Positions 1 through 64,000 of a DNA stretch of 64,000 nucleotides are shown in pieces. This DNA comes from a bacterium (GTDB lineage Bacteria > Electryoneota > RPQS01 > DYHQ01). Numbering within the stretch: the first letter of the stretch is position 1; each line of letters begins with the position of its first letter. Both the position numbers and the translations under genes were made by a program. The stretch lies in the NCBI GenBank assembly GCA_030622545.1, contig JAUXGA010000004.1, positions 1 through 64,000 of the forward strand, read 5' to 3'. The notes under the pieces were generated by a model that searched no databases, was not told the origin of the DNA, and saw only the letters and a list, made by a program, of their open reading frames with translations.

Positions 1-1371
1 AATCTTGAATCCATCGTGACGCCAGCGCAGGTGTTGGTGCAGGGGCATGATGATTTCGAGAAGTATGGAGCTGATGAAACGGAAGATTTGGTTTTTCTTC
101 CGGATGTCGTCGTGCGGCCTGAAACAATCGAACAGATTTCGGAGATTCTAAAGCTCTGTTATAAGGAAAAGATTCCTGTCACACCGCGAGGAGGAGGCAC
201 GGGATTGTCCGGCGGTGCTCTGCCGGTGCATGGAGGAGTCGTCCTTTCGCTGGAACGGATGAACAAGATTCTGGAGATTGACAAAGAGAACCACTTCGCG
301 CGATTGCAGCCCGGTGTCATCACCGAAACCTTTCAAGATATGGTCGAAGCCGAAGGACTTTTTTATCCACCTGATCCGGCCAGTCGCGGTTCGTGTACCA
401 TCGGGGGCAACCTCGCTGAAGGAGCCGGAGGGCCGCGGGCTTTGAAGTATGGCGTAACGAAGGATTACGTCTATGGCGTCGAAGCGGTGTTGCCGCAAGG
501 AGACATCGTTCGTTTTGGCGGCAAGCTCCTGAAAGATGTCGTCGGTTACAATATGCTTGGACTCCTCATTGGCTCGGAAGGAACTCTCGCCGTCATTACC
601 GAAGCGACGATGAAACTTATTCCGCTGCCGCGTTATCGAAAGACACTGCTGGTTCCCTTCACTGAGATGTCAGCGGCGGCGCGCACCGTCCCGGCTATTA
701 TGCGGCGAGGAATTATTCCCTGCGCGATGGAATTCATGGAGCGCGCGTGTATCAAAGCCATCGAAAATCATCTCGATAAAAAAATACAGCACAGCGATGC
801 GGGCGCACAGCTTCTGATTGAAGTGGATGGCAATGATGAAACGCAGCTCGAACGTGAGATGGAAATCATCGCGGAAGAATGTGATAAGGAAGGCGCGCTA
901 AGTGTCTTGCTCGCCGAAACAACCGCGAAACAAAATGACATCTGGGACATGAGGCGCAGCGCCGGTGAAGCGGTGAAATCGATTTGCCCTTACAAAGAAG
1001 AAGATACCGTTGTGCCGCGCAGCAATCTCCCCGCACTCATCGACGGAATTCACAAAATCGCCGACCGCTGGAAGATAGATGTGATTAGCTACGGTCATGC
1101 GGGGGACGGCAATATCCATTGCAATATATTGAAGCGAGACCTTGAGGATTCTTACTGGAAAGAAGTGCTCCCGAAAGCGATTGAGGAGATGTTTCAGTTG
1201 ACGGTTCAACTGGGCGGAACCATCAGCGGAGAGCATGGCATTGGTTATTCTCAGAAACAATTTCTCCCCATTGCTCTCGGAAAAATGGAAATCGATATTT
1301 TACGACAAATAAAAAAATGTTTTGATCCATTGAATCTTTTGAATCCCGGAAAGATTTTTACGGATGCGTGA
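1..1371 (+). CDS. glcD: FAD-linked oxidase, GlcD/lactate dehydrogenase type (5' partial)
   Basis: This encodes an FAD-binding 2-hydroxyacid oxidase of the GlcD/D-lactate dehydrogenase family. The N-terminal FAD_binding_4 domain carries the glycine-rich PRGGGTGLSGGALP stretch at about residues 58-71 (counted from the first in-window GTG), and the C-terminal FAD-oxidase_C domain ends with the family-typical SGEHGIG and LNPGKIF motifs. The reading frame is open to base 1, and the residues before the GTG at 16 (NLESI) continue the usual family N-terminus, so the true start probably lies outside the window. Substrate (glycolate, lactate or another hydroxyacid) cannot be decided. No GlcE or GlcF partner follows. 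The stop overlaps or abuts the next gene. Confidence 0.88.
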   Translation, partial: NLESIVTPAQVLVQGHDDFEKYGADETEDLVFLPDVVVRPETIEQISEILKLCYKEKIPVTPRGGGTGLSGGALPVHGGVVLSLERMNKILEIDKENHFARLQPGVITETFQDMVEAEGLFYPPDPASRGSCTIGGNLAEGAGGPRALKYGVTKDYVYGVEAVLPQGDIVRFGGKLLKDVVGYNMLGLLIGSEGTLAVITEATMKLIPLPRYRKTLLVPFTEMSAAARTVPAIMRRGIIPCAMEFMERACIKAIENHLDKKIQHSDAGAQLLIEVDGNDETQLEREMEIIAEECDKEGALSVLLAETTAKQNDIWDMRRSAGEAVKSICPYKEEDTVVPRSNLPALIDGIHKIADRWKIDVISYGHAGDGNIHCNILKRDLEDSYWKEVLPKAIEEMFQLTVQLGGTISGEHGIGYSQKQFLPIALGKMEIDILRQIKKCFDPLNLLNPGKIFTDA

Positions 1372-1378
1372 AGATATA

Positions 1379-3229
1379 ATGACGAAATATTGGTGGATAT
1401 TGCTTTTTCTATGTTCGATTAGCACTAACTTCGCGAACGCTACTATCATAGAAGAAACCAGTTCATTGGAAGGCTTTGTGCTGGGAGAAGCGCCGACATG
1501 CGCCTATGACAATTTCGTCAGTCATATTTCCGAAGGAATCGCTCAGGAAGGCTATAACGATTACGGCCCTGAATTCTTGGATCCCCAAACGAACGGATTC
1601 GGGAGTTATACTATTATTGAAGAAGGAGAAACGGGCGACTCGATTTTATCTACGTGGCAGCAAATCCTCACATTCTGTATCCAGGAATACTGGAACAGTG
1701 CTGATGCATTGTTGTCTTGTTACGATACTCTTTTTCGCTACGAACTTGTACACCTGTTAGACGCACCGTCAGAATATTATATGCTTCGCGAACGATTGGA
1801 CAGTTCTTTTTTTGACGACAACGTGGACACAATCGCGACAGACGATGTCACCGGCAGCTTTCAGAACGGGTGGGGTCTTTACGTTTTTCGAGTGAACGCT
1901 CCTCGCGACAAAATTATCGTCCAGATGCCTCATCCGAACGACGATTTTCTTTCGGACCCGGTAGGTTTGCACCTCTTTACGCAGCTCGGGGCGCGGTTGC
2001 TGATGATTTCGGGAGCGGGACGCGAGGTCGCTTGGAGCGAGAATCCTCCCTACAATAATGGGAAATCCTATAGTGATCCGACTCGAAATGAACGTACGGT
2101 TTTTCATGTTTGTCACCAAGTTGCTTTCGCGGCGTTGCACGCGAGTCCTGCATTTCCCTGCTTAACGATTCAAATGCACTCCTATGACACGGACGCACAT
2201 GGGACGCTCCGCGATATTCAAATGTCCGTATTCCGTTATGATGACAAGCCGAATCTGCCTGTGCGCGACCGCGCGGAAAATCAGGATTTGGTTCATTTTT
2301 TAGGCGAGTATCCCGTCACTGATTTGCCGATTTTCCCAGGGTTGAGTGTCCGTATCGATGCTTATTTAGGATTGTATTCGAATCCACCTTACGCCTACTA
2401 TGGGGCCGAGCCGCCGATTACATTGATGAGCACGCAGGATCTCTCTGGCTGGGGAGGGAATAAGCAAGCTTTGGTTTCCCACGCAAATCATGATATCTAC
2501 GTTGACCCCGAGACGTTTATTCATATTGAACTCGATGAGTTTCCCGATTCACTGCATGAACGTATGGATTGGAGTGAGTTTTTACCGGGTCTCATGCCCG
2601 CAACGATGACCACTTTTGAAAAAACGCTTGCCTTTTACGAGCCACTCGTCGACGCAATCGACAGCGCCATAGCCTATAACGAAATGCATCCCGACACTGT
2701 GGCGCCCGATTCATCAACGATTGTATTGGCGGGACAAGTCGGTCCCAGAAGTATCGCTCTCAGATGGAGCCCTCAAGCAAAGGATCGGAATTTCGAAAGC
2801 TACTGGGTTTACTACGACACAGGAGAAGTCTCGATGTCGTCGCCTTCTGTTTCGCGGGCGCAAAATTCGGAATTGTGGGATTTTGAACTGTTGGAAACGA
2901 CCATTGAAGACCTCGACGAATCGCTGATTGAGTCTTATATGTTCACGATTGCAGGGAAGGATATTTTTGGGCGAGCAGCTCCACTGACTACACCAAAAAG
3001 CGTTTCTCACGTAGATGAAATCGTACTGACGATCGCCGTCATCAATACTGACAGTATCCGACTGAAGTGGCAATCCTTGTCGGGTGATTCTGTTTATACT
3101 GTGTATAAAGCGACGGAACCGACAGGGCCGTTCGAGTTCATCGGAGTCACGGATACGATGGAAATGATTGTTGATATCGAAGAGGAATCGAAGTGCTTTT
3201 TCCAGGTACGTCGTATTTTGGCAGAGTGA
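1379..3229 (+). CDS. Secreted protein of unknown function with C-terminal fibronectin-III-like region
   Basis: I do not recognise the family of this 616-residue protein. It begins with a clear signal peptide (MTKYWWILLFLCSISTNFANA), so it is exported. The central part has conserved-looking acidic and histidine clusters (MPHPNDDF, VFHVCHQ, MHSYDTDAH) that could bind a metal, although this is inference. About the last 180 residues read as two fibronectin-III-like beta domains (SIALRWSPQ and SIRLKWQSL are the typical strand motifs). The ATG at 1379 is chosen because it places the signal peptide at the N-terminus. An ATG at 1364 would add five residues and overlap the upstream stop. A promoter and tRNA-Arg follow. 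Confidence 0.7.
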   Translation: MTKYWWILLFLCSISTNFANATIIEETSSLEGFVLGEAPTCAYDNFVSHISEGIAQEGYNDYGPEFLDPQTNGFGSYTIIEEGETGDSILSTWQQILTFCIQEYWNSADALLSCYDTLFRYELVHLLDAPSEYYMLRERLDSSFFDDNVDTIATDDVTGSFQNGWGLYVFRVNAPRDKIIVQMPHPNDDFLSDPVGLHLFTQLGARLLMISGAGREVAWSENPPYNNGKSYSDPTRNERTVFHVCHQVAFAALHASPAFPCLTIQMHSYDTDAHGTLRDIQMSVFRYDDKPNLPVRDRAENQDLVHFLGEYPVTDLPIFPGLSVRIDAYLGLYSNPPYAYYGAEPPITLMSTQDLSGWGGNKQALVSHANHDIYVDPETFIHIELDEFPDSLHERMDWSEFLPGLMPATMTTFEKTLAFYEPLVDAIDSAIAYNEMHPDTVAPDSSTIVLAGQVGPRSIALRWSPQAKDRNFESYWVYYDTGEVSMSSPSVSRAQNSELWDFELLETTIEDLDESLIESYMFTIAGKDIFGRAAPLTTPKSVSHVDEIVLTIAVINTDSIRLKWQSLSGDSVYTVYKATEPTGPFEFIGVTDTMEMIVDIEEESKCFFQVRRILAE

Positions 3230-3231
3230 TC

Positions 3232-3260
3232 TTGACAAAGTCCAAAAAATTAGCGATATT
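3232..3260 (+). promoter_or_regulatory. Sigma70-type promoter for tRNA-Arg and the TPR gene
   Basis: A TTGACA -35 box (3232-3237) is followed by a 17-bp spacer and GATATT (3255-3260). The box starts right after the upstream stop, about 100 bp before tRNA-Arg. Confidence 0.65.
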
Positions 3261-3362
3261 TAAAATTGGCAATTTTTCATCATATCGCTGCAGCAGCGCT
3301 GTGGGAGAACCGGGACCCGGGAGCAGCCGAATACTATGACAAGGCACTAAATCGAACGATCT

Positions 3363-3436
3363 GCCCCCGTAGCTCAGATGGATAGAGCAGCGGTTTCCTA
3401 AACCGCGTGTCGGACGTTCGAATCGTCTCGGGGGCA
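3363..3436 (+). tRNA. tRNA-Arg (anticodon CCT)
   Basis: A full cloverleaf can be drawn over 74 nt. The acceptor stem is GCCCCCG/CGGGGGC, the D-arm GCTC/GAGC, the anticodon stem GCGGT/ACCGC around loop TTCCTAA (anticodon CCT, reading AGG), and the T-arm closes the loop TTCGAAT. The discriminator is A and no 3' CCA is encoded. It lies between a consensus promoter and the TPR gene and may share its transcript. Confidence 0.95.
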
Positions 3437-3475
3437 CGAGACATCTTTCAGTTCACTTCAACCTTCAGGAGTTCA

Positions 3476-4156
3476 ATGGCAACCCAGACTGGTAAAGCAA
3501 AGAAACGACTGTCCCGCAAGGAGATGAGAGAGGACAAACTCATCGGGATGGCTCAGAAAGTCGAGCAATTTTATGAGCAAAACCGCAAGCTTGTCATGGC
3601 GGTTATGGCCGGAATACTCGTCGTAATTGTGGCGTTTTTCATGGTCCGCGGAAATCAGCAGAAGGTTTTTAAGGAAGCATCTCTAAGTTTATCAATAGCT
3701 AAAGTGATGTTTGAAATGAAACGCTTTGATGAGGCGGAATCCCAATTCCAAGCCCTGAAAACAAGATACGGCGGTCGTATTGCCGGTGAAGCGCAATTCT
3801 ATCTGGCAAAGAGCGCTTTTCTTCAGGATAATATCGAGGAAGCAGAAGCCGGATTTCGGGAATACATCGCTAACTATCATGTTGACAAGTACATAGATAT
3901 AGCAGCCATCGCGGGGCTCGCTGCCTGTCAGGAATCGCAGGGCAGATTTGAAGAAGCCGCGGAGACCTACCTGTCCATTCCTCGAAAGCACCGAAAACAC
4001 TACTTTGCTCCTCAAGCCATGTATCAAGCAGCTCAGTGCTATCTTACTGTAAATCAAAATGATAAAGCTCTTCAAACCTATCAGCTTCTCTTAAAGCAAT
4101 ATCCGAACTCAACTTTGAAGGGCACCGTCGCACAACTGGTCTCTAAAATCCAGTAA
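3476..4156 (+). CDS. Membrane-anchored tetratricopeptide repeat protein
   Basis: This 226-residue protein has a basic N-terminus rich in K and R, one membrane segment at about residues 38-57 (LVMAVMAGILVVIVAFFMV), then tandem TPR helices to the end (for example FDEAESQFQAL, FEEAAETYL and KALQTYQLLLKQYP). The layout resembles YfgM-like proteins, which assist outer-membrane or envelope protein folding, but that role is inference. The ATG at 3476 is preferred because CAGGAG sits 5 nt upstream; a start further 5' would lie inside tRNA-Arg. It is followed by a terminator-like hairpin. Confidence 0.75.
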   Translation: MATQTGKAKKRLSRKEMREDKLIGMAQKVEQFYEQNRKLVMAVMAGILVVIVAFFMVRGNQQKVFKEASLSLSIAKVMFEMKRFDEAESQFQALKTRYGGRIAGEAQFYLAKSAFLQDNIEEAEAGFREYIANYHVDKYIDIAAIAGLAACQESQGRFEEAAETYLSIPRKHRKHYFAPQAMYQAAQCYLTVNQNDKALQTYQLLLKQYPNSTLKGTVAQLVSKIQ

Positions 4157-4209
4157 ATCATGTGAAATTCCACTTGCTTTTTTCCGAGAAATTTTGTAAT
4201 TTATGGAAG

Positions 4210-4233
4210 AAGTGGGTTTTTACCCACTTTTTT
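4210..4233 (+). terminator. Terminator-like hairpin ahead of rimP-nusA (terminator or attenuator)
   Basis: A perfect 8-bp stem (AAGTGGGT/ACCCACTT) with a T-rich 4-nt loop runs straight into a T tract. It is 53 nt after the TPR stop and about 25 nt before the likely rimP start. It may end the TPR transcript or act as an attenuator in the nusA-operon leader. Confidence 0.75.
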
Positions 4234-4256
4234 CATTAATTTTTCAGTTTTTCTCT

Positions 4257-4745
4257 TTGGGTATTATCATCGATAGCTTTTTGGAAAAAGAGCTGTTGCC
4301 TCTGCTGGAAGAGGAAGGTGTCGAAGTTCTGGAACTCACGGATAAGGGTCATGCCGGGCGCTCACTTTTTCATATCGTGGTGGACCGACGCGACCAGGAG
4401 ATTTCCATCGACGATTGCGCTTTCCTTAATCGTAAACTCCAGCGGCATTTGAACAGCCACTCGCTACTGGCGGGAGATTGGCGTTTGGAGGTTACATCCC
4501 CTGGCATTGGCTATCCATTAAGCAGGCAGTGGCAATTTCGAAAAAATACAGGCCGTTTGCTTAAAATTACGCTTCCTGATGAAAAGGAGCCGCGTGAGCT
4601 CAGCGGCCGGTTGGTGGATACCCAAGAGGAAGGAATAGAACTCGAGACAGCCAAGGGTCGGGAACATATCGCCTATGAAGATGTTCTCAGCGCCTGCGTT
4701 CTGCCCGAGATTAGATCGTTTCCGAGGGAGAACAAGAAGAGATGA
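4257..4745 (+). CDS. rimP: Ribosome maturation factor RimP
   Basis: RimP helps assemble the 30S ribosomal subunit. The protein (about 162 residues from TTG 4257) shows the family hallmarks LLEEEGVEVLEL at the N-terminus, VDRRDQEISIDDC, and the LEVTSPGIGYPL segment (consensus LEVSSPGLDRPL), followed by the C-terminal SH3-like domain. It is the first gene of the usual rimP-nusA-infB order. The start is uncertain. The ATG at 4203 would place the terminator-like hairpin inside the coding region and add an atypical hydrophobic extension, so TTG 4257 or TTG 4281 is more likely. No good ribosome binding site is visible for either. The stop overlaps nusA by ATGA. Confidence 0.85.
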   Translation: MGIIIDSFLEKELLPLLEEEGVEVLELTDKGHAGRSLFHIVVDRRDQEISIDDCAFLNRKLQRHLNSHSLLAGDWRLEVTSPGIGYPLSRQWQFRKNTGRLLKITLPDEKEPRELSGRLVDTQEEGIELETAKGREHIAYEDVLSACVLPEIRSFPRENKKR

Positions 4746-6037
4746 ATGCCCCGATTGTTGAAGCCATTGCGCAGATTATCCGCGAGAAGAAAATCGAGCG
4801 CGAGGTTTTCCAGGACATTATTCAGAGTGTGTTCCTGGCGATGATCAAAAAAAAGTACGGCACATCCGATAACTTCGATGTGATTTTCAACCTCGACAAA
4901 GGAGATATCGAGATTTTCTGTGAGAGAACCGTCGTCTCCGATGAGGAATTTGAAGATGAGGTGACTCAGATTCCCCTTTCGCGCGCCCAAGAAATCGATG
5001 AGGATTTGGAACTGGGAGAGATCTTCGCCGAACAGGTTGACTATAACGCCTTTGGACGACGGTTGGTGACCTCCGCTCGGCAGAATCTGGCGCAGAAAAT
5101 CAAGGAAATCGAGAAAGAGAATCTGTATCAGGAGTTTTCCGCTCGTATCGGTGAAATCGTTTCCGGTGATATTCGCCAGATTAACCGTCGCGAAATTCGC
5201 ATCAATGTGGATCGAACGGAAGTAACGCTTCCCAAAGCCGAACAGGTTTATAACGAGAGATACCGACGCGGAGAAACCATCCGAGTCATTATCAAAGAGG
5301 TCAACCGGACAACGAAAGAGCCTGAGATTATCGTGTCGCGCGCGGATACGTCCTTTGTCCATCGCCTTTTTGAGCTGGAGGTTCCAGAAATCTATGATAA
5401 CATCATCGAGATAAAAGATATCGCCCGCGAACCGGGAGACCGGACGAAGATCGCCGTTCTTTCTAATGACAAGCGCATCGATCCCGTCGGAGCGTGCGTC
5501 GGGATGAAAGGCGTGCGGATTCAGGCGGTCGTACGGGAATTGAATAATGAAAAGATCGATGTGATTCACTGGCACCCGGATGCGGAGACCTTTATCAAGC
5601 GTTCTATGGCTCCTGTCACACCGCTGATGGTGCTGCTTGATGAAGAAAACCAACGAGCGACGGCAATTGTCCCCGATGATATGATTCAATTCGCGATTGG
5701 GAAAAAGGGACAGAATATTCGACTGGCTTCGCAACTGACGAGATTCCAGATTGAGCCTATCAAAGAAGCGGAGTATTCGGCGGCGGCGGAGTTGTCGATT
5801 GATGAAGTCGATGGATTGTCTCCTGTGATAATTGAACTGTTGAAGGGAGCCGGGCTCGCGACCGCCGATGCGGTGTTGGACGCCGGTCGCGAAAAGCTCA
5901 TGGAAATCCCCGGAATTGGAGAAGTGCGCGCAGACGAAACGCTAACTCTCCTTGAATCCTATTTCGAAGAGATGGACGAGAACGCGTTGAACGAAGAATC
6001 GGATGAAGAGCCTTCTGATGATGATAAAGAGGCGTAA
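4742..6037 (+). CDS. nusA: Transcription termination/antitermination factor NusA
   Basis: NusA binds RNA polymerase and nascent RNA and modulates pausing, termination and antitermination. In order, the 431-residue protein has the N-terminal polymerase-binding domain (about 1-125), an S1 domain (about 135-200, ARIGEIVSGDI), KH1 with GACVGMKGVRIQAV and KH2 with AIGKKGQNIRLASQL (to about 345). A helix-hairpin-helix region follows (LMEIPGIGEVRADE), then a short acidic tail. The ATG overlaps the rimP stop, so the two are translationally coupled. infB follows after 3 bp. A single C-terminal HhH-like region replaces the two acidic repeats of E. coli NusA. Confidence 0.96.
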   Translation: MNAPIVEAIAQIIREKKIEREVFQDIIQSVFLAMIKKKYGTSDNFDVIFNLDKGDIEIFCERTVVSDEEFEDEVTQIPLSRAQEIDEDLELGEIFAEQVDYNAFGRRLVTSARQNLAQKIKEIEKENLYQEFSARIGEIVSGDIRQINRREIRINVDRTEVTLPKAEQVYNERYRRGETIRVIIKEVNRTTKEPEIIVSRADTSFVHRLFELEVPEIYDNIIEIKDIAREPGDRTKIAVLSNDKRIDPVGACVGMKGVRIQAVVRELNNEKIDVIHWHPDAETFIKRSMAPVTPLMVLLDEENQRATAIVPDDMIQFAIGKKGQNIRLASQLTRFQIEPIKEAEYSAAAELSIDEVDGLSPVIIELLKGAGLATADAVLDAGREKLMEIPGIGEVRADETLTLLESYFEEMDENALNEESDEEPSDDDKEA

Positions 6038-6040
6038 AAA

Positions 6041-8674
6041 GTGACACCGGTAAAGAAGAGAAAAGTCTTTCAGATTGCTAAAGAGCTGAATGTTGCCAGT
6101 CCGGCTATTATCGAATACCTGGAAGGTCTGGGCTTCTCTTTTCTTAAAACGCCGAAGCACATGTCTCCGATTACCGATGAAATGTATGATGAAGCTCTCA
6201 AGAAGTATGATCAGCTTCGTTGGCAGCAGCAGCAGGAAGCCGAGCTCCGCGAAACCGAAGATTCGAAACGCCGCGAAGCCGAGAAAGCTCGCACGGAACA
6301 GTTGCGGAAAATCCTGGATGAAAGCACGGCTCCCACAATGGAAGCCGCTGAGGAACTTATCCGCGAGGCGGAAGCCTTAAAACAGGAACGGGAAGAGAAA
6401 AGGAAAGCGCGCAAAGCGAAGCTTGCCGCTCCCGAAGCTCCGCCGGAACCGGAGAAGGTTGAAGAATTCGAAGCGCCTCTGCCTGCGGAAGTAACGCCTC
6501 CGGAAAAAAAGGTAGCCGAGAAACCAGCCGCTCCGCTTGAGCCTATTGAGAAAGGGAAACCCCGGAAGAAACCGGCAGAACCGCCCAAAGTTCCGAAAGT
6601 CAAAGAAAAAATCGCTGCCGCTGCTCCGGAAGCGAAGAAGCGGAAGATCCCCAAACCTACGAAGGCGGATCTTGCGCGTTTAGAAAAGCAGCGTAAATTG
6701 CTGGCGGCTCAGAAAAAAGAAAAATATAGAACTAAGACATTACAAACGACGGAAGCCCCTGCGCGCCGCCGGAAACGCTCAAAGAGGAAGAAAAAAGTGG
6801 ATGCGGCGGAAGTCGCTGCAACCATTAAGGCGACAATGGCGGCTATGCAGGAAAAACGGCATCACCGACGCCGCCAGGAGCATACGGCTGATACGGGTGC
6901 GATTGAGGATGATTCGATTCTTCGTTTGACAGAATTCGTGACGACACAGGAACTGGCGAATTTAATGGGAGTTCCCGTTTCTGAAGTCATCAAGAAATTT
7001 CTTTCGATGGGAAAACTGGTTTCCATCAATCAGAGATTAGATCGCGATACGATTGAACTGATGGCGGATGAATTCGATTTTCAGGCGGAATTCATCAGTG
7101 AGATGGAACCTCAGGAAGAAGAGATTCCTGAAGAAGTCGATGCGGGACAACTGGTCGAGAGAGCGCCGGTGGTAACGATTATGGGACACGTCGATCATGG
7201 AAAAACCTCTCTGCTGGATTACCTGCGTCGTTCATCGGTGGTGGCGGCAGAAGCGGGAGGGATTACTCAGCACATCGGGGCCTATGAGCTGGACTATAAA
7301 GATAAGCAGATTACGTTTCTCGATACTCCCGGCCACGAAGCTTTCACAGCGATGCGAGCTCGCGGCGCTCAAGTGACGGACATCGTTGTGCTCATCATTG
7401 CCGGAGATGACCGAGTGCGCCCTCAAACCATCGAGGCGATTGACCACGCGAGAGCAGGTGGTGTTCCGATAGTGGTTGCCATTACGAAAATGGATAAACC
7501 GAGCGCAAATGCGGAGACCATTCGCCAGCAATTAGCCGAACAGAATATTCTGGTCGAGGATTGGGGAGGGAAACATCAGGTAGCCGAAATATCTTCGAAG
7601 ACCGGAGACGGCATCGATAAGTTGCTGGATGAAATCTTGGTTGCAGCGGAAGTGTTGGAGCTGCGCGCGAATCCCAAGAGGCAGGCGCGCGGCGCTGTGG
7701 TTGAATCACGACTGGAACAGGGTCGTGGAGTGGTTGCGACAATATTGATTCAAAACGGTACGCTTAAAATCGGGAATAATTTCGTTTGCGGTCAGTACTA
7801 TGGGAAAGTGCGCGCGATGCTCGATGAGAGCGGCAAACGGTTTCAAACCGCCGAGATTTCGCAGCCGATTCAGGTCGTCGGTTTTTCCGGCGCGCCGCAA
7901 GCGGGTGACCTCTTCGTCGTTTTCGACAGTGAACGCGAAACCAAAGAGATTGCGATGCGTCGTCAGCTCCTCCGTCGTGAGCAAACATTCCGTCAAATCG
8001 AAATGATGAGTTTGGATCATGTGTCCGATGAGATCCGACGCGGCGCAGCCAAGGAACTCTCACTCATCATCAAAGGCGATGCCGACGGCTCCGTAGAAGC
8101 GATTTGCGATTCATTGCAGCAGCTTTCCACTGGCGAAGTCGCCGTAAATATCCTGCACCGCGGTGTGGGAATGATTACGGAATCGGATATCCTTCTGGCT
8201 TCGACAACCGGTTCGATTGTGCTCGGATTTCATGTTCATCCAAACATCAAAGCGCGCGAGACGGCCACTCGTGAACGAGTCGATATCCGGGTGTACAAGG
8301 TTATCTATGAAATGATTGATGATATCCGCACTACCCTTGAGGGACTTCTCGAACCTGATACCAAGGAAGAAGTGGTGGGCTTGATTGAAGTTCGTGAGGT
8401 TTTCAAAATCCCGAAAGTCGGAAATATCGCAGGGTGTTTAATTGTTTCCGGACACATCGAACGCCGTCACACCATTCGCGCTTTGCGGGAAGGCAAGGAA
8501 CTTTGGAAGGGAGCGGTAGCGTCGCTCAAACGCTTTAAGGATGACGCGCACGAAGTGCGAGCCGGCTCGGAATGCGGCATCAGTCTCGATGGTTTTGATG
8601 ATATTGAGATTGGCGACAGTTTTGAAGCCATCAACCTTGTCGAAATCAAACGTAAACTCACGACGGATTCATGA
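6041..8674 (+). CDS. infB: Translation initiation factor IF-2
   Basis: IF-2 is the GTPase that places initiator tRNA on the 30S subunit. The 877-residue protein has an N-terminal IF2_N module (about 1-55), a long charged Lys/Glu/Pro-rich linker, a second IF2_N module (about 303-355), the G domain with GHVDHGKT at 382-389, DTPGHE from 428 and TKMD at 482-485, and the C-terminal beta-barrel and tRNA-binding domains. The G4 motif is TKMD rather than the more usual NKxD, an allowed variant. GTG is the start, 3 bp after nusA, with GAGG just upstream. The stop overlaps the next ATG. Confidence 0.97.
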   Translation: MTPVKKRKVFQIAKELNVASPAIIEYLEGLGFSFLKTPKHMSPITDEMYDEALKKYDQLRWQQQQEAELRETEDSKRREAEKARTEQLRKILDESTAPTMEAAEELIREAEALKQEREEKRKARKAKLAAPEAPPEPEKVEEFEAPLPAEVTPPEKKVAEKPAAPLEPIEKGKPRKKPAEPPKVPKVKEKIAAAAPEAKKRKIPKPTKADLARLEKQRKLLAAQKKEKYRTKTLQTTEAPARRRKRSKRKKKVDAAEVAATIKATMAAMQEKRHHRRRQEHTADTGAIEDDSILRLTEFVTTQELANLMGVPVSEVIKKFLSMGKLVSINQRLDRDTIELMADEFDFQAEFISEMEPQEEEIPEEVDAGQLVERAPVVTIMGHVDHGKTSLLDYLRRSSVVAAEAGGITQHIGAYELDYKDKQITFLDTPGHEAFTAMRARGAQVTDIVVLIIAGDDRVRPQTIEAIDHARAGGVPIVVAITKMDKPSANAETIRQQLAEQNILVEDWGGKHQVAEISSKTGDGIDKLLDEILVAAEVLELRANPKRQARGAVVESRLEQGRGVVATILIQNGTLKIGNNFVCGQYYGKVRAMLDESGKRFQTAEISQPIQVVGFSGAPQAGDLFVVFDSERETKEIAMRRQLLRREQTFRQIEMMSLDHVSDEIRRGAAKELSLIIKGDADGSVEAICDSLQQLSTGEVAVNILHRGVGMITESDILLASTTGSIVLGFHVHPNIKARETATRERVDIRVYKVIYEMIDDIRTTLEGLLEPDTKEEVVGLIEVREVFKIPKVGNIAGCLIVSGHIERRHTIRALREGKELWKGAVASLKRFKDDAHEVRAGSECGISLDGFDDIEIGDSFEAINLVEIKRKLTTDS

Positions 8675-8958
8675 GTTGCCTTTTAGGCCTTTTGACGATT
8701 GAATTATATTTCCCGGCCAGCCAATCGCTCAAAGAAAAGCGCCGACTACTGAGTTCCTTGAAAGAACGTCTGAAAAAACGATTCAACATTTCTCTGGCTG
8801 AAATCGATTTTCAGGATACATGGCAGCGAGCACAGTTAGCCGCCGCTTATGTCTGCAACGACGGGCGGCAGATTGAGAGTACGTTCGCTCATATTTTGGA
8901 TGTTCTGCGAGCGGATCCGCGCATGGAACTTATATCTCATAAGGTGACGTTTCGGTAA
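8671..8958 (+). CDS. DUF503 family protein (YlxP-like)
   Basis: This 95-residue protein matches the DUF503/YlxP family. It has the family opening LLTIELYFPASQSLKEKR, the ALAEID-like segment SLAEIDFQDTWQRA, and a short beta-rich tail. Members almost always sit between infB and rbfA, as here, and are suspected to act in ribosome biogenesis or translation initiation; the biochemical role is unknown. The ATG overlaps the infB stop (ATGA), which indicates coupled translation. Confidence 0.9.
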   Translation: MSCLLGLLTIELYFPASQSLKEKRRLLSSLKERLKKRFNISLAEIDFQDTWQRAQLAAAYVCNDGRQIESTFAHILDVLRADPRMELISHKVTFR

Positions 8959-8976
8959 GGAGTGCGAAGGAAGAGA

Positions 8977-9342
8977 ATGGAGAACCGAAGGCTCAAACGG
9001 GTGGCAAGGCTTTTGGAGCGCGAGATTTCCGTTCTGCTTGCAGAATTGCAGGATTTGCCCGCTCGGGATTTCATTACCGTAACCGCGGTCGAAGTTTCAA
9101 AGGATTTGCGCCACGCAAGAATATTTTACAGCCTTCTAACTGACCGCGAAGAAGATTGGAAGCTTGTGGCAAGAGTGCTCTCCCGGCATAAAAAACAACT
9201 GCGGCATGAACTTGCCCAGCGCATTGTCTTGAAATATCACCCTGAAATCCGTTTTATCCCTGACCCGACTATCGCACGCGCCTCCCGTATTGAGGAACTC
9301 CTCAAAGAGATTCATGAGAGCGATGATGGAGGAACGACCTGA
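8977..9342 (+). CDS. rbfA: Ribosome-binding factor A
   Basis: RbfA binds the 30S subunit and helps mature the 5' end of 16S rRNA. The 121-residue protein is a single KH-like domain with the typical sequence FITVTAVEVSKDLRHARIFYS, and the C-terminal RFIPDPTIARASRIEELL motif. ATG 8977 is preferred over GTG 8962. AAGGAAG lies 3-9 nt before the ATG, while the AAGGAG near the GTG directly abuts it and cannot act as its ribosome binding site. The gene sits between DUF503 and nrnA in the same unit. Confidence 0.94.
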   Translation: MENRRLKRVARLLEREISVLLAELQDLPARDFITVTAVEVSKDLRHARIFYSLLTDREEDWKLVARVLSRHKKQLRHELAQRIVLKYHPEIRFIPDPTIARASRIEELLKEIHESDDGGTT

Positions 9343-9344
9343 CG

Positions 9345-10319
9345 ATGCAGTTCCGAACGCTTTTTGATTTTTTACACCAGCGCGGTCCGTTGCTGCTGAC
9401 AACCCACGTTCATCCGGACGGGGATGCCATCTGCTCGCTGCTCGCGTTTGATTCTCTCTGCAAGAGGCTGAATCGAGAAGCGGTTCCGGTAATTATGGAT
9501 CCTATCCCGGAGCAGTTGAAATTTCTTCCCGGTGTCGAACGTATTCATTGCACAGCCCAACGACCTCACCGGCAGAAATATGATGCGGCTGTTATTTTGG
9601 ATGCCGGTACAAGGGTTCGTATCGGGAGCGTTGAGGAGAACCTCGCACAGGGTGCAAAGATCGCGAACATCGATCACCATGTATCCAATGATGAGTTTGG
9701 AGATATCCATCTGATTCATCTCGACGCTAGTGCGACCTGCCAGATTATCTTTGAAATTTTTACTGATTTCGGCATCACGCCGACACCCGAAGAAGCGACG
9801 TGTCTCTATACGGGAATTCTGACAGATACAGGGCGTTTCCGATTTTCGAATACAACGCCTCGAGCGTTGCAAATCATGTCGAGACTCGCGGATTTGGGAG
9901 CTGACCCCGCGGAAATCACTGAACGGATTTACTACGAAATTCCGCTGTTGGACTTGCACGCGATGTACCGGGCGCTGATGTCGCTGGAGATGTTTGCCGA
10001 TGGACAAGTTATCACGATTTTTCTGACACCGGAAAATCAAGTGCAGGAATCCGACCGACTGGCGGATGTCGCCCTTTCGATTCAGGGCGTTGAAGTGGTG
10101 ATGCTCTTTTCCGAGATGGCTGATAATCGTGTTCGGATTTCTTTTCGGTCGAAGCACCGAGTGAATGTCAGCAAAATCGCGGAACGTTTCGGCGGGGGCG
10201 GGCATTACAAAGCCGCGGGGCTTCGCATGCGTGGCAACATGCAGAGCGCTCGCGACCGGATATTGCCGGTGGTGCTGCAGGCGGTAGGAGCGGCCGAGCT
10301 CAATCCAGCATCGGTTTAA
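9345..10319 (+). CDS. nrnA: DHH-family phosphoesterase NrnA (nanoRNase/pAp phosphatase)
   Basis: Family members degrade very short RNAs (nanoRNAs) and often dephosphorylate 3'-phosphoadenosine 5'-phosphate. The 324-residue protein carries the DHH metal-binding motifs: THVHPDGDA at about 20-28, the AVILDAG segment and NIDHHVSNDEFG near residue 110. The C-terminal DHHA1 domain ends in GGGGHYKAAG. ATG 9345 follows the rbfA stop by 2 bp. The rbfA-nrnA-truB-ribF order is common in many bacterial phyla and supports a role in RNA metabolism. Confidence 0.93.
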   Translation: MQFRTLFDFLHQRGPLLLTTHVHPDGDAICSLLAFDSLCKRLNREAVPVIMDPIPEQLKFLPGVERIHCTAQRPHRQKYDAAVILDAGTRVRIGSVEENLAQGAKIANIDHHVSNDEFGDIHLIHLDASATCQIIFEIFTDFGITPTPEEATCLYTGILTDTGRFRFSNTTPRALQIMSRLADLGADPAEITERIYYEIPLLDLHAMYRALMSLEMFADGQVITIFLTPENQVQESDRLADVALSIQGVEVVMLFSEMADNRVRISFRSKHRVNVSKIAERFGGGGHYKAAGLRMRGNMQSARDRILPVVLQAVGAAELNPASV

Positions 10320-10323
10320 ACCG

Positions 10324-10992
10324 ATGCCGCATTCTGCCTTGCTCCTTTCTGTTTTCAAACCTCCTGACTGGACGTCTTTCGATGTAGTTCGAAAAATCCG
10401 TTCTTTGTTGTGCTATAAAAAAGTCGGTCATGCCGGAACGCTCGACCCAGCAGCAACCGGCGTCTTAATTGTTCTTTGCGGCGCAGCGACAAAGTGGGCG
10501 GGAGATTTCGAAAATCTTGAAAAAGAATATCAAGCAACGATTCGCTTCGGCGTCGAAACAGTAACCGATGATACCACCGGCGACATTCTGAAGGAATCAC
10601 AAATTCAAGACTGGTCTCCTCAAGCGATTGAGCGCGCTTTATCGGAATTCGAGGGAGACATTCTTCAGGTACCGCCGATTGTCTCGGCCATTAAGCTGAA
10701 AGGTGAGCGCAGCTACCGAAAAGTGCGCCGCGGAGAAACGCCTGAGCTTCCAGCGCGCCGAGTTCGGATTTCTCAGATAGAACTTCTTCGAGTTGAACAC
10801 CCTCAGATTGAGATTCGAGTCCGCTGCAGCAAAGGAACTTATATTCGGTCTTTGGCTCGCGATTTAGGCCAGCGACTTGGCTGGGGAGGGGCCTTGGCCA
10901 GTCTTATCCGTACGGCGGTTGGTCGGTATCGAACGGAAGATGCATTGACATTAGAGCGAGTCGCGCACATGCGAGCCGAGCTTGCTGCTTGA
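10324..10992 (+). CDS. truB: tRNA pseudouridine(55) synthase TruB
   Basis: TruB makes pseudouridine 55 in the T-loop of tRNAs. The 222-residue protein carries the catalytic motif VGHAGTLDPAATGVL with the nucleophilic aspartate at D41. The PPIVSAIKLKGERSY and CSKGTYIRSLARDLG motifs follow. It is shorter than the roughly 300-residue E. coli enzyme because the C-terminal PUA-type extension is missing or reduced, a form seen in other phyla. Its ATG is 4 bp after nrnA. Confidence 0.95.
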   Translation: MPHSALLLSVFKPPDWTSFDVVRKIRSLLCYKKVGHAGTLDPAATGVLIVLCGAATKWAGDFENLEKEYQATIRFGVETVTDDTTGDILKESQIQDWSPQAIERALSEFEGDILQVPPIVSAIKLKGERSYRKVRRGETPELPARRVRISQIELLRVEHPQIEIRVRCSKGTYIRSLARDLGQRLGWGGALASLIRTAVGRYRTEDALTLERVAHMRAELAA

Positions 10993-11004
10993 GAGTGATT
11001 TTCG

Positions 11005-11958
11005 ATGGAAATATTCTTCGGCCCTTGGTCAAATTTTATTGATTCCCGCGATTCTGCGATGACGGTAGGATCATTCGACGGCATACATCTTGGCCATCAG
11101 AAGATTTTCAAACGGCTTCTTGACAGCGCCAAAGCGCAGCGTTTGCGCAGTGTCGTGGTGACGTTTGAACCGCATCCGCGTCTCGTCGTTCCGGATGCAA
11201 GACAAGCGATAAAGCTTCTGACTCCGACCGAAGAAAAAATCGAAATCCTCCGTGAGTGGCCGATTGATCTCCTGTGCGTTTTGAGATTCGATAAAACCAT
11301 TTCGGAACTTTCGCATCAGGATTTTGTGAAAATCGTTCTCAAGGGAAGAATCGGTCTAAAGCGAATCGTCATTGGCTACAACCATGCTTTTGGAAAGAAT
11401 CGGGGAGGAGACAGGGAAAGCTTGATAGCGTTGTCGCGTGAACTGGATTTTCAGGTAGAGGTACTCAATCCGGTTGAAGTCGGAGATTTGATTGTTTCCA
11501 GTTCGAAGGTACGCAAACAGCTAAACCAAGGCGACGTCGCTCAAGCTGCAGAATTGCTCGGTTATCGCTATACGCTTCGAGGCACTGTTGTTTCGGGTTC
11601 CGCAAGGGGAAAGCGGCTTAGATTCCCCACAGCGAATCTCCAGCTTTCCGACAAGGCAAAACTTATTCCCGCCGACGGTGTCTATTGCGGCGTTGCACAT
11701 GCGGAAGAACAGCATTATCCTGCAGCCATATCGATAGGCAAGAACCCGACATTCTCAGGCGAGAAACAGTCTATTGAAGCTCACTTAATCGGTTTCGACG
11801 GCAATCTTTATGATCAAACTTTGCAGATGGAGTTCGTCCAATGGCTTCGTGAATCGCGGAAGTTCGCAAATGAAACTGACTTGAGCGAGCAAATCGGCAA
11901 GGATGTCAAACAGTCTCTTGCGATTCTTGAAGACCAAGCCATTTTTAACAGAGCTTGA
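11005..11958 (+). CDS. ribF: Bifunctional riboflavin kinase/FAD synthetase
   Basis: RibF phosphorylates riboflavin to FMN and adenylylates FMN to FAD. The 317-residue protein has the N-terminal nucleotidyltransferase domain with GSFDGIHLGHQ (the HxGH motif), a VTFEPHP segment and VSSSKVRKQL. The C-terminal kinase domain has GTVVSGSARGKRLRFPTANL and the ISIGKNPTF segment. It follows truB by 12 bp in the same run. A gap of about 64 bp separates it from rpsO. Confidence 0.96.
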   Translation: MEIFFGPWSNFIDSRDSAMTVGSFDGIHLGHQKIFKRLLDSAKAQRLRSVVVTFEPHPRLVVPDARQAIKLLTPTEEKIEILREWPIDLLCVLRFDKTISELSHQDFVKIVLKGRIGLKRIVIGYNHAFGKNRGGDRESLIALSRELDFQVEVLNPVEVGDLIVSSSKVRKQLNQGDVAQAAELLGYRYTLRGTVVSGSARGKRLRFPTANLQLSDKAKLIPADGVYCGVAHAEEQHYPAAISIGKNPTFSGEKQSIEAHLIGFDGNLYDQTLQMEFVQWLRESRKFANETDLSEQIGKDVKQSLAILEDQAIFNRA

Positions 11959-12022
11959 TAGCTTACTATCGCAGACCGAATAACAAGAACGAAAAATTAT
12001 AAAGGACAATGAGAGGAAACAC

Positions 12023-12292
12023 ATGAGGTGGGATCCCGAAAAAAAACAAGCAACCATCGTAAAATATGCTCGCAGACCGGGCGATACTGGTTCGCCTGAA
12101 GTTCAAATCGCGATGCTGACCGAACGCATTCGAGATTTGACGGAGCATTTGAAAATTCACAAAAAGGATAACCATTGCAGGCGGGGTCTATTATTGCTCG
12201 TCGGTCGTCGCAAGAGATTACTCACCTATCTTGCGCGAGTCAATCTTGATCGATTTCGATCACTGACGACAGAACTTGGTATTCGACGCTAA
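12023..12292 (+). CDS. rpsO: 30S ribosomal protein S15
   Basis: The 89-residue protein is a full-length S15, a four-helix protein that binds the central domain of 16S rRNA. Diagnostic segments are [16 protein letters not shown], the [18 protein letters not shown] turn and a basic C-terminus ending in GIRR. GAGAGG lies about 6 nt before the ATG. rpsO directly precedes pnp, the near-universal order in bacteria, with a 23-bp gap. Confidence 0.97.
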
Positions 12293-12315
12293 ACCCTGCG
12301 AACGAAAGAAGGAAA

Positions 12316-14451
12316 ATGATTAGTAGAAAAACAATGGAGCTGGGACGACTCCCGCTCACTCTTGAAGTTGGACGCGTCGCCAAACAAGCCGACGGAACCT
12401 GTTGGCTGACCTATGGCGACACCGTCATTCTTGCGACAGTTGTGGCGAATCTCGATGAACAGAAGGATCTCGATTTTCTCCCGATGTCGGTGGATTATCG
12501 AGAAAAACTTTCCGCTGCCGGACGGATTCCCGGAGGTTTTTTCAGGCGGGAAGGCCGTCCTTCTGAAAAAGAGATTCTATCAGCCCGGATGATTGACCGT
12601 CCCATTCGACCCCTGTTTCCCGATGGATTTCACTGCGAAATCCAAGTGATGGTTTCAGTGCTCTCTACGGATGGTGAAACCGATCCGGATGTTCTCGGAG
12701 CGATTGCAGCATCAACCGCTCTGAGTGTCTCGGAGATTCCCTTCCAAGGGCCTATTGCATCGATACGCATGGGCTTACTGGACGGCAAGTACATTATTAA
12801 CCCGACCTATGAAGAGCTTAAAGAAAGTCGTCTTGATCTTGTCATCGCGGGTTCCGAAGCTTCGATTATCATGGTGGAAGGAGAAGCGCGCGAGGTTTCT
12901 GACGACATCATGATTGAAGCGATTGGCAAAGCACATGATGTCATTCGCCAACTCATTTCTTTGCAAAAGGAGCTGGTCGCTGAAGTTGGCAAGCCCAAGT
13001 TTGAATTTGCGCCTGAACCGCGCAATGAGGAATTGGATCAGAAGTTGGTACAGGAACTCGATACGCCACTGGAGGAAGCGGTTCGCATTACCGAAAAGCA
13101 GGAACGTCGCACTCGCCTGCATGAATTGCGAGACAACACGATTCTAACGTATGCGGAAGAGTATCCTGAAGAAGAAAAATATATTTCGAACTGGATCCAT
13201 GAGCAAGTTCGTGATAAGATGCGAGCCAATGTTTTGCGAGATGGCACGCGATTGGATGGACGGAGTCTGACGGATATCCGTCAGATTGATTCCGCCGTCG
13301 CATTGCTGCCGCGAGTACATGGAAGTGCGCTTTTTACCCGCGGCCAAACGCAGGCATTGGGTATGGTGACTCTGGGAACGAAATACGATGAGCAGAAAAT
13401 CGACTCTTTGGAAGGCGTTTTCACCCGGCCGTTTATGCTGCATTATAATTTCCCTCCCTATTCGGTCGGCGAAATTCGCAAATTCTTGGGACAGTCGCGC
13501 CGGGAAGTCGGGCATGGGAATCTTGCCTGGCGAGCCTTGCAATCCATGTTGCCGGACTTCGAAGAATTCCCCTATACCATTCGAATCGTATCGGATGTTC
13601 TGGAATCCAACGGCTCATCGTCTATGGCGACGGTTTGCGCTGGTTCATTGTCCCTGATGGATGCCGGTGTCCCGATTCAAAAGCCCGTAGCGGGCATTGC
13701 GATGGGGCTTATCAAAAAAGGAGAGCAGACTGCGATTCTGTCCGACATCCTCGGCGATGAAGATCATCTGGGCGATATGGATTTCAAAATCGCCGGAACG
13801 CGAGATGGAATTACCGCTTGCCAGATGGATATAAAAATCGAAGGCATCTCGTCCGAGTTAATGCGTCAAGCTTTGGCGCAGGCTCGCGTCGGCATCGATT
13901 TCATTCTGGACAAAATGGCGCAGACGCTGGAGAAACCGCGTCCAGAAATCTCGCCATACGCGCCGCGGATTATTTTCCTCAAGATTGATCCGGAAAAAAT
14001 CGGCTTCATCATCGGCCCCGGAGGCAAAACGATTCGCGATATTATCGAACGAACCGGTGCGAGGATTGACATTGAAGACGATGGAACGGTCTGCATCGCT
14101 TCCACGGATACCGCTCAAGCGGAAGCTGCCGTTGATATTATCGAGAAGATGCTTGAAGTTCCCGAAGTGGGGAAAGTTTATCACGGCATCGTCAAGCGAA
14201 TTACCGACTTTGGAGCCTTTGTCGAAATTCTGCCCGGACGCGATGGTTTGCTTCACATTTCTGAGATTGAACACCGTCGCATCCGCAAAGTAAGCGATCA
14301 TCTCCAACTCGGTGATGAAGTAGATGTAAAGCTCCTGAAAGTCGATGATCAAGGCAAGCTGGATCTGTCGCGGAAGGCTCTGCTTCCTAAAGACGATTCG
14401 GATGGAAATCGTCCTCACCGTCCTCAAGCTCGAGAAAAAACGAAACCTTGA
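12316..14451 (+). CDS. pnp: Polyribonucleotide nucleotidyltransferase (PNPase)
   Basis: PNPase degrades RNA 3' to 5' by phosphorolysis. The 711-residue protein contains two RNase PH-like domains separated by a helical linker (the N-terminal one begins MELGRLPLTLEVGRVAKQAD). A KH domain follows with IGFIIGPGGKTIRDII (about 556-571). An S1 domain comes next (GIVKRITDFGAFVEILPG), then a short basic/proline tail. Length matches the family. AGAAGGAAA precedes the ATG. The stop overlaps the TTG start of the M16 protease by TTGA, so the two are coupled. Confidence 0.97.
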   Translation: MISRKTMELGRLPLTLEVGRVAKQADGTCWLTYGDTVILATVVANLDEQKDLDFLPMSVDYREKLSAAGRIPGGFFRREGRPSEKEILSARMIDRPIRPLFPDGFHCEIQVMVSVLSTDGETDPDVLGAIAASTALSVSEIPFQGPIASIRMGLLDGKYIINPTYEELKESRLDLVIAGSEASIIMVEGEAREVSDDIMIEAIGKAHDVIRQLISLQKELVAEVGKPKFEFAPEPRNEELDQKLVQELDTPLEEAVRITEKQERRTRLHELRDNTILTYAEEYPEEEKYISNWIHEQVRDKMRANVLRDGTRLDGRSLTDIRQIDSAVALLPRVHGSALFTRGQTQALGMVTLGTKYDEQKIDSLEGVFTRPFMLHYNFPPYSVGEIRKFLGQSRREVGHGNLAWRALQSMLPDFEEFPYTIRIVSDVLESNGSSSMATVCAGSLSLMDAGVPIQKPVAGIAMGLIKKGEQTAILSDILGDEDHLGDMDFKIAGTRDGITACQMDIKIEGISSELMRQALAQARVGIDFILDKMAQTLEKPRPEISPYAPRIIFLKIDPEKIGFIIGPGGKTIRDIIERTGARIDIEDDGTVCIASTDTAQAEAAVDIIEKMLEVPEVGKVYHGIVKRITDFGAFVEILPGRDGLLHISEIEHRRIRKVSDHLQLGDEVDVKLLKVDDQGKLDLSRKALLPKDDSDGNRPHRPQAREKTKP

Positions 14452-15701
14452 CAGACACATCCCTCTATCATAAAACAGAACTTCCCGGAGGACTGAGGAT
14501 TGTAAGTGAACAAATGCCCGGCGTTCGCTCCGTCGCGCTTGGCATTTGGGTAACCGTAGGCTCCCGACATGAAACGGAAGCAACGAGCGGGATTTCCCAT
14601 TTCATCGAGCACATGGCTTTCAAGGGCACTCAGAATCGCAGTGCGTTGGATATTGCGCGAGCGATTGAGCAGGGTGGAGGATACGTCAATGCGTTCACCG
14701 GGAAAGAACTGACGTGCTTCTTTGTTCATGTCCTTGACGAACAACTGCCGACAGCCATCGAGATTCTCTCTGATATTCTGGCTAATTCTCTGTTTGCCGC
14801 AGAGGAAATCGAGAAAGAGAAGCAGGTCATCTTAGATGAAATCCGCGACCTTGAAGACAGTCCGGATGAATTGACCCACGAACGCTTTGCGCGCGCTCTT
14901 TTCGCATCCCATTCTCTATCTCGCCCGATTCTTGGTTCACCGCAAAATGTTTCAAGCTTTACCCGTGATGACCTGCTTCAATTTATCGGTTCGCATTATG
15001 TTCCGAATCGAGTCGTCGTCGCAGCCGCGGGAAGTGTGGACCATGACCGATTGATTAAGCTCATTGAAGCGAAGCTGCAACTCCCGAAGGGAATTCCGGA
15101 ACTTGATGGTGTCTTGCCACCTGCGGCAGCATCCAAGCAAATTCGCGAACAGCGCGCAATTCAGCAGGCTCATGTCTGTCTTGGCGGGCGAGGGCTGAAG
15201 TATCGCGACGACCGGCGGTATGTGCTCTCCGTTTTGGCGACAGCCTTAGGTGGCGGTATGTCGTCGCGCTTGTTTCAGAACATCCGTGAAAAACACGGTA
15301 TGGCTTACGCGATCTATTCGTTTGCCGATATGCTGTCGGATACCGGTGTTCTGGGAGTTTATCTGGCGACGGATGCATCGCGGGTTGACAAGGCGATTGA
15401 ACTGGTACACAAAGAATTACGTGACCTGCGAAACGTGCCGCTGCTGCCGGATGATTTGAAGGGAGTAAAGACGCAGCTCAAAGGAAACATCATGCTCGGA
15501 CTGGAGCAGGTTTCGAGTCGAATGAACCGGGTCGCCAAGATGGAAATTTACTTGGGGAAACCGGTTGGCCTTGCCGAAATCAGCCGACGAATTGATGCGG
15601 TTACCGAGCGTCAAGTGCAAGACCTCGCGGATGAACTATTCAACGAAGAAAAGCTTATCACCATAATTCTGGAACCTGAAAACGCTATAAACAGCAATTG
15701 A
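14448..15701 (+). CDS. M16 family zinc peptidase (processing-peptidase type)
   Basis: This 417-residue protein belongs to the M16 (insulinase/mitochondrial-processing-peptidase) family. The inverted zinc motif HFIEHMAFKGT (HxxEH) lies at about residues 46-56 and the distal glutamate falls in the ILDEIRDLEDSP region. The glycine-rich loop ALGGGMSSRLFQNIREKHG marks the second domain. It is a single-copy, about 45-kDa form, the type that is typically encoded next to pnp. The start is TTG overlapping the pnp stop. No signal peptide is visible, so it is probably cytoplasmic. Confidence 0.92.
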   Translation: MTDTSLYHKTELPGGLRIVSEQMPGVRSVALGIWVTVGSRHETEATSGISHFIEHMAFKGTQNRSALDIARAIEQGGGYVNAFTGKELTCFFVHVLDEQLPTAIEILSDILANSLFAAEEIEKEKQVILDEIRDLEDSPDELTHERFARALFASHSLSRPILGSPQNVSSFTRDDLLQFIGSHYVPNRVVVAAAGSVDHDRLIKLIEAKLQLPKGIPELDGVLPPAAASKQIREQRAIQQAHVCLGGRGLKYRDDRRYVLSVLATALGGGMSSRLFQNIREKHGMAYAIYSFADMLSDTGVLGVYLATDASRVDKAIELVHKELRDLRNVPLLPDDLKGVKTQLKGNIMLGLEQVSSRMNRVAKMEIYLGKPVGLAEISRRIDAVTERQVQDLADELFNEEKLITIILEPENAINSN

Positions 15702-15721
15702 GGCGGAGAGGAGGAAGTCGC

Positions 15722-16837
15722 ATGATAGTAGGGGTACCGAAAGAAATTAAGTCGAATGAGAATCGCGTTGCTTTGACACCGGTCGGCGTTGAAACGCTTT
15801 TAAAAGCTGGGCACACGGTGCTGGTCGAAAAAACGGCGGGAATCGGCAGCGGTTTTGAAGACAACCTGTATGAAAAAAGCGGCGCAAAGCTCATCGCTTC
15901 TGCCGAGGAAATCTATGCTCAGGCTCAAATGATTGTCAAAGTAAAAGAACCTCTGCCCGTCGAATATGGATTGATTCGGCGAGGACAAATTGTCTTTACC
16001 TATTTCCATTTTGCTTCGTCGCGTGAATTGACCGATGCCATGATAAAATCCGGCTGTATCGCTATCGCTTATGAGACGGTGCAGGACGCCAGTGGTGACC
16101 TGCCGCTACTTATTCCTATGAGCGAGGTGGCGGGACGCATGGCGACTCAAGAAGGCGCGAAATTCCTTGAGGAGAGTACCGGCGGTCGCGGAATTCTTCT
16201 CGGCGGGGTTCCCGGAGTTGCTCCGGCAAATGTCATCGTAATCGGCGGCGGTGTTGTGGGAGCCAATGCGGCTAAGATGGCGGCGGGACTCGGAGCCGTG
16301 GTGACCATACTCGACGTATCTCTGGAACGTTTGCGCTATCTCGATGACATCATGCCAAAGAATGTCATCACGATGATGTCAAATCCGCACAATATCCGCG
16401 AATCTTTGAAAATAGCCGATTTGCTTATCGGAGCGGTTTTGATTCCCGGCGCGAGAGCGCCTCATTTGGTCACACGCGATATGCTGAAGCTGATGAAAAA
16501 GCGGTCTGTGATTGTGGATGTAGCTGTGGATCAGGGAGGTTGCGTCGAAACGTGCCATCCAACGACACACGAAGATCCGACCTATGTCGTGGACGATGTT
16601 CTGCATTATTGTGTCGCAAACATGCCCGGAGCGGTGCCATTCACCTCAACGCAGGCCCTGACAAATGCGACGCTGCCGTACGCGGTTGATATCGCGAACA
16701 AAGGCTACGTCAAGGCCTCGAAAGAAGACAAAGAAATCCTCCTCGGATTGAATATCGTAGAAGGAAAGGTTGTTTATAAGGGCGTTTCCGATGCCTTTGG
16801 CCTTTCCTATATTCCTGTAGAAAAAGCGCTTCCGTAG
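15722..16837 (+). CDS. ald: Alanine dehydrogenase
   Basis: The enzyme interconverts L-alanine and pyruvate plus ammonia with NAD. The 371-residue protein has the N-terminal signature VPKEIKSNENRVALTP, the TYFHFA histidine region, and the Rossmann motif in VIVIGGGVVGANAAKMAAGLG (about 170-190). Near the end it has MPGAVPFTSTQALTNATLPY, characteristic of Ald. ATG 15722 is preferred: GGAGAGGAGG lies about 5 nt upstream, whereas the frame upstream to 15698 lacks support. The gene follows the M16 peptidase stop by 20 bp. Confidence 0.96.
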   Translation: MIVGVPKEIKSNENRVALTPVGVETLLKAGHTVLVEKTAGIGSGFEDNLYEKSGAKLIASAEEIYAQAQMIVKVKEPLPVEYGLIRRGQIVFTYFHFASSRELTDAMIKSGCIAIAYETVQDASGDLPLLIPMSEVAGRMATQEGAKFLEESTGGRGILLGGVPGVAPANVIVIGGGVVGANAAKMAAGLGAVVTILDVSLERLRYLDDIMPKNVITMMSNPHNIRESLKIADLLIGAVLIPGARAPHLVTRDMLKLMKKRSVIVDVAVDQGGCVETCHPTTHEDPTYVVDDVLHYCVANMPGAVPFTSTQALTNATLPYAVDIANKGYVKASKEDKEILLGLNIVEGKVVYKGVSDAFGLSYIPVEKALP

Positions 16838-16841
16838 TAAT

Positions 16842-17288
16842 TTGACCCTTCGTATCACGATAAAACGACTGCCGCACGCACCGGCAGAACTTCCGGAATA
16901 TGCTTCCGCAGCCGCCGCGGGGCTGGACCTTCGTGTTGCAGCCAACAGCCCCATTACCATCAATTCGGGCGAGCGCAAGACTATCCAGACGGGTTTTGCT
17001 ATAGCTATTCCCGAGGGTTTTGAAGGGCAAATACGGATGCGGTCGGGAGTCGCACTGGAAAAAGGCCTGCTGCTTCCGAATGCCCCCGCGACCATTGATG
17101 CAGACTATCGCGGTGAATTGAAGGTGATTGTGGCGAATATCAGCCACATAAGGGCGCAATTGCAGCCCGGAGAACGATTTGCGCAGCTTGTCATTTCGCC
17201 GGTGGCACGAATTCAATGGAATGAGCTGAGTGAATTGCCGGATTCTGCTCGCGGAGACGCTGGTTTCGGAAGTACCGGTAGAACTTAA
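16842..17288 (+). CDS. dut: Deoxyuridine 5'-triphosphate nucleotidohydrolase
   Basis: dUTPase hydrolyses dUTP to dUMP and keeps uracil out of DNA. The 148-residue protein has the five trimeric dUTPase motifs: AAGLDL (1), RSGVAL (2), IDADYRGE (3), GERFAQLV (4) and RGDAGFGSTG (5, the phosphate-binding loop at the C-terminus). The start is TTG at 16842, 4 bp after ald, with no strong ribosome binding site, which suggests coupling to ald. Full length for the family. Confidence 0.95.
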   Translation: MTLRITIKRLPHAPAELPEYASAAAAGLDLRVAANSPITINSGERKTIQTGFAIAIPEGFEGQIRMRSGVALEKGLLLPNAPATIDADYRGELKVIVANISHIRAQLQPGERFAQLVISPVARIQWNELSELPDSARGDAGFGSTGRT

Positions 17289-17303
17289 AAGCAGTTTATT
17301 GTC

Positions 17304-17332
17304 TTGCAAATCTTACCCTAATTTGCTATCTT
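17304..17332 (+). promoter_or_regulatory. Sigma70-type promoter for merR-mntA-hepT
   Basis: TTGCAA (17304-17309), a 17-bp spacer and TATCTT (17327-17332) lie in the 81-bp gap between dut and the MerR gene. Confidence 0.6.
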
Positions 17333-17369
17333 TGAGCAAGCTTATAGGATTTCACCCTGCTTGAATACT

Positions 17370-17699
17370 ATGGCGAAAGAGAAAGGCTTCGAACTTCGAA
17401 AGCTGTATTTTTCGATTAGCGAAGCGTCCGAAATATCGGGGATTCCAGCCCATGTCTTAAGGTATTGGGAGAGCGAGTTTCCTGAGCTGAATCCGCAAAA
17501 AGGCCGCACAGGAAATCGCCTCTTTCAGAAACAAGACTTGGAGCTTATCCGGCGAATTAAGACTCTGCTTTACGAGAAGAAATACACCATCGCCGGAGCA
17601 AGGACTGAGATAGCCAAGAGAAAATCTCCGGAAGAGAAAAAGGAAATACTTGCGGACGTAAGAAAAGGCCTTCAAGATATTCTGGATATCTTGGGCTGA
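17370..17699 (+). CDS. MerR-family transcriptional regulator
   Basis: The 109-residue protein is little more than a MerR winged helix-turn-helix (YFSISEASEISGIPAHVLRYWE, then the GNRLFQKQDLELIRRIKTLLYE segment) with a short basic C-terminal helix and no effector domain. This compact form often acts as an autonomous repressor or as a regulator of adjacent genes. ATG 17370 is used; TTG 17361 is an alternative. It is 10 bp upstream of mntA and behind its own promoter, so it could regulate the toxin-antitoxin pair, but that is inference. Confidence 0.82.
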   Translation: MAKEKGFELRKLYFSISEASEISGIPAHVLRYWESEFPELNPQKGRTGNRLFQKQDLELIRRIKTLLYEKKYTIAGARTEIAKRKSPEEKKEILADVRKGLQDILDILG

Positions 17700-17709
17700 T
17701 AGAGTAGTT

Positions 17710-17997
17710 ATGACTCGACGTGTCGAAAAAATACGGCGGACAATTCTTCCGATTTTACAAAGCCATGGCGTAGGAAAAGCTGGCTTGTTTGGCTCTTTTA
17801 TTCGCGGCGATTCAAGAAAGAATAGCGACATTGATATTCTGGTGGAGATTGAAAAGGATATCAGTCTGCTCGATTTTGTTGGGCTCAAGCTGGAAATAGA
17901 AGAAGCATTGGGTAAAAAGGTGGATTTGGTGGAGTATGATACGATAAAGCCTCTTCTCAGAGAAAGGATTCTGAATGAACAGGTCGTCATCCTATGA
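17710..17997 (+). CDS. mntA: MntA-like nucleotidyltransferase antitoxin
   Basis: The 95-residue protein is a minimal nucleotidyltransferase with the full GSX10DXD signature ([15 protein letters not shown], about residues 28-42). Family members (MntA) neutralise the HEPN toxin HepT by adding AMP to a tyrosine in its active site. Here mntA overlaps hepT by ATGA, the usual antitoxin-first order. It follows the MerR gene by 10 bp. Confidence 0.9.
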
Positions 17998-18347
17998 AAA
18001 GAGATTTGAGGATATACATCGAGGATATTTCGGAGAGTATTGAAAGAATCGAGGAGTATACGAAAGGAATTACTCAAAACGACTTCATTGAAAATGCCCA
18101 AGTTCAGGATGCTGTTCTAAGGAGACTGGAAATCATTGGCGAGGCAGCGAAACAGATTCCTCAGGAATTTAGGGATAAATATTCGGAAATCCCGTGGAAG
18201 AAGATTGCGGGAATGAGAGACATTCTCATTCATGAGTATTTCGGAGTAAACCTGCGACGGACTTGGAAAGTCGTGAGAGAAGATATGATTGATTTAAAGA
18301 ATGCAATAAGAGATGTGAGAAGGGATTTGGAAACAAATACCAGTTAA
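17994..18347 (+). CDS. hepT: HepT-like HEPN toxin (DUF86)
   Basis: The 117-residue helical protein carries the HEPN ribonuclease motif RX4HXY as RDILIHEY (about residues 78-85), and the DUF86 segments [14 protein letters not shown] and [14 protein letters not shown] toxins of this family are RNases, and the motif tyrosine is the known AMPylation site of MntA. Arginine codons are 11 of 13 AGA/AGG, unlike neighbouring housekeeping genes, which suggests acquisition. It lies 19 bp before tRNA-Pro. Confidence 0.9.
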
Positions 18348-18366
18348 TTGCGATTTGTAAATGAAT

Positions 18367-18440
18367 CGGGGCGTGGCGCAGTCCGGTAGCGCACCTGAAT
18401 GGGGTTCAGGGGGTCGCTGGTTCGAATCCAGTCGCCCCGA
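18367..18440 (+). tRNA. tRNA-Pro (anticodon GGG)
   Basis: A 74-nt cloverleaf fits: acceptor CGGGGCG/CGCCCCG, D-arm GCGC/GCGC, anticodon stem CCTGA/TCAGG around ATGGGGT (anticodon GGG, reading CCC), T-arm GCTGG/CCAGT around TTCGAAT. The discriminator is A and no CCA is encoded. It sits 19 bp after hepT and is followed by a terminator. Confidence 0.95.
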
Positions 18441-18448
18441 CAAAGGAA

Positions 18449-18487
18449 AAAGCCGATGGGTAAATATACACTTGTCGGCTTTCTTAT
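18449..18487 (+). terminator. Rho-independent terminator after tRNA-Pro
   Basis: An 8-bp stem (AAAGCCGA at 18449-18456, TCGGCTTT at 18475-18482) closes an 18-nt loop and is followed by a T-rich run. Confidence 0.65.
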
Positions 18488-18546
18488 TCTACCCGCCGAG
18501 GCAGATCCCTGAGCAGCCCGGAATGTCAAATCAAATGAGGAAAAAA

Positions 18547-19344
18547 ATGTCAGACGACAAACCGAGAGACATAGCGAGTATCAAAAAGGAGTGGGACGAA
18601 CTCGCCGAAAGATATGATACTTACTACGAGAGGTTTGGAGGTGCGGTCGAACACTATGTAGATTGGGAGATATTGAAAGAACATCTTCCCACGAACAGAG
18701 ATGCCAAGATTTTGGATGCGGCCGGCGGGACAGGAAGAATCACGCTGCCTTTGGCGAAGATGGGATACTCGGTAACGCTATGTGATATTTCTCCTGCGAT
18801 GCTGGATGTGGCAAGACGGAAATTACTTGACGCGGGAGTCTTGGATAAAGTCGAAATAACCGAATGTGATATTAACAAACTTCCCTATGCTGACGAGAGT
18901 TTTGATTTTACTATTGGTTGGAACAGCATGTTCGAAGCTGCCAAGGAGCTAATCCGTGTGACGAAAAAAGGCGGGATGATTTCAGTATTTCTTGTCAACA
19001 GATGCGGCGACGCCATCAGCAAGTTCCATGAAGACCCGAACACCGCTCTTGATTTGCTTAGCTCAAAATCGAATGTCGTTACCTATAATAACGAGAAGTA
19101 CTTGACTGTCAACGTGGATGAAGCCAGAGAGCTGTTCGAAAAAGAGGGAATCCGAATTATCGAGATCTATGCACTTTGCGGCATGGTGGAATTCTTATCT
19201 ATCTCGGAAGACATTCGAGAATCCCGTCAATGGGATGAGAAATTCTTCAAGCAGACAACCGAGATAGTACTAAGAATGAGCAAAGAGCCTTCGCTAAAAG
19301 GACTGTCAAGACATTTGGCGGTTTATGGAGAGAGAATTAGATAG
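18547..19344 (+). CDS. Class I SAM-dependent methyltransferase
   Basis: The 265-residue protein has a Rossmann methyltransferase fold. Motif I is ILDAAGGTGRITLPLAKMG (about 49-67), followed by an acidic motif II (VTLCDISPAMLDVARRK) and the motif IV region YADESFDFTIGWNSMF. The substrate is unknown; the UbiE/COQ5-like layout is compatible with small-molecule methylation. ATG 18547 is chosen because TGAGGAAAAAA places GAGG 6-9 nt upstream; ATGs at 18523 and 18535 are alternatives. Most arginine codons are AGA/AGG, like hepT, so it may share its origin. Confidence 0.8.
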   Translation: MSDDKPRDIASIKKEWDELAERYDTYYERFGGAVEHYVDWEILKEHLPTNRDAKILDAAGGTGRITLPLAKMGYSVTLCDISPAMLDVARRKLLDAGVLDKVEITECDINKLPYADESFDFTIGWNSMFEAAKELIRVTKKGGMISVFLVNRCGDAISKFHEDPNTALDLLSSKSNVVTYNNEKYLTVNVDEARELFEKEGIRIIEIYALCGMVEFLSISEDIRESRQWDEKFFKQTTEIVLRMSKEPSLKGLSRHLAVYGERIR

Positions 19345-19362
19345 GAAATCCGTTAAGAATGA

Positions 19363-19399
19363 GAAAAGGCCGGAGGTAATATTACCTTCGGCCTTTTTT
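19363..19399. terminator. Bidirectional terminator between convergent genes
   Basis: A near-perfect 17-bp inverted repeat (AAAAGGCCGGAGGTAAT against its mirror, one G:U) is A-rich on the left and T-rich on the right. It can end both the methyltransferase and the OPT transcripts. Confidence 0.85.
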
Positions 19400-19421
19400 A
19401 TGTTTTATCGCTGAAAAAACG

Positions 19422-21335
19422 CTACTTCGCCGCCTTCCAGAGACTGTAAATCAGCAAACAATAAATCGGAATCGAAATCAGTACCGTGGCCGAGCCTAAC
19501 CAGCCATCAGCGAAGGCCATATTTTTCACGCCTATCGCCACAACAATCGCAAGCGCAATCCCAACTAAGGCCTCGCCCGCAATCAATCCTGAGCTGTACA
19601 GAATGCCGTGATCCTCACCCGTCACTTTGATAGACCGCTTTTCCTGATAGCGGTTCACAGCATATTTGACGATTCCGCCTACCATAATCGCTGCCGAGAG
19701 TCCCACCGGAAGATAAAGCCCGACCGCAAAGGCCAGTGTAGGCACGGCGAAACATTCCACGACGAGCGCCAAGAACATTCCGAAGAAGATTAAATCCCAT
19801 GGCAGTTTGGCTTCCATGACACCTTCGATAAGAATCGCCATGATGTTCGCTTGCGGGGCAAGCAGAGGATTCGGATGTTCCGGTGTTTGCACGAATCCGT
19901 AAGCGTTGTTCAGAAGAAAAACCACCGCTCCGACGATAACAGCCGCACTCAGCACTCCGGCGAACTCCGCAATTTGCTGCTTCCATGGCGTTGCCCCCAC
20001 TAAAAAGCCGGTTTTCAAATCCTGCGACATATCACCGGCAGCACATACCGCGATACAAACCACCGCTCCAACCATTAAGGCGGTGACCATCCCGCTGACT
20101 CCTACGAAGCCGATATTGACGAAAAGCAGAGCGGTTCCTAAGAGTGTGGCGATGGTCATGCCGGAGACAGGGTTTGATGAGGAGCCGACAATCCCGACGA
20201 TCCGCGACGACACCAGAATGAAGATGAAACCAAAAACGATAACCAACGCGGCGATTAAAGGTGTTGCCGGTGTCATAATCCACACAAGCAAAGCCACGAG
20301 AATAGAGCCCGCAACCACAAACCAGTTAGGAAGGTCACGATTCGTTCGCACCGTCTCGCCGGGCTCTTCTGTTTTCTTTTGTCCGAGGCCGCGCAACCCT
20401 GCAAAGAGCGATTTCCCGAGCGCGGGCAAAATTTTAAGGAGGCTCAAAATTCCGCCCATCGTTACAGCCCCAGCGCCGATGTAACGCACATAAACGGAAT
20501 GAATATCTTCGCCGCTCATCGCTGAGATGAGTTCACTCGTCGATGGAAAAATCGCGTGCGTCGTTTCGGCTCCGAAGAAAGCAATAAGCGGAACAAGCAC
20601 GAGACTGCCCAAAGCGCCGCCAGCTAAGAGAACGGCAGCCGTGCGCGGCCCCAGAATGTAACCGACACCTAAAAGTGCGGGGATGGCCTCAACACCAAAA
20701 TACGCTCTCTTCGGTGCGGGAAGCCACCAAGTTAGATCTTTTATCCAGATGCCAAGTCCCAAAGCGAGTTTGTAAATCCCCCCGGTTAAAACTCCCCAGA
20801 GTACTTTCTTCGCTTGCTTGCCGCCCTTTTCGCCCGCGATAAGCACTTCAGCGCAGGCCGTTCCTTCCGGATAAGGAAGGACGCCGTGTTCCCGCTTGAT
20901 TAGATAGCGTCGCAGCGGAATCATCCCCAGTGTTCCTAAGATGCCCCCTAAAAGAATCAGGTAGCCGATTTTCAGCAGACTGGGGATTTCGATCTCGGGT
21001 CGCGTCGCATGCCAGATAAAAAATGCGGGAATAGTGAAAATTACACCCGCGGCCAGAGATTCTCCTGTGGAGGCGATGGTCTGAACGATATTATTTTCCA
21101 GAATCGTTCCACGTTTCATAATCTGCCGCAAAATCGCCATCGAAATTACGGCTGCTGGAATTGATGCAGAGACTGTCATGCCTACGTACAGCCCCAAATA
21201 AGCGTTGGCCGCAGCGAAAACCATTCCCAAAATAATACCAAGCACATAAGCTTGCAGCGTTGATTCCGGCAGCTTCTTTTCATGTGTGACATAGGGGATA
21301 AAACTATCGCCGGCTCTTTTTGTTTGCTCCGTCAA
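19422..21335 (-). CDS. OPT-family oligopeptide transporter
   Basis: This 637-residue integral membrane protein matches the bacterial OPT (oligopeptide/metal-siderophore) transporter family, with many membrane segments such as YVLGIILGMVFAAANAYLGL. These proteins are proton-coupled importers of peptides or metal chelates; substrate cannot be read from sequence. The TTG start at 21335 has AAGGAG 6 nt upstream. It is the last gene of the minus-strand glycosylation run, 49 bp after a glycosyltransferase, so it may be cotranscribed without sharing function. Confidence 0.93.
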   Translation of the reverse strand: MTEQTKRAGDSFIPYVTHEKKLPESTLQAYVLGIILGMVFAAANAYLGLYVGMTVSASIPAAVISMAILRQIMKRGTILENNIVQTIASTGESLAAGVIFTIPAFFIWHATRPEIEIPSLLKIGYLILLGGILGTLGMIPLRRYLIKREHGVLPYPEGTACAEVLIAGEKGGKQAKKVLWGVLTGGIYKLALGLGIWIKDLTWWLPAPKRAYFGVEAIPALLGVGYILGPRTAAVLLAGGALGSLVLVPLIAFFGAETTHAIFPSTSELISAMSGEDIHSVYVRYIGAGAVTMGGILSLLKILPALGKSLFAGLRGLGQKKTEEPGETVRTNRDLPNWFVVAGSILVALLVWIMTPATPLIAALVIVFGFIFILVSSRIVGIVGSSSNPVSGMTIATLLGTALLFVNIGFVGVSGMVTALMVGAVVCIAVCAAGDMSQDLKTGFLVGATPWKQQIAEFAGVLSAAVIVGAVVFLLNNAYGFVQTPEHPNPLLAPQANIMAILIEGVMEAKLPWDLIFFGMFLALVVECFAVPTLAFAVGLYLPVGLSAAIMVGGIVKYAVNRYQEKRSIKVTGEDHGILYSSGLIAGEALVGIALAIVVAIGVKNMAFADGWLGSATVLISIPIYCLLIYSLWKAAK

Positions 21336-21384
21336 GAGTATCTCCTTGATTTTCTATCGTGAAGGGAGTAGGGAAATCTTTTAT

Positions 21385-22254
21385 TTATTTGCGCCTTCGC
21401 AGCGCTTCTTGTAGGCCTCGATAGAAAGCCCAGTCCGCGACAAGCCAAGACGTCAATAATCTGAAAAATAAAAAGAGGAAATGAAGACAACGAGTTATCC
21501 CTCGAGCGTGTCTCCATGCGAAAAGAAGTCGGTTGCAGGTTTTCGTTGTAGCGATTTTGGTGGCAGCAAAATTCGTTTGTATCGCGCCGCCAGTGTGGTG
21601 AATAACGCGGCATTTTGGCTCGAAATAAATGCGCCAACCTCTGTTCGCCGCTCTGACTCCCAAATCGACATCCTCCCAGTAAAACGGTTCGAAGAGTTTG
21701 TCGAATCCACCAAGGTCGCTGAACATATCGCGCCGAAAAGCCGCATGCCCTCCGACGGCATAGGCGGATGGAATCTTTCCTTGCACCGGCGCGGGCTGAT
21801 GTCTTTCAGCATGGCGCACTACCGGGAACCCTTGCTTCCAGATGAGTTGTTTGGCTCCTTCCCGAAAAGTTTTGCCGTCCTTTTGAAAAGAACGAAATGT
21901 CACGGCAAAGGTGTTCGAATCGGCGAAGTAGCTGGCGAGTGGGGAAAGGAGGTCGCTGATGATTTCAATATCGTTATTTAAGAGAAGGACAATTGACGCT
22001 CGACATTCCGTAACCGCTCGCGTCGCGGTGCAAGCGAATCCACGATTCTTTTCCTGCCATATCCACCGTACAAAAGGAAATCGTTCGGGAAGTTTTGCGC
22101 GAGTATCATCCGAGCTGCCATCATCGACAACAAGAACATCAGCAAGGTCGGGGTGATTTCCCAAGTGCTTTTCAATGGACGCCAAGCAGTTTTCAAGTTC
22201 GTCGCAACCATTATAACTCGGGATGGCGATACCGTATTTATTCTGAGAATGCAT
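21385..22254 (-). CDS. Glycosyltransferase family 2
   Basis: The 289-residue protein has a GT-A fold: IAIPSYNGCDELENCL, the nucleotide site VLVVDDGSSDDT, and the metal-binding LLLNNDIEI (DXD-like). It ends with a basic/hydrophobic helix (LFLFFRLLTSWLV), typical of membrane-associated surface glycan transferases. ATG 22254 gives a normal family N-terminus; the alternative GTG 22293 adds 13 residues. Acceptor and donor are unknown. It sits in a minus-strand run with other transferases and msbA. Confidence 0.87.
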   Translation of the reverse strand: MHSQNKYGIAIPSYNGCDELENCLASIEKHLGNHPDLADVLVVDDGSSDDTRAKLPERFPFVRWIWQEKNRGFACTATRAVTECRASIVLLLNNDIEIISDLLSPLASYFADSNTFAVTFRSFQKDGKTFREGAKQLIWKQGFPVVRHAERHQPAPVQGKIPSAYAVGGHAAFRRDMFSDLGGFDKLFEPFYWEDVDLGVRAANRGWRIYFEPKCRVIHHTGGAIQTNFAATKIATTKTCNRLLFAWRHARGITRCLHFLFLFFRLLTSWLVADWAFYRGLQEALRRRK

Positions 22255-22302
22255 GGATTGGTTCTCTAACGTGCAAAAGAGCTTGTAAGACACATAACGG
22301 CA

Positions 22303-23367
22303 TTATCCACGCAAGGCCGCGGCGAATTCTGCAACGCGCGCTGGAGCCCAGAATCGTCTACGCACGACGTCAATACCGCCAGTGGCAATCAAATCACGCT
22401 GTGACGAATCAGCGAGTAAGCTTTTCATGTAGCGATACCAATCCTCTTTTGTTCTCGCCAGCAGCACGGAGTGACCGTCTTCAAATTCGTTTATTGGGAA
22501 ACCCACAGGGCTGACGACCGCAGGCACACCGTAGCTCATGTAGATAACAGCTTTGAAATTCATTTTCGCACGGCACCATGCATCGTCGTGAAGTGGGGCG
22601 ATACCCAGCGTAAAGCGTGGAATCATTTCGGCTTCTCTTGAAAGACTCCATGGAATAAATTTATGGCGGTAGCGTGGCGGTCGTTCCATAGGCTGAGAAG
22701 TAATCAACCACACTTCAAGATTGGGGTATTCATCTGTTAAACGTACCAATACATCTTCGATTTTGCGTAGGTAGTGTTGGTTTTCAGGAGCACCGACCCA
22801 CCCGATAACCGGTGTGGCGTTTGGTATGGAAGGTATTTCGGCAATCTCAGAAATTACAGATGGCAGGATTCTCACAGATTTGGCTCGCTCCGAAGCCTGC
22901 CGGTACAGTTTATCACCACTCACAAGCACAAGGTCTGCATACGTTAACATCATATCAAGTTGCGATTTGAACTTCTCATCGGTTTCCACGACGTGCGGCT
23001 TTGAGAGCGTCGAAGAATCGGGAGCTTTTAAGTAAATCGCATCATCGAAATCATAGATAATGCGTTTCTTTAACCGTTTCCCCCAACGCAGCATCCATGG
23101 CACGAAACTCCTTTTCTGAAAGAACAGAATATCGGCTCGAATAAATGCGATTAGATTGCGAAGCGGAAGAAGTTCGAGCCATATCTTTTTCAGCCAGTTT
23201 CTCTTTCGCTCAGGTGAATCATACTTGTGATACGTATAGCTCGCAACATGCCAGCGATAATGATACTCCTTCAGAAATGGAAGATACGCATACACCCGTG
23301 TCCGCGCGCTGGCGTTGGCAATTCCTCCGGCAGGAACGAACAATATAAAGGGCTGTGATGGACGCAC
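22303..23367 (-). CDS. Glycosyltransferase family 4-like protein
   Basis: The 354-residue protein looks like a GT-B glycosyltransferase. The C-terminal half has IGWVGAPENQHYLRKIEDVL and the nucleotide-binding region with TLGIAPLHDDAWCRAKMNFK and MSYGVPAVVSPVGFP. The N-terminal half is divergent (FILFVPAGGIANASARTRVYAY). It starts at GTG 23367, 1 bp after the preceding gene. Donor sugar unknown. The 22303 stop precedes the next gene by a short gap. Confidence 0.83.
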   Translation of the reverse strand: MRPSQPFILFVPAGGIANASARTRVYAYLPFLKEYHYRWHVASYTYHKYDSPERKRNWLKKIWLELLPLRNLIAFIRADILFFQKRSFVPWMLRWGKRLKKRIIYDFDDAIYLKAPDSSTLSKPHVVETDEKFKSQLDMMLTYADLVLVSGDKLYRQASERAKSVRILPSVISEIAEIPSIPNATPVIGWVGAPENQHYLRKIEDVLVRLTDEYPNLEVWLITSQPMERPPRYRHKFIPWSLSREAEMIPRFTLGIAPLHDDAWCRAKMNFKAVIYMSYGVPAVVSPVGFPINEFEDGHSVLLARTKEDWYRYMKSLLADSSQRDLIATGGIDVVRRRFWAPARVAEFAAALRG

Positions 23368-23368
23368 G

Positions 23369-24361
23369 CTAATCGGATCTTCTTAGTGGCAATTTCGAAG
23401 CTTCACTCATAAACCATCTGAGTTGCTGCTTTATCTCTCGCGGTGATAGTCGCGCTGCTTTCTGCAGGTGTCGGCGACGCGTAATCATCCGCGGCAGTAG
23501 AACAAAATAATCTTTCCAACTTTTCATAACCGCACCAAACTGGCGATTCCGCAGGTGATGAATCGACATAAAAAGGTCACGCTGAAATCTGTAGAATGTC
23601 AAAGAAACTGCCATCGAAAAAGGCAAGCTCTTTGCGTAGGTTAAAAGTTGATTGCGTCGCAAGCGGATGAATTTCGATGGTTCATCCCGCTTCGACGTCG
23701 GCGAACGATGGTGAAGTACGTGAGCGTTCGGAATCAGCATGAACCGGTATCCACACCATCGGGCGCGCAGGCTAAAATCCACATCATCCCATTCGGCAAA
23801 ATAATCCGGATCAAGGTTCCCGCACCGTTTGAAAACGCTTCGTTTGATAAGAGCGCAGCCGAAACAGGTTCCCCAGATTTCTGCATTCTTTGTCGGAGCT
23901 TCGGTTGCTGGTTTGCCGTGTAAATAATCGTGAGCGCGGAAGTGTGGTGATAATGCGATTCCCGCGCTGTCTGCGACTGAAGAATCCTTCGCCCAAAGCA
24001 AGAGGGGTTGTACTCCTGCCAAATCTGCCGGGCCTTCTCTGAGAGTTGCAAGCAATTTAGCAAGCGCTCCTGCGGACATCACGGTATCATTGTTAAGCAA
24101 CAAAATCCAGTCACCGACGGACGTGTCGATTCCTTGATTAATTGCGCGAGTGAAACCGACATTCATCTCGTTGGCGATAACTTTGACCGATGGAAAATCC
24201 TGGCGAGCGCTATCCACGCTTCCATCCTTCGAACCGTTGTCAATGAGCACTACTTCCAGTTTATCCTGTTGAATCTCCTGAGCAAAAACTGATGTCAAGC
24301 ATGGTAACAGATACTGTATGCCGTTCATGTTTGGAATGATAACGGAAATCTCAGGAGTCAC
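23369..24361 (-). CDS. Glycosyltransferase family 2 (rhamnosyltransferase-like)
   Basis: The 330-residue protein has SVIIPNMNGIQYLLPCL, VVLIDNGSKDGSVD and the WILLLNNDTVM metal site, all marks of GT2 enzymes. The C-terminal half (WDDVDFSLRARWCGYRFMLIPNAH) is typical of rhamnosyl- or other O-antigen transferases. GTG 24361 overlaps the upstream stop as GTGA, which indicates coupling. No membrane segment is obvious. Likely acts on a lipid-linked surface glycan at the cytoplasmic face. Confidence 0.88.
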   Translation of the reverse strand: MTPEISVIIPNMNGIQYLLPCLTSVFAQEIQQDKLEVVLIDNGSKDGSVDSARQDFPSVKVIANEMNVGFTRAINQGIDTSVGDWILLLNNDTVMSAGALAKLLATLREGPADLAGVQPLLLWAKDSSVADSAGIALSPHFRAHDYLHGKPATEAPTKNAEIWGTCFGCALIKRSVFKRCGNLDPDYFAEWDDVDFSLRARWCGYRFMLIPNAHVLHHRSPTSKRDEPSKFIRLRRNQLLTYAKSLPFSMAVSLTFYRFQRDLFMSIHHLRNRQFGAVMKSWKDYFVLLPRMITRRRHLQKAARLSPREIKQQLRWFMSEASKLPLRRSD

Positions 24362-25347
24362 TGCAGAACCTCAGCGGTTGCATTTCGGACATTCTGTAGA
24401 AACGATTCAATATTATTCGTGTTGGTGGGAGGAACAAGTGGGCGATAATGCTGCCCTTTGGGACACCATTTATCGATTTCCTGATGGACATTTTCTTCGG
24501 GACGGAAGAATATTATGCCCGGAGTTTGAACGGCATTCGCGATATGCGCGAGTCCGCTGTTTGTTCCGGCAAACAATCGAGCCCGACGAATAATATCCGC
24601 AGTGACAAGAATCGGAAGATCAAAAGCGAAGACGAATTTTCCCTGAATAGCGGGAGAGAGTTTTTCTGCGAGTCTTTTTTCTGAATCGACCCCAAGAAAG
24701 ACTATCGAATCAATATTTTCCGTTATAGTCAGGAGTGTGCTTTGCCATGCCTGAAAAGAAAGATAATCAGGAGGGGACGTGACACCACCGAGACAGACGG
24801 CGACATACTCATTTGCTATTAAGTCATATTTCTCAAGATACTGACTTGTTTCAGATTCTGTTTCCGCATTGAACCACAGTTCAAGTTCTTGAGACGGAGC
24901 GTTTTCGGCCCCCGCTAAAACAGCTAATTCAAGATTGAGGTTTATAATATCCCGTCCTTCTTCATAAGGAATCGTTTGATTGAGGAATGGCGCCGAGCCA
25001 TCCGTTTCAAAACCGATTCGTTCTTTCGCACCGGAAAGAAATGCTAATAATCCGTTGCGAAAGAATCGTTTAAAAAGGATCGCATGACTTGGATGACGTC
25101 GTCGCAATTCCAATACAAAAGAGATATTCGATAGGATTCCCTTGTGCCTATTCTGTTTCTCATAGACGAGAATCTCATCGATATAGGGACAATGTTTCAG
25201 AAGAGCTGCGCCGATTGAGTCAAGTATAACAGTAAAATATGCGTCAGGAAAAGCGCGGCGAAGAGCTCGAATCGCTGGAACAGCCACGAGCGTGTTGCCG
25301 ACTGAACCGTTGCGAAAGATGAGAAAACGCGGTGCATTTGACGGCAT
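24358..25347 (-). CDS. Glycosyltransferase family 9 (heptosyltransferase-like)
   Basis: The 329-residue protein resembles ADP-heptose:LPS heptosyltransferases (WaaC/WaaF type). The N-terminal signature RNGSVGNTLVAVPAIRALRRAFP opens the protein, and the C-terminal half has FAGTNSGLAHIANAVQTPGIIFF, where the donor binds. It is one of two GT9 genes in tandem. They probably build the inner core of an LPS-like glycolipid. The start is 1 bp after the previous gene stop. Confidence 0.88.
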   Translation of the reverse strand: MPSNAPRFLIFRNGSVGNTLVAVPAIRALRRAFPDAYFTVILDSIGAALLKHCPYIDEILVYEKQNRHKGILSNISFVLELRRRHPSHAILFKRFFRNGLLAFLSGAKERIGFETDGSAPFLNQTIPYEEGRDIINLNLELAVLAGAENAPSQELELWFNAETESETSQYLEKYDLIANEYVAVCLGGVTSPPDYLSFQAWQSTLLTITENIDSIVFLGVDSEKRLAEKLSPAIQGKFVFAFDLPILVTADIIRRARLFAGTNSGLAHIANAVQTPGIIFFRPEENVHQEIDKWCPKGQHYRPLVPPTNTNNIESFLQNVRNATAEVLQ

Positions 25348-25348
25348 G

Positions 25349-26371
25349 TCAGTGCTCTTTTTCCAAGAGAGGATAGGCGGCTTTGAGAACAGCTTCAGCG
25401 GTCACGGAAAACAAACCATCTTCGCCTGAGGGGATTCCTCCCAGCGCAATATGTTGGTTGCTTTCAGGAGGTGTCCAAAATTCAGTTGGTTCTGCTCCAA
25501 ACAATGCTATGGTCGGTGTTCCGACAGCCACTGCCAGATGTTTGGGGCCGCCGTCGTTGCCGATAAAGAGGCGGCATTTCTTGATGCACGCGGCAAGGAC
25601 ACCCAAATCTGTCGGTTGCACAACACGTGCTCGCTTATCAGCAACGAGTTCACAGACTTGCTGCGCGGTGTTTTCTCCCGCACCGGCAAAGAACGCGATT
25701 GTCATGCTGTATTTGCGAAGAAGAGTTCGCGCGACTTCTGCAAAGCGTTCGGGCGGCCAGCGCTTATGTTCGCGGCGACTGTAAACACCAAAAGCAATCA
25801 CTTTGGTATCTTCTTTCCAGCCGTTATTCTTCCACAGTTCTAATGCGGTTTCTTCGTCTTTAGCTTTGAGAAAGATTTCAGGAATGCAGTCAGCCTGTGC
25901 GACATCCCCGAATGGCTCTGCGAGTTTCAGTTTATGCAGTGCACTGTACGTTGGATGGCTTGAATCCTGACAGGGTACCCGGTGCGAAAATGCCCAGCGC
26001 CGACCACGGTAGCCGATACCGATTCTCACGGGAGCACCGCTCCCTCTTGAGAGAAGAGCGCTGCGAGGATCTGACAAATAATCGAGAACAGCTTGGGGAT
26101 GAAAACTCCGAACAAGTTTCAAGGCATGTGCGAATTCAGAAAGGTTTTTCAAGGGTCGAAGTTCGACGATTTCCGATACAGCGGGATTCTCTTCGAATAT
26201 TCGATGAACTTGCCGCTCGCATAAAACAATAATCCGCGCATCGGGTCGAAGTTGATGCAGAAACCGCAAAGCGGGCGTCGCCATCAAGCTATCCCCGATG
26301 CGTCGAAAAAGAAGTGTGATAATCGTGGGAGCTCTCTTGGAAAGAACCGTAGAAATATGCGGATTCGTCAT
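25349..26371 (-). CDS. Glycosyltransferase family 9 (heptosyltransferase-like)
   Basis: The 340-residue protein is the second GT9 enzyme. It has RRIGDSLMATPALRFLHQL at the N-terminus, GSGAPVRIGIGYRGRRW in the middle and FIGNDGGPKHLAVAVGTPTIALFG in the donor-binding C-terminal domain. Heptosyltransferase I and II pairs often lie side by side. Which of the two steps each performs cannot be stated. It follows msbA after 21 bp. Confidence 0.9.
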   Translation of the reverse strand: MTNPHISTVLSKRAPTIITLLFRRIGDSLMATPALRFLHQLRPDARIIVLCERQVHRIFEENPAVSEIVELRPLKNLSEFAHALKLVRSFHPQAVLDYLSDPRSALLSRGSGAPVRIGIGYRGRRWAFSHRVPCQDSSHPTYSALHKLKLAEPFGDVAQADCIPEIFLKAKDEETALELWKNNGWKEDTKVIAFGVYSRREHKRWPPERFAEVARTLLRKYSMTIAFFAGAGENTAQQVCELVADKRARVVQPTDLGVLAACIKKCRLFIGNDGGPKHLAVAVGTPTIALFGAEPTEFWTPPESNQHIALGGIPSGEDGLFSVTAEAVLKAAYPLLEKEH

Positions 26372-26392
26372 GGAATCAAAAACACCGTTACA

Positions 26393-28324
26393 CTATTCTT
26401 TTTGCAGTTGAACATGTCCCTCACTGAATTGAAGATCATAGAGCCGTCGGTAGGTGCCGTTTTTGGAAAGGAGTTGCTCGTGCTGTCCGGATTCGACGAT
26501 TCGCCCCTTGTCAACAACGTAGATTCGGTCGGCTTGTTGAATCGTGGACAGGCGATGAGCAATCACAAGCGTCGTGCGATTCCGCAGGAGCCGGGAAATC
26601 GCTTCTTGAATCAAAGCTTCGGATTCCGAATCAAGTGAGGACGTCGCTTCATCGAGAATGAGAACTTGTGGATTGCAGAGGACAGCGCGAGCAATAGCAA
26701 TCCGTTGTCGTTCGCCGCCGGAAAGACGAGTCCCACGTTCCCCGACACGAGTATCATAACCTGAGGGAAGTGCTTGAATAAAGGAATGAGCGTTCGCTAT
26801 GCGAGCCGCTTCTTCAATCTCTTCATCTGTAGCATCAAGTTTGCCGTAGCGAATGTTGTCCCGAATGGAGATATTGAACATAAGGATTTCCTGCGTGACG
26901 ATTCCCATGAGCCCTCGTAGGGAATGCAGCGAAATATCGCGAAGGTCATGGCCGTCAATCGTGATGCGTCCCTGTGTGGGATCATAGTAGCGAATGAGCA
27001 AATCCGCCAAAGTAGATTTGCCGCCGCCGGAAGGTCCAACGAGTGCGATGATAGAACCATGCGGAATTTCCACAGTGCAGTTATGCAACACGGGTTCGTT
27101 CGGAAGATAGGAAAAGGAGACTTCTTCGTATCGAATACTCTGCGAGAAACTTTGCAATTGATGCGCATCGGGAGCTTCAACGATTTCGGGAGGTGTGTCA
27201 GTTATCTCCCATAGACGACTCAAAACCGCTCGGCCCTTTTGAATTTCGTTATACATCTTCGCACAGATGGTTACAGGTCGCATCATCGAAAAGAGCGCCC
27301 CACAGAAGACAACAAACTTGGCCGCCGTAATTTCACCCGATGCTTGTATCACAAGATTCCCGCCGTACCAAAGCACAAGGATTCCGATTGCGGTGGTAAG
27401 AAATTCCGACAGCGGAGCCGCGAGGCTGTCGAGCCGCATGAATTTCAAGTAAATCCGGAAGTAGCGATAGCTTTCCTGCCGAAAGCGATCGATTTCATGG
27501 CCAACAGCACGAAAGGCAATCACCAGACGTTGGGACGGAAAAACTTCCTGAAGGAAATGAACAATATCCGCGGTTTTTGCCTGCGCGCGGCCGCTGTAAG
27601 TTTTGAGCTTATTGCCGATGCGAGCAATCATCCAAACAGCGGGAGGGACGATGACAAAAACCGCGAGCGTCAAGCGCCAACTTACAAAAAAAGCGAGCCC
27701 GAGAAAAACGAGAGTGAGCGCGGCATTGCGCAGAAGTTCGGCGACATTCGACACCGTGAAATGTTTGAGCGCGTTAACATCATTGACCATTCGCGATACG
27801 AGTTCTCCGGTGCCAAAACGCGAGAAGAACGGCAGACTATGTGACTCGATGTTTTCGAACAGATCGTTTCGCAGCATCATAACCGTCTTTTCTTCGACGC
27901 GGATAAAAACGATTTTTTGCAGATAACCACTGGCGGTCTTAAAGAATATGAGAAATATCGCGACAACACAAATCCAGCCGAGCACCCTACCCGCCGGATT
28001 TTCTCGAAGCAAATCCAGTAGCACATTCTTCATATTCCGACCTGCATCCGCGAACGTCTGTTCATGGTGCAAAGCCCGGCTGTAATCCTCCAGGACATTG
28101 TGACGTAATTCGCTCAATTGTTCTCCGACAGGAACATCGGCTCTTATCTGGCTTCGTTCAATAGTTTCAGCGGTGCGAGGCGTCAGCACAATATCAAAAA
28201 CCGGATAGAGCATCGCGATGGAGAATCCACTGAAGAGCGCGAAGACTCCCATAAGCGCAAGCCCCAAGAGAATCCGTGCCGATTGTGGTCGCAGATATTT
28301 TACAAGCCGCCCGTAGCCTGTCAT
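26393..28324 (-). CDS. msbA: MsbA-type ABC transporter (lipid A/glycolipid flippase)
   Basis: The 643-residue half-transporter has an N-terminal six-helix membrane domain (about 1-370) and a C-terminal ATPase domain. The ATPase motifs are Walker A GPSGGGKST, the signature LSGGERQR, and Walker B VLILDEATSSLD. MsbA-type proteins flip lipid A-core across the inner membrane, and the neighbouring core glycosyltransferases support that substrate. Start ATG 28324 is chosen because it overlaps the upstream stop as ATGA and fits the family N-terminus MTGYGRLVKYLRP; a frame open to 28396 would overlap the preceding gene. Confidence 0.9.
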   Translation of the reverse strand: MTGYGRLVKYLRPQSARILLGLALMGVFALFSGFSIAMLYPVFDIVLTPRTAETIERSQIRADVPVGEQLSELRHNVLEDYSRALHHEQTFADAGRNMKNVLLDLLRENPAGRVLGWICVVAIFLIFFKTASGYLQKIVFIRVEEKTVMMLRNDLFENIESHSLPFFSRFGTGELVSRMVNDVNALKHFTVSNVAELLRNAALTLVFLGLAFFVSWRLTLAVFVIVPPAVWMIARIGNKLKTYSGRAQAKTADIVHFLQEVFPSQRLVIAFRAVGHEIDRFRQESYRYFRIYLKFMRLDSLAAPLSEFLTTAIGILVLWYGGNLVIQASGEITAAKFVVFCGALFSMMRPVTICAKMYNEIQKGRAVLSRLWEITDTPPEIVEAPDAHQLQSFSQSIRYEEVSFSYLPNEPVLHNCTVEIPHGSIIALVGPSGGGKSTLADLLIRYYDPTQGRITIDGHDLRDISLHSLRGLMGIVTQEILMFNISIRDNIRYGKLDATDEEIEEAARIANAHSFIQALPSGYDTRVGERGTRLSGGERQRIAIARAVLCNPQVLILDEATSSLDSESEALIQEAISRLLRNRTTLVIAHRLSTIQQADRIYVVDKGRIVESGQHEQLLSKNGTYRRLYDLQFSEGHVQLQKE

Positions 28325-29091
28325 ATTTCTCTCGATTTCGTATTTAATTCCCGAAGATAAGCGTATTTCAGAAAGGTATAATAACCGGTCACCCATGCAA
28401 TGACGAGACCGGCAAAGCCGTCAAGAAATCCCTGCCTCAGAATGAACGAACGAAAAAATGCCCAAGGTGCTCGCACACATAGGTCAAGAAATGTTGCACG
28501 TCGGTTCCGCCGGTTCATCGCTGCGGCGGCTGCCTCAGCATACCCTAATGACTTTTGCACGTGGTGCTGAATATTCCGGTAGGTGTAGTGATACAGGTCG
28601 CCTGCAACTCGAGACATTCTCCCATGAAACTGGACTTCCGCATGTGGTTCCAAACCTCCCCATGTGCCGTGAGATTTTCTGTAGAGGAAAAGCCGCCACT
28701 CCGGATACCATCCGCTATGGTTGATGAAACGACCGAGGTAAAATGCGTGGCGGTTCAGTTCAAAACCGTCGAGTTCGCTAAGTTTCTTCCCGAGAGAAAG
28801 GATATTGCGGCGAAGTTCCGGGCTGATTTCTTCATCGGCGTCAAGGCACAAAACCCAGTCTGTCTTTGCGGCGTTCACTCCGAAGTTCTTCTGGTCGGCA
28901 AAGCCCGTCCAGTTGCGCGTTAGAATTTCCGCGTCAAGCTCTTTAGCAATGTCAAGTGTCCGGTCTGTCGAGCCGGAATCCACGACGATTCGGTGCTCGC
29001 AGAAATCAGCGCTCTGCAAACAGCGACGCAGATTTGCTTCTTCATTCAGTGTCACAACAACGAGTGTGATTGGTAGTTTTTCTTCTTTCAT
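28321..29091 (-). CDS. Glycosyltransferase family 2 (WaaE/KdtX-like)
   Basis: The 256-residue protein matches the LPS core beta-1,4-glucosyltransferase (WaaE/KdtX) type of GT2. It has TLVVVTLNEEANLRRCL, IVVDSGSTDRTLDIAKEL, CLDADEEIS (DXD-like) and the family-specific HSGWYPEWRLFLYR and PHAEVQFHG segments. This group adds a sugar to the inner core heptose. It overlaps the preceding and following genes by ATGA, so three genes are coupled. Confidence 0.88.
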   Translation of the reverse strand: MKEEKLPITLVVVTLNEEANLRRCLQSADFCEHRIVVDSGSTDRTLDIAKELDAEILTRNWTGFADQKNFGVNAAKTDWVLCLDADEEISPELRRNILSLGKKLSELDGFELNRHAFYLGRFINHSGWYPEWRLFLYRKSHGTWGGLEPHAEVQFHGRMSRVAGDLYHYTYRNIQHHVQKSLGYAEAAAAAMNRRNRRATFLDLCVRAPWAFFRSFILRQGFLDGFAGLVIAWVTGYYTFLKYAYLRELNTKSREI

Positions 29092-30212
29092 CTTGCAGTA
29101 GCGATGTCGTTATAAAATGCGAGTGTCTGTTGAACCATTTGAGCGCGAGAGAATTCGCCCATCACAAGTTCCTTCCCTTGTGTGCCTCGTTTCTCGCGTT
29201 CAGTTGAATTCTCAAGAGCGTTTCGAAGCGCGTTTGCCATCGCTTCCACTTTTCCCACAGGGACTGTCCATCCATTGACGCCGTCGCGAACGACCTCGGG
29301 TAGAATATTCACATCGGTTGCCACAATCGGAATGCCCCAAGTCATATATTCGAGAGCGACACGACAAATCGCTTCTGACCTCAGCGAAGGAATCACGCCA
29401 ATCGTCAGTTCAGCCATCACGTCGCGGACGTCGTTGACCTTTCCGGTGAAAATCACTTTATCGGCGATACCGAGCGTTTTTGAAAATTCAGCAAGGTCGT
29501 CAGAGGTCTGTTCGCGCGCGTCGGGCCCTGTGATAATCAATTTCGCCTGCGGAAAATCAGAGTGAATTTTAGCGAAGGCTTCAAGGAGAAAGCGATGACC
29601 TTTTTCCGGAGACAACCGCGCAATGACCCCAAGCAGGAGAGTTTCCTTCTCGATTCGATGTCTCTGACGAAAAGTTCTCGATGGCGAGAACTGTGCGAAA
29701 GCTTCCGAATCAAAACCCGGATAGATGACGCGCACTTCATCTGAATGAAGTTGAAACGCTCGCAGGTATCGGTGCTGAGACGCGCGGCAGCTTACGATGA
29801 TTCCATCCGCAACAGTTTCATGGAGCCAACGATTCATCAGGTTTTTCTTTGGAGAACGAGGTTCCCCGACCGTGCGGACAAAAACTGCTCTCGGTGCATG
29901 ATGCCTGCCATAAAGCGACAGAAAGAGATGACCGGGCGGGCAATGCGGATTCAGAACGTCCGGTTGAAAACGGCGTATCGTGTCTGTGATGAGCTTTCTG
30001 CCACGCAGAACTTCACCAAGAGTAATACGATTCAAGTTCGCACTGGCATCGTGAGGAATTCGACTGTCATGCAGCCACGATGCCAAAGGAGAGTCCCGCT
30101 GAGTTAGGACGAATACCTCATGCCCGGCTTTTAGCAACCCTGCGGCGAGTTCTCGACATTGCCAGACCAGAGCATTACCAAAACGTACATATGCCGTTAA
30201 TAAAACTCTCAG
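29088..30212 (-). CDS. Glycosyltransferase family 4 (probable CTG start)
   Basis: The 374-residue GT-B protein has LLGVIARLSPEKGHRFLLEAF and the donor-site EALACRV-like segment SEAICRVALEYMTWGIPIVATDV. A TTG at 30137 is the first ordinary start but cuts off the conserved GT4 N-terminus. The frame stays open upstream and gives RVLLTAYVRFGNALVWQ. The codon at the right place is CTG 30212, with GGAG 7 nt upstream, right behind a consensus promoter. I therefore use CTG. It is the first gene of the minus-strand unit. Confidence 0.84.
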   Translation of the reverse strand: MRVLLTAYVRFGNALVWQCRELAAGLLKAGHEVFVLTQRDSPLASWLHDSRIPHDASANLNRITLGEVLRGRKLITDTIRRFQPDVLNPHCPPGHLFLSLYGRHHAPRAVFVRTVGEPRSPKKNLMNRWLHETVADGIIVSCRASQHRYLRAFQLHSDEVRVIYPGFDSEAFAQFSPSRTFRQRHRIEKETLLLGVIARLSPEKGHRFLLEAFAKIHSDFPQAKLIITGPDAREQTSDDLAEFSKTLGIADKVIFTGKVNDVRDVMAELTIGVIPSLRSEAICRVALEYMTWGIPIVATDVNILPEVVRDGVNGWTVPVGKVEAMANALRNALENSTEREKRGTQGKELVMGEFSRAQMVQQTLAFYNDIATAR

Positions 30213-30242
30213 GATGATGCTCCAAAAATAGTTGCGAGAACT

Positions 30243-30271
30243 AATATAAAGTTGAACGGGAAGATTGTCAA
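30243..30271 (-). promoter_or_regulatory. Sigma70-type promoter for the glycosyltransferase/msbA unit
   Basis: On the minus strand TTGACA (30266-30271) is 17 bp from TATATT (30243-30248). The transcript should start near 30236, about 24 nt before the CTG start. The -35 is consensus. Confidence 0.8.
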
Positions 30272-30290
30272 GGGATGTTCGGGATTATGT

Positions 30291-30319
30291 TTGCACTGTG
30301 ATAGAATTTTGCGTATTTT
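30291..30319 (+). promoter_or_regulatory. Sigma70-type promoter for the 5'-nucleotidase gene
   Basis: TTGCAC (30291-30296), 17-bp spacer, TATTTT (30314-30319). It diverges from the promoter at 30243-30271, with 19 bp between the two -35 boxes. Confidence 0.65.
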
Positions 30320-30368
30320 AGATAATAGCCGTTCAAACAAAATCCATAAAAATCACATAGAGGTTCTT

Positions 30369-31889
30369 ATGTTGAAGATCCGTCGGTTGATTTTCTCATG
30401 CCTCATCGTCTTTGTCGTTTCGCTGAGTTTTGCAGAGCCCCGCTCTGTAACGATTCTGCATATCAACGATATTCATGGGCATTTTCTGCCGGAACCGGCT
30501 CACTGGCGAAACGATAAAGCTTTGATCGGTGGTTTCGCAACTCTTTCTCATTATTTGCGCGAGAACCGGGCACAGCATCCCGAGGCTCTTTTCCTGCACG
30601 CGGGTGATTTGATGACAGGAAATCCCATCTGCAATTTTGAACACCGCGGCGTTAAGGGCGGAGCTTTAGTTGAACTCTTAGAAAGGCTCGGCTGTGACGC
30701 AGATGTTATCGGGAATCATGAATTCGATATTTCACAGGAAAACGCTCGAAAGCTCGCGGAACTTTCCTCGCATCCGACGCTTTGCGCAAATATTGTCTAT
30801 ACCGATGGTAGTTTGTTCGCTCCTCATGCTGTCGTACAGCGCGACGTGAACGGTTTGCGAATCGGAATTATCGGTCTCACTCTTCAGGAGTTATCACAGA
30901 TTACAACACCGAAGCACTTGCGAGGTCTTGAAATATTGGATATCGCCGAAACAGCGCAGAAATACATTGACGAGCTGGATCCGGCAACGGATTTGATAAT
31001 TCTCCTGACTCATAACGGTTTCGATGAAGATCGCAAACTTGCTCAAAATGTGCATGGAGCCGATGTCATCGTCGGAGGGCATTCCCATACGCGTCTGACA
31101 CAACCCGTCCGCGAGAATGGTATCCTAATTGTCCAAGCGGGCTGCTACCTTCAGAACCTTGGTGTTCTCCATCTAAATGTAGACGGCGATACGGTTCAAA
31201 GTTATGAGGGTCAGTTAATTCCTCTCTTGGCAAAAGGAACGCAGCCGGATGCGCAAATCGCCGCTTTCTGTGACAGTTTCAAAACCCTGATTGATGCGGA
31301 ATACGGGCAAGTGATTGGACAGTTAGCCGTCGATTGGAAAAGCCGTTATCGAGAAGAAAGCAACGTTGGAAATTGGATTTGCGACCGGTTACGTGAAGCT
31401 TTCAACGGTGATGTTGCGCTTGTTAATGCAGGCGGAATCCGCATCGATATTCCCGCCGGGCCAGTGACTAAACTTCACATCGTCGAACTGCTTCCCTTCA
31501 ACAACAGCATTGTTGCGTTTTCCGCGACCGGTGCCCAATTGCAGAAATTCGCTATGGAACAAGCGCGTGCTCAGGTGCATCGCGAGCATGGAATCGTTCA
31601 AATGTCAGGCATGAAAATTATCTATCGCCGGAGTGGGGGAGACGTCGAGAGCGTTGCGTGTGAAGTCGGCGGTGAAATTCTGAACCCAAAGCGAAATTAT
31701 CGCATTATTTCCATAGACTATGTTGCTGTCAGTCAATGGGAAAGATATTTGACTTTCGAACCGCAGGATGTTCGGCGCACCGGCGAGTTGTTTTCCGATT
31801 TTATTATCAAAGAAGTTGATAAAACAGAAGAGCCGATTCATTCTCAGGTAGAAGGGCGTCTTCGACTTTCAACCGATTGGCGAGAATAA
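30369..31889 (+). CDS. Periplasmic 5'-nucleotidase/UDP-sugar hydrolase family protein
   Basis: This 506-residue protein has a signal peptide (KIRRLIFSCLIVFVVSLSFA), then the calcineurin-like metallophosphatase domain with the family motifs LHINDIHGHF, GNHEFD and GGHSHT. The C-terminal 5'-nucleotidase domain (about 310-480, VGNWICDRLREAF and VNAGGIRIDIPAG) gives substrate specificity. UshA-like enzymes hydrolyse extracellular nucleotides or UDP-sugars. ATG 30369 is chosen because it starts the signal peptide. It is convergent with dus, whose stop lies 3 bp away. Confidence 0.9.
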   Translation: MLKIRRLIFSCLIVFVVSLSFAEPRSVTILHINDIHGHFLPEPAHWRNDKALIGGFATLSHYLRENRAQHPEALFLHAGDLMTGNPICNFEHRGVKGGALVELLERLGCDADVIGNHEFDISQENARKLAELSSHPTLCANIVYTDGSLFAPHAVVQRDVNGLRIGIIGLTLQELSQITTPKHLRGLEILDIAETAQKYIDELDPATDLIILLTHNGFDEDRKLAQNVHGADVIVGGHSHTRLTQPVRENGILIVQAGCYLQNLGVLHLNVDGDTVQSYEGQLIPLLAKGTQPDAQIAAFCDSFKTLIDAEYGQVIGQLAVDWKSRYREESNVGNWICDRLREAFNGDVALVNAGGIRIDIPAGPVTKLHIVELLPFNNSIVAFSATGAQLQKFAMEQARAQVHREHGIVQMSGMKIIYRRSGGDVESVACEVGGEILNPKRNYRIISIDYVAVSQWERYLTFEPQDVRRTGELFSDFIIKEVDKTEEPIHSQVEGRLRLSTDWRE

Positions 31890-31892
31890 TTC

Positions 31893-32924
31893 TTATCCCC
31901 AAACCGGCGCTTGTTCAAAAACCGCTCCACTTCGTGGTGTGGGTTTGTCTGGCAAAGCGGTAAAATATTTCTCTAATGTCTCCAGCACTTGGGACGCTTC
32001 CGGCAACCGCAAGACCTTCGCTTTAACAACCGCGCTGGAAGGAAGCCCGCGCAGATAACCGATGGCATGTTTACGGAAATGACGAACCGCGCGTTCCTCT
32101 ACATAGAGTTCAATCATCAAACCTAACTGCTCCCGCGCCGCTTCGAATCGTTCAACAGGTGTCGGCGGTACAGGCTCTGCGCCGGACAAAAGAGCGTTGG
32201 CTTCTCGAAAAATAAAAGGATACCCCATCGCGCCTCGTCCGATCATGACCGCATCGCATCCGGTTTGATTCCGGAGTTCCACAGCGTCATTCGCTTCCTT
32301 CACGTCTCCATTTCCTATCACCGGAATGGAGACGTTTTGTTTCACCTCTCCAATCCATTCCCAGTGAGCCGCGCCCGCGTAAAATTCACTGCGCGTTCGT
32401 GCATGGATTGTTATCCAGCACGCGCCGCTTTCTTCAGCCGCCCGAGCGGCTTCAACAGCATTGACAGATTGCGAGTCCCACCCGGCGCGTATCTTCACAG
32501 AAACCGGTAACGACGTTGCTTTGACTGCAGCTTCCACGATTTTCGCCATCAGCGGAACATCTTTGAGAAGTGCCGCGCCGCCGGAATACTGTACGATTTT
32601 CTTGACGGGACAACCGAAATTCAAATCCAGCCCGTCCGGTTCGAGTTCTTCAAGGACCTTCGCAACGTCCGCAGCCATCTGAGGCTCTACGGCAAAATAC
32701 TGAAGGATAATCGGCCGCTCTTCCGGCGTGAACCTCGCAATTTGAAACGTCTTGGGATTTCGTCGCCGTGTTCCTTCTCCCGACAGCATTTCGGAAAACA
32801 CAAGCCCCGCACCATAGCGACATGCCAGCCGCCGCATCGGAAAATCCGTATAGCCTGCCATCGGCGCCAGCACGAGCGGAGACGTCAGCTCAAGAGGACC
32901 TAATTGTGTTCGCAAAGCTGTCAT
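31893..32924 (-). CDS. dus: tRNA-dihydrouridine synthase (DusB-like)
   Basis: Dus enzymes are flavoproteins that reduce uridine to dihydrouridine in tRNA D-loops. The 343-residue protein has the N-terminal LVLAPMAGYTDFPMRRL, the catalytic cysteine in LNFGCPVKKI, SVKIRAGWD and IGRGAMGYPFIFRE. The C-terminal helical domain is present. The family assignment is firm; the DusB subtype is my best guess from overall length and motifs. The ATG overlaps the methyltransferase stop by ATGA. Confidence 0.93.
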   Translation of the reverse strand: MTALRTQLGPLELTSPLVLAPMAGYTDFPMRRLACRYGAGLVFSEMLSGEGTRRRNPKTFQIARFTPEERPIILQYFAVEPQMAADVAKVLEELEPDGLDLNFGCPVKKIVQYSGGAALLKDVPLMAKIVEAAVKATSLPVSVKIRAGWDSQSVNAVEAARAAEESGACWITIHARTRSEFYAGAAHWEWIGEVKQNVSIPVIGNGDVKEANDAVELRNQTGCDAVMIGRGAMGYPFIFREANALLSGAEPVPPTPVERFEAAREQLGLMIELYVEERAVRHFRKHAIGYLRGLPSSAVVKAKVLRLPEASQVLETLEKYFTALPDKPTPRSGAVFEQAPVWG

Positions 32925-33766
32925 TTGCTTTTCGTTGACTTGGTCTTTCTTGGTCGGCGTTTTGGTTTCTGAGCTTTGGAAATCAGTTCATTCGAAAACC
33001 ACTGAATCAGAGTCGGGGGGAGGAGCCATGTCCCGTAGAACCCTTTGGTTTCCAAACCGACTTGAGTGAACATCTGGTGCAATTCGGGGACACTGTAGCA
33101 GCGAATCCCGTTTTTTTCGGGATTGTCACCTTCGTCAACAAGAGTACCGTCAGGTCGTACAAGCTCCCACAACCCATTCAGTCTCGCGGTGACAGGATCG
33201 AATTCTCCGCGATGAAAAAGTACGCCTTCATCGGTTTCCAGCCATTCCGGTCCCGCATGATTGGAAGCTGCATACGGGTGCTGGCCGGTCAACAGCAGCC
33301 TGCCGCCGGGTTTGAGTGCGCGAGCGACGTTTTCCAGTGTGCGATAATTTTCAGCGTCGCTCCCAAATCCAAAGCTGCAGCCTAAAATTACAACAGCATC
33401 GAACTCACTATCGAAATCTATCTCACGCATATCGCCGACTTGAAAAGAGATGTGATTCTTCTGCTTCGCGGTAAGTTTCTTGGCATGTTTAATCAGGGGT
33501 GCTGAAATGTCTATCCCTAAAACCTCAATGCCCAGTTCGCCAAAGAGTTGTGCTTGAAATCCCGCACCGCACCCAAGGTCAAGAAGGCGTTCGCCTTTTT
33601 TGAGCCGGAGGACTTCCTTGCAGAGGGCAACAACCTGCTGGCTTTTCATCGCACGGGACGGATCATCTTTCATCAATCGGATATGCCAGAATTCCGCCCA
33701 GAATTCATCCCAGTTTTTCGTAATCCGTTTAAAGCGGCGCGGTGATTTTGGTTGATTCGTTTTCAT
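32921..33766 (-). CDS. Class I SAM-dependent methyltransferase
   Basis: The 281-residue protein has motif I LLDLGCGAGFQAQLFGELG (about 61-79), VLGIDISAPLI, and the core segments VVILGCSFGFG and LKPGGRLLLTGQHP. It ends with a basic Lys/Arg-rich tail (PKRRPRKTKSTKSK), which could contact nucleic acid, though that is inference. It is coupled to dus and has AGAGG before ATG 33766. Substrate unknown. Confidence 0.82.
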   Translation of the reverse strand: MKTNQPKSPRRFKRITKNWDEFWAEFWHIRLMKDDPSRAMKSQQVVALCKEVLRLKKGERLLDLGCGAGFQAQLFGELGIEVLGIDISAPLIKHAKKLTAKQKNHISFQVGDMREIDFDSEFDAVVILGCSFGFGSDAENYRTLENVARALKPGGRLLLTGQHPYAASNHAGPEWLETDEGVLFHRGEFDPVTARLNGLWELVRPDGTLVDEGDNPEKNGIRCYSVPELHQMFTQVGLETKGFYGTWLLPPTLIQWFSNELISKAQKPKRRPRKTKSTKSK

Positions 33767-33791
33767 ATTCCTCTAATGGAGAAAGTAAAAT

Positions 33792-34505
33792 TTACCGCGT
33801 GGCCGAGTATTCTTTCCATAACTTCTTTAGGGCATCCTCTAAAGGAGCCGCTAAATGTTCGGGAGTATCCGTCACTTCCGGTTCATTCGGCAAGACAGCA
33901 TAGGGAACTTTCATGTCCTGAAGGGTGAGCATGCCCTGCTTATTCGGAGCGAGTTTATGCCAATCGTTGACTTTGTAATAAAACTCCATCTTGTCATCGG
34001 GCAAGGAGTGGTAAAGAATGGAATCCGCTTCATCCGGTCGAAACCGTCGCTGGTTTTTACGAACGGACTCTTTATACGAGACATCAATGTAGAGAATACC
34101 CGCTTGCTTCAGGATGTCCTTCGATAGAATTGAAAAGGCATTCGCCAGCGCGTTTTCTCCGCCTCGGGCAAACTCAACCAAAATGGTCGTGTCGGATATT
34201 TTGGGATCTCGGAGAAGTTTAGCATAAGCGATGTTCATTTTCTCAAGAAAGAAATCCCATAGCCACTGATCTTTGAACCAGTATTTTTCATCTGAATACA
34301 GCCTTTCGCGGCCATATTTCGTGAAAATATCGTCCTCTTCAAATTTCTCCCAGATGTAAGGGAAGTCGTCCACTTCAGCGATTTGGCCGATGTGAAAACG
34401 TTTCCGTCGGTCTTCTGGATTCATTTTTTTAAGAAAATCAATGACTTCGCTCTTACCTGCGGCGGGTCGCGCTGTCAGGATGATTGATTGGAAAATCTGC
34501 GTCAT
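33792..34505 (-). CDS. P-loop protein of unknown function
   Basis: I do not recognise this family. The 237-residue protein starts with a P-loop-like segment (IILTARPAAGKSEVIDFL, about 8-25), which suggests a nucleoside-triphosphate-binding or kinase fold. It is rich in charged and aromatic residues. The stretches FARGGENALANAFSIL and YIDVSYKESVRKNQRRF resemble the middle and lid regions of small kinases, but I cannot assign a substrate. AGGAG lies 7 nt before the ATG, and it may lead the run into the methyltransferase and dus. Confidence 0.65.
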   Translation of the reverse strand: MTQIFQSIILTARPAAGKSEVIDFLKKMNPEDRRKRFHIGQIAEVDDFPYIWEKFEEDDIFTKYGRERLYSDEKYWFKDQWLWDFFLEKMNIAYAKLLRDPKISDTTILVEFARGGENALANAFSILSKDILKQAGILYIDVSYKESVRKNQRRFRPDEADSILYHSLPDDKMEFYYKVNDWHKLAPNKQGMLTLQDMKVPYAVLPNEPEVTDTPEHLAAPLEDALKKLWKEYSATR

Positions 34506-34575
34506 GGATGTCTCCTGCTATAAAGGATTAAAGTTTTCAACCTGTAAAGAAGAGAAAATCTTGCGAAAGAAGCAA

Positions 34576-34607
34576 GTAAAAACAGCCACCTTCACGCGAA
34601 GATGGCT
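34576..34607 (-). terminator. Rho-independent terminator after the epimerase gene
   Basis: On the minus strand AGCCATCTTC/GAAGGTGGCT (10 bp, one G:U) closes a 4-nt loop and leads into GTTTTTAC. It lies about 30 bp after the epimerase stop. Confidence 0.75.
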
Positions 34608-34637
34608 GATGCTCAATATGAAATCTTTTCCCGCAGG

Positions 34638-35615
34638 CTAACGGTTTCTCAGCCACTGACAAAAATCGGCGAGACCTTCTTCAAAGGGAACGCTGTGACG
34701 AAAGCCAAGCTCGCGCTCCGCCAGTGACGTATCCGCATAGGTCTGGAAGACATCGCCGGACTGAAAAGGCAGGGATTTGTGTTTCAGCGGAAGTTGCAAA
34801 CTTTCTGCAAGGGAATCCAATAAATCCTTCAGAGTAATCGGATTGCTGGAACCAAGATTGAAGATACCATAACGAGGTTCTTCGGACGCAGAGCACCAGT
34901 CCATCGCTCCACGTATACCAGATAGAATATCATTGATATGGGTGTAGTCACGCCGCGAGGAACCATCGCCGTAAACAGGCAGGGGTTTGTCCGCCAGCGC
35001 CAGCTCGGCAAATTTACGAATCGCCAAATCCGGCCGCTGCCTCGGCCCATAGACTGTAAAAAAACGCAAGCAAGCGATGGACATATCGTAAAGATGATGG
35101 GTGCTGTAACAAATCGTTTCCCCCGCTTTTTTACTCGCGCCATAGGGAGAAAGCGGCCGTTCGGTCGCATCGGATTCGCAAAAGGGGACTTTCGATTGGT
35201 CGCCGTAAACCGATGACGACGATGCAAAAATGAATCGCTTCACACCCGCTTTTCGCGCTGCTTCAAGCTGAACCGCTGTCCCGCGAACATTGACATCCAG
35301 ACATAATTCAGGTTCTAAAATAGACGCCCGGACACCGGCTCTTGCGGCCAGATGTATTACGAAAGAAATATCATAATCCTGATAGATGTGAGCAGTCAAT
35401 TCGGCGTCACGGATATCCCCTTCGATGAGAATAAAGTCTGAATTATCGTTGGCAAGGCGGATATTTTTTTCTTTTTCAGCGCGCGGATAATAGGGGTCGA
35501 AATTATCCAGACCGACAACCATGTTCCTGTTTTTTAGGAGCATGTCACAAACATGCGACCCAATAAAACCCGCCGCGCCAGTGACAAGAATGGTGGAAGA
35601 TGAAGGATGTCGCAA
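34638..35615 (-). CDS. NAD-dependent sugar-nucleotide epimerase (UDP-glucuronate 4-epimerase-like)
   Basis: The 325-residue short-chain dehydrogenase/reductase has the NAD motif ILVTGAAGFIGSHVC at the N-terminus, and the catalytic YxxxK (YGASKK) with SSSSVYG. VVGLDNFDPYYPR resembles UDP-glucuronate 4-epimerases. A product such as UDP-galacturonate would feed surface glycan synthesis. TTG 35615 is preferred because AAAGGA lies 7 nt upstream. A frame to TTG 35651 begins at the predicted transcript start and so lacks a leader. Confidence 0.85.
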   Translation of the reverse strand: MRHPSSSTILVTGAAGFIGSHVCDMLLKNRNMVVGLDNFDPYYPRAEKEKNIRLANDNSDFILIEGDIRDAELTAHIYQDYDISFVIHLAARAGVRASILEPELCLDVNVRGTAVQLEAARKAGVKRFIFASSSSVYGDQSKVPFCESDATERPLSPYGASKKAGETICYSTHHLYDMSIACLRFFTVYGPRQRPDLAIRKFAELALADKPLPVYGDGSSRRDYTHINDILSGIRGAMDWCSASEEPRYGIFNLGSSNPITLKDLLDSLAESLQLPLKHKSLPFQSGDVFQTYADTSLAERELGFRHSVPFEEGLADFCQWLRNR

Positions 35616-35658
35616 GGATTTTCCTTTGAACTGAATTAACACAGAAATCAATTGCTTA

Positions 35659-35687
35659 AATTTAAAGACAAAATTTCAGATAGTCAA
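35659..35687 (-). promoter_or_regulatory. Sigma70-type promoter for the epimerase gene
   Basis: On the minus strand TTGACT (35682-35687) is 17 bp from TAAATT (35659-35664), putting the transcript start near 35652. Confidence 0.65.
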
Positions 35688-35857
35688 CCTTTTTCCGGAT
35701 TGGTAGATGCAATAATTTTGCCGTTTGAACATCTAAAATCTCCAAATTGGTCTTAATATACTCATTTTCTATAGTTTGGAAATTTGAGGTTAGAATTGCA
35801 GCATATCCGTGCAATATAAATGATAATATTGAAGTCAACACAAGCATTCAAAAGAAC
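35688..35857. other. AT-rich intergenic region between divergent promoters
   Basis: About 170 bp of AT-rich sequence separates the epimerase promoter from the tRNA-Met promoter. I see no credible gene: the only frame, 61 codons on the minus strand (35662-35847), runs through the epimerase promoter and has no ribosome binding site. Short inverted A/T-rich repeats are present but no RNA structure I recognise. Confidence 0.6.
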
Positions 35858-35886
35858 TTGTCTTTGAAATTATTATTTGCTATATT
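35858..35886 (+). promoter_or_regulatory. Sigma70-type promoter for tRNA-Met
   Basis: TTGTCT (35858-35863), 17-bp spacer, TATATT (35881-35886), about 50 bp before tRNA-Met. Confidence 0.65.
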
Positions 35887-35937
35887 TAAAGTTTGAAAAT
35901 CATTTGGACATATCCAAATATTACGAGAAATTCCTTT

Positions 35938-36011
35938 GGCGGAGTAGCTCAGTTGGTTAGAGCGGTGGCTTCATAAGCCATGAGTCGGGGGTTCGAGTCC
36001 CCCCTCCGCTA
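35938..36011 (+). tRNA. tRNA-Met, elongator type (anticodon CAT)
   Basis: A 74-nt cloverleaf fits: acceptor GGCGGAG/CTCCGCT (pair 1-72 is G:U), D-arm GCTC/GAGC, anticodon stem GTGGC/GCCAT around TTCATAA, T-arm GGGGG/CCCCC around TTCGAGT. No CCA is encoded. The anticodon CAT could be elongator Met, initiator Met or Ile2 (lysidine-modified). The missing GGG/CCC anticodon-stem pairs exclude the initiator, and G4/G5 rather than C4/C5 favours elongator Met over Ile2. Its proximity to tilS is worth noting. Confidence 0.93.
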
Positions 36012-36041
36012 CTTTTTGCTGGCTTGCTCGTCAGCAGCGAC

Positions 36042-36073
36042 AAACGCCCGCCTGCATGGCGGGTTCTTCGTTT
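36042..36073 (+). terminator. Hairpin terminator after tRNA-Met
   Basis: CCCGCC/GGCGGG around a TGCAT loop, extended by AAACG/CGTTT across a bulge, is followed by TTCTT. It lies 30 nt after the tRNA and 8 bp before tilS. tilS has no clear promoter between. Confidence 0.55.
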
Positions 36074-36081
36074 GAGACAAG

Positions 36082-37464
36082 ATGCAAAGTTCCGAAGCGA
36101 ATATCACAGGAGAAATACGGGAGGCTCTGAAAAACGAACCGAACGGCTCGCGTTTGCTGCTTGCTGTTTCAGGCGGACTCGATTCCATTGTAATGCTTGA
36201 TATTGTTGCAGACTTGGCCTCTGAGAAGGATTTTACGTTAGTCGTCGGACATGTGGACCACAGCCTTCGCCCGGAATCCCGGCAAGATGCCGAGTTTGTT
36301 CTGAGCCTCTCTGCTCATTTAGGACTGACAGCTTGCCACCTAACAGTTGACACGCCCGCCCTTGCGCGCGAGAAAAAGCTTTCACGAGAAGCCGCCGCCC
36401 GCAAGCTGCGCTATCAGGCGTTGAACGAGATAGCTGACAGCGAACATTGCCATCGAATTTTGACCGCTCACACAGCCGATGATTCCGCTGAAACATTTCT
36501 AATGCGCTTTATCCAGAGCCCGGATTGGTGGGAATGGACATCTATCCCGAAAGAGCGGGGGAGGATTCTGCGACCGATGCTTTCCGTGTTGCGGGAGCAA
36601 GTTCGTCATTATGCCGAAAATCGGGGACTTGAATGGCGTGAGGATTCAACTAATCAAAACACAGGATATCGGCGCAACTATTTGCGTTTGAAGGTTCTAC
36701 CTATCATGGCAGAAGAAGGCGCTGACATCGACAGTTGTGCATTATCACGTGCAGGCGCTAAAATCCAGGAAATTTCGAGCAGTCTGCTAAACCAGGCGGA
36801 TGAGTTCGTTCGAGAAGAGGCGGGGGACAGGCAAAATGAAAAGTTGCTTGCTATTCCCGATATTTTCTATTATTTTAATATGATACCTTGGGCTCCTGTC
36901 GAGCGCGCTGCAGCGGAGCTGTTACGAGATCCTGAGCTCCGATGGCCGGCGTGGCGTCGGCGTCAGGTCACAAGTTTTATTGCCGGGCGTGGGCCGAAAC
37001 GCACCCTTACGCTCGATGGAAATCTTTTTCTGCATCGATACGGTTCGAAGCTGGTGGTTAGCACCTGCCAAACCGGAGAAACAAATCTTGCTCTCAAAGC
37101 GACCGGTATCTTTCCAGTTGCGAATATGGGTGAAGTAAGCTTGTCCATCATTCCGAATAGTGGCGCATTAGATAGAGGTTCACATATTCGAATCCGCGCA
37201 GAACAAGCCGGACGAAATCTCCAGCTTCGCACATGGCGGGCTGGTGACAAACTGAACATTTTCAAGCGAGGCCATCGTAAGATTTCAGATTTGCTCTCGG
37301 AGATCCATGCAAATCCCCTCCAGCGAGAAAGGGCGCTGGTCTTGTGCGATGAGGATGGACCCTTCTGGCTGGTAGGTTATTGGTCTGACCAGCGAGTGCG
37401 ACCTTCGGCGACGGATAAAACAGTGATGGAAATTACATGGAAAGCGATAGGCAAATCCTACTAA
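36082..37464 (+). CDS. tilS: tRNA(Ile)-lysidine synthase
   Basis: TilS attaches lysine to C34 of tRNA-Ile2(CAU) and so changes it from Met to Ile reading AUA. The 460-residue protein has the PP-loop SGGLDSIVML (about 30-39), GHVDHSLRPESRQDAEF, LTAHTADDSAETFLMR and the C-terminal TilS domains (RTWRAGDKLNIF). It is long enough for a two-domain TilS. It overlaps hpt, and this tilS-hpt-ftsH order is conserved across phyla. Confidence 0.95.
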   Translation: MQSSEANITGEIREALKNEPNGSRLLLAVSGGLDSIVMLDIVADLASEKDFTLVVGHVDHSLRPESRQDAEFVLSLSAHLGLTACHLTVDTPALAREKKLSREAAARKLRYQALNEIADSEHCHRILTAHTADDSAETFLMRFIQSPDWWEWTSIPKERGRILRPMLSVLREQVRHYAENRGLEWREDSTNQNTGYRRNYLRLKVLPIMAEEGADIDSCALSRAGAKIQEISSSLLNQADEFVREEAGDRQNEKLLAIPDIFYYFNMIPWAPVERAAAELLRDPELRWPAWRRRQVTSFIAGRGPKRTLTLDGNLFLHRYGSKLVVSTCQTGETNLALKATGIFPVANMGEVSLSIIPNSGALDRGSHIRIRAEQAGRNLQLRTWRAGDKLNIFKRGHRKISDLLSEIHANPLQRERALVLCDEDGPFWLVGYWSDQRVRPSATDKTVMEITWKAIGKSY

Positions 37465-38030
37465 ACGGAATGACGGATATTGGCGAAATCGTCGGGGAAC
37501 CGCCTTACCGTTTTCGTCGTTATCTACGTGCCGAGGATATTAACAAGCGTGTTCAGGAAATTGCCCAGAAAATTCGCGCCGATTACGCGAACCGAAATCC
37601 CATTTTCGTCGGCGTCCTGAACGGCAGCTTTATCTTTCTCGCTGATCTCTTGAGGAATCTGGCGATTCCCTGTGAGATGGATTTCATTAAGATTTCGAGT
37701 TACGAGAAAGCCATAAAATCTTCCGGAGCGGTCTTGATGAAAAAAGATTTAGATGCGGATGTTGCCAACCGTCATGTCGTTCTCGTTGAAGATATCGTGG
37801 ATACAGGCGGCTCGGTAAGATTTCTGTTTGATCATTTCATGAAGAAAAAACCGGCTAGTCTCGCGATTGCGACGCTTTTTTTAAAGCCGGAAGTTTTTCA
37901 GATAAAATCTCATCTGGACTATGTTGGTTTTGAAATTCCGAATCGTTTCGTCGTGGGATACGGTTTGGATTATGGGCAGCAATGGCGGCATCTGCCCGAT
38001 TTATATGTTTTAATGGATGAGCCTGCTTAG
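37437..38030 (+). CDS. hpt: Hypoxanthine phosphoribosyltransferase
   Basis: The enzyme salvages hypoxanthine and guanine using PRPP. The 197-residue protein has GVLNGSFIFLADLLR, the SSYEKAIKSSG loop and the PRPP motif VVLVEDIVDTGGS. The C-terminal segment FVVGYGLDYGQQWRHLP is diagnostic for Hpt. It overlaps the tilS end by 28 bp if ATG 37437 is used; ATG 37470 gives a shorter, non-overlapping start. ATGGA upstream of 37437 gives modest support. Confidence 0.95.
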   Translation: MESDRQILLNGMTDIGEIVGEPPYRFRRYLRAEDINKRVQEIAQKIRADYANRNPIFVGVLNGSFIFLADLLRNLAIPCEMDFIKISSYEKAIKSSGAVLMKKDLDADVANRHVVLVEDIVDTGGSVRFLFDHFMKKKPASLAIATLFLKPEVFQIKSHLDYVGFEIPNRFVVGYGLDYGQQWRHLPDLYVLMDEPA

Positions 38031-38055
38031 AAAGATACTGTTGAGGTATAAATAA

Positions 38056-39942
38056 TTGAGCGAAGAACGCGACCCAAAAAAGAAACCGCCGGACGACAAA
38101 ATCGAATGGAAGCGCGCAACGAAGACGTTGTATATTTTTCTTTTCATTGCGCTGGCCATCATTATTTTGTCGCAAATCCGATTTGGTGAACGGGAAAATG
38201 ACATTCCCTATGGCCGTTTCGAAAAGCTTTTGGACGAGGGAGAAGTCGCCAAAGGGGTGATTCTCGACCAAATCTTTCATGGCGAATTGCAGTCCGGGGA
38301 AAATTTTCGGACGACACTGCCGCCGTATATGGACAGTGAAATGTTAGACAAGTGGCGTGAAAAGGAAGTCGCCTACGAGTTTAAAATCAAGCGTCCCGAT
38401 TTGGGCAGCTATCTGATTGGGATGCTTCCTTGGATTTTTCTCCTCGCTTTCGGATTCTTTATTCTTCGCCGAATGCAGAGCGGGGGAGCGCCGCGCGGGC
38501 TGTTTTCTTTTGGAAAAAGCAAAGCCAAGCTGATTGTCGATAATAAGATGAATGTTACTTTCGCTGATGTGGCGGGCGCAGATGAAGCGAAGGAAGAATT
38601 GCAGGAAATTATCGCTTTCCTGCGTGACCCGAAGAAATTCCAGAAATTGGGAGGGCGGATTCCACGAGGTGCGCTGCTTCTGGGGCCTCCCGGAACCGGC
38701 AAAACACTCCTGGCACGCGCCGTAGCTGGGGAAGCTGAGGTTCCGTTCTTTACCATGAGCGGTGCTGATTTTGTGGAAATGTTCGTCGGAGTCGGTGCGA
38801 GTCGCGTACGCGATCTTTTTGAACAAGGCAAAAAAAGTGCACCGTGTATCATCTTCATTGACGAGATTGATGCGGTTGGTCGTCATCGAGGAGCCGGACT
38901 CGGAGGCGGTCATGACGAGCGAGAACAGACTCTCAATCAGCTCCTTGTGGAGATGGATGGATTTGACCCGAACGAAGGAGTTATTTTACTGGCGGCGACA
39001 AACCGACCGGATATCCTCGATCCAGCGCTGACGCGACCGGGGCGTTTCGATAGGCAAATCGTGGTTGATCGTCCGGATGTACGCGGACGGGAAGGCATTT
39101 TACGTGTCCATGCGAAAAACATTCCCATGGCGGATGATGTGGATCTTAAGGTCGTCGCGAAAGGCACACCCGGACTGGCGGGAGCCGATTTGGCGAATCT
39201 GATCAATGAAGCGGCGCTGATTGCTGCCCGGGAAGATGCCGACGTCGTGACGATGAAAGATGTCGAGCACGCCAAAGATAAAATCATGATGGGCACGGAA
39301 CGCAAATCGATGATTATCAATCCAGAAGAAAAGCGTTCGACGGCTTTCCATGAAGCGGGTCATGTATTGGTGGCGAAACTGATTCCGAATACGGATCCCG
39401 TTCATAAGGTGACGATTATTCCTCGCGGAAGAGCTTTGGGGCTTACGCATTTCCTGCCGCTTGACGAGAAGCACAACTATCCGCGCAGCTACCTCGAGGG
39501 GATGCTTATCCGATTGCTTGGAGGACGCGCGGCGGAGCTTATCGTTTTTAAGGAAACAACAACGGGCGCGGGGGATGATTTGGAAAAGGCGACCCAGATT
39601 GCGCGGAAGATGGTCTGCGAATGGGGAATGTCTCCCAAGCTCGGTCCTCTTACATTCGGCCAGAAAGAAGAGGAAATCTTTATCGGGCGGGAAATCACGC
39701 AGGTTCGTGACTACAGCGAAGAGACTGCCAAACTGATCGATTCAGAAGTGAGTCGCATTGTTAACGAGGCGGATGACACTGCGCAGAGATTGCTGCGGGA
39801 AAACCGCGACAAGCTTGATGCGCTGGCAACGATCCTCCTTGAACGTGAATGCTTGGACGGCGACGAAATTGACGTCATTCTTCAGCTCCCGAAACAGGAA
39901 TCTTCTGAAACATCCTCTCAAGAATCATTGAACGAACCGTAA
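38056..39942 (+). CDS. ftsH: ATP-dependent zinc metalloprotease FtsH
   Basis: FtsH degrades membrane and regulatory proteins. The 628-residue protein has two membrane segments (about 24-42 and 118-136) around a periplasmic domain, then the AAA module with Walker A GPPGTGKT at 210-217, the [13 protein letters not shown] Walker B region and the second region of homology ([12 protein letters not shown]). The peptidase has the zinc motif HEAGH at 432-436. TTG 38056 has GAGGT about 9 nt upstream. It is in the tilS-hpt-ftsH-folE run. Confidence 0.97.
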
Positions 39943-39970
39943 GATTTCTCAACAAGCAGCGAGACATTTA

Positions 39971-40537
39971 TTGGCAATTGATCAGGAAAAAATCAAGCAA
40001 GCGACACGCCTTTTTCTCGAAGGAATCGGAGAAGACGTTTCTGAGCCGCGACTCGCGTCAACCCCGGAGCGAGTCGCAAGAATGTGCGGCGAAATTTTTA
40101 TCGGCGTTGGGGCGAAACCGGCGAAAGAAGTCCATCTCTTTCCCACGGAAAACGAAGATGAAATGATTATCGTTCGCGATTTGCCTTTCTATTCGATTTG
40201 CGAACATCATCTCCTGCCTTTTTGGGGTTTTGTCTCGATTGCCTATATTCCCAAGAACAATCTCGTAACCGGTTTTTCCAACCTTGCAAGAATCGTTCAG
40301 CTCTACGCAGCCCGCCCGCAGCTTCAAGAACGCATGACGGTGGAAATCGCCGAAACACTGATGTCAACGCTAAAACCTTTAGGGGTCTATGTCGTGCTGC
40401 GTGCGCAGCATCTGTGTATTATGATGCGCGGCCCGAAAGTGCATGGAACATGGACGGTCACGTCCGCCATACGCGCTGCCATGCGACGTGAAGCGACACG
40501 GCTGGAAGCGTTGCACCTGATGATGGATAACAAATAG
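39971..40537 (+). CDS. folE: GTP cyclohydrolase I
   Basis: FolE converts GTP to dihydroneopterin triphosphate, the first step of folate synthesis. The 188-residue protein has STPERVARM, the zinc and active-site segment FYSICEHHLLPFWG, the VTGFSNLARIV loop and the second zinc ligand in AQHLCIMMRG. TTG 39971 starts it, with no strong ribosome binding site. folP follows directly, so the two pathway genes are linked. Confidence 0.97.
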   Translation: MAIDQEKIKQATRLFLEGIGEDVSEPRLASTPERVARMCGEIFIGVGAKPAKEVHLFPTENEDEMIIVRDLPFYSICEHHLLPFWGFVSIAYIPKNNLVTGFSNLARIVQLYAARPQLQERMTVEIAETLMSTLKPLGVYVVLRAQHLCIMMRGPKVHGTWTVTSAIRAAMRREATRLEALHLMMDNK

Positions 40538-40552
40538 GGTGAACCTGTTTGC

Positions 40553-41440
40553 ATGAAGACGACGTTTCTCTCAACGAAGCGAACAGCAAAACCTGCTATT
40601 TTCAGGCATGTGCGCGGCGAACTTCCTATTGGACAGCGAACATTGCTGATGGGCGTGGTCAACATCACGCCCGATTCCTTTTCCGACGGGGGCCTTTATC
40701 TGAAACCCGAGAACGCAGTGCGCTGGGCGCAGGAATTGGCGGAGCAGGGCGCGGATATTTTAGACATCGGTGCGCTTTCCACGCGTCCGGGAAGTCTTTC
40801 CGTTTCGGAGAACGAAGAAAGAAAGCGTCTCTTACCTGTCATTGAAAAAGTTGCTTCACACATCGATATTCCTATTTCCGTAGATACCTATCGCGCTTCC
40901 GTAGCGGATGATGCGCTGCAAGCCGGAGCGGCTATCGTGAATGACATATCAGGATTTCATTTTGATGAGCAGATGCCGGATGTTTGTGCGCGGCATAAAG
41001 CCGGCGTTATTCTGATGCACATTAAGGGAACTCCGCGCGATATGCAATTGGAGCCGACTTACGAGGACCTGCTTGAAGAGATTACGGCTTACCTGAAAGC
41101 ATCGCTGCGAAAAGCTCAAGATGCCGGAATTGAACGTGATAGGATAATGCTTGATCCCGGCATTGGTTTCGGAAAAACGTTCGATGATAATTATCGTCTC
41201 ATTGCCGGTTTGCGCAGACTAACCTCTTTGAATTGCCCGCTCCTTGTGGGACCATCCCGAAAAGCTTTTACGGGGCAATTCAGCGGTTTGCCACCGCATA
41301 AACGGCAATTCGCGACAGCGGCCGCGGTGACCCTTTCGATAGTTTGTGGAGCTTCGGCGATTCGAGTGCATGATGTTGCAGAAATGAAAGAAGTTGCCGA
41401 GATTGCCGACCGCTTTCTGCAGGTGACCGGTGACAACTGA
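40553..41440 (+). CDS. folP: Dihydropteroate synthase
   Basis: FolP joins p-aminobenzoate to the pterin. The 295-residue protein has MGVVNITPDSFSDGG, DIGALSTRPGS (a less common form of the DIGGESTRPG motif), SVDTYRASVADDAL, LDPGIGFGK and VGPSRKAF, then a C-terminal AIRVHDV motif. Between the first motif and the end it covers a single TIM barrel. folB and folK are not adjacent. It overlaps rimI by 11 bp. Confidence 0.95.
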   Translation: MKTTFLSTKRTAKPAIFRHVRGELPIGQRTLLMGVVNITPDSFSDGGLYLKPENAVRWAQELAEQGADILDIGALSTRPGSLSVSENEERKRLLPVIEKVASHIDIPISVDTYRASVADDALQAGAAIVNDISGFHFDEQMPDVCARHKAGVILMHIKGTPRDMQLEPTYEDLLEEITAYLKASLRKAQDAGIERDRIMLDPGIGFGKTFDDNYRLIAGLRRLTSLNCPLLVGPSRKAFTGQFSGLPPHKRQFATAAAVTLSIVCGASAIRVHDVAEMKEVAEIADRFLQVTGDN

Positions 41441-41888
41441 CACTGATGTGCAGATTCAGCCGCTGACAGCGAAACACCTTGCTCAAGTCGTTGAAATTGA
41501 AGAAACCTGTTTCGACGACGCGTGGCCGTTATCAGCGTTCCGCGATTCGATTCTGAATCCTCCCACAGCATGGGTCGCGCTGAAGGAAACACAAGTCGTC
41601 GGATATTTAATAACGCAAACTATCTTAGACGAAATTCATCTCTATAACATTGCCGTTCGAGAGGATTTTCAGCGGCAGGGAATTGCAAGCCGGTTGATGA
41701 TCTTCTTGATTCAGAAGGCACAAACGGAAGACATGCAGCGAATTATTCTTGAAGTGCGTGCATCAAACCTTGCAGCAGTTCGATTTTATCAACAATCGGG
41801 TTTCCGGGAATTATATCTTCGCAAAAGGTACTATGACGATGGGGAAGACGCCCGAGTTATGGAACGGCGTGTTCCACAGGACAGTTGA
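41430..41888 (+). CDS. rimI: Ribosomal-protein-alanine N-acetyltransferase RimI-like
   Basis: The 152-residue protein is a GNAT acetyltransferase with the acetyl-CoA signature VREDFQRQGIASRLMIFLI (RxxGxG/A) and the NLAAVRFYQQSGFRE motif typical of RimI. It transfers an acetyl group to the N-terminus of S18 in E. coli; other targets are possible. The GTG at 41430 overlaps folP, with GCAGGTGACC upstream. Confidence 0.88.
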   Translation: MTTDTDVQIQPLTAKHLAQVVEIEETCFDDAWPLSAFRDSILNPPTAWVALKETQVVGYLITQTILDEIHLYNIAVREDFQRQGIASRLMIFLIQKAQTEDMQRIILEVRASNLAAVRFYQQSGFRELYLRKRYYDDGEDARVMERRVPQDS

Positions 41889-41929
41889 TAGCGACGCTCT
41901 TCTACGAAGCACATAGGGAAAGGCAATTT

Positions 41930-42781
41930 ATGGATTGGTTCCGGAAAACAAGAGAAGGCTTAACGGCTAAGGCAAAAAAGGAAACGCCGGACGGTCTCTG
42001 GGTTAAGTGCGAGAGTTGTGGTGAGATTATTTTTCGCCGCGAGCTCGAAAAGCAGTTTCTTGTCTGCCCGAAGTGCCGTTTCCATTTTGCGATGCCGGGT
42101 TCGCAGTATATTTCTCTCTTAATTGACGAAGAATCTTGGGAAGAAATCGACACGAATATACAGGCAAAAGACCCTCTATCTTTCCGCGATACGCAAAAAT
42201 ATTCTGATCGCATTTTAAAGGCTATTAAAAAGACCGGCCAAAAAGAAGCCATCACCACCGGAACCGGCGAACTGGATTCGAATCCTGTTGTGCTGGGAGT
42301 GATGAATTTCAGATTCTTCGGCGGTTCGGTTGGCTCCGTTGTTGGAGAGAAACTTGCCCGAGCCATTGATCGAGCGATTGCGGAGCGGCGAGCCGTGATT
42401 ATCATCAGTTCTTCCGGAGGGATGCGGATGCAGGAGGGAATGGTTTCTTTGATGCAGATGGCGAAAGGCAGTGTAAAATTCAGCCAGCTTGCCGCGGCGA
42501 AACTTCCCTATATCTCGGTGCTGACAAATCCGACGACAGGCGGAACCACCGCTTCTTTTTCCATGCAGGGAGATGTGATTCTTGCCGAACCTCGCGCCCT
42601 TATCGGTTTTGCCGGGCCGCGAGTGATTAAACAGACCATCGGTCAGGATTTGCCCGAGGGATTTCAGCGATCCGAATTCCTGCTTGAACATGGTTTCCTC
42701 GATGAAATAGTTGAGCGCAAAGATATGAAAGCCAAATTGGCTCAGGTACTTGCATTTTTCAGCGGGAATGAATCCTCGTGA
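41930..42781 (+). CDS. accD: Acetyl-CoA carboxylase carboxyltransferase subunit beta
   Basis: AccD is half of the carboxyltransferase that makes malonyl-CoA, the first committed step of fatty acid synthesis. The 283-residue protein has the N-terminal zinc ribbon (CESC then CPKC, 23 residues apart by my reading), GSVGSVVGEKLARAID, SSGGMRMQEG, GGTTASFSMQGD and GFAGPRVI. ATG 41930 has AAAGG 7 nt upstream; the frame upstream to 41885 lies in the intergenic gap. accA is not nearby. Confidence 0.96.
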   Translation: MDWFRKTREGLTAKAKKETPDGLWVKCESCGEIIFRRELEKQFLVCPKCRFHFAMPGSQYISLLIDEESWEEIDTNIQAKDPLSFRDTQKYSDRILKAIKKTGQKEAITTGTGELDSNPVVLGVMNFRFFGGSVGSVVGEKLARAIDRAIAERRAVIIISSSGGMRMQEGMVSLMQMAKGSVKFSQLAAAKLPYISVLTNPTTGGTTASFSMQGDVILAEPRALIGFAGPRVIKQTIGQDLPEGFQRSEFLLEHGFLDEIVERKDMKAKLAQVLAFFSGNESS

Positions 42782-43563
42782 AAATCCTTCTTTCCAATGA
42801 TGACGGCATCTATTCTCCCGGCTTGCGCGCTTTGGCAGATATTGCAAGCGATTTAGGCGAAGTCTGGGTTGTCGCGCCGGACAGGGAGCAGTCATCTGTC
42901 GGACATGCCATTTCCCTCTCTGACCCCATTCGAGTCGCACCCTATCCGTTTCCCGATGTTCATGTCGCCTATGCTGTTGGCGGGACTCCCGCTGATTGCA
43001 TCAAACTCGCGCTGACGGCATTGATGCCGGAGAAACCGGATATTATTCTGTCCGGAATTAATCAGGGCGAGAATACCGGGATTTCAGTGATTTATTCGGG
43101 TACGGTTTCGGCCGCAACAGAGGGAACCATCAGTGGAGTTCCTTCGTTGGCGATTTCACTCGATTCCTTTACATCGGAAAGGTTCGCTCCGGCCGCGCGA
43201 ATCGCTCGACAGCTGGCGGAATTAACAATGAGGCATGGCCTTCCTAATGACACACTCTTGAATATCAACGTTCCTGACTTGCCGGAAGAAGAACTGCGCG
43301 GCATTCGTATCACCCGGCAGGGATTGGCACGCTGGCAGGAAACCTTCGACAAACGCTCTGACCCGCGAGGCCGCATCTATTACTGGATGGATGGCCATAA
43401 GCTCGAAATGGAAGAGCCGGACGATTCCGACGGGCGAGCGTTAACGGATGGATTTGTGACAGTCACACCCATTCGCCTGAACATGACGAACCATGAATTC
43501 ATCTCTGACCTGAAAACCTGGTCTCTCGAAGCGTTTGGAGTAGAACGCGCGCACCGCTGCTAA
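42778..43563 (+). CDS. surE: 5'/3'-nucleotidase SurE
   Basis: SurE dephosphorylates nucleoside 5'- and 3'-monophosphates. The 261-residue protein has the catalytic ILLSNDDGIYSPGLRAL (metal-binding NDDG), VVAPDREQSSVGHAI, SGINQGENTG and IYSGTVSAATEG. The GTG start overlaps the accD stop as GTGA. Its stop codon is in frame with the guaA coding region that follows. Confidence 0.96.
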   Translation: MKILLSNDDGIYSPGLRALADIASDLGEVWVVAPDREQSSVGHAISLSDPIRVAPYPFPDVHVAYAVGGTPADCIKLALTALMPEKPDIILSGINQGENTGISVIYSGTVSAATEGTISGVPSLAISLDSFTSERFAPAARIARQLAELTMRHGLPNDTLLNINVPDLPEEELRGIRITRQGLARWQETFDKRSDPRGRIYYWMDGHKLEMEEPDDSDGRALTDGFVTVTPIRLNMTNHEFISDLKTWSLEAFGVERAHRC

Positions 43564-43581
43564 CAATTTGGGGAGTTTCAC

Positions 43582-45114
43582 ATCGAACGCATCGTTGTTC
43601 TCGACTTCGGTTCCCAAACGACCCAGCTTATTGCTCGTCGCATTCGCGAGGTCGGTGTCTATTGCGAAATCCTGCCCTACACCGCTTCCCTGCGCGACAT
43701 TACACGAGCTCAGACGATTGGGATTGTCCTTTCGGGTGGCCCCGCCAGCACCAGCTCTGCAAAATCTCCCCGGCCTGCCGATGAACTCTTCGAGCTCAAT
43801 CTGCCCATCTTAGGAATTTGCTATGGAATGCAGCTCATTGGGCTTCATTTCGGCGCAGAAGTGTTGCTGCGCAATCACCGCGAATTCGGTCGCGCACGGT
43901 TGCAATTTACACAGGATAATCCTCTATGGAAAAGCCTCGAACCCGAACAGGTTGTCTGGATGAGTCATGGGGATTTTCTACCGCATCCTCCCGCTGATTT
44001 TATTCAGATTGGGCAGAGCGAGGGGAAAGCCATTTCGGCGATGGCGCATAAATCACGACCCGTTTTTGGCGTGCAGTTTCATCCGGAAGTTTCGCATACT
44101 CAAAACGGCACACGTATTCTGGCGAATTTCGCCTATGAAGTTTGCCATGCTACAGGAGGTTGGGACGCCGCGGCTTTCTTAGAGCGTGCGATTCCCGAAA
44201 TTCAAAATAAGGTCGGCTCCGGGAAAATACTTTGCGGGCTTTCAGGCGGAGTGGATTCGGCAGTAACGGCGAAAGTGATAGCGCGCGCTGTGGGAAACCA
44301 ACTCACCTCTGTTTTTGTGGATAATGGTTTACTGCGCAAGGATGAAGCAGCTCAAGTAGCGCAGACTTTCGGCGAATACCGTGATCTGAATCTTCGCATA
44401 GTGGATGCACGGCAGCGTTTTTTGAATCGACTCAAAGGCATAGAGGAGCCAGAAACGAAACGGAAAGCCATCGGTGAAGAATTCATCGCCGTCTTCCGGG
44501 AAGAAGCCGAAAAAATCGGTGAGTTTGATTTCTTAGCTCAGGGAACGTTGTATCCCGATGTGATTGAAAGCACATCCGTGCACGGGCCGTCCGCCACTAT
44601 CAAATCCCATCACAATGTCGGTGGTTTGCCGGACGTGATGCACATGCAGCTCATCGAACCATTGCGGGAACTCTTCAAAGACGAAGTGCGCGCGGTCGGT
44701 CGTCTGCTGGACTTGCCTCCGAAAATTCTTGATAGACACCCGTTTCCCGGTCCCGGACTTGCAGTGCGAATTCTCGGAGAAGTCACAGAAGCACAGCTTG
44801 AGATATTGCGCGAAGCGGATGCGATTTTTATCGAGGAGCTGCATCGTAGCGGCTGGTATGAACGTGCGTCTCAAGCGTTTGCCGTTTTGCTCCCTGTCCA
44901 GACGGTCGGAGTGATGGGAGATGAACGAACCTATGAATCAGTGATTGCGCTTCGCTCCGTTGATACGTCGGATTTTATGACAGCGGATTTTACGCGTCTT
45001 CCCTTTGATGTGTTGGCGAAAATCGCCGGCAGAATCGCCAACGAGGTGCGTGGTGTTAATCGCGTCGTCTATGATATTACAACAAAACCTCCAGCAACCG
45101 TGGAGTGGGAATAG
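43582..45114 (+). CDS. guaA: GMP synthase (glutamine-hydrolysing), probable ATC start
   Basis: GuaA converts XMP to GMP. The 510-residue protein has the amidotransferase domain (about 1-190) with nucleophile C80 in GICYGMQL and HPEVSHT, then the ATP pyrophosphatase domain with PP-loop LSGGVDSAV and a dimerisation domain ending PPATVEWE. The conserved N-terminus RIVVLDFGSQTTQLIARRIRE lies upstream of the first ATG (43828). No ATG, GTG, TTG or CTG occurs in this frame between the surE stop and that region. The likely start is ATC 43582, with GGGGAG 6 nt upstream. Confidence 0.93.
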   Translation: MERIVVLDFGSQTTQLIARRIREVGVYCEILPYTASLRDITRAQTIGIVLSGGPASTSSAKSPRPADELFELNLPILGICYGMQLIGLHFGAEVLLRNHREFGRARLQFTQDNPLWKSLEPEQVVWMSHGDFLPHPPADFIQIGQSEGKAISAMAHKSRPVFGVQFHPEVSHTQNGTRILANFAYEVCHATGGWDAAAFLERAIPEIQNKVGSGKILCGLSGGVDSAVTAKVIARAVGNQLTSVFVDNGLLRKDEAAQVAQTFGEYRDLNLRIVDARQRFLNRLKGIEEPETKRKAIGEEFIAVFREEAEKIGEFDFLAQGTLYPDVIESTSVHGPSATIKSHHNVGGLPDVMHMQLIEPLRELFKDEVRAVGRLLDLPPKILDRHPFPGPGLAVRILGEVTEAQLEILREADAIFIEELHRSGWYERASQAFAVLLPVQTVGVMGDERTYESVIALRSVDTSDFMTADFTRLPFDVLAKIAGRIANEVRGVNRVVYDITTKPPATVEWE

Positions 45115-45122
45115 GCAATCTT

Positions 45123-46949
45123 ATGTGTGGAATTATCGGTTATATTGGTGAGCGTGATGTCATTTCGGTTCTCATCCAAGGACTGAAACGAGTGGAATAT
45201 CGTGGGTATGATTCGGCTGGAATCGCTCTATTCGGACCGGGCGGGTTGCTGATTAAGAAGGACAAAGGAAAAGTCGCGCATCTGGAAGAATCCGTCAACG
45301 GTCAGCAAATCGAAAGCTCGGCAGGAATCGGTCATACACGCTGGGCAACGCACGGCGAACCGAATGCGGTGAATGCTCACCCGCACACTGATGATAAGAA
45401 TTTCATTGTCTTGGCTCATAACGGAATTATCGAAAACTATATGGCTCTGCGCGAAGAACTCCGGCAGAGCGGACATGAATTTACGACCGAAACAGATACG
45501 GAAACCGTCGCGCATCTGATTGCCGAAGTCTACGATGGAGATTTGTTGGAAGCCGTCCGTCGCGCGCTGAAACTTGTTCAGGGAACGTACGGATTAGTAG
45601 TGATGTGCGCTGACAAACCGGATGAAATCGTTGCGGCGAGGCTTAGCAGCCCTTTAATTATCGGACACGGAGATGGCGAAAATTTTGTGGCTTCGGATTT
45701 GGCGGCTTTTGTCCAATTCACGCGGAACGTGACGTATATGGAAGACGGCGAAGTCGCCTTGATTACGAAAAATAAAATCGTCCACAAGACTCTTGCCGAT
45801 AAAGTCGTACCTAAGAAAATCGAAAAAATCTCCTTCGACATTGAACATATCGAAAAGGGCGGCTATTCCCACTTCATGCTGAAAGAAATCACAGAACAAC
45901 CCCGCACGATTGGAGATTCCATGCGTGGGCGGCTGCTCAGTGAAGAAGGAACCGTTCGTCTGGGGGGGATGCGTGAAAAAGAAGAACAATTTTTAGGCGC
46001 CAAACGCGCGGTTTTCGTCGCCTGTGGAACGTCATGGCATGCCGCTCTTGTCGGTGAATATCTTTTCGAAGAGATGGCGGGATTGCCGGTTGAAGTCGAA
46101 TACGCTTCCGAATTTCGATATCGCAGTCCGGTACTTGACGATAAAACTATTGTCTTTGCAATTTCTCAATCCGGTGAGACAACCGATACGTTGGCAGCTA
46201 TACAGGAAGCAAAGCGCCGCGTCGATACGGTTTTCGGTATCTGCAATGTCGTCGGTTCGTCGATTGCGCGAACAACGGATGCAGGGGTTTATCTTCACGC
46301 CGGTCCGGAAATCGGCGTTGCATCCACAAAAGCTTTCACATCGCAAATCGTCGTTCTGGCGATGCTGGCACTGAATCTGGGGCGTCATCGTCAAATATCA
46401 GCGGCGGAAGGACACCGCTTCATTAAGGAGCTTCGAGAGATTCCGCGCAAAGTCGGAACGATTTTAAGTCAGAGTGAAAAGATTGAAGAAATCGCCCGAC
46501 AATACAAAGACCATCGAAACTTCCTCTATCTTGGGCGAGGAGTGAATTTCCCGGTCGCGCTCGAAGGAGCGTTGAAGTTGAAAGAGATTTCCTATATTCA
46601 TGCGGAAGGTTATCCCGCCGCAGAAATGAAACATGGTCCGATTGCGCTTATTGACGATGAGATGCCGGTAGTATTCATCGCGATTCAGGATGGAACCTAC
46701 GAGAAAGTCCTTTCGAATATCGCCGAAGTGCGCGCGCGCCGTGGCCATGTTATCGCTATTGCGACGGAAGGAGATAAAGACATCGCCAAATGCGTGGATC
46801 ATGTTTTTTATGTCCCCGAAACACATCCGATGCTCAGTCCCCTGCTGACCGTCATCCCGCTTCAATTGCTGGCGTATCATGTCGCTGTGATGCGTGGATG
46901 CAATGTCGATATGCCGAGAAATCTCGCGAAAAGTGTCACCGTTGAGTAA
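45123..46949 (+). CDS. glmS: Glutamine-fructose-6-phosphate aminotransferase (isomerising)
   Basis: GlmS makes glucosamine-6-phosphate for peptidoglycan and lipopolysaccharide. The 608-residue protein has the N-terminal glutaminase domain beginning MCGIIGYIG, where the cysteine after the removed Met is the nucleophile, so ATG 45123 must be the start (a GTG at 45105 would bury it). Two SIS domains follow with AISQSGETTDTL and ISYIHAEGYPAAEMKHGP. No glmS ribozyme is visible. It lies 8 bp after guaA. Confidence 0.97.
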   Translation: MCGIIGYIGERDVISVLIQGLKRVEYRGYDSAGIALFGPGGLLIKKDKGKVAHLEESVNGQQIESSAGIGHTRWATHGEPNAVNAHPHTDDKNFIVLAHNGIIENYMALREELRQSGHEFTTETDTETVAHLIAEVYDGDLLEAVRRALKLVQGTYGLVVMCADKPDEIVAARLSSPLIIGHGDGENFVASDLAAFVQFTRNVTYMEDGEVALITKNKIVHKTLADKVVPKKIEKISFDIEHIEKGGYSHFMLKEITEQPRTIGDSMRGRLLSEEGTVRLGGMREKEEQFLGAKRAVFVACGTSWHAALVGEYLFEEMAGLPVEVEYASEFRYRSPVLDDKTIVFAISQSGETTDTLAAIQEAKRRVDTVFGICNVVGSSIARTTDAGVYLHAGPEIGVASTKAFTSQIVVLAMLALNLGRHRQISAAEGHRFIKELREIPRKVGTILSQSEKIEEIARQYKDHRNFLYLGRGVNFPVALEGALKLKEISYIHAEGYPAAEMKHGPIALIDDEMPVVFIAIQDGTYEKVLSNIAEVRARRGHVIAIATEGDKDIAKCVDHVFYVPETHPMLSPLLTVIPLQLLAYHVAVMRGCNVDMPRNLAKSVTVE

Positions 46950-46971
46950 AAATAAACCAGTTTGGATTATT

Positions 46972-48669
46972 GTGTCAACACCCGATAGAAAAAAACATCT
47001 TTTTTTAAACCGCTTTCTCCAGCGTGTTTTCGCAGTTCTTCTCGTGTTTTGTATGTTCGGAGCACTCGGCTTTGGCGCGTCTCGTCTTGACGATGCTATG
47101 GAAGCATTCCAGCAGGGGAAGATGGCGCGGGCGCAAAAATTACTCGAAAGAATCTTAAGCGCTCCACAACCCGAACAAGAAGACGCGGCCATGTTTTTGC
47201 TCATTCGCGTTCATTTGGCGCGTCGCAATGAAGCAAGAGCGACAGATATCGCCGAGCGATTCATGAAGCGTTTCCCTGACAGCCCCTATTTCGATGATGC
47301 TCATTATGCGATGGCGGAAGCGCATTTCTTACGTGGAGATTTAGTCAGATGCGCGCAAGAGCTGGCGTGGATCATCGAGAATGCACCCGATGAACGCCTT
47401 CGCCAGAAAGTGCGAATAGTTTTGCCGCAGCTTTCAACAAAAGCCCGTTCGGAAGAAGAAATCGCGAGGCTGGAGGAAGTGAGTGCCATACCGGTTCCTT
47501 CGGAATTTCCAATTTCTTCCGGCACCGTCGTCGTGTTGCTTGCTTTTCCTGACAGGGATGCGCCGGAAGCTCGCGCTTTGCGCCGCGCAATGGAGTTCGC
47601 TGCTGCAAGAGGCCACTTGCGTTTTCCTGTCGTTTTCCATGAAGTCGCCAGCAGTCATGAATGCGCTCAAACTGCTATCCGACTCTTTGAAAATGAAACC
47701 GTTGGTTTGGTGGTTTTTGCCGGAGATGAAGGTTCGGCAACTACGCTGGCTATTCTGTCCAAGCAGTATCAGACGCCAGTGCTTTTCCTCACAGGCTATA
47801 CATCTTCTCTCTGCGATTTGAGCGACTATCTTTTTGAATTTATGCCGAGTCGCAAAACACAGGGCTTGGCTCTGGGGAAATACGCGGGAGAAGAGCTGGA
47901 AATACGTTCCGTGCTCGAACTCGTCGTTGATGATGGAGAAGGCCGCGCGCTTGAAGCAGGATTTCGACAAGGCGCCGAAGAAACAGGTGCGACGGTCGTC
48001 GGGCGGGAATGGTTTTTAACGACGGCTCATTCCATCCGCGCGCCCTTGCGAGATTTATTTACTCCTCCTCCTGGAGAAAACAAGCCGGAAGGGTTGCTAT
48101 CGACCGCGCTGACCGATTCGGAAATGGCGGCGCTCTGGGGAACCAACGAAGGAGAAGTCCTCTTGCTCAAAGAGGAAGACAGCTTGACGATTATCACTCG
48201 GACATCCACCCCCACAGGAAAACGCGCGCTGTTCTTCTGCATACCCTCCGGGCGCGCATCGAACATGATTTCGCAGATGGGAACCCTGCCCAGACGAACA
48301 ACGTTTCTGGGAAACAGCGCGTGGATTGACGCTGAAGCTCTGCAAGAGTATCCGGAAGTCAGCGACGGACTGATTATCGCGGCACCGCTGCTTCCTGAAG
48401 TAAAATTCCGGGGATTGATGCAACAAGTCTATGAAGATTCAATCGGCCAGAAGGCAAGTTTGTGGGAGCTTCTGGGCATCGACGCCGCGAAATTTGTCGG
48501 AGAGATTGTATCGACGAAACCAGAATCTCGAATCGCATTCAAAGAGGCGTTAGAACAAAGCGAACCTTTCTTCGGGATGTCTGTTCAGCTTGATTTCATG
48601 GGAGGACGCGAGAATCAAGCTGTGAGAATATTGAAGTATAAGAACAAAAGCTTTCTAATTCTGAAATAA
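46972..48669 (+). CDS. Exported TPR and periplasmic-binding-fold protein (LpoA/LivJ-like)
   Basis: The protein (565 residues from GTG 46972) starts with a basic region and hydrophobic segment (FAVLLVFCMFGALGFGA) that acts as a signal or anchor. TPR-like helices follow (MEAFQQGKMARAQKLLERIL), then a periplasmic-binding-protein fold of the LivJ/LpoA type (VGLVVFAGDEGSATTLAILS, QYQTPVLFLTG). LpoA-like members stimulate penicillin-binding proteins, so a cell-wall role is plausible, given uppP next door, but remains inference. The start is uncertain; TTG 46942 is an alternative. Confidence 0.72.
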   Translation: MSTPDRKKHLFLNRFLQRVFAVLLVFCMFGALGFGASRLDDAMEAFQQGKMARAQKLLERILSAPQPEQEDAAMFLLIRVHLARRNEARATDIAERFMKRFPDSPYFDDAHYAMAEAHFLRGDLVRCAQELAWIIENAPDERLRQKVRIVLPQLSTKARSEEEIARLEEVSAIPVPSEFPISSGTVVVLLAFPDRDAPEARALRRAMEFAAARGHLRFPVVFHEVASSHECAQTAIRLFENETVGLVVFAGDEGSATTLAILSKQYQTPVLFLTGYTSSLCDLSDYLFEFMPSRKTQGLALGKYAGEELEIRSVLELVVDDGEGRALEAGFRQGAEETGATVVGREWFLTTAHSIRAPLRDLFTPPPGENKPEGLLSTALTDSEMAALWGTNEGEVLLLKEEDSLTIITRTSTPTGKRALFFCIPSGRASNMISQMGTLPRRTTFLGNSAWIDAEALQEYPEVSDGLIIAAPLLPEVKFRGLMQQVYEDSIGQKASLWELLGIDAAKFVGEIVSTKPESRIAFKEALEQSEPFFGMSVQLDFMGGRENQAVRILKYKNKSFLILK

Positions 48670-48724
48670 ATGATTTTCAGACAGGATACATAACAGAAAT
48701 CCACAATAAATTGAGAGAGAGCCT

Positions 48725-49528
48725 TTGACTTATTTAGAAGCGATTTTTTTGGGGGTTGTCCAAGGGCTGACGGAATTTCTTCCCATTTCCAGTTCAGGCC
48801 ATCTGGTAGTACTGCAGGCGATTCTGGGTTTTAAGGAACCTAGGCTCGCTTTTGATGTGATGGTTCACGTGGGGACGCTACTGGCAGTGATTACATTCTT
48901 CCGGAAATATATCGTCGGGATGTTTGTCTCGATATTTGTTCCCAGTATGCGGCGTAGCGAGGAATGGGCTTTACTGAAAATGGTCATTATCGGAACGATT
49001 CCAACCGTCTTTATTGGTTTTGTATTCAAGGATCCCTTGGAGGAGTTGTTCGCCTCACCGGCCGCTGTGGGTTTTTTCTGGTTGATGACAGGCCTCTTGC
49101 TTTTTTTAGCTGATCGGTGGCTCTGGAACGGCAAAGACCTTTCTCGCGGCACGCTGCAGGATGGTTTGGCGGTGGGATTTTTTCAGGGATTGGCAATTAT
49201 TCCGGGAGTTTCGCGCTCTGGAGCGACCATCAGTATGGGAATTTTTCGACAATTTTCAGGTGAGAATGCCGCAAAATTTTCGTTCATTCTTTCCGTGCCT
49301 GCGATTTTGGGGGCAACCATACTGCAAATGCGGAAGATTACGGCGATTGAGAGGCCTGAGTTTCTGGTTTATCTTGCGGGAACCGTTGCGGCGGCCATCG
49401 TCGGCTACCTGTCAATTGCGCTGTTGATACGCATCATAAAGGCGCGACGACTTTCCATCTTTTCGTATTACTGCTTTATTGCCGGGGGAACCACTTTAAT
49501 CTATATCATGCTGACAGGTTCCTTTTAG
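48725..49528 (+). CDS. uppP: Undecaprenyl-diphosphatase
   Basis: UppP (BacA) dephosphorylates undecaprenyl diphosphate and recycles the lipid carrier. The 267-residue membrane protein has the catalytic TEFLPISSSGHLVVL (about 17-31) and PGVSRSGATISMG, plus several membrane helices. TTG 48725 is preceded by GAGAGAG. Loss of the usual ATG matches the start-codon habit here. Confidence 0.96.
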   Translation: MTYLEAIFLGVVQGLTEFLPISSSGHLVVLQAILGFKEPRLAFDVMVHVGTLLAVITFFRKYIVGMFVSIFVPSMRRSEEWALLKMVIIGTIPTVFIGFVFKDPLEELFASPAAVGFFWLMTGLLLFLADRWLWNGKDLSRGTLQDGLAVGFFQGLAIIPGVSRSGATISMGIFRQFSGENAAKFSFILSVPAILGATILQMRKITAIERPEFLVYLAGTVAAAIVGYLSIALLIRIIKARRLSIFSYYCFIAGGTTLIYIMLTGSF

Positions 49529-49674
49529 AACGTATCTTAAATATCATAGGAGAATCTTTGGATATCTCCGCCGAGCCGGGTTCAGCGCAGGTTCCCGTAA
49601 GCCACCGATGAAGCCAGCGCGCGTAACCCGACCGGAAATTTTTAAGCAGTTGTTTTAAGAACAAGAGGACGCAT
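49529..49674 (+). other. Structured spacer between uppP and holA with two tiny coupled frames
   Basis: This 146-bp gap holds an inverted repeat: CGGGTT (49577-49582) pairs with AACCCG (49625-49630) and GCGC (49585-49588) with GCGC (49617-49620). It also holds a 17-codon frame (TTG 49558 to TGA 49611, AGGAG 5 nt upstream). It overlaps by ATGA a 16-codon frame (49608-49658). I cannot name the RNA or show that the peptides are made. Confidence 0.4.
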
Positions 49675-50739
49675 TTGGTTCGGGAAAAGAAAGTCACAGG
49701 TCAACTGACACCGGCGGAATTTAATGCTGCTGTGCGTGCAGGAACTGCCTTTCCGGCTGTTTTGCTGACCGGCCCCGAAGATTACCTGCGGCAACGCGCA
49801 ACAGACAACTATCTGGATAAATCCCTCACACCTGAAATCCGGGAGTTCGATTTCACCTATCTTTCGGGAGAATCGACAAGAGTCCCGGAGCTGCGTCATG
49901 CACTTGCTGAACTTCCTATGTTAGGTTCCTTCCGTTTGCTTCTACTTGACCTACCGACGAAACTAATATCCGAGGCGGCATCGGTGCTGAAAGACTATCT
50001 GAAGAAGCCCAATCCCGCGCTGCGGATTCTGATGGCTGACCCGGAGAACAAACCAAAGTACTCTTCTCTGAAGGGACTGTTGCCTTCCGTGCTTTGGGTT
50101 CATTACAAACCTCTAAGCGAAAATGAACGTGCTCGCTGGTGTATCCGCTACATGAAGGAGCACGACAAGGAGATGTCGGAAGAAGCCGCCGGTTATCTGG
50201 TGCAGACGTCAAAGAAATCCCTTGGTGATTTGACCGCAAAATTAGATCATGCGGCTCTGTTTGTGGGTGAGACTCGAGAAATAGATATGCTTTCGATTCA
50301 GAGAATTTCCGGCGTGACATCGGAAGTGACCGTCTATCAGCTTGAGGATGCTTTGCATCGAAAATCGCTGGCCGAATGTCTGCGAATTGCTCGGTCTCTT
50401 TTGGAAGGAGGAGAACCGGTTCTGCGACTCATAAATTACCTTCATCGCAGTCTCTTTCGGCTCTGGCAGATAAAAGTGCTTGGAAGACGGCGGGGGAATC
50501 ATGAGAAGAGCATCAAAGAGATTCTCGGTGGTCAATCATGGAAGAGCGACGCGTTCATTCGGGGAGCAAAAGGGATGTCTTTTACCGCATTGGAACGGGG
50601 ATTAAGGGGACTTATGGACTTGGAAATCACCCTGAAGACGCGCACGGTTCAGGGAGATGTTCTGTTTTATCATTGGCTATGGAAAGTTATGGCAGGCGAG
50701 AGGGATAAGCTGGAACCCGGAACGGGATTGGGGAGTTAA
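49675..50739 (+). CDS. holA: DNA polymerase III subunit delta
   Basis: HolA is the clamp-loader subunit that opens the beta sliding clamp. The 354-residue protein has the delta-subunit opening FPAVLLTGPEDYLRQRATD, LPMLGSFRLLLLDLP and the C-terminal helical collar with EPVLRLINYLHRSLFRLWQ. It has no Walker A motif, as expected for delta. TTG 49675 has AGAGGA 6 nt upstream. Confidence 0.9.
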   Translation: MVREKKVTGQLTPAEFNAAVRAGTAFPAVLLTGPEDYLRQRATDNYLDKSLTPEIREFDFTYLSGESTRVPELRHALAELPMLGSFRLLLLDLPTKLISEAASVLKDYLKKPNPALRILMADPENKPKYSSLKGLLPSVLWVHYKPLSENERARWCIRYMKEHDKEMSEEAAGYLVQTSKKSLGDLTAKLDHAALFVGETREIDMLSIQRISGVTSEVTVYQLEDALHRKSLAECLRIARSLLEGGEPVLRLINYLHRSLFRLWQIKVLGRRRGNHEKSIKEILGGQSWKSDAFIRGAKGMSFTALERGLRGLMDLEITLKTRTVQGDVLFYHWLWKVMAGERDKLEPGTGLGS

Positions 50740-50752
50740 TGAGGGTGACGTT

Positions 50753-51373
50753 ATGACGGACAACCCGGCGAACCCGCCGACGGATGAAGAACTTATCTTT
50801 AACTTCCAGCAGGGAGATATCCACGCCTTTGAGGAAATTGTCCGGCGTTACAAGAATCCCCTGTATAACTTCACAAACCGGCTTCTGGGCGATTCCATCT
50901 TTAGTGAAGATATCGTGCAGGAAACTTTTCTGCGAGTTTACCGTAATAAACATAGATACCATCAAATAGCAAAATTCTCCACCTGGATCTACACTATCGC
51001 CTCGAATTTGGCCAAAACGGAGCTGAGGCGGCGCAAGATTCGAAAGTTCTTTTCCATCAGTTCCAAAGGCGCCGACGAACGTGATTATGATCTTCCGGAT
51101 TTAAGCGCGGATGTGGAAAAGGAAATTGATGGAGTTCTTAAAAATGAGATTATTTTAAAGGAAATTAATGCGTTACCTGCTCATTTCCGTCAAGCGGTTC
51201 TTCTAAGAGATGTTCAGGATCTTTCTTATGATGAAATAAGTGTAATTTTAAGTGTTCCATTAGGAACGGTGAAATCCAGGGTCAATAGAGGAAGAGGCCG
51301 GTTGCAGAAAAAGCTAAGATTTTTGATTTCGGAGGAGTCGGAGCGTGAACGTGGAAAAGAACAAGAAAAATAA
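50753..51373 (+). CDS. ECF-family RNA polymerase sigma factor
   Basis: The 206-residue protein has sigma region 2 (EEIVRRYKNPLYNFTNRLLG, SEDIVQETFLRVYRNKHRYH, FSTWIYTIASNLAKTELRRRK) and region 4 (INALPAHFRQAVLLRD, the helix-turn-helix DLSYDEISVILSVPLGTVKSRVNRGRGRLQ). It lacks region 3, so it is an ECF sigma factor that responds to an envelope or stress signal. ATG 50753 has GAGGGTG upstream; the frame upstream lies inside holA. It overlaps the next gene by about 29 bp. Confidence 0.93.
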   Translation: MTDNPANPPTDEELIFNFQQGDIHAFEEIVRRYKNPLYNFTNRLLGDSIFSEDIVQETFLRVYRNKHRYHQIAKFSTWIYTIASNLAKTELRRRKIRKFFSISSKGADERDYDLPDLSADVEKEIDGVLKNEIILKEINALPAHFRQAVLLRDVQDLSYDEISVILSVPLGTVKSRVNRGRGRLQKKLRFLISEESERERGKEQEK

Positions 51374-51887
51374 GTATCCCTATTTAGAATCAGAGAAAAT
51401 GGATGAAAATTCAGACTCGGGTCATCAGATGGTCCGAGCAGCACTGCTGACACTGCCGCAGGTATCTGCGCCTCCGGGTTTTGAATTTCGCCTGCAACGC
51501 TGTATTCGTTATGCTGAATCAGGGCAGCCGGCGAGGGATGGGGAGCCGATTCTTACATGGAGATGGTTATCTGTCGGTTTAGGGGTCGCTACGGCTGTTA
51601 CGGCTGGCTTGATTCTCTATGAACCACAGACTCAGACGCCTTCCGCTATGTTCTCTGAATCTGCTGAGCAGCCTGCAGTGCATCAATCCAGTCCTTTCCC
51701 GGTGACGGCTCCATCTACAGCGAGCCTCCAAGCGGATCGCTCCTATACGGGAAGCCCTGAACGCGAGACAGACGGGGATTTGCTGGCAACTGAAGGCAGC
51801 GCTGCGGACAGCGCCAGTCGCACTTTTCATCCTTCAGAAGGTCAAATGCAGGTCGTTGGTGGGGAGCGAAAAATCAGCGGCCAATAG
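51345..51887 (+). CDS. Putative membrane partner (anti-sigma-like) of the ECF sigma factor
   Basis: This 180-residue protein starts at GTG 51345 with GGAGG about 10 nt upstream, inside the end of the sigma gene. It has a cytoplasmic N-terminal part of about 70 residues, one membrane segment (WRWLSVGLGVATAVTAGLILY) and a Ser/Thr/Pro-rich outer tail. The position is that of an anti-sigma factor. The zinc anti-sigma motif HxxxCxxC is not present, so its mechanism would differ. Function is inference from location. Confidence 0.6.
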   Translation: MNVEKNKKNKYPYLESEKMDENSDSGHQMVRAALLTLPQVSAPPGFEFRLQRCIRYAESGQPARDGEPILTWRWLSVGLGVATAVTAGLILYEPQTQTPSAMFSESAEQPAVHQSSPFPVTAPSTASLQADRSYTGSPERETDGDLLATEGSAADSASRTFHPSEGQMQVVGGERKISGQ

Positions 51888-51920
51888 ACCTGACGTAAAG
51901 TATTCAAAGGGTTATGACTG

Positions 51921-51945
51921 CGCCGTCTATGACAGATGGCGTTTT
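51921..51945 (+). terminator. Rho-independent terminator after the sigma/anti-sigma pair
   Basis: CGCCGTCT (51921-51928) pairs with AGATGGCG (51934-51941; one G:U) and is followed by TTTT. Confidence 0.7.
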
Positions 51946-51967
51946 CTCATGAGCGCGCGCAATCTGC

Positions 51968-51996
51968 TTGACTTTCTCTGCCAAATGTAGTATATT
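51968..51996 (+). promoter_or_regulatory. Sigma70-type promoter for the zinc-ribbon gene and rdgB
   Basis: TTGACT (51968-51973), 17-bp spacer, TATATT (51991-51996), about 33 bp before the zinc-ribbon ATG. Confidence 0.75.
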
Positions 51997-52028
51997 CAAT
52001 AGAGAACATAAGAAGAGAGGAGATAAAA

Positions 52029-52226
52029 ATGGCCAAGCGGCAAACCTTTGCAGACAAAGTGGCGAAAATTAAGGGTGGAGGGGCGGCACAATGCCCGAAA
52101 TGCGGTGAAGTTCTGTCGGTTGTGAAAATCTGGCAAGCGGAAGAAGCTCCTTCCACCGGACGCCAGCGCATGGTTGAGAAAATCGTCAAGGTCTGCAAAT
52201 GCAATTCTTCTGAGGTATTCGGATAG
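52029..52226 (+). CDS. Small zinc-ribbon protein of unknown function
   Basis: The 65-residue protein has CPKC at about 22-25 and a CKC pair near the C-terminus, arranged as a small zinc ribbon. It is otherwise basic (KRQTFADKVAKIKGG). Small zinc ribbons of this size often bind RNA, ribosomes or other proteins; no function can be assigned. AGAGAGGAG lies about 7 nt before the ATG, and a strong promoter is upstream. rdgB starts 1 bp after its stop. Confidence 0.75.
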   Translation: MAKRQTFADKVAKIKGGGAAQCPKCGEVLSVVKIWQAEEAPSTGRQRMVEKIVKVCKCNSSEVFG

Positions 52227-52227
52227 A

Positions 52228-52830
52228 TTGAGTCGTATTCTCGTCATCGCTACTCGAAATCCTGATAAACTCCGCGAAATCACGCACCTGTTTCAAGCTC
52301 TTTCTATTGATGTGCGTAGTTTTGCGGAGTTTTCTCATGTCGCTCCGGTTATCGAAGATCGCCCGACAATCTTTGAGAATGCGATGAAGAAGGCGATGGA
52401 GGTAGCGGAGCAGGTCGGGCACTGGGTCTTGGCGGATGATACCGGTCTTTTTGTGGATGCTTTGGAAGGAGCGCCGGGAGTAATGTCTGCGCGCTATTCA
52501 GGTCCGGAGGCAACATATGCAAGCAATGTGAATAAACTGCTTTCGGAGTTGGAAGGAGTTCCGGAAACAAAGCGAAACGCGCTCTTTCGCACGGTCATCG
52601 CACTTCGCACTGAGAAGAGTCTTCACCTTGTCGAAGGAGAACTTCATGGGCGCATCGCAACGGAACCTCGAGGTCAACACGGGTTCGGCTATGATCCGGT
52701 TTTTGAGCTTCCGGATGGTCGGACGCTTGCGGAATTGGAATTCGAAGAGAAGAATCGCATCAGTCATCGCGCACTTGCTCTGCAGCGAACAAAGCGGTTG
52801 ATGGAAGAGTTGCTAAAGCTGGAATTTTAA
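52228..52830 (+). CDS. rdgB: dITP/XTP pyrophosphatase (RdgB/HAM1)
   Basis: RdgB hydrolyses non-canonical dITP/XTP and keeps deaminated purines out of DNA. The 200-residue protein has ILVIATRNPDKLREI, the catalytic ADDTGLFVDALEGAPGVMSARY, RGQHGFGYDPVF and the C-terminal EEKNRISHRALAL motif. TTG 52228 lies 1 bp after the zinc-ribbon stop, so it is likely coupled to it. A frame upstream to 52174 would overlap that gene. Confidence 0.95.
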   Translation: MSRILVIATRNPDKLREITHLFQALSIDVRSFAEFSHVAPVIEDRPTIFENAMKKAMEVAEQVGHWVLADDTGLFVDALEGAPGVMSARYSGPEATYASNVNKLLSELEGVPETKRNALFRTVIALRTEKSLHLVEGELHGRIATEPRGQHGFGYDPVFELPDGRTLAELEFEEKNRISHRALALQRTKRLMEELLKLEF

Positions 52831-52855
52831 CCTGTTTCTATATATGATTCTTTTA

Positions 52856-53239
52856 TCAGTCCTTTCCCTCGCAATTCCCGGCGAGGGTTTTCATTAGACG
52901 GCCAAGATCTTCGATTTTAAACGGCTTTTCCAGAAAACCATCTGGAGGATAAAGGCACATATCGAGCATGCCATGGAAATTGGAATAGCCCGTGATGAGG
53001 ATGACTTTGAAATTTTTATTACATTTTTTAATATTCGACAGAAGTTGGATTCCATTCATATTCGGCATGTAAATGTCAGAAATAACCAAGTCTGGATCAG
53101 TTTCCTTGAAAAGCTTCCAGCCTTCCTCGCCATCTTCAGCTTCGACGGTTTCAAAACCGAAATGATTATTGACCCTCCGCAACAAAATTCGTGTAACAGC
53201 TTCATCGTCAACAACCAGGATTTTAAATTTCTTTCCCAT
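52856..53239 (-). CDS. Single-domain response regulator (CheY-like)
   Basis: The 127-residue protein is a lone receiver domain. The acidic pair D11-D12 and the phosphoacceptor D55 (DLVISDIYMPNMNG) are in place, with the conserved threonine in ILITGYS and the lysine in FLEKPF. With no output domain it can act by protein contact or relay phosphate. It is third in the minus-strand signalling unit, 9 bp after the receiver-DHp gene. Confidence 0.9.
   Translation of the reverse strand: MGKKFKILVVDDEAVTRILLRRVNNHFGFETVEAEDGEEGWKLFKETDPDLVISDIYMPNMNGIQLLSNIKKCNKNFKVILITGYSNFHGMLDMCLYPPDGFLEKPFKIEDLGRLMKTLAGNCEGKD
52866..52891 (+). terminator. Plus-strand terminator after rdgB
   Basis: CCCTCGC (52866-52872) pairs with GCGAGGG (52881-52887) and is followed by TTTT. 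It lies inside the 3' end of the convergent receiver gene. Confidence 0.65.
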
Positions 53240-53248
53240 AATAATCTC

Positions 53249-53938
53249 TTATTTCGACCCATGAAGATCGATCATCTCTGCAGATAAGTTATCCCCCACA
53301 GGATGGTGCGCCACCACTGGTTGATAAAGATTTCTAAGCTTCTCCACCACAGCTGAAATACGCTCGGACATTTGAACAATCTCATCTGCCAGCGCTATCA
53401 TCTTTGCTGTATCCGATGAACTCGCGCCCTGAGATGATTTTTTCAATGCCATCATCAGCAACTCTGCATTTCCCATGATTCCGACAAGAGGATTGTTAAT
53501 TTCATGTTGTAGAGTTACCGATGTTTGCTGGATTCCTTTCAGCTTTGTTACTTCAATGAGACGTGTTTCCAGCTCAAGTACTCGTTCACCTGCTCTGACG
53601 CGTGCAAGAAGTTCGTTGAGGTCAAAGGGTTTCGAAATGAAGTCATCCGCTCCTGCCTCCATGCCGAGAACGATGTCCTCTTTTCTGTTTTTTGCGGTCA
53701 ATAGAATAATGTAAACCAGCTGATCTTCACACTGATGCCGTATCTGTTTGCAGAGTTCGATACCGTCCATTCGCGGCATCATCCAATCCGTAATCACGAA
53801 ATGCATACCTTCCGATTGGAGCATCTCCCATGCTTCCTGACCATCGCAGGCCGTTGAAACCTCGTGCCCCCATTGAGAAAGTGTTTTTGTCAGAAGCTTG
53901 CGTGAAACCAGTTCATCTTCTGCAATTAAAATTTTCAT
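53249..53938 (-). CDS. Receiver-DHp protein lacking an ATPase domain
   Basis: This 229-residue protein has an N-terminal receiver (phosphoacceptor D51 in VITDWMMPRMDG, lysine in DDFISKPF), then a helical region that matches a HisKA dimerisation domain. The histidine is H145 in LQHEINNPLVGIMGNAEL. No ATP-binding (N, G1, F or G2 box) follows; the protein ends about 84 residues later. It could be a phosphotransfer intermediate or a coupling partner, by analogy with ATPase-less histidine proteins. It lies between the hybrid kinase and a lone receiver. Confidence 0.85.
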   Translation of the reverse strand: MKILIAEDELVSRKLLTKTLSQWGHEVSTACDGQEAWEMLQSEGMHFVITDWMMPRMDGIELCKQIRHQCEDQLVYIILLTAKNRKEDIVLGMEAGADDFISKPFDLNELLARVRAGERVLELETRLIEVTKLKGIQQTSVTLQHEINNPLVGIMGNAELLMMALKKSSQGASSSDTAKMIALADEIVQMSERISAVVEKLRNLYQPVVAHHPVGDNLSAEMIDLHGSK

Positions 53939-53959
53939 AGGTTCTTTCTTTCAATACGC

Positions 53960-56900
53960 CTACAGTTCCAGCTCTCCAGCAAATTGACGAAAGCGATCGA
54001 GTTGATTCGTCAATTCTGAAAACGCGTTTTCAATTCCGTCAAGTTTAGCTTCCCGTCCCATCATCTCGATTTCGTAAGCGGCTTGCCGTACGGACTCGGC
54101 GGCCAAATCAGCGGCGGCTCCTTTCACACTGTGAGCTTCGGCTTGCAGAGCTTCGGAATTCTGTTCCTCGACAGCTTTTCGTATGGCGTCCAACTGAGCA
54201 GGAATATAATCAAGGAACTCCTGTATCATTTCTTTCAGGAATTCCCGATCATCTCCAAACCGTTCCAGAGCTTGTTCAACATCCAGAGGTGTCTCAGTCG
54301 AGTTCTGAGAATTTGCATTGGTTTCACTCATGGAGTCGCTCTCCTTCTTGTTCTGCAAAAATTCTTCGATAGTGTTGATGAGTTCTTTCGGGTTAATCGG
54401 TTTCGAAAGATAGCCGTCCATTCCCGCCTCAAGACATTTCTTTTTGTCTCCTTTCATGGCATACGCGGTCATGGCAATGATGGGCAGGTTTTCCCAGCGT
54501 GAATCTTGACGCAAATGACGTGTGGCCTCAAACCCACTCATGTTAGGCATCTGGACATCCATGAGAACCAGATCGTAGGCAGTTTTTTCGAGAGCTTCAA
54601 TCGCCAATCGGCCGTCCGCGGCAACATCAACAGTGTACCCCGCTTTTGTCAGGATTTTTATGGCGACTCGTTGATTAATAATATTGTCTTCCGCAAGAAG
54701 AATATGCGCAGGCGTGGTGCACTGCACCTGATTAAAATCTGAAGCGGCTGCAAGCATCTGAATCGACTTGTCAGATGAAGTTCCGTCTAATGTTTTAGAT
54801 ATAAGAATGCGCAGTTGCGACTGCTTGATGGGTTTAGTCAGGTAGGCGCAGCATCCCATCTGCAGATAGCGCGCGGTCTCTCCATGCATTCCCAGAGACG
54901 TCAGTACAATAATATCCACGTTGGCGATAGCTGCCTCAGCTTTAATTTTCGTCGCGGTCTGCAAACCGTCCATAATGGGCATCTGGGCATCAAGCAGAAC
55001 GATTCGAAAAGGATTTCCGGCTTCTGCGGCTTTACGCAGCAGTTGAAGCGCACCGAAACCCGAGTCCGTCTTTACGGGTCGGCATTTCCACGCTGTAAGA
55101 ATTTTCAGCAGATATTTGCAGTTTGTAGTGTTATCATCGACGATTAGAATCGGAACTCCTTCAAGCAAAGCCGTGATGGATTCCTCCTCGGGTGGAGCAT
55201 CGCACAATTCACAGACGACAGTAAAATGAAATACGGAACCCTTCCCAACTTCGCTCTCCACCCAGATACGTCCATCCATCAACTGGACGATTTGTTTGGA
55301 AATTGTCAGCCCCAATCCTGTTCCTGCAAATTGGCGTGTTGTCGAGCTGTCCGCTTGTGTAAAGGATTCAAAGATTGACGAAACGCGTTCGGGCGGAATG
55401 CCAATGCCGGTATCTTTCACCGCACACTTTAGAACTACTTTGCCGTCTGCTGCTTCTTCGGAATAGATGCTAAGAGTCACACTACCTTCCGAAGTGAACT
55501 TGATGGCATTCCCTGTCAAATTGACTAACACCTGACGAAGACGTCCGGAATCGCCTCGCAGCCATCGAGGGACATCAGGTTCTAAATGTAGATGGAGCTG
55601 CAGCTTTTTCTCTTCTACGCGGGTCACCAGAACATCTCCGACACTTTCAATCAGAGATTCAAGGTTAAAATCAATCAGTTCGAGCTCCAATTTCCCTGCT
55701 TCGATTTTCGAGAAATCGAGAATATCATTGATAATATCCAAGAGAGCATTCGCGCTGCTTTTCACCGTATGGAGATATTCCTGTTGTTCATCGTCGAGTT
55801 CGGTGCTGAGAGCCAAATCTGTCATGCCGATGATGCCATTCATAGGAGTTCGTATTTCGTGACTCATATTTGCTAAAAACTCGCTTTTCGCGCGGGTTGA
55901 TGATTCCGCCGAAATGCGCGCTTTGTTGAGCTGCTGATTTGTGGACCACAATTCGATAAGGTGCACGACATCGTTGGCAAAAAGCTCCAAAATGACGACA
56001 GAATCAAGCGTCGGACGTAGTCCGTCCGATGGATCATCAAGAGCGACAAATCCCAGCCATTCCCCATCAGACTTTAAAAGGGGAATATAGAACATATCGT
56101 CCGGATTCCAATCCTTGCATTCTTCGATATCTATCGAACCGGGCAATAAATCTTCTCCCATGAAATTGCGCATTTCCTGATCATTCCAGAGGATATGGTA
56201 ACAATTTCCGAGACGCCATCTGGGTGTTTCTTTCAGTTTATCCACAAAACGCACCCAATCTCTTTTCCTCAAATGTTGGATTTGCTCTTCTTTTAAGCCG
56301 AAAAAGGATGAATTTGTAATCTCGTTATCTTCTGTAAATATAAAAATTGCGCCCCGCTGCCAACTTAGTTTTTTATAACCCAGACCGATTTGCTCGAGTA
56401 GCTCATCGAGACTCGTTGAAAGAAGGATATCCGCAGAACTCCTGACAATCCCGTTGAGTTTTTCATGCTCTCCTTGAAGTTGTATGTTTGAGTACTCGAG
56501 CCGCTTCTGAACTTCAACCAATTCCGTGACATCAACAAATGATTCAAACCCTCCAATAACATTCCCATCTTCATCATGCAGGAGCTCCGCATTCTTCAAG
56601 ATTGTGAGTTCACGCCCATCTTTCGTCTGGATTGTGCATTGCTTTCTGAAGATGTGCTTTTCGCTGTTTGTGTCGAAGAGTTCGCAATTTTCTAAACAGG
56701 GATAACCTTTCAGTATGTGACAATGTTTTCCCAGAACCTCGTCTTCTCTGTATCCTGTGACACGGCAAAATTCGATGTTTACGCTTGTGAAGAGTTTCTT
56801 TGTATCCAAAGTGAAAATCGCCGTTGCAGCGGTACTCAGAAGTTTCTCTTGAAAGGTGATAGAATCTTGCAAATCATCAAATTGTTGGGCGGAATGGAGG

Positions 56901-59140
56901 GCGACAGCTGCGAGATTGCACAAGGTAATGGCTGTTGTCTCATCATCCTCGTCAAATCCATCGTCGCTTTGAGGACTGGCAAGTACAAGCACTCCGATAG
57001 TCTCACCCGCATCCTGAATGGGAATTCCAAGTGCATGAGATTCGGATATTCCCGAAGCAGCCTCTTTATTTTGCGGAGAATGTTGAACTATTTTACCGTC
57101 CTCGAAAAGGCGGAGAGCATCCTCTTCAGTCGTGGAGTTCAATAAGGCAAGAACATCATCCGAAGAGTAATTCCATGTTGTAATCGTCTGAGCTTTGCGG
57201 TGCTGAGTCGGCGCAAGAATCATCGCGGTTAAATCCGCATGACAAAGGATTCTGGCATGTTCCAGCAGTACCGTTAAGGTTTCATTAATATCGAGATGTC
57301 CCGCAACTTCCGTTGCAACCGCATTGATTGATTCAACTCGTTGGAGCGCCTCCTGCATATCAGCTTGAACTTTCTGTTGCTCAGTGATATCCTGGATATG
57401 AACACTGATGCGCGATGAATCATCTGAAGAAGATTTCAGGTGTGAAAAAGACAGCTTTACTTTCAGCTGAGTTTCGTCTTTTGATTTGCGCAGCGTCTGA
57501 AATCCCCGAAGTGAATGGCCTTTGCGGGCGATGCGATTGATTCGCTGTTGTTCATTTTGCCGAATTTCAGGAACCAGCAAATCCCATGATTGACCGAGGA
57601 TTTCATCGGCAGAGTAGCCAAAAATCTGCTCAGCTCCCCGATTCCATGTTATGATTGTGTGCTCGTCGTCGAGGATAAATATCGCATCGCCAATGTTCTC
57701 GACAAGCAACCGGTTCTGTTGTTCTGAATGATAAAGAGCTTCTTGTATCTGTTTGCGTTCAGTGTCATCTCTGAAAATACTAAAGGTTCCTGCAAAGAGC
57801 CCTTCTTCATTTATCCAAGGATTGGCTGTGACTAATATATGACGCTTTTCTCCATTCGGACGAATGATATCCATCTCGTAGATCGTCCTTTTTCCGGCAC
57901 GTCGAATATCCGTTTGTTTGAGAGCCTGTTCGAAGTTTTTTGGATCTGTGAATTCCTTTAGACTTCTCCCCACAAGCTTGCCGGATGGTACACCAAAGAT
58001 TTCTTCTGCTGCTGAATTGGCGAACGTGAAGCGCTCATCAGGGTCTACAATGCCAATTCCTTCTCCCTGTTTCTCGATTAGAAAACGATATCGTTCCTCA
58101 CTTCTTTCAAGTGCAACTTCCATCTGCCTGCGATCGGTAATATCAATAATGTAGCCCAGATAATGAGTGATTTTACCGTCTTCACCTCTCAAGATGGTCG
58201 TATAGTCAGAAATCTGTATTGTCTGACCATCCTTTCGAATGATTCCATAGGATTTGTGTTCAAATCTTTCACAGCCACTCTCACTATAGATTTTAACTTC
58301 GTTGGCAACACGTTCGATATCTTCTTCAGGGATGATCTCTGCATAGGAGACTTTCTTGGACATGAACTCCTCTGCGGTATAACCCATCACAGCTTTCACA
58401 TTTGGCGAAACATACTCTACAGGCCAACCTTCTGAATTTCGCCACTTGAAAACAACCACGGGTCCGCTGATAAACATATTGCGTTCATGTTTCAGGAGTG
58501 TGTTGGACCGGTTTAGTTTTTCCTCCGTTTGTTTGCGCTCATTAATATCGCTCAGCACGCTGATGATTTGCTTCAGTTTGTCACCGGCGAATACGGGAGT
58601 CCATGAGTGCGAAATCCATCTTACCTTTCCGGTCTTTGTCTGGATGCGATACTCATAGTTTGTGCCGCCTTTCCCTGTCAGAGCCTGATAATGAATCTCC
58701 TTAACTCTTACAAGGTCGTCAGGATAGATTATCCACGGTTGTTGACCGACCAAATCTTCCGGTTCGTACCCCAAAACTTTTTCACATGCCGGGCTCAAGT
58801 ATGAAATAATACCATCTGGCTCCGTCACCATAATAACATCATGATTGTTTTCGACGATTTGCTTATATCTTTCTTTGCTTTCCCTTAATGATTCTTCTGC
58901 ACGCCTGCGTTCTGCAAGTTCTGATGATAATGCTTTCATCGCTTGTTGCTTGGAGCGATACCAGAAACCGAGGACGAGACCACCAAAGCCCCCAAGGAAA
59001 AGGGGCATAACGTACCCTTTTAAAACCAGTGGAAAGCCGGAGAATGCTTTTTGAATTGTCGAGAAAATACAGAGAAGAAAGGCGCCCAAGAAGAAGGATG
59101 CTAATTTCTGGACTAAATTTCGCATGGCAGATTTATTCAT
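53960..59140 (-). CDS. Giant hybrid sensor histidine kinase
   Basis: The 1726-residue protein has two N-terminal membrane segments (about 12-31 and 43-61). Five PAS domains lie at about 91-210, 215-340, 345-470, 475-600 and 775-900, and two GAF domains at about 605-770 and 910-1080. A HisKA domain follows with H1094 in [13 protein letters not shown], then an ATPase (about 1150-1340), two receivers (D1384 and D1528) and an HPt domain with H1670 ([11 protein letters not shown]). It can therefore carry a full internal phosphorelay. No DNA-binding output is present. The fifth PAS has a cysteine-rich loop ([16 protein letters not shown]). Confidence 0.93.
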
Positions 59141-59442
59141 AACTTAGAGTCTTCCTGCAGCATTCCTACTACCTCTTCGTAGTTAAGGGATATTATTTTC
59201 CTACACTAATGCAGAATCATTGCCCAAAATCGCAACAATCGAGCCACGAGGTGAGGTGTTGGTGATACGCTGGAAAAGGTAGATTTCGAGCTTGATTCCT
59301 CTACTTAAATTCAGTATATTTCACAATTGGCGATTTGCGTAACAAACCTGCTGGCATAGGCGGGGAAAAGCAACATGTTGCCATTCTTCAACATTAGAGG
59401 TAGGGTCTGCCCTGCTGAAAATTCTTCGCGCGAGGTATTTCT
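59141..59442. other. Intergenic region upstream of gcvPA and of the hybrid kinase
   Basis: The 302-bp gap holds the gcvPA promoter at 59292-59320 and its leader of about 115 nt. The leader includes a GCAACATGTTGC palindrome near 59366. I see no glycine-riboswitch signature. On the minus strand I cannot define a convincing kinase promoter. No gene or repeat is apparent. Confidence 0.6.
59292..59320 (+). promoter_or_regulatory. Sigma70-type promoter for the gcvPA-gcvPB unit
   Basis: TTGATT (59292-59297), 17-bp spacer, TATATT (59315-59320), followed by a leader of about 115 nt. Confidence 0.7.
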
Positions 59443-60783
59443 ATGCAGTACATCCCGAATACCGATGATGACCGGGCTGCCATGCTGATGGCAATTGGTG
59501 TCAGCGATTTTAAGGAACTTCTCCAGCCGATACCCGAAAATTTGCGCCTGAAAAACCCTCTTCCTTTACCTGAAGGGAAATCTGAATGGGAAGTTCGCCG
59601 ACATATGCTGATTCGCGCTAAAAAGAATCGCGATATGACTCAATACTCCAGCTTTTTAGGCGCGGGAATCTATGATCATTTTATCCCTGCGGCCGTACGT
59701 GCATTGACGGCGCGGTCGGAAATCTATACAGCATATACACCCTATCAACCGGAAGTCTCGCAGGGAACGCTTCAGATTATTTACGAATTTCAATCCATGA
59801 TATGCGAGCTTTTCGGGATGGATGCGGCGAATGCGTCTCTCTATGATGGCGCCAGCGCTCTTGCGGAAGCCGTTCTTCTTGCTCAATCACATACGCGCCG
59901 CTCGAAAATCCTCTGGCCGATTTCCGTCCACCCGCACTACCGGCAGGTCACCGAAGCCATCGGTAAACCCATGGGGATAGGAACAGAAATTTTAGCAATC
60001 AAAGATGGAAAGCTGGACGAGAGCGACCTCGCCAATAAATTGGATAGCGAAACAGCCGCTGTTGTCTTTCAATATCCAAACTTCTTCGGGATTATCGAAG
60101 AACTTAAACCACTGATTGAAGCGACTCATCAGCAGGGAGCGCTGGCGATTGTCGTGGCGGATCCCATAGCGATGGGAGTGTTGGAATCGCCTGGCACTTT
60201 GGGAGCGGATATCGTTGTCGGGGAAGGGCAGGGACTTGGAATTGACCCGGCTTATGGAGGTCCGGGGCTGGGTTTGTTCGCGGCAAAGTCACCCTTCACA
60301 CGGAAAATTCCCGGACGTATCGCGGGCGTTACGAAAGATCGCGAAGGACAACGCGGTTTTACCCTGACACTTCAGACCCGTGAGCAGCACATCCGGCGGG
60401 AAAAAGCGACTTCGAACATCTGTACGAATCAGGCTCTTTGCGCCGCAATGGCGACGATTCATTTATCTCTTATCGGCACAAATGGTCTTCGAGAAATCGC
60501 CGAGACTTGCATGGCGAAAGCACATTATCTGGCAAGAGAGTTAGAAAAAGTACCGGGTGTAGAAATCGCTTTTACGTCGCCTTTCTTCAAAGAATTTGCC
60601 GTCCGTTTCCCATTGCCGCCTGCGCAAGTGGTGGAACAGCTCCTGAAAAAACGTATCTTTGCCGGTATTCCCTTACGACATTTTCGAATTGACATGGATG
60701 ACCTGCTGCTTGTGGCTGTCACCGAACAGCGGACAAAAGAGGAAATGGATGCCTATGTCGCCGCGATAAAGGACATCGTCTGA
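59443..60783 (+). CDS. gcvPA: Glycine dehydrogenase (decarboxylating) subunit 1
   Basis: GcvPA is the alpha half of the split P protein of the glycine cleavage system, which decarboxylates glycine and passes aminomethyl to the H protein. The 446-residue protein has SFLGAGIYDHFIPAAVRAL, YTAYTPYQPEVSQGTLQ and the SLYDGASALAEAVLLA region of PLP-fold P proteins. GAGG lies 7 nt before the ATG. gcvPB follows by 33 bp. gcvT and gcvH are not in the window. Confidence 0.96.
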   Translation: MQYIPNTDDDRAAMLMAIGVSDFKELLQPIPENLRLKNPLPLPEGKSEWEVRRHMLIRAKKNRDMTQYSSFLGAGIYDHFIPAAVRALTARSEIYTAYTPYQPEVSQGTLQIIYEFQSMICELFGMDAANASLYDGASALAEAVLLAQSHTRRSKILWPISVHPHYRQVTEAIGKPMGIGTEILAIKDGKLDESDLANKLDSETAAVVFQYPNFFGIIEELKPLIEATHQQGALAIVVADPIAMGVLESPGTLGADIVVGEGQGLGIDPAYGGPGLGLFAAKSPFTRKIPGRIAGVTKDREGQRGFTLTLQTREQHIRREKATSNICTNQALCAAMATIHLSLIGTNGLREIAETCMAKAHYLARELEKVPGVEIAFTSPFFKEFAVRFPLPPAQVVEQLLKKRIFAGIPLRHFRIDMDDLLLVAVTEQRTKEEMDAYVAAIKDIV

Positions 60784-60816
60784 TGAAGAATATTTCCAAA
60801 ACAAAAGAGATATAAA

Positions 60817-62280
60817 ATGTCCCTCATTTTCGAACTCTCTAAAAAAGGGCTAAAAAGCTTTCAAGCGCCTCCGCTGGACGTGCCGCGACAGCAGAGCGAT
60901 TTACCAGCAAATCTGCGGAGAAAAACTCCGCTTCGTTTGCCCGAAGTCGCCGAGAATCAGGTTGTGCGACACTATATCAATCTTTCCCTGAAAAATCATC
61001 ATGTCGATAAGGATTTCTATCCGCTCGGTTCCTGCACGATGAAATATAATCCGAAAATCAATGATGAGATTGCAGGGCATTCGGGTTTCGCGGCGCTGCA
61101 TCCAAAACAGCCGACCGAAACAATCCAGGGAGCTCTTCAGGTAATACACGAGCTGTCGGAAGCTCTCTGTCACATCACAGGAATGGATACCGTGACGCTG
61201 CAGCCGTCAGCCGGAGCGCAGGGGGAATTGACGGCGTTGCTAATGTTCCGAGCATATTTTATCCAGCGAGACGGACGCCCGCGCCATAAAGTAATTATCC
61301 CTGACAGTGCGCATGGAACGAATCCTGCATCGATTGTGATGGCAGGGTATGACGTCGTGCAGGTTGTTTCCGGGCCGGATGGACTCGTGGACTTGGATTC
61401 TCTGAAAAAGATCTTAGACGGAGACACCGCCGCTTTGATGATTACGAATCCCAATACGCTGGGTTTATTTGAATCTCAGATTACCGAAATTGCCTCCAGA
61501 GTTCATGACGCCGGAGGTCTCGTTTATATGGACGGAGCGAACCTGAACGCACTGATGGGAATTGCTCGGCCGGGCGATATGGGATTCGATGCCTGTCATC
61601 TGAATCTGCATAAAACCTTCTCGACGCCTCACGGCGGCGGCGGTCCTGGAAGCGGGCCGGTGGTTATTCGAAAGTTTCTCGAACCTTTCTTGCCTAAACC
61701 AGTCCTAAAAATCAAGGACGAGCATTTCTCATGGGATTGGGAACGGCCAGATTCCATCGGACACATTCATAGTTTCTATGGAAATTTCAGCGTCATGGTT
61801 CGTGCGTTGGCGTATATTTTGGCGATGGGACGAGACGGCCTTCGAGCTGTGTCAGAAAACGCTATCATCAATGCGAATTACTTGCGCGTCCGACTCGCTG
61901 AGCATTTCGATTTGCCGTACAACCGACTTTGTATGCACGAAGTTGTCTTTTCAGGCAGTCGCCAGAAAGCGCACGGAGTCAAAACACTTGATATAGCCAA
62001 GCGCCTTTTGGATTTCGGTTTCCACCCACCGACGGTTTACTTCCCGCTGATTGTTTCTGAAGCTTTGATGATTGAACCCACAGAAACCGAATCCAAAGAA
62101 ACGATGGATCGGTTTGTCGATGCGATGAAGAGAATTGCGCATGAATCCGAAACTGAACCTGAACAATTGAAGAACGCTCCCACCGCAACGCCTGTTCAAA
62201 GACTTGATGAAGTGGCCGCCGCTCGAAATTTGGATATCAATTACTTTGCGCAGCCTAAAACTTCGGCTAAACGTGGATGA
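60817..62280 (+). CDS. gcvPB: Glycine dehydrogenase (decarboxylating) subunit 2
   Basis: GcvPB is the other half of the split P protein and holds the pyridoxal phosphate. The 487-residue protein has the [20 protein letters not shown] opening, [21 protein letters not shown], and the PLP-binding lysine K266 in [19 protein letters not shown]. With gcvPA it would form an alpha2-beta2 enzyme. The stop overlaps the next ATG as ATGA. Confidence 0.96.
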
Positions 62281-64000
62281 ATCCAACAGCGAAAAATAAA
62301 GATGTTCAAAAGTGGCTCTCAGAGCTTGGCCTCCGAGAATTTGTCGCTCTTGATTTGGAAACGACAGGTCTCGAAGCGGCAGCGCACCGGATTATCGAAG
62401 TGGGAGCGGTTCGTTTTCAGGATGGTGTGGAAGTCGATGTCTTCGAGCAATTGGTGAATCCGGGTGAACCTCTGCCGCCTTTTATTGCGGAACTGACCGG
62501 CTTGACCGATGATGACTTGCAGAATCAACCGCCTTTTTCTGCTGTGGCAAACGACCTCTTAGAGTTCATTGGCACCGTTCCAATTGTCGGGCAGAATGTT
62601 AGTTTTGACTTAGCTTTCCTGACTGCCGAAGGCCGAAGACTCGATAACACGAAAGGGCGCAGAAATCCTTTCACTTTTTCAAAGCATGAGGTTTTAGACA
62701 CCGCTCAGCTTTGCCGGATATTCTGGCCCGAATGGCCGCGTTTCGGACTCGCGCTGCTTGCGGAAATATTCGGCATCGAGCAAATGTTGAAGCACCGCGC
62801 CGTGGCTGATGCTCGCGCGACAGGAAACGTTCTCTGTCAGATTATTGAACAGCTTCCTGATCGTATCTGGGCGGAGCTGGCTCAAGATTTAGCGTATCTG
62901 AGCAGAGGCACCTTCCACCGTTCAGAACGCTTTTTCATGCGGCTCGAAAAACTTGCTGATGGGATAATTCCTCCGGAAGATGTCGTGCGGCAATTCGAAC
63001 AGATTGCTGATGCCCACGAAAAGACGCCTGAGGAACTTCCTTCACTGGAGGAGGTTTTTGATGAACACGGTCTTCTGCAAAAAGTTTTACCGAATTACGA
63101 ATTAAGACCTGCACAGTTGCAGATGGCTCAAGCTGTGAAAGCGTCATTGGAACAGAATGAAATCCTCCTATGCGAAGCACCAACGGGAGTCGGCAAATCG
63201 CTGGCTTACCTTTTTGCAGCCGCTCTCTGGGCTGTGGGCAATCCCGACGAAGCGCGGCAAGTTTTTGTGTCATCACACACGAAAGCTCTCCAGGAACAAC
63301 TTCACCGAAAAGAAATGCACACCCTTCATGAATTGCGAATTCCTGTTCAAAGCGCGATTCTCAAAGGGAGGAAAAACTATCTCTGCTGCAGGCGATTGCG
63401 AAGCGTGATTCGAGAAGCTCCGGCGCAACTTTCCGATGAGGATCGCTTGCGCCTGATGCCGCTGATTCGCTGGGCTGCCACGACAACAACCGGCGACATT
63501 TCCGAAACAGGCGGTTTTCGACCTGAGAGCGCCCCGTGGCTTTGGGCGCAAGTCTGCAATGATTCGACCAGTTGCTCCCGCTCGAATTGTGGAACTTCAA
63601 AGGGATGTTTTTATCGAATCGCTCAGGAACGAGCTGCAAAAGCACAGATTGTTTTTGTCAATCACGCACTGCTGTTCAGCGATCCATCGCGCTTTACCAT
63701 GAAGCCTGCTCCCTTGCGAAAGTTCGTTCTCGACGAAGGTCATCACATCGAGCGAGCGGCGGCAAGTGCGGCGACTATCGAGTTGGATTCTTTCAAGCTT
63801 CGCAGCGTATTGATGAGGCTTCTTGAAGAACGAACCGACAGAGGACTTCTGACTCGTTTGAGTTCTGCACTATCTCGTAGAGAAGCATCAAACAGCGAAA
63901 TCGAAAAGCTGACGATAGCGCTTCGCGACAATACAGCGAGTTTTTATAGTACGATTCGCTCCTGTTTCGATGAACTCGCTTCAGTGCTTCCTTCGAAAGA
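62277..64000 (+). CDS. dinG: DinG-family helicase with N-terminal exonuclease domain (3' partial)
   Basis: This frame starts at ATG 62277, overlapping the gcvPB stop, and stays open for 574 codons to the window end. Residues about 22-190 form a DnaQ-like 3'-5' exonuclease with [20 protein letters not shown] and an [10 protein letters not shown] end motif. A DinG-type superfamily-2 helicase follows, with Walker A APTGVGKS at 301-308, DEGHH at 486-490 (the DEAH-type box) and a Cys-rich block between them (for example [17 protein letters not shown]) that fits an iron-sulphur cluster. The C-terminal helicase half lies beyond the window. Role: DNA repair or structure resolution. Confidence 0.9.

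Follow-up and report, generated by a model that had tools for sequence, protein, structure and literature searches.

The window, by which we mean the whole 64,000-nucleotide stretch of DNA analysed here, encodes on its minus strand a 229-residue protein (53249-53938) in which a receiver (REC) domain, a signalling helix, a DHp hairpin and a C-terminal stub follow one another with no ATPase domain. This REC-DHp protein belongs to the class of proteins that combine REC and HisKA with a conserved histidine and no HATPase, and its DHp sequence places it in a coherent, widespread bacterial clade of ATPase-less DHps rather than among stray truncations. A lone receiver gene lies directly downstream. 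We favor, with a probability of about 0.5, a reading in which the protein is a receiver-gated adaptor, where a kinase-fed aspartate in its REC, D51, would control the action of the DHp on that lone receiver.

The open reading frame runs from ATG to TAA (53938 to 53249, minus strand). Its receiver, residues 3-115 (53594-53932), is matched by Pfam PF00072 (Response_reg) at E=1.2e-30 and is modelled confidently by AlphaFold, with a block-mean pLDDT of 92-98. E7/D8, D51, T81 and K103 are all present, and D51 (codon 53786-53788), which is invariant in A2, is the predicted phosphoacceptor. Receiver alpha-5 continues into DHp helix 1 over residues 107-138 (53525-53620), and in the model this helix is unbroken from 107 to 169 and is followed by a second at 174-210. 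The hairpin, about residues 130-210 (53309-53551), contains a HisKA match (PF00512, residues 143-204, E=2.6e-7, 31.0 bits against a curated cut-off of 26.9) and an H-box, H-E-I-N-N-P-L, that opens with H145 (codon 53504-53506), 42 residues beyond K103. The 19-residue tail, 211-229, is unstructured in the model and carries the motif M222-I-D-L225 (53264-53275), which is common to the family.

The preliminary description of this locus had read the protein as a receiver with D51 joined to a HisKA-like H-box at H145, stopping before any ATP-binding domain and hence unable to autophosphorylate, and both domain searches and structure prediction bear this out. Pfam gives no HATPase match even at E<=1, no ATPase-like fold is hidden in the AlphaFold model, and a second model, of the C-terminal part alone, produces the same hairpin, with the M-x-D motif disordered in both; a hidden ATPase is thus rejected. 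The H-box carries its histidine, so the objection of a missing phosphoacceptor does not arise. An HPt identity for the C-terminal part was also rejected, as Pfam calls it a HisKA hairpin, and so was a frameshifted or truncated gene, as 107 homologues from many genomes share the end point. Foldseek returned receiver domains for the whole model, and for the C-terminal part weak matches only (none at E<=0.001), in which DHp kinases such as HK853 stand among de novo helical bundles and which are not independent evidence for DHp identity. NCBIfam matches were at receiver level only and under their cut-offs, and a PDE8A_N match in Pfam was dismissed as being under cut-off and overlapping the REC.

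A profile of the C-terminal part, which also scores ordinary HisKA, matched 39/39 in-phylum genomes. From these genomes and three relatives outside the phylum we gathered 65 distinct ATPase-less proteins (the in-phylum set). With a sharper profile, matches at E<=1e-14 were obtained in 160 of 340 genomes. A further 43 members came from 40 loci sampled outside the phylum, and 20 of these members have an N-terminal REC like that of the window protein. Together the two sets make 108 ATPase-less DHps, drawn from the window's phylum and from many bacterial families besides. Pfam finds HisKA in 99 of these and Response_reg in 62, along with many PAS and GAF domains and some propeller, Cache and CHASE4 domains; HATPase_c is absent from the list of the 25 commonest families; as those at the bottom of that list occur once each, at most one member could have it. 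Homologues of the C-terminal part stop about 66 residues past the His site in a stub of the form Y-x(5-8)-M-[ILV]-D-[ILV], and this is true even of full-size sensors of 871-1038 aa that end there without an ATPase (L165:323-2935, with CHASE4-HAMP-GAF-PAS; L192:1738-4554, with a Y_Y_Y propeller; L201, L204 and L205). A DHp tree built without the stub columns, and from 87 alignment columns only, sets 107 ATPase-less DHps apart from 95 that bear an ATPase, one misplaced row aside (aLRT 85). The DHp of the window groups with the other ATPase-less ones. The ATPase label changes twice on this tree against 67 times in shuffles, and a single ATPase-less clade is not rejected (AU p=0.973), in a sample whose members were picked by profiles of ATPase-less proteins, which favors clustering.

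Several members of the clade have recurrent surroundings. In L182, a gene for a GAF-PAS-DHp protein ending in MVDL adjoins genes for an HDOD protein, a sigma-70 factor (regions 2, 3 and 4) and a DUF6115 protein, and a similar gene order is a recurrent context for ATPase-less DHps in L187, L188, L191, L194, L195 and L196, the domains having been checked in L182 only. REC-DHp proteins with the H-box H[HY]INN[SA] occur in one family (L166, L167, L170, L172-L174); the one in L173 adjoins Omp85-like and MlaD genes, and similarly sized upstream genes are found at several of L166, L167, L170, L172 and L174.

The clade has a signature of its own. At the phosphoacceptor position, 40 of the 65 in-phylum members have His and 25 have Asp, while all 43 members from outside the phylum have His. 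Asn at +3 and Asn/Thr/Ser at +4 are each found in 65/65 in-phylum members; in the same proteins the +1 acid, which autokinases use, is not conserved, as would be expected without kinase activity. In the stub, Met is kept in 57/65, Asp in 60/65 and Tyr in 60/65 in-phylum members, and Met in 38/43 and Asp in 39/43 of those outside. The stub usually lies 64-68 residues past the His site. The 77 residues of the window protein reflect an insert of about 10 residues between the two DHp helices, shared with its two nearest relatives, in G012 and G007 (range 75-77). In intact kinases from the same loci, the ATPase domain begins (V/F-D-L) about as far from the His as the stub lies; the stub therefore has the look of opening residues kept from a lost ATPase domain, with conservation of its own. 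The DHp tree traces the switch from His to Asp to a single change. The Asp form is seen in REC-DHp-REC fusions with the H-box NDQ[IV]N[TS]PL (L155-L164, L168, L169, L171 and L177, and in the window's own genome G000:C17:26324-27367), all of which have Asp in place of the phosphoacceptor His and a C-terminal receiver with its phosphorylation residues intact, apart from DN for DD in one. The constancy of His outside the phylum is an argument for phosphoryl chemistry of some kind, while the Asp branch shows that pairing with a receiver can survive without it.

As the preliminary description had noted, giving no strand, the REC-DHp gene lies between a hybrid kinase that ends in an HPt domain and a lone receiver. 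All three are on the minus strand, in the order hybrid kinase (53960-59140; 1726 aa, PAS/GAF-HisKA-HATPase-REC-REC-HPt), a 21 bp gap, REC-DHp, a 9 bp gap, and lone receiver (52856-53239; 127 aa, with the signature ITGY...DGFLEKPF). On the opposite strand, rdgB and a gcvPA-like gene (named by resemblance) flank the set, which is consistent with one operon. Among the 65 in-phylum members, a lone receiver lies directly downstream in 16 and is fused C-terminally in 14. These 30 partner receivers form one clade (support 98/89), which includes the lone receiver of the window and excludes every other receiver of these loci, whether N-terminal, in a kinase or elsewhere. Within the window's order (13 genomes), 26 of 28 ATPase-less DHps have the partner adjacent or fused; reciprocally, 26/26 of the receivers scoring best against a partner profile of 11 rows, mostly from the order, adjoin or are fused to a member. 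By comparison, only 8 of the 96 ordinary ATPase-bearing proteins encoded at the in-phylum and first-scan loci are followed by a lone REC. The partner accompanies 25/25 Asp-type proteins but only 5/40 His-type proteins, the window protein among the 5, and it is rare outside the phylum, where about 3 of 43 members have an adjacent one. Partner receivers retain all phosphorylation residues almost without exception. These patterns support the lone receiver as the probable true partner of the DHp; adjacency and fusion are evidence of linkage rather than of contact or reaction between the two. A second lone receiver that falls near the partner clade (G000:C9:49822-50157) has an orthologue in most genomes of the order and scores 120-135 bits with the partner profile, and no ATPase-less DHp was found beside receivers of this type.

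The input to the DHp is exchangeable, and this shapes our view of what the N-terminal REC does. Across the family, inputs include REC, PAS/GAF, CHASE4 and propellers. The relatives in G012 and G007 are nearest to the window by both DHp and lone receiver, and they are CHASE4-HAMP-GAF-PAS-PAS-DHp and PAS-DHp proteins, respectively, each followed by a REC. The unit would then be the DHp with its lone receiver, a sensor having been replaced in the window protein by the N-terminal REC. Receivers of this REC class occur in many phyla, where they are fused elsewhere to SpoIIE, GGDEF, HD or HisKA-HATPase outputs, and in 16 of 78 scorable loci they directly follow a hybrid kinase with REC and HPt domains, which makes the upstream kinase the likely phosphate source for D51. 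In directly joined REC-DHps the spacing from K103 to the His is mainly 42, 46 or 49, a set that agrees with coiled-coil constraints. Another kind of receiver, fused to a short Cys-rich, probably metal-binding C-terminal domain, P-[IM]-C-x-x-C-[HKR]-x-[IV]-R...FSH[SG][IV]CP-x-C (L085-L094, L100, L101 and L103), also often comes directly after a hybrid kinase.

The adaptor reading joins these observations as follows. The upstream hybrid kinase would probably phosphorylate D51, directly or via its HPt, and phosphorylation would alter receiver dimerization. The continuous helix would transmit this alteration to the four-helix bundle of the DHp, in the way described for LvrB of Leptospira, a REC-DHp-CA kinase in which the helix that follows the phosphorylated REC dimer is wound into a coiled coil and the DHp is altered as a result (PMC13269768; PDB 8vc9). 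LvrB is the nearest solved structure for the C-terminal part and likewise has an N-terminal REC that is helix-continuous with a HEINNPL-type DHp; the two proteins align without gaps from residue 110 of the window protein to the His (LvrB 126-161, His161). It is this mechanism, the ungapped alignment and the 42/46/49 spacings that favor D51 as a gate. The output would lie in how the DHp interacts with the lone receiver, whose gene is 9 bp downstream: in one state the DHp would exchange phosphate with that receiver through H145, stimulate its dephosphorylation, or both, and in the other state it would do neither. Handling of the lone receiver could thus take the form of transfer via H145, dephosphorylation or holding, among which sequence cannot decide. 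More speculatively, the clade may be an ancient bacterial one whose DHps gave up ATP and became input-gated readers or erasers of one dedicated partner receiver, with the Asp branch as a pseudo-DHp that only binds or dephosphorylates, without histidine chemistry.

The preliminary description had instead proposed a linear phosphorelay, from the kinase HPt to D51 and on through H145. In such a relay D51 would hand the phosphate to H145 within the dimer and H145 would hand it to the lone receiver, so that the protein would amount to a fusion of Spo0F and Spo0B. Two of its elements stand, in that D51 is probably kinase-fed and the lone receiver appears to be the true partner. Every residue that a relay requires is present, the genes run in the order kinase-HPt, REC-DHp and REC, retention of the His outside the phylum implies selection without a kinase domain, and PhyT shows that a sensor-like, kinase-dead protein can act as a phosphotransferase (PMC5898713). 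However, the closest DHp-receiver pairs swap the REC for PAS/GAF, which leaves them with nothing equivalent to D51 in cis, 25 members without the His still keep their receiver, and in the model one rigid helix joins REC to DHp. The sister genus, G001, weighs in the same direction. There, in the same neighborhood (sigma factor, rdgB and gcvPA), the lone receiver has an orthologue with 57% identity, while REC-DHp and the hybrid kinase are absent from the syntenic locus (L284:2465-5361, compared with 52174-60783 of the window), which lies on one contig of an 88% complete genome. No remnant of the missing genes is found in the 0.5 kb beside the lone receiver of G001, and three DHp members were found in that genome, two of the Asp type and one with an atypical M-I-A-I end. 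Persistence of the receiver without these neighbors suggests that the role of the DHp is modulating rather than an obligatory step. A linear relay from D51 through H145 is therefore possible but the less likely reading.

Still less probable, in our estimate, is that the protein, controlled by D51, serves only to bind the lone receiver and either dephosphorylate or hold it, with no forward transfer. E146-x-x-N149 fits the phosphatase motif of HisKA kinases, E/D-x-x-T/N; the constancy of +3 and +4 beside an unconserved +1 acid, and a pairing that outlasts loss of the His, point the same way, and this function has already been proposed for archaeal analogues (PMC5847659). Strict retention of the His across the wide family argues against it. 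So does the fact that the phosphatase activity of an isolated DHp usually benefits from an ATPase domain. The stub occupies the position at which intact kinases begin the first strand of their ATPase domain, and this would suit a functionless kinase remnant, or a His that is phosphorylated in trans by the ATPase domain of another kinase in a mixed dimer, but a single clade, a conserved stub, a conserved partner and a wide distribution oppose decay, and we regard this as very unlikely.

The architecture class itself is already known from archaea, where REC-(PAS/GAF)-HisKA regulators, or 'nonenzymatic HK-like proteins', lack HATPase and have been proposed to act in relay or as phosphatases, with none tested (Galperin et al. 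2018, PMC5847659), and where P2CS labels them 'possible incomplete histidine kinase'. The likeness extends to REC and HisKA, a conserved His, no HATPase and predicted dimers; in contrast, the clade described here is bacterial, forms its own clade among the DHps sampled here, and has an M-x-D stub, a His-to-Asp branch and, in one order, a dedicated partner receiver. Neither this bacterial clade nor its stub or partner receiver appears to have been described, and literature searches turned up no experimental work on a REC-DHp protein lacking CA. LvrB differs in having a CA/ATPase domain, with which it autophosphorylates H161. Spo0B and ChpT share with the window protein a dimeric DHp hairpin, a phosphate-shuttling His and the lack of autokinase activity, but neither has an N-terminal REC. 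Spo0B keeps a degenerate Bergerat domain. The DHp phosphotransferase ChpT retains a degenerate, ATPase-like Bergerat domain (PMC3433190), whereas the REC-DHp protein ends after the hairpin. Neither is among the 17 matches of the family profile to PDB sequences at E<=0.01. PhyT is a HisKA_2-type protein, and Pfam matches only HisKA (PF00512), not HisKA_2, in the REC-DHp protein. PhyT of Sphingomonas is kinase-inactive and histidine-bearing, relays from receiver to receiver and also sequesters a receiver (PMC5898713), but it is membrane-bound and lacks an N-terminal REC. By the features tested, the REC-DHp protein is outside the Spo0B/ChpT and LvrB families, and at most would work like ChpT or PhyT.

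Kinase-like proteins without an ATPase are commonly annotated as kinases or fragments, and here they make up a coherent, widespread clade with its own signature. A small soluble system with a receiver partner that is genetically fixed in one order suits the question of relay, phosphatase or scaffold that has been posed for the archaeal class. The His-to-Asp branch offers a natural control that parts receiver binding from histidine phosphochemistry. Members of the Asp type are also found in an order-wide signaling island (G000:C7:134000-146000, L181; syntenic in L176, L178-L180, L183-L186, L189 and L190), which encodes a REC-(REC)-PAS-DHp protein ending in MLDL, a partner receiver, REC-PAS-kinases, a REC fused to an RsbW-like HATPase_c_2 (compare LvrC) and, in some genomes, a small HPt.
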